A DNA stretch of 36,813 nucleotides from IMG/VR virus record IMGVR_UViG_3300022929_000082, positions 1 through 36,813 of that record. One strand, given 5' to 3'. The stretch is from a virus. The position numbers and the translations under genes are program-made. Under the pieces are notes generated by a model. That model did no database searches. It saw only the letters and a list, made by a program, of their open reading frames with translations, and was not told where the DNA came from. Position 1 is the first letter of the stretch. The number at the start of each line of letters is the position of its first letter. Below, one piece after another: positions 1 to 36,813 of this stretch.

Positions 1-232
1 GAATTACTAGAACTCCAGGCTTTGCCTCGATATCTAGGTCTTTCTTTTTGTAACCACCAAGGGCAAATTCCATGGCGTATTCCGTGTCAGAATATTTGAT
101 AATATTGTGACGAGGAAAACCCTTCTCATTTGCGCCAGCGGCAGTTAGTCTTTCTATCTCATCCCATACGTGGTCGAAACCAATGAAACGAGAGTGGGGG
201 AACGAAAACACTTTTGTTCGTGTATTAACCAT
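1..232 (-). CDS. hsp20: Small heat-shock protein Hsp20 (5' part, cut by window edge)
   Basis: Hand translation from the ATG at 232 gives 77 residues before the window ends. The visible part has the N-terminal layout of phage and bacterial Hsp20/IbpA proteins: FIGFDHVWDEIERL near residues 16-29, then the start of the alpha-crystallin domain (HNIIKYSDTEYAMEFAL, followed by GYKKKDLDIE and a GVLVI strand). Family members are ATP-independent holdases that keep unfolding proteins soluble. A strong ribosome-binding site (AAGGAGATAGCA) precedes the ATG. The gene follows regA after a gap of about 100 bp that holds a candidate promoter. In T4 the polymerase gene 43 follows regA, so hsp20 is extra at this spot; whether 43 comes next is outside the window. 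Identification is by motif recognition; the C-terminal half is unseen. Confidence 0.85.
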   Translation of the reverse strand, partial: MVNTRTKVFSFPHSRFIGFDHVWDEIERLTAAGANEKGFPRHNIIKYSDTEYAMEFALGGYKKKDLDIEAKPGVLVI

Positions 233-301
233 TGCTATCTCCTTATTTAATTAAGCAAGATTGTTGTCTATCGATCGGACAATTCCGCATCGACACTTCT
301 A

Positions 302-330
302 TATATACTACTTTTTTATAAGAATAGCAA
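302..330 (-). promoter_or_regulatory. Candidate sigma70-like promoter for hsp20
   Basis: On the minus strand, TTGCTA (325-330) and TATATA (302-307) are separated by exactly 17 bp. Each hexamer matches the sigma70 consensus at four of six positions. It lies just after the regA stop and about 70 bp before the hsp20 ATG. The AT-rich background makes chance matches easy, so this is tentative. Confidence 0.35.
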
Positions 331-335
331 CAGGT

Positions 336-710
336 TTATGTTTTATTTCCGATATTGTATTTGGGGCACAATTCCCACTGATTTTTTTCTTTGTGCGAAA
401 TAATTTTTATTTGTCTGAGCGGAGCGCATTCTGTGACTTTAGATTTGTCATCAATTTGTATAAGACCCCAATCAGAAAGCAGTTGAGCAATGCTGTTACG
501 GCGAAACAAATCATTTTCTTCTAGATTAGATTTTTTACCGTCTAATAAAAAAAGTTCTTTAAAATGAACGATGAAGTACCTGCCTTGTTTGTGCAGAATA
601 TGACAAGATTGATACAATTTATTATCTTTTCGTGAAGCAACGCCGATACGGGTCAGTGTTTCTCTAACTTTTAGAAAATCGTCGGGTTCGTTCAGCGTCA
701 CTTCCAGCAT
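336..710 (-). CDS. regA: RegA translational repressor
   Basis: RegA is an RNA-binding protein that blocks ribosome access to the start regions of many early phage mRNAs, including its own and those of clamp and clamp-loader genes in T4. The 124-aa product is close to T4 RegA in length (122 aa) and in sequence along its whole length: LNEPDDFLKVRETLTRIGVA at the N-terminus, then LYQSCHILHKQGRYFIVHFK, RRNSIAQLLSDWGLI and a C-terminal PKYNIGN. The frame stays open upstream to a GTG at 743 inside gene 62, but that GTG sits directly on an AAGG. The ATG at 710 aligns with the T4 start, so I chose it, although its own ribosome-binding site is weak. Weak, AU-rich start regions are typical of RegA-controlled genes. 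It follows gene 62 as in T4. Confidence 0.93.
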   Translation of the reverse strand: MLEVTLNEPDDFLKVRETLTRIGVASRKDNKLYQSCHILHKQGRYFIVHFKELFLLDGKKSNLEENDLFRRNSIAQLLSDWGLIQIDDKSKVTECAPLRQIKIISHKEKNQWELCPKYNIGNKT

Positions 711-729
711 CTCTGCTGGTGTCCAAAGT

Positions 730-1104
730 TTAGTTTCTTCCACCTTTATACACCTTTTTCTTAATTTCTGCGACTTGATTCGGTGTTAAAAGAGAAAGTG
801 CTGAATGCGCTTTTTCGTTGCTGTATCCATAATACTCTTTGATAACTTCCAAATCAGTTTCTTCGATTGGTTTCGTCCACTTGGAGAAACGTTTTCGTTT
901 TCTGACTATATTTAGTAAAAAATGAAATTGTAGTTTATTGTCTAGTTGACTGTATCTATTCATTTCATTTGCAACAGCAACAGTGTCTGGAAAATAAGAT
1001 AATTGTCTATTGACAATATAAGGGAGATAACTTTTTTCTACATCATCATTCATAATATCGACTTTTGTATAATTAATAGAATTAACAAAATCAAATGGGT
1101 TCAT
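730..1104 (-). CDS. 62: Clamp-loader small subunit gp62
   Basis: With four gp44 subunits, gp62 forms the loader that opens the gp45 clamp on primed DNA; it has no ATPase motif of its own. The 124-aa product carries the family pattern NPFDFVNSIN at the start, then VNRQLSYFPDTV, ANEMNR, LDNKLQFHFLLN, RKRKRFSKW and KEYYGYSNEKA. It is clearly shorter than T4 gp62 (187 aa). The longest frame begins with GTG at 1110, but the ATG at 1104 has an AGGA about 8 nt upstream and gives the expected MNPFDF start. The gene overlaps the end of the membrane-protein gene by 14 bp. In T4 genes 44 and 62 are adjacent and translationally coupled; here a 333-codon gene separates them. Confidence 0.9.
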   Translation of the reverse strand: MNPFDFVNSINYTKVDIMNDDVEKSYLPYIVNRQLSYFPDTVAVANEMNRYSQLDNKLQFHFLLNIVRKRKRFSKWTKPIEETDLEVIKEYYGYSNEKAHSALSLLTPNQVAEIKKKVYKGGRN

Positions 1105-2092
1105 TATCACTTCCTACATTATTTAATTTATTTACTTGCTCTTGGGTCATCTTCTGACGTTTTAACAGTTCGCCGTTTTTACTGCGCCATCCTAAAATAC
1201 TAGCATAAGCACCTTTCTTTAACCATTTTGGGCGAGATTTTTTGCTACCAGGAGCATTTGGTTGATTCAAGTTTTTCGAAGATTCTTGTTTCTGCTTTAT
1301 GGTTGGGTCGTCTATAATCAGAATTTCTTTAGTTGCAACAGCAGAAGGCGTTTCTTCTTTCTTTGTTACTATTCCTTTGGTACTAGCAATCAACAAAACA
1401 ACTGCCAAAGGGTCAAAGACAAATACCAGAGAAAGTATAACTGCTCTTACTGCCTTGTCATAATAACTCGACGCCTGTTCGCCATATACCAACTCAGCAA
1501 TATATTTAATTGCCCCAATTTCTAACTCGAAGGCAATTTTCTCTTTCTCTAATTCTAGCGCATTTTCCTGTAAAACTTCAAGGGAATCTGATATTTCTTC
1601 TCGAGTAGATTCTAAACGCGATCGCTCTTCTTTCTGATCGTCTCTAGCATTTAATCCTCTTGTGACAAACCCGCGCGAAATATATTCTTCAAGGGCAGCG
1701 TCTAAAGAATCTAATTGAGCATCAATTGCTGTTATTTTTCTAGTTTCCGAAGAAATCTTTCGCTGCAGGTTCTCAAGTTTAACATCATTATTTGATGACT
1801 TGGTTTCTTGCTCGAGGTGTGCTTTGGACAGATATCCAAAAATTCCCATGCTGGTGATAAACATCAAAACAATTACTGCAGAGGTTAGGTATGTTTTGAT
1901 TGGAATACTAATTTTCTTCCATTCAAGATGCAACCACGCAGCAGTAACTAGCTTGCCGACTTCTAATGATCCTGCCATTATTATCACCGACCAATACGCG
2001 CCAGGAAATATTGTAGATAATCCCACAATTGAGAAAAATGCAGCAATAGACGCTAAGGATATTGATGTTATAAATGCGAGATAATTAATCAT
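1091..2092 (-). CDS. Membrane protein with long coiled coil, inserted between clamp-loader genes
   Basis: This 333-aa protein has three hydrophobic segments near the N-terminus (about residues 2-24, 33-54 and 68-88), a highly charged heptad-like region (about 93-205) and a fourth hydrophobic segment (about 216-237). A basic tail ends in a short domain around GWRSKNGELLKRQ. No enzymatic motif is visible. Similar membrane coiled-coil genes are known to me at this place in other marine T4-like phages, with no established function. The start ATG shares one base with the gene 44 stop (TAATG), and the end overlaps gene 62, so it is co-translated with the replication clamp loader. A role in tethering replication or altering the host inner membrane is only inference. 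Confidence 0.8.
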   Translation of the reverse strand: MINYLAFITSISLASIAAFFSIVGLSTIFPGAYWSVIIMAGSLEVGKLVTAAWLHLEWKKISIPIKTYLTSAVIVLMFITSMGIFGYLSKAHLEQETKSSNNDVKLENLQRKISSETRKITAIDAQLDSLDAALEEYISRGFVTRGLNARDDQKEERSRLESTREEISDSLEVLQENALELEKEKIAFELEIGAIKYIAELVYGEQASSYYDKAVRAVILSLVFVFDPLAVVLLIASTKGIVTKKEETPSAVATKEILIIDDPTIKQKQESSKNLNQPNAPGSKKSRPKWLKKGAYASILGWRSKNGELLKRQKMTQEQVNKLNNVGSDNEPI

Positions 2093-3027
2093 TACTTCAT
2101 ATTTATATTCGCCATGACTTCAGTTAGACACGCAACCACGTTTAATTCATGATCTGCAACAAAAGCATTCTTGTACTGATAATCTGCTAAGATCAACACA
2201 AGTTGTGGAATTGATGCTGAGTCAACTTTGTCATACATATTATCATATATGCTGCGAAATATAGAAGAGGCGTCTACGTCAATATTATTGACAACCCACG
2301 TTCTCATCTTCTTGAAATCTTTATCCGCAAGAGATTTGAACAAGAGTTCGTAGTTTGAACTTTCTACATTTAAAGAAATATTCAACACACCGCCCACAGA
2401 AGCTCTTTGTATTTCATTAAGAACCCTGCGCCAGTCTGGAGCATGTTTTATAATAAGGTCCGCAATCGGTTTGGTCTGACCTTTATCGGAAATGCCTTCT
2501 TTTGCTAGAATGTCCATAACTCGATTCAACATCTGTTCGCACAGCTTCGCCATGTCTTTCTTTGTTGTATTGAATTCATAGACGCCACAGCGAGAATGTA
2601 GCGGTTCGATGATGCGGTTCTTAAAATTGCAGGTAAGAATAAACCGACAGTTATCTGAAAACTCTTCAATGAACCCGCGTAGGGCAGGTTGCGTTGATTG
2701 GGGGTTCAGATAATCTGCCTCGTCTAGAATCACGACTTTAAAATCGCCTTGTAGAGAAACCGAAGACGCGAACCGTTTTATTTTGCCTCGCAGTGTGTCA
2801 ATATTCCCTTCTTCCGAACCATTAACTATGATATAATCGAGATGAAGTTCGTTACAAAGAGCCTTGGCAACCGTGGTCTTACCGGTTCCTGCGCTACCAG
2901 TAAATAACATGTTGGGCAATTCGCCGCTAGAAACAATCTCAGAAAATGTCTTCTTCAGTTTTACGGGAAGAATGACATCTTGAATTTTTTGCGGTCTATA
3001 TTTTTCGACAAGTAGAAAAGAATCCAT
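2092..3027 (-). CDS. 44: Clamp-loader large subunit gp44 (AAA+ ATPase)
   Basis: gp44 is the ATPase of the sliding-clamp loader. The 311-aa product (T4: 319) has EKYRPQ at residues 8-13, a Walker A GSAGTGKT at 44-51, a Walker B DEAD at 102-105, a sensor region LTCNF at about 131-135 and the SRC arginine-finger motif at 145-147, followed by the helical lid and collar. All catalytic elements look intact. The ATG at 3027 has a good ribosome-binding site (AGGAGTAATT). It is separated from the clamp block by an 83-bp gap holding a hairpin and a possible promoter, and its stop overlaps the membrane-protein ATG. Confidence 0.95.
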   Translation of the reverse strand: MDSFLLVEKYRPQKIQDVILPVKLKKTFSEIVSSGELPNMLFTGSAGTGKTTVAKALCNELHLDYIIVNGSEEGNIDTLRGKIKRFASSVSLQGDFKVVILDEADYLNPQSTQPALRGFIEEFSDNCRFILTCNFKNRIIEPLHSRCGVYEFNTTKKDMAKLCEQMLNRVMDILAKEGISDKGQTKPIADLIIKHAPDWRRVLNEIQRASVGGVLNISLNVESSNYELLFKSLADKDFKKMRTWVVNNIDVDASSIFRSIYDNMYDKVDSASIPQLVLILADYQYKNAFVADHELNVVACLTEVMANINMK

Positions 3028-3046
3028 AATTACTCCTAAACATAAT

Positions 3047-3070
3047 ATAATATACTAAAAGGCGCGACAG
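3047..3070 (-). promoter_or_regulatory. Weak candidate promoter for gene 44
   Basis: On the minus strand TTGCCC, inside the 3064-3085 hairpin, lies 17 bp before TATTAT (3047-3052). The -10 matches at five of six positions and the -35 at four of six. The -35 would overlap the hairpin stem, so terminator and promoter functions could not be used independently. Low confidence because the gap is AT-rich. Confidence 0.25.
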
Positions 3071-3085
3071 GGCAAGCCCTGTCGC
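3057..3085 (-). terminator. Perfect hairpin with short T-run between the clamp block and gene 44
   Basis: Positions 3064-3085 form a perfect 9-bp inverted repeat (GCGACAGGG / CCCTGTCGC). The tetraloop reads CTTG on the transcribed strand, a loop known to be very stable in RNA. Three bases later comes TTTT (3057-3060). The T-run is short and offset, so it may be a partial terminator or an mRNA 3'-end/processing element rather than a full stop. Confidence 0.6.
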
Positions 3086-3110
3086 TATTCAACAACGGAG
3101 TAATTGAAAT

Positions 3111-3326
3111 TTATTCCACCGGAGCAGGATCCTCGAATCCGAACTCAGATTGGGCGTTCTCTACTAATTGGATCATTGCAATGCATTGATCGCGAAGTTG
3201 TCCGATTGTCGCTAATTCTTCACCACGAAACCCACCGCGAGCAGCAACTGTATCAATAACAGCAACTGTACTTCGCGTGATTCTGTTGGCGAGATCTACC
3301 ATTTCTTCAATTTGTTCATTTTCCAT
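3111..3326 (-). CDS. Small conserved protein, paralogue of the 80-aa protein on the other side of gene 45
   Basis: The 71-aa acidic protein contains VDLANRI, then a core reading VAARGGFRGEELATIGQLRD. The same core pattern, in the order RG, KG/RG, DEL/EEL, VG/IG and R, occurs in the 80-aa product at 4030-4272. I do not know a function. The frame is open upstream to 3398 inside gene 45. The ATG at 3326 is preferred because GGAG lies 9 nt upstream, overlapping the gene 45 stop. It is the last gene before the hairpin at 3064-3085, and its position suggests co-expression with the clamp. Confidence 0.75.
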   Translation of the reverse strand: MENEQIEEMVDLANRITRSTVAVIDTVAARGGFRGEELATIGQLRDQCIAMIQLVENAQSEFGFEDPAPVE

Positions 3327-3330
3327 TATT

Positions 3331-4005
3331 TTATTCTCCATATGAACTTGTTTTCTCAAGGGCACACCAATACTCGATTGACGTTTGTTTATTAACAAAA
3401 TGTGAAATCAACTTAGAAGAAATATTAACATCATAATCTCCGTCAATCATCTTAAGATTACGAATATCGAAAATGAAGTTAAAGTTTTCTTCTGTGAAAG
3501 TTCCAGCAATATCAATCGAAAAAGCATTTGATGTTTTGTCATTATTATCCAATACCGACAAACAAAGAACATTATCTTTTGCTGAGATTGACATCTCAGT
3601 ATGCCCTAGGACGGAAGAAGCCTTTCGAACCCGACTCAAAGTGTCTTGAGTCAAAGTAAAGGAAACGTCCGTCGAAGGCATTTTAATATCCTTTGCTGGT
3701 TTTGTCAGAACTTCGAGGTCAGAATAAAAATATTTAATTCTTGACGTGCCGACCAAGTCTCCAACGACAACGTAATTCTCTTCGAATTGCAGTCTTGGTT
3801 GGTCGACTAATGATAGCACACTAAGAAACTCATTAAGATCATAAATACCAAACGTGAATGGAAACTCAACGTCTAGTGTAGATGAACTCAAAAGGTTTCT
3901 TGCCTCTGAAATTGTCTTGAGAGTATTACCCTCAGTAATGACTATGTTTGGATTAATTGACGAATAGTTCCTAAGAACCTGCATCGTTGTTTCAGTAAGT
4001 TGCAT
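3331..4005 (-). CDS. 45: DNA polymerase sliding clamp gp45
   Basis: gp45 is the trimeric ring that tethers the phage polymerase and, with gp55 and gp33, activates late transcription. The 224-aa product (T4: 228) has the family N-terminus with LRNYSSINPNIVI, the inter-domain region around YDLNEFLSVLSLVD, and a C-terminal half with MIDGDYDVNISSKLISHF. It lacks an ATPase or nuclease motif, as expected. The longest frame starts with a TTG at 4020; the ATG at 4005 matches T4 length better and has a GGA about 10 nt upstream. The gene sits between two paralogous small genes. The promoter at 4307-4335 probably drives the three-gene block. Confidence 0.92.
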   Translation of the reverse strand: MQLTETTMQVLRNYSSINPNIVITEGNTLKTISEARNLLSSSTLDVEFPFTFGIYDLNEFLSVLSLVDQPRLQFEENYVVVGDLVGTSRIKYFYSDLEVLTKPAKDIKMPSTDVSFTLTQDTLSRVRKASSVLGHTEMSISAKDNVLCLSVLDNNDKTSNAFSIDIAGTFTEENFNFIFDIRNLKMIDGDYDVNISSKLISHFVNKQTSIEYWCALEKTSSYGE

Positions 4006-4029
4006 AATATAATTTTCCAAAAAGGGGAT

Positions 4030-4272
4030 TTATTCAGATGGAGTCTCTTCTTCTGTTGGTGCCTCTTCCTGCGGGGGCATGGTTGCTTGTACGAAACTGG
4101 CCAAGCGGTTTCGGAAACTGCCAACCATTTCGAGCTCATCGCCCTTTACAGCACCACGCTGACTCATCGCATCAATAAAATTGACGGCATTAGCGATATC
4201 CACCAAAGAAAGACCTGGTTCTTGCGGGGCGGATACTTCTTCTTCTACTGCTACTACTTCTTCTTCACTCAT
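4030..4272 (-). CDS. Small acidic conserved protein upstream of the sliding clamp
   Basis: The 80-aa acidic protein has Glu-rich ends and a central helical core: LVDIANAV followed by FIDAMSQRGAVKGDELEMVG. The core resembles the 71-aa protein at 3111-3326. Proteins with an 'RGafrGeEL..vG' core occur in other marine T4-like phages as far as I recall, without known function. The ATG has a clean ribosome-binding site (AGGAG 7 nt upstream). It is the first gene after the sigma70-like promoter at 4307-4335. Being next to the clamp suggests a replication or transcription accessory role, which is inference from position only. Confidence 0.8.
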   Translation of the reverse strand: MSEEEVVAVEEEVSAPQEPGLSLVDIANAVNFIDAMSQRGAVKGDELEMVGSFRNRLASFVQATMPPQEEAPTEEETPSE

Positions 4273-4306
4273 TGTTTACTCCTGTTGTTATAACGAGTTT
4301 ATTTCT

Positions 4307-4335
4307 ATTTTACTATAATGTATTCTCAATATCAA
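4307..4335 (-). promoter_or_regulatory. Sigma70-like promoter for the clamp block
   Basis: On the minus strand TTGATA (4330-4335, five of six to consensus) and TAAAAT (4307-4312, five of six) are spaced by exactly 17 bp. They lie in the 59-bp gap between gene 46 and the 80-aa gene, with the likely transcription start about 30 bp before the ATG. This is one of the best host-type promoters in the window and fits early or middle expression of the clamp. Confidence 0.6.
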
Positions 4336-6038
4336 GCTAATTTGCTAAAGTTTTTGTGTTTGATAAATTCTAATTTTTTCTCAAACTTAGTTTCTAACAA
4401 TTCGCCTTTATGAGAAATTACAAAGGTATTTGTATCTATACCTAAAGTATCTAGTATTTTTAAAAGATTTTCAACACCATCTGCATCCATAGAGGAGTCG
4501 AATGTTTCGTCTAAAATTAATAGATTTGTTGATATACTATTTTTCATTTTGGCGATTTGCCGCCATGTAAATAGCAAAGCCAAATCGATCCGCTGCTTTT
4601 CGCCTTCGCTGAACGAATCATACGAGAATGCGTCGCGGTGGCGCGATCGAATGGTTTCTTTGAAAGACTCGTCCAGATCAAAATGGACATAAAAGTCTAA
4701 AATTTGTAAATACTGATTGGTAAGTTTATTGATAACGGGTAAGTATTGTTTAATAATTTTGGTTTTTATACCAGTATCTTTAAGAAGTTCTGTTATAACC
4801 TGATTGTATTCTTTTTCTTCGGCAAGAACTAATTTTTTGTCTGTGAGATCGCTTTGTTGACTCTCGAAACTGATGAGAGTATCTCGTGCTTCTTGCAGGC
4901 TATGTACACCTGTTTGGAGTTGGGATAACTCACCCTGTAGAGAAGTAATTCGTCTTTGGGTCCAAGAGATTTTTTCTTTGATTGTATTGACTTCGTTTCT
5001 TTGTTCAATTTCTTCGTCAATAGATTTTTGAAGATTCTCTTTATCATTAGTCAACTTTCCTATTTGGTGTTCGCATTGTTGTCTTGCTTCTTCGAGTTCA
5101 TCCCACTTGTCTTTGGCGTTCTGTATCTTATCCAATCGGAAGGAGGGTTCGATGGTTTGGCGGCAGGTGGGGCAGTCTTCGTTGTCTTCATAGAATAATA
5201 TCTCTTTGTTTGATGCTTTCTGTTTAGAATTAAACTGAAAGACGTATTTACCCATCTCATTTATTTTAGAATCTAATTTAGATTGACGGGATTGAAGGTC
5301 AGATAAAACACTATCTTCCCAACTAGTTACTTGGGTGTTAAGGCGGGCCAACTCTGATTCTTCTTCAGCAATCAATTGTATCTTTTCTTGTTTTGCAGAC
5401 TCAGAGATTTTTGTCAATTCACATAAATGTTTTTTCTGTGACATTATCTTAGTTCTAACAACCTCCAATTGGTGATTGTTTTCGGTTATATTTTCTTTCA
5501 GAGTTGAAATTTTATCTTTCAAGATACCGTTCATCTTAGAGAAAACATTGATATCTAAGAGGTCTTCAATTATTTCTCTTCTGGTACTGGCAGGTAACTG
5601 CATAAAAGGGATAAATGAAGAACTTCCAAGAACAACAATTTGGTGAAATGATTTGTGGTTGAGTTTTAAGATATTTTGCTCGAGTATTTTTTGATACTCT
5701 TTATTGTGCGAGTCTTGGTTCAGTAACTCGCCGTCTCTCCAGATCTCAAAGATAACTGGTTTTATTCCTCGAATGACTTTAAAATTATGTCCGTATGCAC
5801 CAAACTCTACCTCAACATGCATACCTTTATTATTGATGCTATTAATCAACTGCGCTTTGTTGATATTTCTATGCCCCTTACCAAAAAGAGCAAAAGACAA
5901 TGCATCAAGCATAGTTGACTTTCCTGCACCATTTTGCCCAACTATCAAAGTTGTTCGTTCGGCGGAAAGATTTATTTCTGTAAAATTATCACCCGTGGAT
6001 AAGAAATTCTTATACCGCAGTTTATTAAAATTGATCAC
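4332..6038 (-). CDS. 46: Recombination nuclease ATPase subunit gp46 (Rad50/SbcC-like)
   Basis: gp46 with gp47 forms the Mre11/Rad50-like complex that resects DNA ends for recombination-dependent replication. The 568-aa product (T4: 560) has Walker A GQNGAGKS at 34-41, long coiled-coil arms (about 170-280 and 300-410), a zinc-hook CPTC at 289-292, the ABC signature FSEGEKQR at 476-483 and Walker B LLILDE at 506-511. The family-typical length and intact motifs suggest it is functional. The start is a GTG at 6038, overlapping the gene 47 TGA by four bases (GTGA), with GGAG 5 nt upstream; this fits translational coupling so both subunits are made together. Confidence 0.95.
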   Translation of the reverse strand: MINFNKLRYKNFLSTGDNFTEINLSAERTTLIVGQNGAGKSTMLDALSFALFGKGHRNINKAQLINSINNKGMHVEVEFGAYGHNFKVIRGIKPVIFEIWRDGELLNQDSHNKEYQKILEQNILKLNHKSFHQIVVLGSSSFIPFMQLPASTRREIIEDLLDINVFSKMNGILKDKISTLKENITENNHQLEVVRTKIMSQKKHLCELTKISESAKQEKIQLIAEEESELARLNTQVTSWEDSVLSDLQSRQSKLDSKINEMGKYVFQFNSKQKASNKEILFYEDNEDCPTCRQTIEPSFRLDKIQNAKDKWDELEEARQQCEHQIGKLTNDKENLQKSIDEEIEQRNEVNTIKEKISWTQRRITSLQGELSQLQTGVHSLQEARDTLISFESQQSDLTDKKLVLAEEKEYNQVITELLKDTGIKTKIIKQYLPVINKLTNQYLQILDFYVHFDLDESFKETIRSRHRDAFSYDSFSEGEKQRIDLALLFTWRQIAKMKNSISTNLLILDETFDSSMDADGVENLLKILDTLGIDTNTFVISHKGELLETKFEKKLEFIKHKNFSKLA

Positions 6039-7105
6039 GCAATCTCCAACGTTTGTGCTTCAACCATCAGCTCAAGTACTTGATTCTTAATACGATCTTT
6101 GTTCAGATCAGTATCTACTGCATCTATGTATGTGTAGAGAAGATTTTCTGTATTATCAATACTTATATTCTCGTCATCTACATTGCTTCCCGTAAAGTCT
6201 TGGAATGTCTCGGCAATCTGCAGTCCCAGAATCTTCCTTGAATTAATTCTATCAACAAACTTTTCAAACTCTATTGGGTTTGATTTGTTAACAACAATTA
6301 GTTTAACGAAATTGTCATCTAGTTTAGATAAGTTTTGAGTCGCGAGTTTATATGCATGTTCGCCTGTGTCATCATAGTATAACTTGGTGAATATTGTATG
6401 CGGGTTTTCGATTGCCTCGATCTCTCTTGTTTCTGTATTTAATACATGAAAGTATTTACGGTCGTCACAATCGCCCCAGAAGAATTGCATCTGAGACCCA
6501 AGGTAATGTATGTTATCATTCTTAGACTTAGTGTGATAATGCCCCGAGAGCACTGCCTCGAACTTCGAGAAAGCGTTTGCGCTCATACCCCCAACCGACT
6601 TAACACCTTTTTGCATTTCAAACCCTGCGAGCTCGAGATGCGCTGCTACCACTTCGGCAGTGCAGTTCTTAATAAACTGCATTGTCTTTTCTTCGTTCTC
6701 AGTATTTATCCATGGAATAAGGGCAACGTTTAGACTTCCATACTGAATCACTTCGGGTTTTTCAATGATGCGCACCTCATTCATATAGTGCCCAAGGAGT
6801 TCTTTGAGAGCGTTTAACCTATTAGTATTTTTGTAATATACATCGTGGTTTCCTGGGATAATATCCATATGAATACCAAGATCCCTAAGCACATCAAGGA
6901 AAATACGACGGTTGTGATTAAGCGCTTTAAAATTAATCGACGTACGGTTTTCATAATAATCACCTAAGTGCAGTATCTTCTTGATGCCGTGCTCTTCAAG
7001 ATATGGAAAGAAAACATCGCGATAAAATTTCTCTTGATAATCCATAAAGATTTCTGATGAGTTACGTACACCGCAATGAGTGTCGTTTAGTATCGCTACT
7101 TTCAT
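6035..7105 (-). CDS. 47: Recombination nuclease subunit gp47 (Mre11/SbcD-like)
   Basis: gp47 is the metallophosphoesterase nuclease partner of gp46. The 356-aa product (T4: 339) carries the phosphoesterase motifs in order: DTH at 8-10, GDY at 48-50, GNHD at 85-88, a conserved His in AAHLEL (156) and GHYH at 188-191. The C-terminal part would hold the capping domain and Rad50-binding region. It begins three bases after the gene 55 stop and overlaps gene 46 by four bases. Expression is probably from the gene 55 promoter upstream. Confidence 0.95.
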   Translation of the reverse strand: MKVAILNDTHCGVRNSSEIFMDYQEKFYRDVFFPYLEEHGIKKILHLGDYYENRTSINFKALNHNRRIFLDVLRDLGIHMDIIPGNHDVYYKNTNRLNALKELLGHYMNEVRIIEKPEVIQYGSLNVALIPWINTENEEKTMQFIKNCTAEVVAAHLELAGFEMQKGVKSVGGMSANAFSKFEAVLSGHYHTKSKNDNIHYLGSQMQFFWGDCDDRKYFHVLNTETREIEAIENPHTIFTKLYYDDTGEHAYKLATQNLSKLDDNFVKLIVVNKSNPIEFEKFVDRINSRKILGLQIAETFQDFTGSNVDDENISIDNTENLLYTYIDAVDTDLNKDRIKNQVLELMVEAQTLEIA

Positions 7106-7108
7106 ATA

Positions 7109-7696
7109 TTAACCTACTAAGAATTCAGAAAGATCTGAGTCGACGTTGACTGTTCTTTTTTTTCTCTCTTTCTTTTCGTAATCTTTAATTGCATTATCGT
7201 TTTCTTTGATCAAGTCAATTCTTTGTTTAAGGCTTTCTACAAAGGCATGGGTTTGTCCGGCAGCCGGATTGTTTTCAAACTCTTCTGCTAAAAGAGTCTC
7301 TAGACCAGTCTCGGCAAGATATTTGAGTTTTATATCTTGCTGTTTTTTCTCTTTCTGGATTCGACGCAAGAAAGCGTACCAAGAGATCTGAGTGAAATAC
7401 GCAAAGGCGTTGGGTTTTCCTGTTCTCGTGGCAGTCTCGAGATTGTAATTTTCGATTGCCTTCAGGCAGTTTTCGACCGCGTCCATCACCATCTCTTCGC
7501 GATAGGTGTATCGAACAAAGTTGGCCTTGTGCGATAATCCCTCGGCAATCTTAAGAAAACAAGTAGCGATGTAATCTGTCACCACAGGTTTTTTAGAATT
7601 ATTTTCCTTTGCCGCGTTTGCTGTTTCTACATATTCGACAACGGCCATAGAAAAATCTGCGTTGTTAACATAATGTGGTTTGTCTTTGGGTTTCAT
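7109..7696 (-). CDS. 55: Late-transcription sigma factor gp55
   Basis: gp55 is the small sigma-family protein that lets host RNA polymerase recognise the TATAAATA late promoter; T4 gp55 is 185 aa, this one 195. Visible features are an N-terminal region with DYIATCFLKIAEGLSHKANF and TYREEMVMDAVENCLKAIEN (sigma region 2-like), then KPNAFAYFTQISWYAFLRRI with the aromatic/basic -10 recognition helix. It ends in DLSEFLVG, an acidic-hydrophobic tail like the clamp-binding tails of T4 late-transcription proteins. The start has GAAGGTG 4 nt upstream. A consensus -10 promoter lies at 7726-7754. Exact TATAAATA elements throughout the structural part of the window are its expected targets. Confidence 0.93.
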   Translation of the reverse strand: MKPKDKPHYVNNADFSMAVVEYVETANAAKENNSKKPVVTDYIATCFLKIAEGLSHKANFVRYTYREEMVMDAVENCLKAIENYNLETATRTGKPNAFAYFTQISWYAFLRRIQKEKKQQDIKLKYLAETGLETLLAEEFENNPAAGQTHAFVESLKQRIDLIKENDNAIKDYEKKERKKRTVNVDSDLSEFLVG

Positions 7697-7725
7697 CGAA
7701 CACCTTCAATTCAATATAAAAATTT

Positions 7726-7754
7726 ATTATACTATAAAAAATAACTTATAACAA
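7726..7754 (-). promoter_or_regulatory. Strong sigma70-like promoter for genes 55-47-46
   Basis: The minus strand shows TTGTTA (7749-7754, four of six) and a perfect TATAAT (7726-7731) with a 17-bp AT-rich spacer. It lies in the 128-bp gap (7697-7824), the longest in the replication part, which holds no convincing ORF. No MotA-box-like sequence is obvious at the T4 middle-promoter position, so this looks like a direct host-polymerase promoter. Confidence 0.65.
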
Positions 7755-7824
7755 GGGGGTTGCTATTATGATCATTTTGCGGTAAAATAAAGCTTCTAGC
7801 GTTAGGGAATGTAGTATACACGAG

Positions 7825-8292
7825 TTAGTGGAGTATGTCGTCTCCGTTTGGAAAACGAATTACATTACTTACTGTATTCTCCGCAGAATCTAAATGATCC
7901 TTTTTCGCCAAATTAACAATTGCTTCTGCAGTTTTTTGAAGATTTTTTAATTGTTCTAGTTGTTGTTTTTCAAAAGCCTTTTTTCTGTCAATTGCCATAA
8001 AATGCATCTCTTCAAGAGCAGACTTAAACTGATACAAAAGATATTTGTTGGGATTAGAAGTGCCGATAATATGGTCACTGTTGATTATAATATATTCATC
8101 ATCACTCTCAATATATTGTACCCAAGGTTTAAAAGTATAATATGATTCTAAGTTGTTTGGAGAAACTACGAGAGCAATCTTCATAGCGTTCCTAACAACA
8201 ATTTCTTTTTCGCCGTCTTCCGGCCAATCAACAACATCACAGATAACTTCTTCACCATCAGACAATTTGAATTGTTTTACATCATACATCAT
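7825..8292 (-). CDS. Unknown protein with Sm-like N-terminal domain
   Basis: The 155-aa protein begins with a beta-rich stretch, KQFKLSDGEEVICDVVDWPE, then EIVVRNAMKIALVV. This spacing (x-L-x-x-G-E-E-[IV]-x-[AC]-x-V, then a strand ending in an N/D-P/A position) is that of Sm/Lsm-fold domains. Residues 90-130 form a charged helix with QQLEQLKNLQK. Function is not established; Sm-like proteins usually bind RNA. The first ATG overlaps the uvsW stop, and a second in-frame ATG follows directly. Its place between uvsW and sigma factor 55 suggests early or middle expression. The fold assignment is by eye. Confidence 0.6.
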   Translation of the reverse strand: MMYDVKQFKLSDGEEVICDVVDWPEDGEKEIVVRNAMKIALVVSPNNLESYYTFKPWVQYIESDDEYIIINSDHIIGTSNPNKYLLYQFKSALEEMHFMAIDRKKAFEKQQLEQLKNLQKTAEAIVNLAKKDHLDSAENTVSNVIRFPNGDDILH

Positions 8293-9770
8293 TTTAATTT
8301 TATCTTGGTTAGTTTATGATTAAATTTCTCAGTATCGTATATTTTTATTCTTTCAGCGCTATGACGCAAGGTGAAATTTGTTTTTCCTTTATATCTTAAG
8401 TCGTCGGCAATATCATAGAGTTTTGTTGTTCTGCCATCATCTGACACTCGTAGACCTCGACCAATGGACTGTAACACCCTGATTTGCGATTTGCTGGGAG
8501 ATGCGAATATAATGTTATGGATATTGCGTATGTTAATCCCAGTACTAAAAGTCCCCAAGGAAGCAAGAGTAATAGAATTTGACTGTGACTCGATAATTTT
8601 TCGAACTGCTTCACGGTCAGTTGTTTTAGTTTCACCAGATACATAAAATAATTTCCTATTTTCGTCTAATTTATTTTCAATCAAATCTCTAAGAATCTTT
8701 CCGTGTTTTTCTACAAGGTTGAAAAGAACAAGAGTGTTGCCTTCGAGAGAACAGGTAAGGTTTCTAATAAAGTTATTACGCCCAGAATGACTAACAATAA
8801 AGTCAATTTCTTCATGATAAGTCGCGTCTTTTAATTTGTTTCTAACATCTTCTTCGTATTCAAGCAGTATAATATCTATATCTAAATTAGCAAGTTGTTT
8901 GTCTTCCTGTAATTTAGCAGTGGTAGTTACCTTAGTTACCGGACCAAACAACCCTTCTAGAACCATTTTATTAGTTTCTGTACCGTCTAAAGTCCCTGTT
9001 GTGCCAAAACGATATTCAGCATTAATTGCTTTATTCATAATAGAAGAAAGAGATTTTGCTTTAAACCCGTGGCATTCATCACCAATAACCATACCAAACT
9101 GCTCAAACCATTTTGGGTGTAGTTTATGTATAGATTGCCAAGTGCTGATGATAATTTTCTTATCACTATCCTTATCTTTACCCGAATATATTATATGGCA
9201 ATTTTCTTCAGAATCGTACCCATAATCGGCAAAGTCTTTGAACATCTGTTCAACCAGTCCTGTGGTCGGAACTACGATTAGAACTTTTTCAGAATAAAGG
9301 TTAGTGTACCATCTTAGCAGTAAATATATAATAAACGATTTACCAGACCCAGTCGGAGAGACTAGTACTGCTCTCTTGTTCTCGACAGCATGAGTGAAAG
9401 CATCATATTGATAGTCCCTTGGTAAAAATGGCAAATTCTTAAGAGTAGAAATCCATTTAAGGGTTTCCATATGGTTGACAGAGTTTAACTGATTGGGCAA
9501 ACCATAAGAAGATTCTTCGAGGGTCACTGCGTACATACGCTCCGCAGCAAAACGTTTGATTTTATTATAAAGACCAGCGTTGATCTCTCCGTTGGTACGA
9601 TTAAGCATGTGGATTTGACCGTCCCAAACTCTTTTCTTAAATGCCGGCATAAACTTATGCCCTGGAACAAAGAAAGAGAAATGATCGTACAATTCTTGAG
9701 CAACCTGAGAAGAACACTCTACAAGTTGTAGCATTGCATGGTTTTTTAATTTGAGTTTAATTATTTCCAC
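8289..9770 (-). CDS. uvsW: UvsW RNA-DNA / recombination helicase
   Basis: UvsW is a superfamily-2 helicase that unwinds R-loops and branched DNA, shutting off origin-dependent replication and promoting recombination-dependent replication in T4. The 493-aa product has an N-terminal domain with a PGHKF...RVWDGQI pattern, a Q-type LPRDYQYDA around 116-124, Walker A SPTGSGKS at 138-145, DECH at 230-233, TTGTLDG around 257-262 and QSIGRGLR at 433-440. All helicase motifs appear intact. The start appears to be a GTG at 9770; the next Met is residue 13, and starting there would remove conserved N-terminal residues. It overlaps the small upstream ORF by 14 bp. Confidence 0.93.
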   Translation of the reverse strand: MEIIKLKLKNHAMLQLVECSSQVAQELYDHFSFFVPGHKFMPAFKKRVWDGQIHMLNRTNGEINAGLYNKIKRFAAERMYAVTLEESSYGLPNQLNSVNHMETLKWISTLKNLPFLPRDYQYDAFTHAVENKRAVLVSPTGSGKSFIIYLLLRWYTNLYSEKVLIVVPTTGLVEQMFKDFADYGYDSEENCHIIYSGKDKDSDKKIIISTWQSIHKLHPKWFEQFGMVIGDECHGFKAKSLSSIMNKAINAEYRFGTTGTLDGTETNKMVLEGLFGPVTKVTTTAKLQEDKQLANLDIDIILLEYEEDVRNKLKDATYHEEIDFIVSHSGRNNFIRNLTCSLEGNTLVLFNLVEKHGKILRDLIENKLDENRKLFYVSGETKTTDREAVRKIIESQSNSITLASLGTFSTGINIRNIHNIIFASPSKSQIRVLQSIGRGLRVSDDGRTTKLYDIADDLRYKGKTNFTLRHSAERIKIYDTEKFNHKLTKIKLK

Positions 9771-9888
9771 GGGTCATATAATATTTCAAAAGGTTTACGT
9801 AGTAACGAAATTGTTTAGGATGCTGTTCGTAGTTGGGCAAGTTGGGAAATCTAAGAACTAATTCTTCGTAGATTTCTTCTGATGTCAT
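9757..9888 (-). CDS. Small ORF between uvsY and uvsW
   Basis: Hand translation of the minus strand from the ATG at 9888 gives a 43-aa protein: MTSEEIYEELVLRFPNLP, then a region with HPKQFRYYVNLLKYY and a basic end. It fills an otherwise empty gap of about 120 bp, starts four bases after the uvsY stop and overlaps the uvsW start by 14 bp, so coupled translation is likely. T4 also has very small genes between uvsW and uvsY (uvsY.-1 and uvsY.-2). The position is suggestive, but I cannot claim homology. Function is unknown. Confidence 0.55.
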   Translation of the reverse strand: MTSEEIYEELVLRFPNLPNYEQHPKQFRYYVNLLKYYMTRGNN

Positions 9889-9892
9889 TTGA

Positions 9893-10336
9893 TTAAAATC
9901 CTGCTTCAAACTTTTTATACTCGATTATGTTTTTTATCGTTTGATGCCTCCACTTGAGGTTTTCAACTATCTCTTTAACAGTATCTATACAATTCTTAAG
10001 ATACTCTATTTTCGCCTCGCTCGCCACTAGTTCTGGGTCTGCCTCTACATAATGCTCCATCTCACCTTTCAATATTTTCAAACCATCAAAGGGGTCTGGA
10101 TCCCAACCAAGTTCTACAACTTCTTCGTGGGGCATTTTACCTTGATACCACTTCCATTTTAACAACATAAGTTCTTTCTGTTTAAACTCTGCTTGTTTCA
10201 ACTTCAATTTTGTATGTGCTAATAACGACAGATATTTCGCGTGCAACTCAGGAGTTTGCCGCGAGGATTCGTCGATAGCGTTGGGGTCAATTCGGCAGTC
10301 TGTCTGCCATTCTTTTAATATTTTATCTAAATTCAT
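9893..10336 (-). CDS. uvsY: UvsY recombination mediator
   Basis: UvsY loads the UvsX recombinase onto gp32-coated single-stranded DNA. The 147-aa product (T4: 137) is mostly helical and charged, with features I recognise from marine UvsY proteins: LDKILKEWQTDCRID at the N-terminus, a helix with HAKYLSLLAHTKLKLK, the LLKWKWYQGKM segment and a C-terminal helix with NLKWRHQTIKNIIEYKKFE. It lies directly upstream of uvsW, as in T4. The promoter at 10365-10393 could start a uvsY-uvsW-Sm-like unit. Confidence 0.9.
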   Translation of the reverse strand: MNLDKILKEWQTDCRIDPNAIDESSRQTPELHAKYLSLLAHTKLKLKQAEFKQKELMLLKWKWYQGKMPHEEVVELGWDPDPFDGLKILKGEMEHYVEADPELVASEAKIEYLKNCIDTVKEIVENLKWRHQTIKNIIEYKKFEAGF

Positions 10337-10364
10337 AATGTATGTTTCGCGGAAGGTTTAATAT

Positions 10365-10393
10365 ATTATACTATACTACTTCAAAATATACAA
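10365..10393 (-). promoter_or_regulatory. Sigma70-like promoter for uvsY
   Basis: A perfect TATAAT (10365-10370) lies 17 bp after TTGTAT (10388-10393, three of six) on the minus strand, overlapping the end of the tube-like gene. The start codon of uvsY is about 30 bp downstream. The geometry is the same as the gene 55 promoter. Confidence 0.5.
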
Positions 10394-10871
10394 ACTTAAA
10401 CGAAGCATTAAATATAATCGGCGTAACGTCGCTGGTTTGTGTGGTAAATTCAATATCGCCGATAGAAATAGGAAATGCAGAATAGTATTTGATTTGTTTA
10501 ACCACATTGTTATGACTAGACAATATAGAAACTGTTATGTCCGATTCAGTAGGAATCAATGTATCTCTGAAAGCATCAGTACTTGTTACCTGAGGAGATT
10601 CGACAAACCGTTTCATCCAGTCGTAAATCTCATTATAGGTATTCATTTCTTCATCAACGAGAAAGTTGAAAGAAACCTGGCCAAATTCAATCTTATCCCC
10701 GACAATCGGAGCATTTACTCTTCGAAATGGCATCTCTACTGCAGAGACATCTATAGAGGGGTGCTGCACCGACTGTGCAAAATACTCCAGGTTTGGATAA
10801 TTCTCCCTACTGATAGTTACAGAAAATCCTGTTGGTTGTAGATAATTCACATTAGTAGTTAGGGTTGCCAT
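10371..10871 (-). CDS. Second tail-tube-fold protein (gp19 paralogue)
   Basis: The 166-aa product resembles gp19 (25510-26037) in its middle. AQSVQHPSI followed by VEMPFRR, IVGDKIEF, VSFNFLVDEE and IYDWMKRF lines up with CEAAQLPGS, ITVPFRG, IAGDRTFE, VTVINDT and MERWMNG of gp19. It is therefore likely a structural protein with the tube fold. In marine T4-like genomes the gene after 23 is often labelled gp3-like (tail completion or sheath stabiliser); baseplate tube proteins such as gp48 or gp54 also share this fold. I cannot choose between these roles. It has its own exact late promoter at 10896 and is insulated from gene 23 by a terminator. Confidence 0.75.
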   Translation of the reverse strand: MATLTTNVNYLQPTGFSVTISRENYPNLEYFAQSVQHPSIDVSAVEMPFRRVNAPIVGDKIEFGQVSFNFLVDEEMNTYNEIYDWMKRFVESPQVTSTDAFRDTLIPTESDITVSILSSHNNVVKQIKYYSAFPISIGDIEFTTQTSDVTPIIFNASFKFVYFEVV

Positions 10872-10895
10872 ACTAGTACTCGGTGTCTTTACGGA

Positions 10896-10903
10896 TATTT
10901 ATA
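10896..10903 (-). promoter_or_regulatory. T4-type late promoter upstream of tube-like gene
   Basis: An exact TATAAATA lies on the minus strand, 25 bp before the ATG at 10871 and just beyond the terminator that ends gene 23. This is the sequence recognised by gp55-containing polymerase in T4. Confidence 0.65.
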
Positions 10904-10916
10904 CAATATTTAAGGC

Positions 10917-10946
10917 AAAAAAAACCCCCGTCTTTCGACGAGGGTT
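10917..10946 (-). terminator. Intrinsic terminator after the major capsid gene
   Basis: A 10-bp stem (10937-10946 with 10923-10932, one G-T pair) is closed by a GAAA tetraloop on the transcribed strand and followed at once by a T-run of about eight. It lies 46 bp after the gene 23 stop, where a strong stop for an abundant late mRNA makes sense. Confidence 0.85.
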
Positions 10947-10991
10947 CTCAAATTGAAGTATAGAAAACTATTCTTCTTTTTCTTACTACGT

Positions 10992-12347
10992 TTATGCTTC
11001 GTTGAGGATATTGTCAACTCGGAAGATTCTGTAGTATTCGTTAGAACGCGCAGTGGCAAGACCGTCAGCAGGAGCATTACCAACATATGGGTTTGATGCC
11101 ATGCCGTAACGAGTCTTGAAACCAATCTTAGGTTGGAACGTATCTTCAGCAACAGCGCGGAACATTTGCAGAGGGACGTATGGGCAGTAGAATACACCTG
11201 AGTCATAAGGGTTAGTACCTTTATAACCAACAGTGATGTAGTCAGCAGTGCTATACGGATCAATGTAAACCTTAGTGCGACCGTTTAATACGCCAGCAAA
11301 AGTATTACCCGTGTCATCTACTTGCAAAGAAGTAGAAAGAGCAGGTGAATAGTCAAGCATGCCAGAAGCAGAAAGAGCAGTCGCAACGTCTGAAGAACAG
11401 ATTACGATGTTACCCTTGCCGCGACGAGTTGCTTTAGCAATTGCGTTACATTCACGCTCGAGGTGAACGATTAAACCTTTATACTTCTCAACAGACCAAC
11501 GACCATCAGCATCAACAGAAAGATCGAAGATACCTTTAGTAGCGTTAGTGGCTTGTTGTGCACCCAATACTGCTTGTGAGTTAATCGTACGAACTACTTC
11601 ACGATTAATTTCAGCAAGAATTTCAGTAGAAAGGATGTTAGCAAGTTCTGTTTCAGCGTCAAGACCGTGGATTGCTTTAAGATCTTGTGCCAATTCAATT
11701 GTGTATTCTGCCTTGAGAGCACGTGACTTAGCAGTAACGGTTGCTTTCTCAATGGTGAATCCCATTTCGTTGAATTGCTCTCCACCAGTGCTGCCGAGTA
11801 ATTCAGCAGTAGCAGTAGACATACCGCCAGCAAAAGTAGCAGGGTGTGCGTTGTCGGAATCGCCAATGTCGCCGTCGTTATCAGTATCAACAACGCCAGC
11901 AAGACCAGAAGGACTAGCGCCTTGTGTGGCAGCAGAATCACCAGAGTAATAAGTCTGTGCTTCGTTGAACAATGCTTCTGTTCCAGAAGTAGTAGCACCA
12001 GCCAAAGTCTTGTACTTGCTCTTCATAGCAAAGATAAGACCAGTAGGACCAGTCATAGGTTGAACACCACAGATGTCGTATGCCATCAAATTAGGCATTG
12101 CACGACGTACGAGTGCGATCAAAACAGGATTCCAGTTATCGACAGCACCACCAGCACCACCGAAAGAACCACTACCAGCCATTGTGCCAGCTTCCATCAA
12201 AGACTGCTCGCCGCTTTCACGGAAGGCGATTTCTTGGTTTTCTAAAATTTGTGCAGTAACAGCACGACGATGTGAATCACCGATTTTACCGGCAGATTCT
12301 TCGTTGAGCACAGGTGCCCATTTTTCCATTAGTGTATCGTAAGACAT
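10992..12347 (-). CDS. 23: Major capsid protein gp23
   Basis: gp23 forms the hexamers of the head shell. The 451-aa product (T4: 521) begins with MSYDTLMEKWAPVLN and contains WNPVLIALVRRAMPNLMAYD, GVQPMTGPTGLIFAM and a C-terminal region with YVPLQMFRAV and KTRYGM, all characteristic of the family. The gp21 protease cleaves T4 gp23 after an LxE motif; here LME is at 50-52, followed by Ala-Gly, a good site for removing an N-terminal propeptide of about 52 residues. The gene follows scaffold gene 22 by three bases with a strong ribosome-binding site (AAGGAG), and is followed by a strong terminator. Confidence 0.96.
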   Translation of the reverse strand: MSYDTLMEKWAPVLNEESAGKIGDSHRRAVTAQILENQEIAFRESGEQSLMEAGTMAGSGSFGGAGGAVDNWNPVLIALVRRAMPNLMAYDICGVQPMTGPTGLIFAMKSKYKTLAGATTSGTEALFNEAQTYYSGDSAATQGASPSGLAGVVDTDNDGDIGDSDNAHPATFAGGMSTATAELLGSTGGEQFNEMGFTIEKATVTAKSRALKAEYTIELAQDLKAIHGLDAETELANILSTEILAEINREVVRTINSQAVLGAQQATNATKGIFDLSVDADGRWSVEKYKGLIVHLERECNAIAKATRRGKGNIVICSSDVATALSASGMLDYSPALSTSLQVDDTGNTFAGVLNGRTKVYIDPYSTADYITVGYKGTNPYDSGVFYCPYVPLQMFRAVAEDTFQPKIGFKTRYGMASNPYVGNAPADGLATARSNEYYRIFRVDNILNEA

Positions 12348-12350
12348 TTC

Positions 12351-13355
12351 TTACTCCTTAGTTGTTTTTTTGATTGCTTGTAAATAACGATCCATAGTAG
12401 AAGTAACATCTGCGGGAACGTCGTTCGCCCAGTCTTCAACTATTTCTTCTGATTCTTCGATGATTTCTTTCTTAAAGTAAGATTCTTTAACAGTTTTAAC
12501 TTTATGTGCAAAAGATTCTTCGTCTTCGAAATCTAAAGATTCAACTAATGATCGTAGTTTTTCAACTTCAGTTTGTGCAAGGTCATTAGCAGATTCACGA
12601 ATAATCGTTTCACGCTTTTGCACTTCTAATTCTTCGTTTAATGACATCATTGCTTCGGTCGCAGAATTAAGTTTTTCTTCTAATTCTTCAACTTCAGAAG
12701 CAAGTTCGTCAACTAGATCGACCTTAGATTCTGGTACTTCGATGTAAGATTCAACGAACAAACTCTTAAGCGAGCTCATGAACCCTTCAGCGATTTCAGT
12801 ACGCAAACCTTGCTCGATAGCAAGATGGTTTGTTTCCATCCATTGCTCAACTACATAGTTGAGGTAGTTATCAACTTTCTCGACAAGATCAGCGCGGTTG
12901 CTCTGAACTTCTTCTTCGAGTTTTGTGTGATATTCATTTTCCAAACGATCAACTTCTTCAGCGATCTTGGAACGAATTGCAGTTTCGAAAATTACAGCAG
13001 TCTTCCCTTTGAACTCGTCAGAGAGAGTTGCTTCTGATTCAACCAATTCACTCAATTCTTGGGAGAAATCGTAAGAATCTTCGGGCAGTTCAACTGCTTC
13101 TTCTTCAACTTCACCAAACTCTTCGTGCATTTTAGCATATGCTGCAGCTAATTGGTCTTTTTTCATACCATTCATTTTGCTGTACATTGCGTTGATCATA
13201 CCTGCTTTAGTTTTCGGCATTGGGCTCTGTTTTACAGAACTTGATGCGTCTGCGACTGATGCTACGGATTGTGCCTCAGCATTTTTCGTATCGTGAGCTT
13301 CCTCGATTTGGTTGTCCTCATCGTGAAGATCAAGGTCTAAATTATCTTCAGACAT
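12351..13355 (-). CDS. 22: Prohead scaffold protein gp22
   Basis: gp22 is the main internal scaffold on which the prohead assembles; it is degraded by gp21. The 334-aa product (T4: 269) is very acidic and largely helical, with Glu-rich heptad regions around 80-150 and 190-270. A Lys-rich segment, AMYSKMNGMKKDQLAAAYAK, lies near 56-75. A possible gp21 site (IAE before Gly) lies near residues 188-190. It sits between protease 21 and capsid 23, as in T4, and starts with a clear ribosome-binding site (AGGAG). Confidence 0.9.
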   Translation of the reverse strand: MSEDNLDLDLHDEDNQIEEAHDTKNAEAQSVASVADASSSVKQSPMPKTKAGMINAMYSKMNGMKKDQLAAAYAKMHEEFGEVEEEAVELPEDSYDFSQELSELVESEATLSDEFKGKTAVIFETAIRSKIAEEVDRLENEYHTKLEEEVQSNRADLVEKVDNYLNYVVEQWMETNHLAIEQGLRTEIAEGFMSSLKSLFVESYIEVPESKVDLVDELASEVEELEEKLNSATEAMMSLNEELEVQKRETIIRESANDLAQTEVEKLRSLVESLDFEDEESFAHKVKTVKESYFKKEIIEESEEIVEDWANDVPADVTSTMDRYLQAIKKTTKE

Positions 13356-13364
13356 ATTTGACTC

Positions 13365-14024
13365 CTATTTATTTGATTTGAGCAACGAGAGGAAATTTTT
13401 AAACTCACGAACCTGAGTCTCATAGAGATCAGTACGCGGAGCCTTTTTAATTTCAGTCTCCATTTTTTCAATCACTTGAGGTTCAATAATGCCATTATTC
13501 CAGACCCACTCAACGCCTTCCATGATTCCATTAACAAATGCTGCCGGAGCCGATGGATCTTGTACGATATCTACCGTGTTAAGAATAAAGTCGTCTTTCA
13601 CGACCATTGTGCCATTTTTGTTCTCAAGACTACCCATACCACGAGTTGAGACACCTAGTTGAACGCCACCTTCAAGAAGACCTTTTACAATCTGTCCCAT
13701 AGGAGTATCCAATATTTGTGCCTTTCCAACAACATCATTACCTTCCCACTGAAGGTCGGTTATGAGGTGTGAAACTTTGTCAAGGTTCACAGTAGGACCT
13801 TCTGGATGATTTAACTCACCGACTGATCTTTTCTGCGACACCTGATCGGTAACGTATTTATCCACTGCCTTTTCCATAATGGCTCGAGGATAAACACGCC
13901 CGTTCCTATTCTTTTGATCTGCTTGTGCAAAAACGCCTTCTATTGCATAACCTTTACCTCCGCTTTTCGCTTCAGTAATCACTGTTTCTATTGGTTGACC
14001 AATATATTCTGCAATTAGTTTCAT
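13365..14024 (-). CDS. 21: Prohead core protease gp21
   Basis: gp21 is the serine protease that matures the prohead by cutting scaffold, core proteins and gp23. The 219-aa product (T4: 212) has YAIEGVFAQADQKNRNGRVY at 26-45, the catalytic His in GELNHPEG (H73) and Ser in GVSTRG (S126), and an acidic region VDIVQDPSAP near 151-160 that should supply the third residue. It begins immediately after the stop of the 67-aa gene. Downstream are scaffold and capsid, the canonical order. Confidence 0.93.
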   Translation of the reverse strand: MKLIAEYIGQPIETVITEAKSGGKGYAIEGVFAQADQKNRNGRVYPRAIMEKAVDKYVTDQVSQKRSVGELNHPEGPTVNLDKVSHLITDLQWEGNDVVGKAQILDTPMGQIVKGLLEGGVQLGVSTRGMGSLENKNGTMVVKDDFILNTVDIVQDPSAPAAFVNGIMEGVEWVWNNGIIEPQVIEKMETEIKKAPRTDLYETQVREFKNFLSLLKSNK

Positions 14025-14228
14025 CTACATTTCCTTTGCAAAAGCAACACCCATCTTCTCTGCTTCTTTCTGAGAGCGATAGGTGTCTAATTTGTCACCA
14101 TCGATATACGCGGTGAAACCCTTTTTATCTTTGTGTACCATAACATCGTGTTTGTTTACTTTTTTGGAGAAGACATGTTCGCCTTTAGGCATTTTCTTCG
14201 CTTCTCTGATGTTTTTAAAAGTTTTCAT
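14025..14228 (-). CDS. Small basic protein of unknown function upstream of gene 21
   Basis: The 67-aa, lysine-rich product starts MKTFKNIREAKKMPKGE, with a central strand-rich part (HDVMVHKDKKGFTAYID) and a helical end. The KKGFTAYIDGDKLDTYRSQKEAEK pattern looks like a small alpha/beta unit; no family is recognised. Its position is that of gene 68 in T4, but length and composition do not support calling it gp68. No good ribosome-binding site precedes the ATG, and an exact late promoter at 14234-14241 would start transcription at or beside that ATG. It might therefore be read from a leaderless mRNA or mainly from longer transcripts. Confidence 0.7.
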   Translation of the reverse strand: MKTFKNIREAKKMPKGEHVFSKKVNKHDVMVHKDKKGFTAYIDGDKLDTYRSQKEAEKMGVAFAKEM

Positions 14229-14233
14229 GGTTT

Positions 14234-14241
14234 TATTTATA
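14234..14241 (-). promoter_or_regulatory. T4-type late promoter at the start of the 21-22-23 unit
   Basis: An exact TATAAATA lies on the minus strand in the 25-bp gap between the 67-like gene and the 67-aa gene. It is placed to drive protease 21, scaffold 22 and capsid 23, which end at the terminator at 10917-10946. Its distance from the 67-aa ATG is only five bases. Confidence 0.6.
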
Positions 14242-14253
14242 ATAAATTAATAT

Positions 14254-14538
14254 TTAAGAATCTTCGGGTTCTGTTGTGGGTTCTTCCACTTCTTGTTGTT
14301 GGTTGAAAATCTCCCCCGCAACCTTGATCCTTGTTTGATCTAATGCGTTTTGAACCCTATCGTTAAGCAAATCTGTAAACTGTTTCTCTGCTTGGTTGTA
14401 GTTTTTGTCCTGGATGTAGTCTAACAAATCTTCGATCGGATTGGTTTCTTCAACCGATTCTTCATCAGAAACCTCGACCTCATCAACAGTTTGATCGATT
14501 TCTTCAATTTCATTTTTTATTTCTTCTACTTCACTCAT
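14254..14538 (-). CDS. 67: Prohead core protein, gp67-like
   Basis: The 94-aa product is strongly acidic at both ends. Its helical middle reads DLLDYIQDKNYNQAEKQF, then DLLNDRVQNALDQTRIKVAG. This 'short helix, AEK/AKK-F, then D-R/K-x-E/K-I-A' layout is that of the small T4 prohead core protein gp67 and its marine relatives, and position (before 21-22-23) and size agree. gp67 is needed for head shape and is cut to internal peptides. Similarity is by pattern only, so the name is moderately sure. Confidence 0.65.
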   Translation of the reverse strand: MSEVEEIKNEIEEIDQTVDEVEVSDEESVEETNPIEDLLDYIQDKNYNQAEKQFTDLLNDRVQNALDQTRIKVAGEIFNQQQEVEEPTTEPEDS

Positions 14539-14539
14539 T

Positions 14540-15145
14540 TTATATCCTCGCTATGTAAGATGTTTTCTTCAAGTTATCTTTTAGTTTTTTACCAGTAGAA
14601 CCTGCTACGTTGTGTTCTGAAAGTAACTCATCCCAAACCTGATCCGCAGCTGCATTTGCTATTGCAGCAACATCATCGGGTGTAATCGCAACCGCAACTG
14701 CTTCTACCGTAATCAGATCAACAATGTTAGATCTAACCAATGATACTGAAACACCTTCTGCAAAATAGAACGGTGTTTCTCCTGCTTCTCGTGTATATAG
14801 GTTTCCTTCAATTGTTAATGTATAGGAGTTCTTTGACGCAAAAGGTTGTATTCTCCATCCGTTTTCAAGGAAGTATGTAACGCCAAGATCTCTATCATCT
14901 GTAATCGGGTCACCACCAACAGCTGTAAATGCCTTTGGCCATACAACAGGAAGCGGCGATTCTGTCGAAAATTGCGACCACTCTTTCCAAGCGGAATACA
15001 AATCAGATTTAACGTCTAACGTGGTTATCCCTTCATTTATATAAATGTTTCGGTTAGCGCCGTCAAAGGCAACCTTTTGGTTTGGGAATCCTAATACCGG
15101 ATCCCAATTCCAATTGGTGCCATATTGGTGATGAATAAATGCCAT
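14540..15145 (-). CDS. Phage structural protein of the WKEW type
   Basis: The 201-aa protein begins with a hydrophobic beta-rich part and contains ITTLDVKSDLYSAWKEW, AVGGDPITDD and YFLENGWRIQP, then SYTLTIEGNLY, followed by a short helical tail with AAADQVWDELLSEHNV. This arrangement is widespread in tailed phages near virion structural genes, but no precise role is known to me. Its start shares a base with the preceding 822-aa stop (TAATG), so the two are translationally coupled. It is the last member of the accessory cassette before the prohead-core genes. Confidence 0.7.
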   Translation of the reverse strand: MAFIHHQYGTNWNWDPVLGFPNQKVAFDGANRNIYINEGITTLDVKSDLYSAWKEWSQFSTESPLPVVWPKAFTAVGGDPITDDRDLGVTYFLENGWRIQPFASKNSYTLTIEGNLYTREAGETPFYFAEGVSVSLVRSNIVDLITVEAVAVAITPDDVAAIANAAADQVWDELLSEHNVAGSTGKKLKDNLKKTSYIARI

Positions 15146-17613
15146 TACTGATTAAGTTCTTTCCACACAACGTTGAATGTTATGTAAGTTCGATCAGGTG
15201 CAGATGGTTGTGATCCACCTGGCTGGAACCCAAGATCGTCTCCACCGATTGGATTGTACATAAACGTCCAAACAGGAGAAGCTGGAGGTTCACCTTCAAT
15301 GTTACCTTCATCTGCTAAATCATATGCAGGATTGCTCCAACCAGAAGAACTGTATGCATTCAAAGAGGTCTTATAATCTAATGGGTATGCATTAACACCG
15401 TTCTTAGTAATCGAAGTCAGTGTGGTACTCAACAATGATGCTCCAGAACTGTTCTTAACTGTGAATGCGGTGCCACCCGCAATACCAGTATCCAACCCTA
15501 CGTTGTCACGTCCTTCGAGATATATTTGACCTGCGTCGGAGTCATAGTCAAGAACCAGAGCACTAAATCCTGACACTTGTGCGCTGTCTTGATTGCTTGG
15601 TGAAATATTGTTAATTCCCAACGGTACAATAGAAGGTGTGAAATTAATAATTCGAGTATCACGGTCATCTTCGAGCAATGACACACCACCCGCATCACTG
15701 TCGTACAACCAAGAATCGTTACTTGACAAGAAAGACAAATAGAAGTTTTTGTTCAGTAGTGTTTCGGGGCCATTGGTTTCCGTAATATCTTTGAACTGAA
15801 TCACTTGCTTGTCTTCGAAATAGTGAACGTTTCCACCTCGTTCTGGGTCTTGACCAACTTGTATCTCAACACGATTTACGCCACGACTATATCGATCTGT
15901 TTGACCAAAAATATCTTGCAGAGGTTGTTTGCGTCTTGATAGTCCTACTTCTGTATTAGGTCTTACCGAACCCCATTGAATACCGTCAAACAATTTTTCT
16001 AAGTTGACATCACACACACCATCCCGAATTGGTGCTCGTATAATTTCTGGACCGTGACCAATGTGATGCCCTTTGGCATCGTATACAGCACGAATACCAT
16101 CTTGTTGTGTAAATGAATCACCATCTCTTTGTATCGTAGTGTAACTGGGTGTTTCCCATTTTTCTCCTCGAAGAATACACTTCAAGAACACACGCAGTTC
16201 GCCATCTGGGAAAGTTCCGTCATTGTTAAAACAATTGAGACGAATTTGTTCTGGTGCATACAGAGAGTGGTTATCTTGTCCGGCGGCAGGAAAACCAGCA
16301 GGGTATTCGGAAACCGGACGCATTGAGGTGATGTAATAAGCACCCTGCGTATATGGAACACCCGCAGTAGTTACTTTGTTATCAATCATGAATGTTTCAT
16401 CAATAGAACTTGGCTTTCCCAATTCTTGAATGGGGTCAGTTTGAGCATCTGTCCAAACACCAGCGCCCAATGCATAGAAATAATCAGCAGTATCTTCTGT
16501 CGGCGCAGACGTTCTCTTAGTTGCCCAACAAATAGGTCTTGCATTCAACCCGATAGCATTTGTTTGCCATCCGATGTCGGTTCGATTACTCATATCCATT
16601 TCATGACAGATGATTCGTTCACCGTTGATGATAATACCCCAACGAATAGAACCTCCACCCAAGTTTTGATAATCGTAGAAATATTGGTTTGCCGCTGTGA
16701 CATCAAGGGTTACACCTGATCTGTTGCCATTACCGCCAGCGCCATCCAGACGATCTCCATTCCAATTTGATTGTGGTATAACGGTTTCTGTCTGAACCCC
16801 GTCAAAAGTCCTACGATGTACGACAGAGAGACCTGACCCAGTGAGACGGAACATAAACCCGTCAGTTGCATCAAATGGGCCCCAGTTTCTCACACAGGTT
16901 GCTTTACCAGCATCAGGAATCATGGTTCCCATAATAACGAAGATACCAGAACCATACGTTAACGGGTGATAAAGGTGTGAGGTGTTTGTTGCAAGATCAT
17001 TGATAGCACCGCCACCAAGATTACCTTCTAAACCAAGACGTATCCATTTCTTACCTGAGTCCCATACAGCAGTGCCAGAACCCAAGAGAGAGTTTGCAAA
17101 TTGCGAGGGCATTGCATCAACGTCGAAAACATAATTAGCAAGAACCTTTGAGTTAGCAATACGTAACTGACCATATGCCGCAAGTTCTGGTTGTCCTTCT
17201 GAGAATCTAATGCTTGCCGCACCGAAACGGTCAATCTCTAAGCCGTACTCTGGGTTGTCGTACCCCATAATGTGGGTAGTTGGTACGTATACGTCATATG
17301 CTTCAACGACTGTACCTACGTTGGTTACACCGTCCGGTGCTGTTATTGTTTTACCGACAGCAGGAACTGTATTTTCAAACTTTGCTGTTTTGTTGTAGTG
17401 TATTGCTAAAATACCAGTTCCATCGCCTTTGTCATATACACCGTGAACGTGAATCATACCGAAATCGGAAACGGTATACATTGATCCAATCTTCCAAATA
17501 TGACCAACCAAAGTACCGCCTGCGGTAAATGCTATTTCGGCAGTATGTATCATGTACAGGCGATCGCCCGTACTCTCCGGTGGTATTCTGGTGTATCTTT
17601 TTTCGCCTGTCAT
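15145..17613 (-). CDS. Large virion structural protein of unknown role (822 aa)
   Basis: The 822-aa protein is rich in Gly, Asn, Thr and aromatic residues and has no membrane or enzymatic motif that I can identify. Notable parts are YGLEIDRFGAASIRFSEGQP near 122-141, AYGQLRIANSKVLANYVFD near 146-164, and a middle region (about 230-370) with alternating strands resembling carbohydrate- or ligand-binding beta sandwiches. Around 530-600, RREK-poor linkers and RRKQPLQDIFGQTDRYS precede beta-rich repeats containing 'DSDAG' twice (near 643 and 693). It has its own exact late promoter (17647). A virion surface role is inferred from composition and neighbours. Confidence 0.65.
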   Translation of the reverse strand: MTGEKRYTRIPPESTGDRLYMIHTAEIAFTAGGTLVGHIWKIGSMYTVSDFGMIHVHGVYDKGDGTGILAIHYNKTAKFENTVPAVGKTITAPDGVTNVGTVVEAYDVYVPTTHIMGYDNPEYGLEIDRFGAASIRFSEGQPELAAYGQLRIANSKVLANYVFDVDAMPSQFANSLLGSGTAVWDSGKKWIRLGLEGNLGGGAINDLATNTSHLYHPLTYGSGIFVIMGTMIPDAGKATCVRNWGPFDATDGFMFRLTGSGLSVVHRRTFDGVQTETVIPQSNWNGDRLDGAGGNGNRSGVTLDVTAANQYFYDYQNLGGGSIRWGIIINGERIICHEMDMSNRTDIGWQTNAIGLNARPICWATKRTSAPTEDTADYFYALGAGVWTDAQTDPIQELGKPSSIDETFMIDNKVTTAGVPYTQGAYYITSMRPVSEYPAGFPAAGQDNHSLYAPEQIRLNCFNNDGTFPDGELRVFLKCILRGEKWETPSYTTIQRDGDSFTQQDGIRAVYDAKGHHIGHGPEIIRAPIRDGVCDVNLEKLFDGIQWGSVRPNTEVGLSRRKQPLQDIFGQTDRYSRGVNRVEIQVGQDPERGGNVHYFEDKQVIQFKDITETNGPETLLNKNFYLSFLSSNDSWLYDSDAGGVSLLEDDRDTRIINFTPSIVPLGINNISPSNQDSAQVSGFSALVLDYDSDAGQIYLEGRDNVGLDTGIAGGTAFTVKNSSGASLLSTTLTSITKNGVNAYPLDYKTSLNAYSSSGWSNPAYDLADEGNIEGEPPASPVWTFMYNPIGGDDLGFQPGGSQPSAPDRTYITFNVVWKELNQ

Positions 17614-17646
17614 TTTAGATCCTGTTAAATTCGGTTGTTATCTTTC

Positions 17647-17654
17647 TATTTATA
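17647..17654 (-). promoter_or_regulatory. T4-type late promoter for the 822-aa gene
   Basis: An exact TATAAATA on the minus strand overlaps the last codons and stop of the 641-aa gene, 33 bp before the 822-aa start codon. It probably also serves the coupled 201-aa gene and the 67-like gene. Confidence 0.65.
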
Positions 17655-19575
17655 CTTCAAACGCATCGAAGTTTCTGTCAACAACTTGTGACAATGGAAA
17701 CGAATTGTTTGTTGATGAGATTGTTTGATTCAATTGGTAAATGGGTAGACTACCCACTCTGAATGCTAAGATGTCTACTACTGTGCCCGTTGAAACCTCA
17801 AAGGTATATGAAGCATCTACTTTTTCTACTGTGACTGTTTCGCCTGGAGAGTCTATTATATCGGATAATTTACTAGTCGAAGATGCAACGTCAGTAACGT
17901 TGATTGCCGATGCCGTGGGCGTGCCCACTACCGTATAGGTATCAAAAATCTTAAGATCATTTCTTTGGGTTACTCGAACTTGGTCACCATCTACCAGATT
18001 CATCGTCGTGAAATCTGTCGTACCTGTTCTAAGTATTTGTGTTATATTTGCACCGCCACCAGTGTCTAACTCGATGTCTGTTCCTGTGACTGCTGAAAGA
18101 ACATCTTCATCAAACAATGTGGTGGGTGATGCTACCGCAGATGAATAGGGTGATGGGTTTTGTAGAACTGAAACTTCTGTGTTGCCTAGAAGACCAGAGA
18201 CTGTTGCAGTCACCGCAAAGACTACTGTTGTAGTCGATGAAGCGGCATTACGTACCGTAACGTTAGTGCCACCGACAATGTTAATTGTTACTGCTCCACC
18301 AGAGTTGTTGAATACCATCGCATCGGTGCTACCGCTTGCTGGTGTATTGTTTGTGCCTGGATTTGCAGTTGAGTAACCAGAAAAATTCCAATCGGTAAAT
18401 GTATATGTACCCGCCGCAGTAATCTCAACACCATGACCAGTACCATCACTGGTAAATGTCAAATTTGTCTGATTAGTTGAGTTGCCAGAAGCATCAAGTA
18501 AAATTGCACCATTGGCATTACGACTACCATTAATTGAACAATTCGTAACAGTAATTGTTGAGAAATCTATTTGCCCACAGTTAATAAATGTGCTATTAAG
18601 TACTTGTCGAGTTGTTCCACCTGTAACTGGCCACGAGATTGTTCCCATGTCAATATACTGTGTGTCTTGAATGTCCACGATGTCCATGTTATTATTAGTA
18701 TAATCCCAGATAGCAGGTTCACCCGAAGATACAAGTACGCAGTTGTTTAAGACAAAAGAGTTGATGCCTGTTGTATTGCCTATCGTTCTAAAAATAAAAT
18801 GACCCGTTCCTAACTGTTGACCATCGAAATAAATCTGAGAGTCACTTTGTTCAAAGTATGAATCCGATGTTCCTGCATCACCCCATTCCATAGACGCATA
18901 AAGTGTGAATGATGAACCAACACCTCTACCGAATAACCCCCATCCACCCGTTGAAGGGTTATCATCCTGTGTTTGTAATGCGTCTAAAGTTATAGGTGTA
19001 CCAGATGTTCCTCCATCAATTGTAAACGCATAAGACCCGTTGTTGATGAAGGTCATTCTATCAAGGAATAAGTTATCAACATTACCACGAGCGGCAATAG
19101 CGTGAATTGAACCATAACCCACCGAACCTATTGCAGTAAATGTTGGTGCACCATTACCTCGATGTTGAATTACGGTGAGACCTGCTCGGTTTGAGACATC
19201 TAATCTCAAACAGTAGAACTGCTTTCCTATTACTAGTCCGGGGTTATCGTTACCACCGATAACATACCCTTGGTTTGGATCATTGTTAGCGTCACCATTT
19301 CCCAAAACAACTTGCATTCCATCAAGTGCTTCAGTTTGAACTAGGTTGTCTTTAACAATAACCCAAACAGTGGCATCGGACAAATCTAAGTTAAGGTTTG
19401 TTCCCGCTGAATTTTGATGTGCAATCAAAAATTCTTGAGCATTTGAAAACTGAGCAGAAATACTAGAAGTGCCTTCATAGAAGATTTCTGTATCGACAGC
19501 GCCCACATCAGAACCATCGAATTCACCTGTAGGTCCTTCGCAGTTATTGATTTGTGTTCGGTTATCGACAGCCAT
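17650..19575 (-). CDS. Beta-rich, possibly beta-helical virion protein (641 aa)
   Basis: The 641-aa protein is low in Lys and rich in Asn, Thr, Ser and Gly. Residues from about 190 to 460 show short repeating strand-turn units such as INSFVLNNCVLVSS, RQVLNSTFINCG, TVTNCSING and YTFTDWNFSG. This is the look of right-handed parallel beta-helix proteins such as phage appendages and polysaccharide-binding fibres. No catalytic residues of a lyase can be assigned. The C-terminal part (about 480-640) resembles strand modules of the neighbouring 903-aa protein. It begins at the base after the 96-aa stop; no late promoter is seen directly in front of it. Confidence 0.6.
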   Translation of the reverse strand: MAVDNRTQINNCEGPTGEFDGSDVGAVDTEIFYEGTSSISAQFSNAQEFLIAHQNSAGTNLNLDLSDATVWVIVKDNLVQTEALDGMQVVLGNGDANNDPNQGYVIGGNDNPGLVIGKQFYCLRLDVSNRAGLTVIQHRGNGAPTFTAIGSVGYGSIHAIAARGNVDNLFLDRMTFINNGSYAFTIDGGTSGTPITLDALQTQDDNPSTGGWGLFGRGVGSSFTLYASMEWGDAGTSDSYFEQSDSQIYFDGQQLGTGHFIFRTIGNTTGINSFVLNNCVLVSSGEPAIWDYTNNNMDIVDIQDTQYIDMGTISWPVTGGTTRQVLNSTFINCGQIDFSTITVTNCSINGSRNANGAILLDASGNSTNQTNLTFTSDGTGHGVEITAAGTYTFTDWNFSGYSTANPGTNNTPASGSTDAMVFNNSGGAVTINIVGGTNVTVRNAASSTTTVVFAVTATVSGLLGNTEVSVLQNPSPYSSAVASPTTLFDEDVLSAVTGTDIELDTGGGANITQILRTGTTDFTTMNLVDGDQVRVTQRNDLKIFDTYTVVGTPTASAINVTDVASSTSKLSDIIDSPGETVTVEKVDASYTFEVSTGTVVDILAFRVGSLPIYQLNQTISSTNNSFPLSQVVDRNFDAFEV

Positions 19576-19866
19576 TTAGTCCTCTAAATCCAATGCAGTC
19601 TTAACTGCTTGTGACAGTTTCTCTGCACCTTCTGCTTGACGTTTCTCTTCCATTTCTTTTTTGTAAGCAAGAACTTCTTCGATTTCAAATTCCCACGAAG
19701 AATCGGGGTTGCCGTCCACAAACTGGACAGTACCGTCATCATTGTATATCATATCGGTAGGAGTAACGTAGTGTGCTGTTAGATTATCACAGGATTGTGA
19801 TTTCATTAGAAGCTCGTCTTCGGTTAAAGACAAAATCCCAGCTGCATTAGAAATTGATATTCTCAT
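19576..19866 (-). CDS. Small structural-cassette protein (96 aa)
   Basis: The 96-aa acidic protein has a mixed N-terminal half (NAAGILSLTEDELLM, then AHYVTPTDMIYNDDGTVQF) and a helical C-terminal half with EVLAYKKEMEEKRQAEGAEK. No family is recognised. It is the first gene after the terminator at 19882-19908 and abuts the 641-aa gene, so it may be a small partner or chaperone of that protein; this is inference. The ribosome-binding site (AAGGATAA) is acceptable. Confidence 0.65.
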   Translation of the reverse strand: MRISISNAAGILSLTEDELLMKSQSCDNLTAHYVTPTDMIYNDDGTVQFVDGNPDSSWEFEIEEVLAYKKEMEEKRQAEGAEKLSQAVKTALDLED

Positions 19867-19881
19867 AATTTATCCTTTAGT

Positions 19882-19908
19882 AAAAAAGTGGGGGGAGAGA
19901 CTCCCCCC
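19882..19908 (-). terminator. GC-rich intrinsic terminator after the 903-aa gene
   Basis: An 8-bp stem (GGGGGGAG / CTCCCCCC) with a 3-nt loop is followed on the transcribed strand by AC and a run of six T (19882-19887). It lies in the 57-bp gap between the 903-aa gene and the 96-aa gene. Confidence 0.85.
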
Positions 19909-19923
19909 GTTCACGTTTATTTA

Positions 19924-22635
19924 TTAAGGCGCGTAGTTTCTTTCGAGCGGGGCAATGACCGAGAAGTCTTGACCAGACGCATCAGCAATTGTAAAGTTTG
20001 ATGATATCCATTGTGCTTTATCCGTTCCTACCGCACGAATTGTGACAGGTACCTCAGTTTCAGTAATTCTGTCTTCTTCTGCACCTTGGTTGGGTTGGGT
20101 ATTAGCAGTGTATGCAAACGACCACTCATACTTACTATCAGCGTTCAAAGCCGGAGTACCAACTCCACTCGCAAGAGTTCCTTGAATTTCATTGTTCGTA
20201 GAATCCAAAACAATGACCGCATCAGGCGAATCGACAGGGTTGAACCGTAAGAATCCAGTTGCTGTCTGACTTGTTGCATAACCACCCTGATTAGACAAAT
20301 CGTCAATATATGATACATTTATCACATCACCACCACCAGCAGAAACACCGTTAGTTACTTTAAATACGCCGTCTAGTCCAGCATTAGTGAATCCGGTAAA
20401 CTTCATATATGAATCAGTGTCGATGTCGTATGTGAAGTTTCCTGCATCACGAGTAATAGTACCAACACCCGTTGCGTTACCCGAATAAGTCAACCCTGTT
20501 GAAGCCGCTTCTTCGTGTTGTTGAGTGTAAGTAAAGAACATGGTGAAGGATGCAGCTGCATCTGCCAGTAAGTTACTTGTTGCAAGATCACCAAAGGAAA
20601 TGAATCCAGTTGCAATTTTCGGAAACGATTCAAGGTCGCCATCATTGTCACGGAGTTTAACATTACCAATTACACCACTTGGCCAGTTGTAGAACAGTAC
20701 ACCAGTACCATCTGTGACAGTTGCTCTATCTAAGTTACCGACACCCCATTGCGCAGAATTTGGCGTTAGAAGGTTTACTGATTCAAGAACAAGACCAACA
20801 AACTTCAACATGGCATCAGAAGTCTTACCATTCTGGGTTCCAGTGTTACCAGCTTCAATATCTGAATCAAAATCAATAGAACCACTCTGACGTAATTGAT
20901 ATTGTACCCAAGAGTATAATTCTTTCAGAGTCAATTGACCATTTGCAGAAGAACCATCTCGTGCATTAATTGTAACACCGAATGATGAGTTTGCATTATT
21001 CAAGTCAGTAGTAAAGTACTGTCCTGATACTTGATCCAAGTTATGGAATATGATGTGAGGTCCGTTAATAAACTTAACGTCTTCAGCGCCAGCAGTTGTT
21101 ACTTGGATTGCTTTATTTAATGTGATTGTCGTCGCGTCATCTACAGAGTCTACTCTTGTACCACCAGCAAAAATTTCATTACCTCCAATTTGTTCACTGT
21201 ATACATATGAACCCGCAATAATACCTGTGGTGTCGCCAACATTCAAAGTTGTTCCACTGTTTACACCAGTAATTGTCGTATCAACAGTAACTGCATCATA
21301 CTTTTGACCAGCAGCATTGGCAGCTTCAATCTGTACGTCTGTAACTGTAGGAGTAACACCATCTGCAGCCAAATAATCAAGGTCAGTCGCTTCACTCAAT
21401 GGGAAACGATATACTTGGAAGTTAATGTTACCAGTACCAGTACCACCAGCATCTGGAATACCAATGTCTGGAGTGGAAGATTTACCGTAAGTCTTTCCTT
21501 CTGTTCTAATGAAAAGAGAAAGAACTTGATTAGAAAAATCACCAGCATCGTCAACTGCATTGTCTATTAAGATTGCTTCGTTAACTGGTCCAAGGAAGTC
21601 AAAGTCTACCGGAGTAGACCAAGCCGTTGTGGCACTATTATAGAAAGCATAGTAAACACGATCACCCATGAGTAACACTTCAGCACCGTCAAAGTCGCCG
21701 CCGTGTGCGGCACTCAAGGTAATTTGGTTTGCGCCGTCAATGCTTACTACTTTAGTGTTTGCAGGAATTGTGCCGGTTCCGGATAGTACTCGTACTTCCA
21801 TACCAACTGTAATGCCAGTAATAGTGTCTACCGCTAATGTTGTATCTGCGGTCGAATCAACCCCAGCTCCGATAGTTACTGTATCGATTGTACCCAGAGA
21901 AACAATACCAACATACTTTGGTCCATCAACTTCACCGACTGACAGTTCTTGCCAACCAGCATCTCTCAACAATTTTCTGTCGGTGTTCGTTTCCATTGTC
22001 CAGTCAAAACCAAATTCAAACTGTTCAGGAGTAATTGCAACAAGTGGAAAGGGGTATTCGATCAGGTGATTGACAACCAGAAGTTCTGTGGTGTTATCCA
22101 TAACAGGACTTGGTGTTTGGTCGAGTGTCATGCTGCTACCATCTGCCGCGACCGATACAACCGTTGCGAAACCTCCAGCAAGGGTACCAGAACCAGCAGA
22201 GATTGAAACTTTCATGCCAGGCAATATGTTTAATGAGTTACCTCTAGTAGACGCTTCACCTGTGGTGCCTGTGATTGCAACACCGTTGTAGGTGAACACA
22301 GTGCCTACCGTTGAGTCTGGAGAACCAATATCTGTCCAGTTAGCATCACCAGCAACTTTAATTTGATATTTTGTACCTGTGACCAATCCCGCAACATCTA
22401 CATCAATAGAAACATCGTCAAAGGTAACTGTTGTTCCTGAGCTGCCTGCGATTGTAGATGTAAAATCTGTTAAACGCCAAACGTTCTTAAGGTAAGAGTA
22501 AAGTGCCTGTAACGATACACCATCGTCAGACAAAGTATTACCCGTCGTTGTTTTGGTTAAACCAATATCTCGGTTGGTGGTATCGATATCTACTTCTGTG
22601 CGATACAACCTTCCTGCACTTGTTATTTTTGCCAT
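19924..22635 (-). CDS. Modular virion structural protein (903 aa)
   Basis: The 903-aa protein contains a recognisable phage structural backbone: LQALYSYLKNVWR near 43-53, YPFPLVAITPEQFEF near 194-208, RKLLRDAGWQE near 220-230 and YVGIVSLG near 241-248. Segments appear to be inserted into it. One (about 78-126) reads like the small 'Y-x-I-x-x-x-G-D-x-x-W/F-T-x-I-G' module. Three (about 135-186, 262-324 and 457-521) share a pattern of G-[MS]-x-V, then a short Gly turn, a V-x-S-[IV] strand and ITL. The C-terminal half ends with a beta-rich domain. Function is unknown. It has an exact late promoter (22692) and is followed by two stop codons and a terminator, so it forms a single-gene late unit. 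Confidence 0.7.
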   Translation of the reverse strand: MAKITSAGRLYRTEVDIDTTNRDIGLTKTTTGNTLSDDGVSLQALYSYLKNVWRLTDFTSTIAGSSGTTVTFDDVSIDVDVAGLVTGTKYQIKVAGDANWTDIGSPDSTVGTVFTYNGVAITGTTGEASTRGNSLNILPGMKVSISAGSGTLAGGFATVVSVAADGSSMTLDQTPSPVMDNTTELLVVNHLIEYPFPLVAITPEQFEFGFDWTMETNTDRKLLRDAGWQELSVGEVDGPKYVGIVSLGTIDTVTIGAGVDSTADTTLAVDTITGITVGMEVRVLSGTGTIPANTKVVSIDGANQITLSAAHGGDFDGAEVLLMGDRVYYAFYNSATTAWSTPVDFDFLGPVNEAILIDNAVDDAGDFSNQVLSLFIRTEGKTYGKSSTPDIGIPDAGGTGTGNINFQVYRFPLSEATDLDYLAADGVTPTVTDVQIEAANAAGQKYDAVTVDTTITGVNSGTTLNVGDTTGIIAGSYVYSEQIGGNEIFAGGTRVDSVDDATTITLNKAIQVTTAGAEDVKFINGPHIIFHNLDQVSGQYFTTDLNNANSSFGVTINARDGSSANGQLTLKELYSWVQYQLRQSGSIDFDSDIEAGNTGTQNGKTSDAMLKFVGLVLESVNLLTPNSAQWGVGNLDRATVTDGTGVLFYNWPSGVIGNVKLRDNDGDLESFPKIATGFISFGDLATSNLLADAAASFTMFFTYTQQHEEAASTGLTYSGNATGVGTITRDAGNFTYDIDTDSYMKFTGFTNAGLDGVFKVTNGVSAGGGDVINVSYIDDLSNQGGYATSQTATGFLRFNPVDSPDAVIVLDSTNNEIQGTLASGVGTPALNADSKYEWSFAYTANTQPNQGAEEDRITETEVPVTIRAVGTDKAQWISSNFTIADASGQDFSVIAPLERNYAP

Positions 22636-22691
22636 TTAAATATTCTCCGTTTTTTTAAAATACTCAATTTAACATGACAAATGGTTACGTT

Positions 22692-22699
22692 TATTTATA
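22692..22699 (-). promoter_or_regulatory. T4-type late promoter for the 903-aa gene
   Basis: An exact TATAAATA lies on the minus strand, 56 bp before the start of the 903-aa gene and just after the collagen-like gene. Confidence 0.65.
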
Positions 22700-22703
22700 A
22701 GGA

Positions 22704-23828
22704 TTAATCTGCAGAATACGTATAAGTTGCACGATCATTCCAAGTTTTATCGAAATTTGCTGTTCCGTTTGCCCAGAGAATGTCTAGGTCACCGTCTGCA
22801 CCAAACTCATAGATTCGTTTGATTCTCCAGATAGACTGCCCTTTTGTGGTGCCAGGCACTGCTTCGCCAACATAAGTAAATCCATTATCTGGATCTTCGT
22901 CTACTAGTTTGTCGTATTGCACTTCTAAATCTGCCTTTAGTCTGTCTAATATTGTTAAAAAAGATTGTACAACAAACTTCTTCTTATTTGGATCGAACAC
23001 CAAAATACTATCACCGACCACGCTACTCAAACGAGTTTTGTCGACATCTGCATTGTCAAGTATCTTGTATGAACCACCACCACCAAGAGTAGAAAGAGAT
23101 TTTTGTACATTGGCAAGAGTACGTTCAATATTTTTGTTTACTGTGTTAGAATTCTCCGATAACCTTTCGTTGAATTGTTCTAGGGCTTCTTCGAACCTCT
23201 CTTTATAATCTGGTCCTGCCTCACCTTGTATTCCTTGTGGTCCTTGTTCGCCACGCTCTCCCCGCTCGCCCTTTTCGCCACGAAGTCCAGTATCTCCTTT
23301 GTCTCCTTTGACACCCATGGGTCCTTGTGCGCCCACGTCTCCCTTGGTTCCATCAATGCCGCGATCACCTTTTTCGCCCCTGCTACCAGTTGCTCCAGTG
23401 TCTCCCTTGGTTCCTTGATCTCCCTTATCACCTTTATCACCCTTTAATCCCTGCGGCCCTTGTAATCCTTGTGGTCCTTGTTCGCCACGTTCTCCTCGTT
23501 CTCCATCCTTGCCAGCAATTCCAGCAACACCTTGAAGTCCTTGTTCACCTTGTTCGCCGCGTTCGCCAGTATCTCCTTTCTCGCCAACAGGTCCTGGTGC
23601 TCCATCATTGCCATCGGAACCACGTTCGCCGCGTTCTCCTTTATCGCCTCTATCGCCTTTGTCGCCTTTAACACCTTTGTCTCCCTTCTGGCCGTCGAGA
23701 CCCGCAGGTCCACGCGTGGTTTCGACATCATTAATGATTTCGTACCATTTTTCTTCTAATTGCCCTATCCGTTTTTCAGTATGTGCTATACCGAAGGCAG
23801 TAGTTACAACAGGACTAATCTTGCTCAT
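22704..23828 (-). CDS. Collagen-like virion protein
   Basis: The 374-aa protein has three parts. Residues 1-39 are helical (EKRIGQLEEKWYEIIND). Residues 40-207 are 56 uninterrupted Gly-X-Y triplets, dominated by charged KGD, ERG and RGE units with few prolines. The rest is a coiled-coil-like stretch (about 208-245, ERFEEALEQFNERL), a GGGG linker and a beta-rich C-terminal domain. Such proteins form trimeric triple-helical rods; charge pairs replace the hydroxyproline of animal collagen. It overlaps portal gene 20 by 14 bp and shares its transcript. No enzymatic motif is present. It may be a head or tail fibril; its place beside the portal does not prove a head location. Confidence 0.85.
   Translation of the reverse strand: MSKISPVVTTAFGIAHTEKRIGQLEEKWYEIINDVETTRGPAGLDGQKGDKGVKGDKGDRGDKGERGERGSDGNDGAPGPVGEKGDTGERGEQGEQGLQGVAGIAGKDGERGERGEQGPQGLQGPQGLKGDKGDKGDQGTKGDTGATGSRGEKGDRGIDGTKGDVGAQGPMGVKGDKGDTGLRGEKGERGERGEQGPQGIQGEAGPDYKERFEEALEQFNERLSENSNTVNKNIERTLANVQKSLSTLGGGGSYKILDNADVDKTRLSSVVGDSILVFDPNKKKFVVQSFLTILDRLKADLEVQYDKLVDEDPDNGFTYVGEAVPGTTKGQSIWRIKRIYEFGADGDLDILWANGTANFDKTWNDRATYTYSAD
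23208..23711 (-). repeat. Collagen triplet repeat region
   Basis: This stretch encodes 56 consecutive Gly-X-Y triplets inside the collagen-like gene. Glycine codons recur every nine bases, giving an obvious 9-bp periodicity at DNA level. Such DNA is prone to slippage, so triplet number may vary between relatives. Confidence 0.9.
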
Positions 23829-25446
23829 TCAATTTGCTCATAAACCGAGTCATATTTTCCAAAAGTTCATCTTCTTGAGATGGAATATATTTTTCTTCTT
23901 TCTCTGGGGGTATTTCTGGTTGATTTTCTCCCGTTGGTTCAGTGGGTTCTTCTTCATTATCATCAATATCGCCAGAAGAAATCTCAGCATCTATTTGTTT
24001 TTTCATTTCTTTCATTTCTTCTTGGGACAAACGTAGAATGTTCGTCATAATCCATTCTTTGCTCAAATATTCGCCAACAAACTGAGAAGCTTCTGACATT
24101 ATTCCTAGTCGGTCTCTTAAAATCTCTGTTTCTTTCAATTCAGAAAAATAATTATCTTTGATGAAATCAACTACAATATCATTTTTCCATTGTTGCCAAT
24201 CTTGCTCGGTGATAATACCTTTAAGTATAAGTTGTTTTTTCAATACTCCGAGAAATACCTGCGAAAACCTTTTTCGCAAACGATCAACAAACTTTTGAAA
24301 TTTGATTTCATCCCGACTAATCTCGGTAGATCTTCCAAGAGAAAACTGAGTTTCTTGTTCTAATCGTCCCAGAGGCACATTCAACGAGCGGTATAATCTT
24401 TTCTGAAAATATATGATATCATCAATTTGACCCAGATTATCGCCGCCAGGAAGCGTGGAAATTTCTGTGCCCCTACCACCTTCTCTTCGCGGCAACCAGA
24501 AATCTTCAAGCATAGACATATGTTTGCGGTCGTCTTTTAACTGTCCGGTGTCTGCATCATAGACCAATTTATTGCGGTATTTAGACATAATGTCTTTCAT
24601 GTATTGCTCTGCTTTACCACGAGGTAAATTACCAACATCGATGTAAAAGATTCGTCGTTCGGGTGCACGAGCAAGACGATAGATGACCAGAGAGTCTTCC
24701 ATCATACGTAATTGGTTAATAGGTTTAAGTGCTTTATGTAAATGTGAGACTACTTTTCTTTTAGTCTCGTCTAGTAGTCCAGAGGTAACATAACTTACCG
24801 AGTCGGTCGAAAGTTTAACTGCGGTATTTGCCTGACCTGGTTTTTCTTCGAAAATATAAAATTCTTCAGTCGTATCAACAATTTTTGCCCCAGTTTTTCC
24901 ATCAATTTTGTGTTTTACTTTTTTAACTTTACGAATCTTAGATGCATCAATTAGGCGGATTTCTTGAATCCCTGCTTTAAGATTAGATTCGTTTACTAGT
25001 AAATGATGATAGATTCTACCATCAACATACCAAGACCTAAAAATATCGTGACCTAGTTCATTGAATTTGAACATTGCCACCACATTATCGAATTCTTCTG
25101 TAATTTGATCTTTAATTTTATCAGCGGCTTCGATTTTATCTAGTGAAATTTCTAAACTGGATTTTAACTCAGAAGCGCTAATAGATTCATTAACAATTTC
25201 TTCAATCGCCATATCAACTTCGGGGTGCATAGAAACCCCGCGATATTTAAGAATTAATTGATGATTGTCTTTAGAATTATCGCCATCCATATTAATGAAT
25301 TGACCATAATGTCCTGCAGCAGAAGTTACGTATCCAGCTCCGTCATCATCCGTCGGAGGCACAACAGAGACAAGGTTCGACTCCGACCCTTTCTTGTTTC
25401 TACGTATCTCAAAACCAAATAATTTAATAATACTATCGTCTGCCAT
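23815..25446 (-). CDS. 20: Portal protein gp20
   Basis: gp20 forms the dodecameric portal through which DNA is packaged and the neck attaches. The 543-aa product (T4: 524) starts MADDSIIKLFGFEIRRNK and contains YRGVSMHPEVDMAIEEIVNE, RMMEDSLVIYRLARAPERRI, FYIDVGNLPRGKAEQYMKDI and LPGGDNLGQIDDI, all typical of the family. The longest frame begins with a GTG at 25494 inside a terminator hairpin; the ATG at 25446, with GGAAACAG upstream, is the credible start. No late promoter is visible between the terminator and this gene, so expression may depend on read-through from 18-19. Overlaps the collagen-like gene. Confidence 0.95.
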   Translation of the reverse strand: MADDSIIKLFGFEIRRNKKGSESNLVSVVPPTDDDGAGYVTSAAGHYGQFINMDGDNSKDNHQLILKYRGVSMHPEVDMAIEEIVNESISASELKSSLEISLDKIEAADKIKDQITEEFDNVVAMFKFNELGHDIFRSWYVDGRIYHHLLVNESNLKAGIQEIRLIDASKIRKVKKVKHKIDGKTGAKIVDTTEEFYIFEEKPGQANTAVKLSTDSVSYVTSGLLDETKRKVVSHLHKALKPINQLRMMEDSLVIYRLARAPERRIFYIDVGNLPRGKAEQYMKDIMSKYRNKLVYDADTGQLKDDRKHMSMLEDFWLPRREGGRGTEISTLPGGDNLGQIDDIIYFQKRLYRSLNVPLGRLEQETQFSLGRSTEISRDEIKFQKFVDRLRKRFSQVFLGVLKKQLILKGIITEQDWQQWKNDIVVDFIKDNYFSELKETEILRDRLGIMSEASQFVGEYLSKEWIMTNILRLSQEEMKEMKKQIDAEISSGDIDDNEEEPTEPTGENQPEIPPEKEEKYIPSQEDELLENMTRFMSKLNEQD

Positions 25447-25461
25447 ATTCTGTTTCCAAAT

Positions 25462-25500
25462 AAAAAAATAAGGGGACGCCCGAAGACGTCCCACTTATTT
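25462..25500 (-). terminator. Strong UUCG-loop terminator between genes 19 and 20
   Basis: The transcribed strand reads GGGACGTC, TTCG, GGCGTCCC: an 8-bp stem (one T-G pair) with the very stable C(UUCG)G tetraloop. A run of seven T (25463-25469) follows, and lower-stem pairing AAATAAG / CTTATTT extends the structure. UUCG-loop hairpins are well known in T4 intercistronic regions. Confidence 0.88.
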
Positions 25501-25509
25501 AGTTAAACA

Positions 25510-26037
25510 TTAACTAGTTGAATTTGATTCCCAGTACTGTACTTGGAATTCAACAGTAAACCTTTCGATTTCATCCGTGGTAGCATAGCTGACCTCGATA
25601 GGTGAAACATTCGTCGGGAAACAACCGCGAAGGTTATAACGCTTCAGAATAGAACCATCTTTGTCTAACTGCTCAACCAACAAATCAGATTGATAATCCA
25701 CTGGATTGGTCAAACCGACGTTTGCTGAATGTGCGTTCATGCCATTCATCCATCGCTCCATTGAATCGCGAACAGTAAAGTCTGTATCATTGATAACAGT
25801 TACTGTCCAAGGTTCAAAAGTTCTGTCGCCAGCAATCTTTAACTGGCGTCCACGAAAAGGAACTGTAATCAGCCCCATCGTCGATCCAGGTAATTGCGCG
25901 GCTTCACACAAGAAAGATGTCAATTCAACATCACCCCCTGCGTATTGCGGGAAGTTTACGGTTGCTTGGAACAAATTGGGCCTAGCACCACCACCTCGCA
26001 GTTTTGATTTAAAGTCGTCGACTCCTAAAATTGCCAT
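25510..26037 (-). CDS. 19: Tail tube protein gp19
   Basis: gp19 hexamers stack to form the inner tail tube. The 175-aa product (T4: 163) has the family pattern: GARPNLFQATVNFP near the N-terminus, then FLCEAAQLPGS, VPFRGRQLKIAGDRTFEPWTV, a middle VRDSMERWMNGM, and a C-terminal strand region ending FTVEFQVQYWES. It follows sheath gene 18 by 23 bp, as in T4, with an AAGGAG ribosome-binding site. It is followed by the UUCG terminator, fitting high expression of 18 and 19 relative to portal 20. Confidence 0.95.
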   Translation of the reverse strand: MAILGVDDFKSKLRGGGARPNLFQATVNFPQYAGGDVELTSFLCEAAQLPGSTMGLITVPFRGRQLKIAGDRTFEPWTVTVINDTDFTVRDSMERWMNGMNAHSANVGLTNPVDYQSDLLVEQLDKDGSILKRYNLRGCFPTNVSPIEVSYATTDEIERFTVEFQVQYWESNSTS

Positions 26038-26060
26038 TTTTATTTCTCCTTAATGGTGTG

Positions 26061-27818
26061 CTATACTGTACCAACGACTTCACTAAACTCAACGCCGGTA
26101 CGAACCGCAACGAAGTTAAGAGTGATGTAGTTGATTGAACGAGCTGGTTTGATAAACACTGAACAAATAAACTCGTTACGGTCAATGACGGCCGCAGTAT
26201 TGTTTGTTTCATCACAAACCACTCGGAAATCTGTAATACCTCGTCGACCCTGAATTTCTCTCAGGAACGGTTCAACGATATTAACAAACTCTGCACGAGT
26301 GAATTCGTCATTGAATTCGAACATTACATTTCTTGCCGCAGCCGCAATTGCTCGCTCTACTGCTAAGAATAACCTACGAACGTTAATTCTGTCAAAGGCA
26401 GAAGGACGAGATTCTTTGGTCTTATCGCCAAAAAGAATAACGCCCTGGCCAGGAAGATTAACGATAGGGTTGATTCCTGATTTGTATAATGTATCTCTTT
26501 GTGATTTATTAGCTGTATATGCTAAGGAAGTAACGCCAAAATATTGCCCTCTTCTATTACCTGCCGGAGAGAACCATGGTGCTGATACAGCATCGGTTGC
26601 CGCCATCAATCCCGCAGTAGATGCTGCGGCCGCGATGAAGACATATTGGTCATTATACTTATCATAAACTTTAAGATAGTTATTGTCAACTACCAAGTAA
26701 GATGATGAGTTAAATTGACCTGCTGTGGTTACAGACGAGGTTACTGCAGATGCTGGGGTTTGCCCAATTACTGCGGTTCGGTCAGGCGAAGTTACTACAA
26801 TACAGTCTTTTCTTAACGATGCAGCTGTGGTAACGAGGTCGTTGACCACCGTTGCTTGATCTGCTGCTGCTGACATACCAGGAGCAATTAAGAAATCTAC
26901 CTGAATGTCTTCTGTGCTTTCGAATACATCAAATCCTGTAAGAATTTCACCAGTTCCAACAACACCACCATTGTTTCCGCTACCAAGTTTGAAAGATTTA
27001 GTGGTAGGCGAAGCAAGCGCGAAGTTAGTTCCAGAACCATTTCCTGCTGCGGTCGAAGACTCATCAAACGTAGAATTAGCAACGTCTGTTGAGTTGTTAA
27101 GACTAAGCGCCCAAACATAATTAGAACGATTATTGACAACGTCTAAAACATTATTGCCAGTTCCATCATTTGTTTTGGCATCTGTCGCTAAGGACAGGAA
27201 GGGGAAAGTTTCGAGAACTGCTCCAGGTGTTCCGGTTAAAGAACCCAATTTATCAAGTACGATAACATGAACTTCATCATTGTTTCCACTGGCATTAGAG
27301 ACATACGTTGATGTGCCAGGAGCAGCATCAAAGAAAGATCTATAAGCCCAAGCATCAAACGTAGCATCAGCAGATGATTGAGGACAAACTTGTACCTCAA
27401 TACTATTTCCTGCAGAACCAGGATATTTTGCCAAAAACGTGTGATTAGCAGAAGTTAAAGTTGGTTTTAATGTATCGAAATCACTAGAGTTCTTTACGAG
27501 TGGGATAGATCCAAATGATTCAGCTGAATCACAAGCATTTCCAGCAGAGTCGGTCATGACCCTTGAAACATAAAGACTTGTAGAGTAACGTAAAAACGAA
27601 GAAGCAGATAAAAAATCTACTGAATTCGTTATAGATGGAGAACCAAAAGTAGATACCAGCGTTGCTTCGTTGTCGATCAACACAGCAGTATCTGCAGGTC
27701 CCCATGAAAATTCTCCGGTAATAGCACCAGTTGAAGTCGTGACCGAAGGGACTACACCCGTAAGGTCGATTTCTTTAACAGTGATACTGGGAGACGCGGA
27801 TGGGGTAAAAAGAGCCAT
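26061..27818 (-). CDS. 18: Contractile tail sheath protein gp18
   Basis: gp18 forms the sheath that contracts on infection. The 585-aa product (T4: 659) starts with SPSITVKEIDLTGVVP and TGAITGEFSWGPADT, has variable Gly/Ser-rich surface domains in the middle, and a conserved C-terminal domain from about 478: INVRRLFLAVERAI, FEFNDEFTRAEF, GRRGITDFRVVCDETNN and a final strand with FVAVRTGVEF. The conserved C-terminal domain is the part that holds sheath subunits together. An exact late promoter (27886) lies about 70 bp upstream. Confidence 0.96.
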   Translation of the reverse strand: MALFTPSASPSITVKEIDLTGVVPSVTTSTGAITGEFSWGPADTAVLIDNEATLVSTFGSPSITNSVDFLSASSFLRYSTSLYVSRVMTDSAGNACDSAESFGSIPLVKNSSDFDTLKPTLTSANHTFLAKYPGSAGNSIEVQVCPQSSADATFDAWAYRSFFDAAPGTSTYVSNASGNNDEVHVIVLDKLGSLTGTPGAVLETFPFLSLATDAKTNDGTGNNVLDVVNNRSNYVWALSLNNSTDVANSTFDESSTAAGNGSGTNFALASPTTKSFKLGSGNNGGVVGTGEILTGFDVFESTEDIQVDFLIAPGMSAAADQATVVNDLVTTAASLRKDCIVVTSPDRTAVIGQTPASAVTSSVTTAGQFNSSSYLVVDNNYLKVYDKYNDQYVFIAAAASTAGLMAATDAVSAPWFSPAGNRRGQYFGVTSLAYTANKSQRDTLYKSGINPIVNLPGQGVILFGDKTKESRPSAFDRINVRRLFLAVERAIAAAARNVMFEFNDEFTRAEFVNIVEPFLREIQGRRGITDFRVVCDETNNTAAVIDRNEFICSVFIKPARSINYITLNFVAVRTGVEFSEVVGTV

Positions 27819-27885
27819 ATTCGTTTCCTTTTTTTTATTAGCTAATAATAAGATTTACATAATACGGATAGATATCAATGTTATT

Positions 27886-27893
27886 TATTTATA
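27886..27893 (-). promoter_or_regulatory. T4-type late promoter for genes 18-19
   Basis: An exact TATAAATA lies immediately after the gene 17 stop on the minus strand, 67 bp before the sheath start codon. With the terminator at 25462-25500 it defines an 18-19 late unit. Confidence 0.65.
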
Positions 27894-27894
27894 A

Positions 27895-29529
27895 TTACCA
27901 TAATTTAGAAGTATCCGCGTCAAAAACCTGCCAATCGTAAGATAACCCTGAGTTTCTATTTCTGCTTTCGTGTTGTTCAATTTCGTCAGAAGCATCTTCA
28001 ATAAACCCGAAAGGCAAAACGTCTTCTTCGATCAATCTCATTTTTTCTGAGAACATCATTTCTTTAAGGTTTATATCTGTCATATCATAAAACATTTGTT
28101 GCGTGACAAAATACCCCAACATCACAAGGTTCATAACTAGGTCATCATGATTACCATCAGAAGCTTCGTATGATTGCCCTCTGCCCACAAAGGTCGATAT
28201 TTCCAAAATTGTGTTTTCGTCAACAATCTCTAATTTGCCTGTTTCGAGAAGATCTTTAAATCCGGAGCACCCCAACCGTTTGATTTTACGGTTGACTTCC
28301 ACTCCGATATGAGAAGATTTTACTGCTGAAGATACATGAGTGTTTTCGTATTCTAGGTCGTGGTATAGACCATTGCAGACCACACCACCTTGATCATTCG
28401 CCTCAACTACAACATACGCTTCGTTGTAGGCAGTTGCATACTTATATATAATATCAGGGAAGAGTATTGGAGAGATAGTATTGTTCCGATACACAGCCAC
28501 TTGACTAAAAGGGCGTGTCGTAATGTCAATAACAGTGAACGTAGAATAGTCCTGACCTCTTCCTTTCGATACATCAACGGTCATGATGTATTCGTGCCCT
28601 GCGCAGGGTTCTGTATAGACGGACAATAGACCGCCCTCTAAGACCCGCAGAGGCTCTTTTGCTCTTAACGACATAAGAGTCTCTGCATTTATTAGAGTAT
28701 CTCCTGTCCCGAAGAACGTATTTCCAAATTCTTGGTCAAATTGTAAAGAGCTGGTATTCGCGATTGTGGTTTGTTTCCACTTTTCATCTCTTCCAGGAAC
28801 ATCCCACCAATCAACCCTAAACGGTTTGAACTCGTTTACACCTTGGTTCGCGCCTTCCCAAATTTTGTGGTATATGTTTCCGATCCCATTGGCGGTTGAG
28901 GTGATGATGACTTTGGTGTCTTTTCCTGCGGATACAACAGGATAGGTGGAAGTGTAAAATTCAGATGCTCGCTCAACAAAAGCAAATTCATCGAGATAGA
29001 GCAAATTAACAGACATACCCCGAATAGAAGACCCGCTAGTGGCAGCAGCAATAATCCGAGAATTATTAGAAAACTCAATAGAACCTTTATTAAGAGTTTT
29101 ACAACCAGGTTGTAAAAAGAAAGGAAGATTCTCAAGCATGAGTGTAATACGGCTGAGCATTTCTCTCGAGGTCGCCCCTTTGTTCGCGAGAACAGCGATG
29201 GTTTTTTCGGGGTGGAAGACTGCGTACCAGAGCAAATAGGCGACAGACGAAATTGATTTGCCAGATTGTCGGCAAGCAAGTACAATGTTAAAACGATTAT
29301 TGTTAAAATGGTTGAACATGCGTTCTTGATAGGGGTAAAGAATGAAAGGAACAAGACCCCGATCCAACGAAATAATTTTGACATACTCACGCGCAAAATG
29401 CGCGGGGTCTTCCATACATTTTTTATATTCAAGGACTTCCTCCTTAGTCCACTGCTGTACAACACCATCGCGCTTGACATTTATATTGCCAAGATAAGTT
29501 TCGTTACTCATTCTCAACGCTAGAGACAT
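27895..29529 (-). CDS. 17: Terminase large subunit gp17 (packaging ATPase-nuclease)
   Basis: gp17 is the DNA packaging motor and headful nuclease. The 544-aa product (T4: 610) has the adenine-binding YPYQER region near 65-70, Walker A ACRQSGKS at 85-92, Walker B LLYLDE at 176-181, the coupling motif STANG at 211-215, and nuclease acidic residues at D319 (VDVSKGRGQDYS), E377 (VEAND) and D462-D463 (NHDDLV). All appear intact. The ATG at 29529 is preferred over the one at 29511 because AAAGGTGA precedes it at the right distance. It overlaps gene 16 by 26 bp. Confidence 0.96.
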   Translation of the reverse strand: MSLALRMSNETYLGNINVKRDGVVQQWTKEEVLEYKKCMEDPAHFAREYVKIISLDRGLVPFILYPYQERMFNHFNNNRFNIVLACRQSGKSISSVAYLLWYAVFHPEKTIAVLANKGATSREMLSRITLMLENLPFFLQPGCKTLNKGSIEFSNNSRIIAAATSGSSIRGMSVNLLYLDEFAFVERASEFYTSTYPVVSAGKDTKVIITSTANGIGNIYHKIWEGANQGVNEFKPFRVDWWDVPGRDEKWKQTTIANTSSLQFDQEFGNTFFGTGDTLINAETLMSLRAKEPLRVLEGGLLSVYTEPCAGHEYIMTVDVSKGRGQDYSTFTVIDITTRPFSQVAVYRNNTISPILFPDIIYKYATAYNEAYVVVEANDQGGVVCNGLYHDLEYENTHVSSAVKSSHIGVEVNRKIKRLGCSGFKDLLETGKLEIVDENTILEISTFVGRGQSYEASDGNHDDLVMNLVMLGYFVTQQMFYDMTDINLKEMMFSEKMRLIEEDVLPFGFIEDASDEIEQHESRNRNSGLSYDWQVFDADTSKLW

Positions 29530-29857
29530 TAATCACCTTTTCATCATCATTATTTTGTAATAGTCTTTGTAAATCTGTTGTACTTCCAAGAAAGACATTA
29601 TTATTAGTTATTTGTTTTTGCTCGGGTTTTTCTTCTTTGATAACATCTTTATGTTTTTTATTCAAGTCCATTAATTTATCGGTCACGTCGGCAATATTTT
29701 TTATCATACCCGATAGGACTTCGAATGCTCTTGGATGTTCGCTTTCTCGCGCGACCTGTATCATAAGTTCAAGAGATTCTTTTCCGCCTTCAATTAATTC
29801 AATATAGGTATCTCTTGATGTGTTATAATCGTCATCAATGTTTTTATTTTTGCTCAT
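29504..29857 (-). CDS. 16: Terminase small subunit gp16
   Basis: gp16 forms rings that regulate the gp17 ATPase and nuclease at packaging initiation. The 117-aa product (T4: 164) is mostly helical, with YIELIEGGKESLELMIQVAR, EHPRAFEVLSGMIKN and DVTDKLMDLNKKHKDV, the central oligomerisation helices of the family. A flexible end contains NNNVFLGSTTDLQRLLQ. It overlaps gene 15 by ATGA and gene 17 by 26 bp, matching the T4 15-16-17 order. Confidence 0.9.
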   Translation of the reverse strand: MSKNKNIDDDYNTSRDTYIELIEGGKESLELMIQVARESEHPRAFEVLSGMIKNIADVTDKLMDLNKKHKDVIKEEKPEQKQITNNNVFLGSTTDLQRLLQNNDDEKVINVSSVENE

Positions 29858-30651
29858 ACGCTATCCAATGCATTAAAATAATTATAATTGAAACCAAAGT
29901 CGCTATCTGATGATACCCCTTCTGGAGTCGGAGTCGTTCTGATAGTTTCTAATAGAGGGTTGTTACCGTCGGTTGGTGTGTCTTGCTGGTATATTTGCCC
30001 GTCCACTTGACGGATAATTGGCCCAGTTACCAAAGGACCATAGAAACTAATCTTCATAGAGAAGTCAAGCGTATATATAATAGTCCTTCTTGCTTCGATC
30101 GGTCCTTCGTAATCATCAGTAAAAGTCAAACCTTGCAATACTATAGGAACATCGTCTTTTATCGCGTTCAATGCATCTAATGGTTGCATAGTAACTGTAT
30201 ACTGAGGATTAAAATAAGGAATTATCTGTTCCACAATTTGCAAAGCATCGTCTTGAGATTTAGCGTATATGCTCAGTTGATAATTGATGTTGTATGGAAC
30301 AGAAGTGTACAACCTTGTCTTATCTGATACAGAAGCAGAATCAGTTGTTAATGGTTGAACCCTTGAATTTGTTTTGGGTAACTGTCGCGTAATATCATAT
30401 TCCATTGATATGATTTCAAAAGACATCCTTGGCAATTTAATTGCAATCTGTCTTTCTGCGTCCTCGCCCTGATTCATTTGTGCTATACGATCGATAAAAC
30501 TTCGTTTGGGTGCATAGCTCAAAGGAACCTTTACCTGACTTATAACACCGCCAGATGAATTTTTCCTCAAAACATATATGTTATTGAACAACGAACCAAA
30601 CACAGCAACTGATTTTCGTACTCGTTGGTGATAGAAATGAGTTCCAAACAT
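29854..30651 (-). CDS. 15: Tail terminator / sheath stabiliser gp15
   Basis: gp15 caps the finished tail and links it to the neck. The 265-aa product (T4: 272) begins MFGTHFYHQRVRKSVAVFGS and contains VPLSYAPKRSFIDRI, KLPRMSFEIISMEYD, PYNINYQLSIYAKSQDDALQ and IIPYFNPQYTV, all characteristic. The position directly before 16 and 17 is canonical. Confidence 0.94.
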   Translation of the reverse strand: MFGTHFYHQRVRKSVAVFGSLFNNIYVLRKNSSGGVISQVKVPLSYAPKRSFIDRIAQMNQGEDAERQIAIKLPRMSFEIISMEYDITRQLPKTNSRVQPLTTDSASVSDKTRLYTSVPYNINYQLSIYAKSQDDALQIVEQIIPYFNPQYTVTMQPLDALNAIKDDVPIVLQGLTFTDDYEGPIEARRTIIYTLDFSMKISFYGPLVTGPIIRQVDGQIYQQDTPTDGNNPLLETIRTTPTPEGVSSDSDFGFNYNYFNALDSV

Positions 30652-30673
30652 TATTCAATACCTCTGATAATTA

Positions 30674-31555
30674 TCATGAAGGATCCCCGAACGGATTTGT
30701 TTCCGTAAAGTCTAAGAAATCACTTTCAAATATATCAAACACGTCGTTTTGAGACCCCTGATCAATATTCTGTAATTCTTCGATCAACGTTGGAGTTGCC
30801 ACGGCACCAGATACTAGACCCAGAACCTCGGCAGAATTAGTAAATGTGTGGAAAAGTCCGTCGTCTGCGCCAACGTGAGCAAGGTACAGTTTGTTATTCA
30901 GAGCATCGTATTTAACTACTTCGCCGCTCATCACATAATCGCCATTAGTTTGATTGACGATTTCGTTAACAACAAACTCACCAACGACTGAATCAAATGT
31001 CATCACATATTGATAAGCAGAAAATTTCTCAACCTGATCAATCTCTTCAATATCAGTATCAAAGTCTTCATCGTTATACTCAAACAACTCACAACGCATT
31101 TTAAATACGGGTAAGTCTTTTAACTGGAAGAATGGTGACTCGGTTTCTACTCTAGAGATTTGAAACATAGATTGAGAAAGAGGTAGATAGATTATATCGC
31201 CTTCGCGTGGTCGAAAAAACGGATTGTTATCTGCTTCTTCATTTACTGCAATAACAGAGTTCCATCTTCTCCGAGCAACAATAAATGTAGCAGCGTCTCG
31301 AATCTCTACACCAAACTTAGTAAATAGATCTCCCTCACCATCAAACCCTTCGGTATTTTCGATGTACATTTCAATCTTGTATGCGTCTGAAAAACGAGAA
31401 ACGTTATCGTCGACAAATATCTGATCTTTATTTACCAGTTCACGAGGAAGATAGTAAACGTCCTGACCATACATTTTCAAAGACTCTACGATGAGGTCTT
31501 CGTACAGCAGTTGTTCGCTCTTTCTGCCTTGACTGAAATAGGGGTTTGTAGCCAT
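30674..31555 (-). CDS. 14: Neck protein gp14
   Basis: gp14 and gp13 form the neck joining head to tail. The 293-aa product (T4: 256) starts MATNPYFSQGRKSEQLLYED and has IKMYGQDVYYLPR-type sequence (here LKMYGQDVYYLPRE), FGVEIRDAATFIVARRRW, REGDIIYLPLSQSMFQI and MRCELFEYNDEDFDT. These are strongly conserved family signatures. Its order between 13 and 15 is as in T4. Confidence 0.94.
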   Translation of the reverse strand: MATNPYFSQGRKSEQLLYEDLIVESLKMYGQDVYYLPRELVNKDQIFVDDNVSRFSDAYKIEMYIENTEGFDGEGDLFTKFGVEIRDAATFIVARRRWNSVIAVNEEADNNPFFRPREGDIIYLPLSQSMFQISRVETESPFFQLKDLPVFKMRCELFEYNDEDFDTDIEEIDQVEKFSAYQYVMTFDSVVGEFVVNEIVNQTNGDYVMSGEVVKYDALNNKLYLAHVGADDGLFHTFTNSAEVLGLVSGAVATPTLIEELQNIDQGSQNDVFDIFESDFLDFTETNPFGDPS

Positions 31556-31560
31556 TAATA

Positions 31561-32313
31561 TTATCCAATAAAGAAGTCAGGCGGTAGTTCTTGTTCCAAT
31601 CGCATATCTTCTTTAAGTTTTTCCAATTCTTGAGTCCCATCATCATACATCTGACGACCATTAACAGTTACCCCTCCAGGAAGTTGCATACCGTCAAATT
31701 TCATCATGTTAAGACCCCATTGCTGTTTGATCAATGAGGTTGTGTAATTCTTAATGAACATATCGTTGTAGATACTTATAGATGAATCAGGATTAACGAT
31801 TTGATAAACTTCGATAACTAAGAAATCACCAACTTTGATATCACCATCGTTAAAATCCCCAAAGACATATAATCGGTCTTGGTGTCTTGAGAATGAAACC
31901 TGAGGAGTACCAGACAATTGCATGTCAACCATAGAGAGATACTGCTGCATTTGATAGAAATAAGACATACCACCAGCAAAATTCACAAAGTCGCCCATAG
32001 AGTTCAACATCATTTGATATTTGACATCGAACATTCCAGTACCAGAAAACGTGCTATTGATAGGAAACATTTTAGAAATATAAACTATGTCTGCAGGAAT
32101 TGGGATATACTTATTGGTAACATCATCTGCAGTAACAACATGCTTCATATAAGTGCGTGTGGTTGCATCACTATGAAACTCTTGATAGACTTGCAGCGCG
32201 TCATCTACCTTGTCTTGTATTTGATCGTCGTCAACATTAATTTCAAGTACGGGTGCACCGAGTCTCCGTAGACAGAAGTCTATTAATGTTTGCCTTGAGT
32301 TTGGTGCTGCCAT
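31561..32313 (-). CDS. 13: Neck protein gp13
   Basis: The 250-aa product (T4 gp13: 309) has RQTLIDFCLRRLGAPVLEIN, then VDDDQIQDKVDDALQVYQEF near the N-terminus, IPADIVYISKMFPI in the middle and QQWGLNMMKFDGMQLPGGV, then the VNGRQMYDDGTQELEKLKED end. This is the pattern of marine gp13 neck proteins. Start has GAGGAAAG upstream. It is followed by gene 14 after five bases. A TATAAATA-like sequence with one mismatch (AATAAATA at about 32331-32338) lies just upstream and might be a weak late promoter. Confidence 0.92.
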   Translation of the reverse strand: MAAPNSRQTLIDFCLRRLGAPVLEINVDDDQIQDKVDDALQVYQEFHSDATTRTYMKHVVTADDVTNKYIPIPADIVYISKMFPINSTFSGTGMFDVKYQMMLNSMGDFVNFAGGMSYFYQMQQYLSMVDMQLSGTPQVSFSRHQDRLYVFGDFNDGDIKVGDFLVIEVYQIVNPDSSISIYNDMFIKNYTTSLIKQQWGLNMMKFDGMQLPGGVTVNGRQMYDDGTQELEKLKEDMRLEQELPPDFFIG

Positions 32314-32333
32314 TATCTTTCCTCTTTATATAT

Positions 32334-32438
32334 TTATTGATTGATTATAACTTTGTCAACCAATGTTGAATTGTTATTAACAACAACCTTATCGACCTTT
32401 GTGCTTGTCTGCACTACTTTTTTAACTACAGTTGTCAT
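32334..32438 (-). CDS. Small ORF coupled to the 121-aa gene
   Basis: Hand translation from the ATG at 32438 gives 34 aa: MTTVVKKVVQTSTKVDKVVV, then a short polar stretch ending VDKVIINQ. The ATG shares its A with the stop of the preceding gene (TAATG), the same coupling used at 44/membrane protein and 822/201 aa. It fills the gap before gene 13. The Val/Lys/Thr alternation suggests a beta strand pair. No family is recognised, and a chance ORF is possible. Confidence 0.45.
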   Translation of the reverse strand: MTTVVKKVVQTSTKVDKVVVNNNSTLVDKVIINQ

Positions 32439-32803
32439 TATACAATAGACAATTTAGTAACTGATGGCGTTACATATAATTGACCTTCTAGGACTCTCTC
32501 GACCTCGACAGTGCTTCCAGAAGAGTCTCTCGCTATCTCCAAGTCGTATACGTATCTTTTGTTAGCTTTGAGTGAATCGGTCTGAAGGTGAGTTAAACTG
32601 AGGTTTATAATGCCAGAAGCAGCAGAATCGATGGTGCAATTAAAAACAGTTATGCTGCTGCTATCGAGGTTGTAGTTGGGACTAATATGTGAGGTTGCAG
32701 TGTAATTGGTTAGATTCTTTGCAGTTCCGTTTTTATTAGTTAAATACACATTAATCGAAGCAGTCGAACCCTGATCAATTGTAATGTCTTTGTAATATGC
32801 CAT
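32438..32803 (-). CDS. Small beta-sandwich structural protein, BppU-N-like
   Basis: The 121-aa protein is beta-rich: YYKDITIDQGSTASINVYLT, then GTAKNLTNYTATSHI, a middle FNCTIDSAASGIINLSL and a C-terminal YVYDLEIARDSSG followed by a strand with VLEGQLYV. This 'T-x-x-x-x-L-T-x-x-T-A' layout resembles the immunoglobulin-like N-terminal domain of phage baseplate upper proteins and related appendage proteins. Function is likely structural. An exact late promoter lies 33 bp upstream. Confidence 0.65.
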   Translation of the reverse strand: MAYYKDITIDQGSTASINVYLTNKNGTAKNLTNYTATSHISPNYNLDSSSITVFNCTIDSAASGIINLSLTHLQTDSLKANKRYVYDLEIARDSSGSTVEVERVLEGQLYVTPSVTKLSIV

Positions 32804-32835
32804 AACACATTCCGATTAGTGAAAGTATATGACTC

Positions 32836-32843
32836 TATTTATA
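32836..32843 (-). promoter_or_regulatory. T4-type late promoter for the 121-aa gene and neck genes
   Basis: An exact TATAAATA on the minus strand lies in the 96-bp gap between the 107-aa and 121-aa genes, 32 bp before the latter. It could drive the 121-aa gene, the small ORF and genes 13 to 17. Confidence 0.65.
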
Positions 32844-32899
32844 AGAATCCAGCGTTTGTCTTAGCACGATTAAGTTTCTGGTTATACCGAGGATTATTT

Positions 32900-33223
32900 T
32901 TAGTCATCATTCCAAGGAAACGTTTCATGACTAGTATGTTTAGGAAAAAACTTGGTCTCAGCCTGCTGTATAGCCACCTCTTCTGTTTTTGCCAACTCTT
33001 CCTCCGGTATCCAACTCCAGATAATTCTTTCACTGAGTCTTTCCCAAAGAATCCAGTTATCAGGATCATCGGTATTTAACTGAGCAAAAAATACGCTTTT
33101 CATTGTTTTTCCTTCATGCTCAAATACATAAGCATATTGAACTTCATATGCAAAGTTTTCAGGAAAAGACTCATGATTAGTGTAAGTGTTAATTTTTACA
33201 ATTTCTCTTCGTGTTGGTTCCAT
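32900..33223 (-). CDS. Unknown protein (107 aa)
   Basis: The 107-aa acidic protein has an N-terminal mixed region, REIVKINTYTNHESFPEN, then FAYEVQYAYVFEHEGKTMKS, and a Trp-rich middle, DNWILWERLSERIIWSW. A helical, polar end follows. I recognise no family. The start has a strong ribosome-binding site (AGGAGAATTAT). It stands between appendage genes and a late promoter. It could be a small appendage chaperone or an unrelated gene; the sequence does not decide. Confidence 0.65.
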   Translation of the reverse strand: MEPTRREIVKINTYTNHESFPENFAYEVQYAYVFEHEGKTMKSVFFAQLNTDDPDNWILWERLSERIIWSWIPEEELAKTEEVAIQQAETKFFPKHTSHETFPWNDD

Positions 33224-33232
33224 ATAATTCTC

Positions 33233-34060
33233 CTAATCAAATCCGTAGTAAATGCCTAAAGCTCTTTCGTGGTCAGTCTGTCCCGTGGCTGTTTCTGTTA
33301 CTTTAAGTATAATCGGATTTGCGTCGTTGGTGGTCAAAATTAAAGGCTCTTCAGCTAAAATTCTAAAAGAAATTTGAAAGTTTCTTCCTCCAAAAACACT
33401 ATCCATTGGAGTAGACATATTTGCATTCAAAAGATTTGTTTCAGTATCATTGTCATAAAAACGTACATTGCCAAGATTCCAGTAGTTGGTAAAATTCGCT
33501 CCAGATGCCCCATTAGTATTAAATCTTGAAAGAAGGGATGGGTTGACCTCTGTTCCAAAGAAACTACCCGTAGGGACAGTGATCGACATTATAATTTTTC
33601 CGCTCGTGTATAAACTTTTATACTGAAAAGTAAATATTGCATATCGTCCCTGAGACACTCTCTGGTTGCTGGGACCTAAAGTAAAGTCGCTTTCATAACC
33701 GTAAGTAGGGAAAGCAAAATTGGGCTGGTTGGGGACAGGGTCTGTAGGACCATTAGTAGTTATACTATAGTCAAAAAAATCATCTTTTAACTCCACAGCC
33801 ATCTCGCCGTTGTCTAAAGTGCTTATAAATACGTTGTTAAAACGGTCTGTATCATACCCATACCGTGTTTTAGAATACATATCGCTCGCGCTTAGAGGTC
33901 CGTCTTGAGGCAAGCCTGGTACTAAGGAGCTGTCCAGAGGGTGTCCTACCCACCACCTCGACTCAACGTTATTTTGAGATTTTACTCCTTCATATATTGG
34001 TCCATTAAATTCAGTAAACAGATCAAGCCAAGATATAGCGCCAGACGCTTGCGTTGTCAC
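33233..34060 (-). CDS. Tail or appendage structural protein (275 aa)
   Basis: The 275-aa protein opens with SGAISWLDLFTEFNGP and GPLSASDMY, a version of the 'I-S-x-x-D-L-x-x-E-F-G-G...S-L-S-x-Y' opening common in phage tail-fibre-associated proteins. The rest is beta-rich with many Asn, Phe and Tyr. It starts with a GTG overlapping the fibre stop by four bases (GTGA), with GAGGAG 7 nt upstream, so it is translated together with the S74 fibre and is probably part of the same appendage. Confidence 0.75.
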   Translation of the reverse strand: MTTQASGAISWLDLFTEFNGPIYEGVKSQNNVESRWWVGHPLDSSLVPGLPQDGPLSASDMYSKTRYGYDTDRFNNVFISTLDNGEMAVELKDDFFDYSITTNGPTDPVPNQPNFAFPTYGYESDFTLGPSNQRVSQGRYAIFTFQYKSLYTSGKIIMSITVPTGSFFGTEVNPSLLSRFNTNGASGANFTNYWNLGNVRFYDNDTETNLLNANMSTPMDSVFGGRNFQISFRILAEEPLILTTNDANPIILKVTETATGQTDHERALGIYYGFD

Positions 34061-36813
34061 GATATTTCTCCTCGAAAAATAATTTCTTTAAGTTCATCAA
34101 TCTGTTGCTGTTGTTCTTTAATTGCTTCGATAAGAAGACCAACCATGTTGCCATAACGCACAGCAAGATTCTTATTTTCATTATCTCCAATCATTTCCGT
34201 TTCATACACTGCTTCTGGTAAAACTTCTTGCACTTGTTGTGCTATAACACCTGTCATTCTTTTATCTGGACCGTCTTTAATATAATTAAAGGTAATGCCA
34301 TCTAACGTTTTTACTTTGTCAACAGCATTTGGTATTACTTCAATATTTTCTTTAAGAGAAATATCAGAAAGGGTTGCGTATGCAGTAATATTACCAAGGA
34401 CGGCAAGGTTGCCGAAACCATCCAACTCCATGGTGTTTACAGCGGTGGTTGTGCCCAGATTTATACCCCCAAAAGTAATTTTAGATTTTTGAGAAGCGGT
34501 GGTTGTGTTTTCAAAACCAACATAACCGCTACTTCTTGCGGTGTTTGACTGAGCAAAAGTCAAGTCGTCGAGGGTCAAATTAGATCCCAAGAGACCACCA
34601 AGGGCATTACCACCTGTCATTAATGAAATGCCGTGTTGACCAACGTTGGCACTAGTACCACCCGCAAAAACAGTTGCATAGTTAACACCCGTTCGCGTAG
34701 GTTGGGCGTGAACTGTAGCTACTGGGTCGCTTATTCCAAGACCAACGTGGCCATTGTCCCCTAGAATTGCTAAGCGTGTGGTGTAAGTGTCGGTAAGCGC
34801 GGCAGATCCCAATGAAGTAGTCCCGCTTGCAATTTCAAAACCTTTGTCTACCTCTTCTTGAGCCGCAATTCTCCAGTTATAATGTAATGCAGAAGCAGTT
34901 CCGAAATGAAATTCAGGACTACCATTTTGTAGAAGAATGTTGCCGAGGGAAGTCAGCGTCATGTGCGGGTCATCATTTTCGTAATTGGTTTTACCACCGG
35001 CAAAATGAATATCCATTATGCCTGTTGTCGATGCTGAAGTTGCCCACATACCTGCAAAATGGTCTTCAGTAGCGTTGTTATCGTCATTGCCAAAAAGATA
35101 AGCGCCTATTTTGTCACCAAGTACAAGACCATTATCATTGTTATAGGCAACAAACTCTGGAGCATCTTCAACATCACTAAGAATTAACTTAGTGTTAGAA
35201 GACCCTAATCCTGTAGGTATCGTAGATGTATTTACTAGAATGTTGCCGTTTGCATCGATGCGCATGACTTGGCCAGTTGTTAAGTCACCAGCAGGATTAC
35301 AAAATACAAGATGATTACTAGTGGCGTCATAACCGACAGATGCTTCAGATGTAGCGCCACTAAAGTTTATATAGCAATCATAACTTTCACCTGTTTCCAG
35401 AGTAAGTCTGACATCAGCATCAGTGTTTTTAAGGTGAAGTAATGAATCAGGATTATCAACACCAATCCCGACGTTGCCGCCTGAGGCAATCGTCATTCTA
35501 GGCGCTAAGGTTCCTGCACTATCATTATAAAATGCAATATTTGTCGGATACGAATCGGTACTCCATGCGCCACCAGCAGTAAAATTAATTGCTGCACCAG
35601 ACTGTCCAGCACTTGGATCGTCGCCAGTAACTAACAGGTTTGCTACTTGGTTGCCATTTGCAATTGAAGCGTCTGCACGATTTAAAACCAACTGAGTAGT
35701 GCCATCAGTTTTTATAGTGGTTGTCCCCACTGAGGAGATGAGCATGCGTTCTGAGTCGTTTGTTTTGATTGCTAACGAATTGTCTGCGTGGCTGTACAGT
35801 ATTTGTCCTACATTACCATCATCAGCATCGCTGAAGTTTATAGCACAAGTACCAGCACTAGTCGTATCTTCAATGCGGAGTTGAGCGGCACCTGCGTTGG
35901 ATATATGTAGTTGACTGTTTGCGTTTACGGAATTCGTCCCGATTCCCACGTTCCCGCTGGATTCTATGCGCATGGCTTCTACACCTGCTCTATCAAATGT
36001 CAAGGCATCGCTAGAAGTGTCATCGTTCTGTATTAGCCAGATGAGCCCCGCATTATTTAATTCAAGACCTGCAGCGTCGGTTGCACCTTCCGCTGTTACT
36101 CTTATGTAAACATTACCTGCACCAATGACTTCAAGTTCTCTACTAGGCGAAATCGTCCCAATCCCCACATTGCCGTTACTATTTATGGTCATGCGAGTTG
36201 AAGGTGAACCACTACCGCCTGTACCAAATTCTAATCTTGTAGCACCTTCCGTGCTTACGCCTGCTGCTTGTATATAAGCATTTACACCAGCACCACCTTC
36301 ATCTTGTGTTTCAAATTCAATCTTACCTACTACCTCACCATCAGATAAAAAAGCGTCTGTATTCTCCAGTCTTAAAACTGCTGAACCAGCACCTGCTGCT
36401 AAATGGGCTAACGTGTCAGGAGAAGTCGTCCCAAACCCGACGTTGCCATCCCCACGAAAAACAATAATGTCATCAGTCCAGAACGAATCTAAAGTTATAG
36501 AGTTACCAGTTGAACCTGATCCTGCCAAGTTACCGTTTATGCTAAACGATTGATTAGTACCATTCTCTGTAATTGTGATGATGTCTTGGTCGTCAGAAAC
36601 GGTTGCGCGTATCGTTAAAACGCCAAGGCTGTTTGAGCTTCCGATTGAGACGTTGCCGCTTGCATCTATGGTCATGCGGTCTACGCCAGCATTAGTGTCC
36701 CTGAAAGCTAACGCTGTTGAGCCTGCAGTATGTCCTCTGAACCCAATCGTGGCTTTCGTATCTTTCTCAATACGCATATCGCCATTTTCAATATGAAGTT
36801 TTGCAACAGGACT
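34057..36813 (-). CDS. Tail fibre / appendage with C-terminal S74 chaperone (5' end cut)
   Basis: The frame is open to the window edge: 12 codons (SPVAKLHIENGD) precede the first Met at 36777, and they fit a repeat of the fibre, so that Met is probably not the start. At least seven copies of a 'GNVGIGT..P...LH' type unit recur, for example GNVGFGTTSPDTLAHL and GNVGIGVDNPDSLLHL, as in trimeric fibres and surface proteins. The C-terminal 103 residues, beginning SDISLKENIEVI, form a peptidase S74 intramolecular chaperone. The Ser at 34366-34368, with Asp next and Lys five after it, is the expected self-cleavage site; released chaperone leaves a mature fibre. It is the probable host-binding protein. 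Confidence 0.88.
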   Translation of the reverse strand, partial: SPVAKLHIENGDMRIEKDTKATIGFRGHTAGSTALAFRDTNAGVDRMTIDASGNVSIGSSNSLGVLTIRATVSDDQDIITITENGTNQSFSINGNLAGSGSTGNSITLDSFWTDDIIVFRGDGNVGFGTTSPDTLAHLAAGAGSAVLRLENTDAFLSDGEVVGKIEFETQDEGGAGVNAYIQAAGVSTEGATRLEFGTGGSGSPSTRMTINSNGNVGIGTISPSRELEVIGAGNVYIRVTAEGATDAAGLELNNAGLIWLIQNDDTSSDALTFDRAGVEAMRIESSGNVGIGTNSVNANSQLHISNAGAAQLRIEDTTSAGTCAINFSDADDGNVGQILYSHADNSLAIKTNDSERMLISSVGTTTIKTDGTTQLVLNRADASIANGNQVANLLVTGDDPSAGQSGAAINFTAGGAWSTDSYPTNIAFYNDSAGTLAPRMTIASGGNVGIGVDNPDSLLHLKNTDADVRLTLETGESYDCYINFSGATSEASVGYDATSNHLVFCNPAGDLTTGQVMRIDANGNILVNTSTIPTGLGSSNTKLILSDVEDAPEFVAYNNDNGLVLGDKIGAYLFGNDDNNATEDHFAGMWATSASTTGIMDIHFAGGKTNYENDDPHMTLTSLGNILLQNGSPEFHFGTASALHYNWRIAAQEEVDKGFEIASGTTSLGSAALTDTYTTRLAILGDNGHVGLGISDPVATVHAQPTRTGVNYATVFAGGTSANVGQHGISLMTGGNALGGLLGSNLTLDDLTFAQSNTARSSGYVGFENTTTASQKSKITFGGINLGTTTAVNTMELDGFGNLAVLGNITAYATLSDISLKENIEVIPNAVDKVKTLDGITFNYIKDGPDKRMTGVIAQQVQEVLPEAVYETEMIGDNENKNLAVRYGNMVGLLIEAIKEQQQQIDELKEIIFRGEIS

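Follow-up and report, generated by a model that had tools for sequence, protein, structure and literature searches.

Two questions are raised by the membrane-protein gene that separates the genes for the large and small clamp-loader subunits in a viral genome: what does its product do, and does its position reveal this? In the 36,813-nt stretch of viral DNA analysed here (IMG/VR record IMGVR_UViG_3300022929_000082, hereafter the window), the ORF that we label M, a name also given to its family, spans positions 1091..2092 on the minus strand, stop codon included, and encodes 333 aa from an ATG start codon according to the ORF reading of the window. Upstream lies the gene for gp44, the clamp-loader large subunit (2092..3027, minus strand; phrog_168, E 1.9e-111), and downstream that for gp62, the small subunit (730..1104, minus strand; ATG start; phrog_225, E 6.6e-43; PF16790, E 4.6e-16). 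ORF calls were mechanical throughout; regA (phrog_242, E 8e-62), gp45 (phrog_223, E 2e-68) and gp46 were also identified in the window by profile. The 3´ end of gp44 reads ATGAAGTAATG, where the last base of the stop codon TAA (2094-2092) doubles as the first base of M (TAATG), and the gp62 ATG at 1104 gives M and gp62 an overlap of 14 bp (1091-1104). The placement of the ORF between the two loader genes, with both overlaps, was thus verified as originally predicted. Elsewhere in the window, an Hsp20-type small heat-shock gene (1-232, minus strand) adjoins regA; in HTVC008M, Mosig and S-SM2, annotations likewise place genes of the Hsp20 type close to those of the clamp loader. Two small ORFs on either side of gp45 (3111-3332 and 4030-4272, both minus strand) look like paralogs, and the first also matches the L015 relative of the second (E 1e-6).

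Hydropathy analysis of M revealed four hydrophobic peaks (residues 5-23, 36-54, 68-86 and 217-235), and an AlphaFold2 model computed from a 49-sequence alignment (mean pLDDT 82.9) placed helices at residues 2-28, 30-56, 63-139, 143-191, 193-206 and 211-246. The predicted transmembrane (TM) helices, all on the minus strand, are TM1 at approximately residues 5-28 (2009..2080; near-invariant S21 and G24), TM2 at approximately residues 30-56 (1925..2005; near-invariant E44 and K47 inside and F29 just ahead), TM3 at approximately residues 63-90 (1823..1906; near-invariant T80, S81, G83, G86 and L88) and TM4 at approximately residues 211-240 (1373..1462; near-invariant V225, F226, D227, P228, L229 and A230). 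As part of the helix at 63-139, TM3 runs on into the first arm of a coiled-coil hairpin (1520..1822, minus strand), the arms of which (residues 91-139 and 143-191, joined by a tip at 140-142) are ~49 residues each in the model, or ~75 angstroms at 1.5 per residue. The expectation of four TM helices and a coiled coil was therefore borne out, while the single rod of ~110 residues that had been proposed is replaced in the model by an antiparallel hairpin. Hairpin lengths in the family are clustered: among 141 loops shorter than 160 residues, half measure 106, 126, 130 or 131 residues.

Across 104 divergent members of the family, K/R residues per sequence numbered 2.70 for loop 2-3 and 3.27 for the first 15 residues past TM4, a stretch present in 100% of the 104. 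The corresponding values were lower for loop 1-2 (0.19), the segment following TM3 (0.94) and the segment preceding TM4 (1.09). By this positive-inside statistic, loop 2-3, the tail (residues 241-333; 1094..1372, minus strand) and both termini are probably cytoplasmic, and loop 1-2 and the hairpin are predicted to be periplasmic. The assignment of the hairpin draws in addition on the AlphaFold2 model and on the peptidoglycan-binding-like inserts of homologs described below. At the end of the tail, residues 296-326 (~1115-1207) form a small predicted beta-beta-beta-alpha element.

M is a member of an unnamed and very large family of inner-membrane proteins encoded by phages and also by some bacteria. 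Profile-guided scans detected at least 595 IMG/VR loci and tblastn 13 isolate or assembled phage records, and members also occur on 69 contigs from genomes of bacteria or archaea; many of these contigs come from MAGs and may be viral, and some are clearly chromosomal. In each of 14 larger phage contigs checked there was one main copy, second matches being mostly halves of one long protein. The family signature comprises LExxKL in TM2, TSxGxxGxL in TM3 and FDPxA in TM4, with a coil between TM3 and TM4, and the window protein has every one of these elements. Pfam, NCBIfam and PHROGs contain no family for M, giving matches only to coil or composition, sequence and fold searches against the PDB returned only coiled coils and ABC transporters without significance, a BFVD fold search returned only unnamed homologs, and no description of the family was found in literature searches. 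The homologs Mosig_00157 (Pelagibacter phage Mosig EXVC030M), XacN1 ORF242 (Xanthomonas phage), Salicola phage SCTP-2 gene 195 and Flavobacterium phage immuto35A_85, all annotated as hypothetical, are 28-50% identical to the window protein over the TM core and loop and have the same invariant residues, whereas their gene neighbourhoods, loop lengths and tails differ. Most of the Verrucomicrobiota/Planctomycetota members (L149-L169) are 750-1107 aa long, with a long C-terminal region past TM4.

Gene M is under purifying selection. For two relatives from the window lineage that are 83% identical, dN/dS was 0.125 for M compared to 0.058 for gp44 and 0.066 for gp62, and within M the same pair gave 0.038 for TM1-3, 0.024 for TM4, 0.085 for the hairpin and 0.30 for the fast-evolving tail. 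An alignment of 104 members shows no variation at S21, G24, F29, K47, S81, G83, G86, G193, D227, P228 and A230, and almost none at E44, T80, L88 and F226. Because of this selection, the view that M is simply carried along in its lineage, neutral and without a selected role, is very nearly untenable; it would fit a gene that is one among many cargos at the gp44-gp62 junction (see below), but not the ratio of 0.125, residues invariant across phages and bacteria, or the size of the family. The pattern of constraint could also indicate an ion or solute channel, in which the intramembrane E/K and D-P residues would make up a pore or proton-linked device, with the periplasmic hairpin acting as its gate. 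E44, K47 and D227-P228 do lie inside predicted TM helices and selection is strongest on these helices; nevertheless, M matched no channel in sequence or fold and the polar residues could equally stabilise a bundle or an oligomer, making a channel quite improbable. A family so strongly selected in marine T4-like phages, jumbo phages and bacterial chromosomes, yet named by no profile library, is a promising candidate for a conserved role of phages at the host envelope.

We then ask what can be read from the position of M. IMG/VR relatives at 66-100% identity (L010-L018 and L021) retain the order 45-x-44-M-62-regA, and the conservation of the 44-M-62 position over this range, together with the dN/dS of M, indicates that the gene is there by more than chance. 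The more distant members L015 and L021 begin M with a TTG codon 20-30 bp past gp44, and the overlap with gp62 is 4 bp in the former and 1 bp in the latter. Conserved translational coupling through the gp44 overlap was considered and rejected, given that the gp44-M spacing and the start codon differ in these two relatives; the way in which M overlaps its neighbours is not conserved.

The junction was examined more broadly using 80 close gp44 relatives (68-75% identity; L390-L469), taken, like all IMG/VR relatives here, from among the matches listed, which were sorted by how closely they resemble the query; gp62 was in reach in 67. Among these 67 listed relatives, the gp44-gp62 gap ranged from -8 to 2273 bp: 56 hold 102-2273 bp, a few of the shortest gaps being devoid of any ORF of at least 60 aa, and in the other 11 the two genes are contiguous with a direct overlap. 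Gene M was present at the junction in one of the 67, the remaining 66 having other cargo or none. The cargo consists mostly of unrelated genes that, as read from their sequences, resemble dCMP deaminase, 2OG-Fe(II) oxygenase, cytidylyltransferase, a glutaredoxin/HAD fusion and IMP dehydrogenase/GMP reductase, among others. A 2OG-Fe or Fe2OG oxygenase is annotated at the junction in HTVC008M and Mosig, and S-SM2 has three genes there. M itself can be far away: in Mosig it lies at 115-116 kb of the record and gp44-gp62 at 5-7 kb, 109 kb apart, and on the 161-kb contig L097 gp44 and gp62 are contiguous at 97-98 kb with M at 114 kb between genes 43 and uvsX. Taken together, the survey and these two placements identify the junction in marine T4-like phages as a recurrent cargo slot, or insertion hotspot, for small metabolic and other genes of no assigned role, with M as mobile or re-sited cargo. 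No description of this insertion site was found in literature searches. Most relatives carry M elsewhere, so its position is not co-conserved with gp44 and gp62 across the family. Thus, what holds of the original prediction is a conserved membrane coiled-coil protein whose place is fixed in its own lineage. The interruption as a tie to the loader, and with it the link between replication and the host membrane, is not supported, the junction being a general cargo slot and the coiled coil being predicted to lie in the periplasm, off the replisome side. Insertion at this site should not be taken as a functional link to replication.

Replication genes are nonetheless frequent neighbours of M. In a sample of 163 viral loci, nonredundant at 70% and with neighbour profiles built from those same loci, the contexts were varied (44|62, 43|uvsX, 61, clpX and wall hydrolases), with M adjoining uvsX in 17, gp43 in 10, gp44 in nine, a glucosaminidase in seven and a SleB-type hydrolase in seven. 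A replisome gene was directly beside M in 30 of the 163 loci, compared to ~4.5% for the other genes of two such genomes. The high frequency could reflect a replication anchor, where the tail or the TM bundle of M would hold the replisome or the genome of the phage at the host membrane, as could the diversity of the contexts, which include gp44 in XacN1-type jumbo phages as well as 44|62, 43|uvsX and 61; T4 gp69, a membrane-associated replication protein given in the reference list of PMC3331839, would be a precedent. However, the replisome-adjacent loci stem from only ~4-6 independent contexts, and while the naive probability of the excess is ~5e-11, it becomes 0.008-0.28 if 15-30 independent contexts are assumed, so we regard the excess as suggestive only. 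Furthermore, the tail, the only part of M facing the replisome, is the least conserved, co-expression in the early phase accounts for the neighbourhood just as well, and in most of the family no replisome gene lies close to M. Given these points, as well as the periplasmic prediction for the coil and the general nature of the cargo slot, we consider an anchor doubtful, although not far-fetched. In a poorly resolved tree (146 columns, fasttree), the window clade groups with relatives that have M beside gp61 or RNR, and adjacency to gp44 emerges independently in this clade and among jumbo phages (three parsimony changes). Of all gene clusters found up to four genes from M, the most frequent is that of phage-encoded ribosomal protein bS21 (36 of 163 loci; L316:7421-7663 matches PF01165, E 1.6e-14), and an IF3-like gene, as read from sequence, is near M in 12 loci (e.g., L138:8330-8866).

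Wall hydrolase genes form a second group of neighbours. Glucosaminidase (PF01832), SleB-type (PF07486) or GH19-like genes, the first two types confirmed by Pfam, were found within three genes of M in ~24 of the 163 loci. M might accordingly be a lysis effector, a holin-, pinholin- or spanin-like part working directly with the adjacent peptidoglycan hydrolase: in the Mosig-type lineage the gene for a membrane-anchored glucosaminidase is directly upstream of M or one to two genes away, hydrolases of the SleB type neighbour it in another lineage, a holin gene is five genes upstream in Flavobacterium phage immuto, and spanin profiles match weakly over the coil. We think such a direct role unlikely, since the spanin matches (best E 6e-6) cover coiled coil only, M is much larger than known pinholins and is conserved on bacterial chromosomes, and in the window lineage its neighbours are early replication genes, with the gene for the SleB-type hydrolase ~8 kb away.

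Further evidence relating to the envelope came from the hairpin loop of relatives and from bacterial chromosomes. In 18 of 386 members, the loop carries an inserted motif, IKxLQxLVGTxxDGxYGxxTAxxV, which was found in none of 5380 other (neighbouring) ORFs and in no shuffled sequence. The insert resembles PG_binding_1/3, at Pfam E values of 0.002-0.04 that are below the cut-off, and most top PDB matches of an insert profile (best E 0.003) were wall enzymes with such domains, including a muramoyl carboxypeptidase, an L,D-transpeptidase-type protein and cell-wall hydrolases; a fold search with an AlphaFold2 model of the hairpin segment gave nothing significant. On Verrucomicrobiota/Planctomycetota chromosomes, the gene after M encodes a lipoprotein with a lipobox in 14 of 15 loci. 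For phage M, enrichment of lipoprotein or membrane genes alongside was without significance (P = 0.09 for lipoprotein, P = 0.37 for any). On Bdellovibrionales contigs (L113, L115, L117, L118, L120, L121, L126, L129, L136 and L147), a membrane-protein gene of cluster c39, which matches no Pfam family, follows M within 5 bp.

The topology, the motif in relatives, the wall hydrolase genes near M, the lipoprotein neighbours in Verrucomicrobiota/Planctomycetota, the pattern of selection and the cargo slot lead us to favour, tentatively and with a probability of about 0.45, that M is a phage inner-membrane protein acting at the envelope and not part of the clamp loader, with its hairpin towards the wall and a role in lysis timing or superinfection control. 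Four TM helices would leave both termini in the cytoplasm, with the ~75-angstrom hairpin projecting through the periplasm towards the peptidoglycan, where it may touch or sense the wall. The TM bundle with its polar E44, K47 and D227, the most conserved part, would relay a wall signal or stabilise the envelope, and the tail would be free to vary. The outcome might be control of the lysis time of the infected cell, or exclusion of other phages, and the 44-62 cargo slot would give M co-expression with replication genes. Counting against an envelope role, the hairpin of the window protein has neither the motif nor a PG_binding_1/3 match in Pfam, the matches in relatives fall below Pfam cut-offs and gained nothing from the fold search, lipoprotein and membrane genes are not significantly enriched beside M in phages, and many of the contexts of M (43|uvsX, 61 and 44) are associated with replication, not lysis. 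A bolder version, in which M is a wall-sensing device whose hairpin reads peptidoglycan and whose charged TM bundle and tail link envelope state to replication or lysis, strikes us as unlikely; if true, it would constitute an undescribed class common to T4-like phages, jumbo phages, Bdellovibrionales and Verrucomicrobiota.

Among known systems, M has the overall plan of tetraspanins (PF00335), with four TM helices, a small first outer loop and a large outer domain between TM3 and TM4, and the PF00335 profile matches 38 of 104 family members at E <= 0.01 (best 8e-7). However, the window protein scores 13.0 bits against a gathering cut-off of 32.1, its 333 aa include no cysteine and hence lack the conserved CCG cysteines of the large outer loop, and a coiled-coil hairpin takes the place of the disulphide-bonded EC2 domain. 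DUF4407 (PF14362), which combines membrane helices with a coiled coil, matches four of the 104 members (best E 1.7e-4) but not the window protein. M also differs from Rz-like spanins, its weak matches to them being confined to the coil and its four TM helices contrasting with the single-TM i-spanin or lipoprotein o-spanin. Phi29 p16.7 and T4 gp69, phage membrane proteins reported to tie replication to the host membrane, can be likened to M by description only; M has four TM helices, and its coil is predicted to be periplasmic. The T4 superinfection immunity protein Imm is made early, resides in the inner membrane and has its gene directly behind gene 43; it is far smaller than M and has no coil. 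Again likened by description only, the place of Imm after gene 43 resembles that of M in the 43-M-uvsX lineage.
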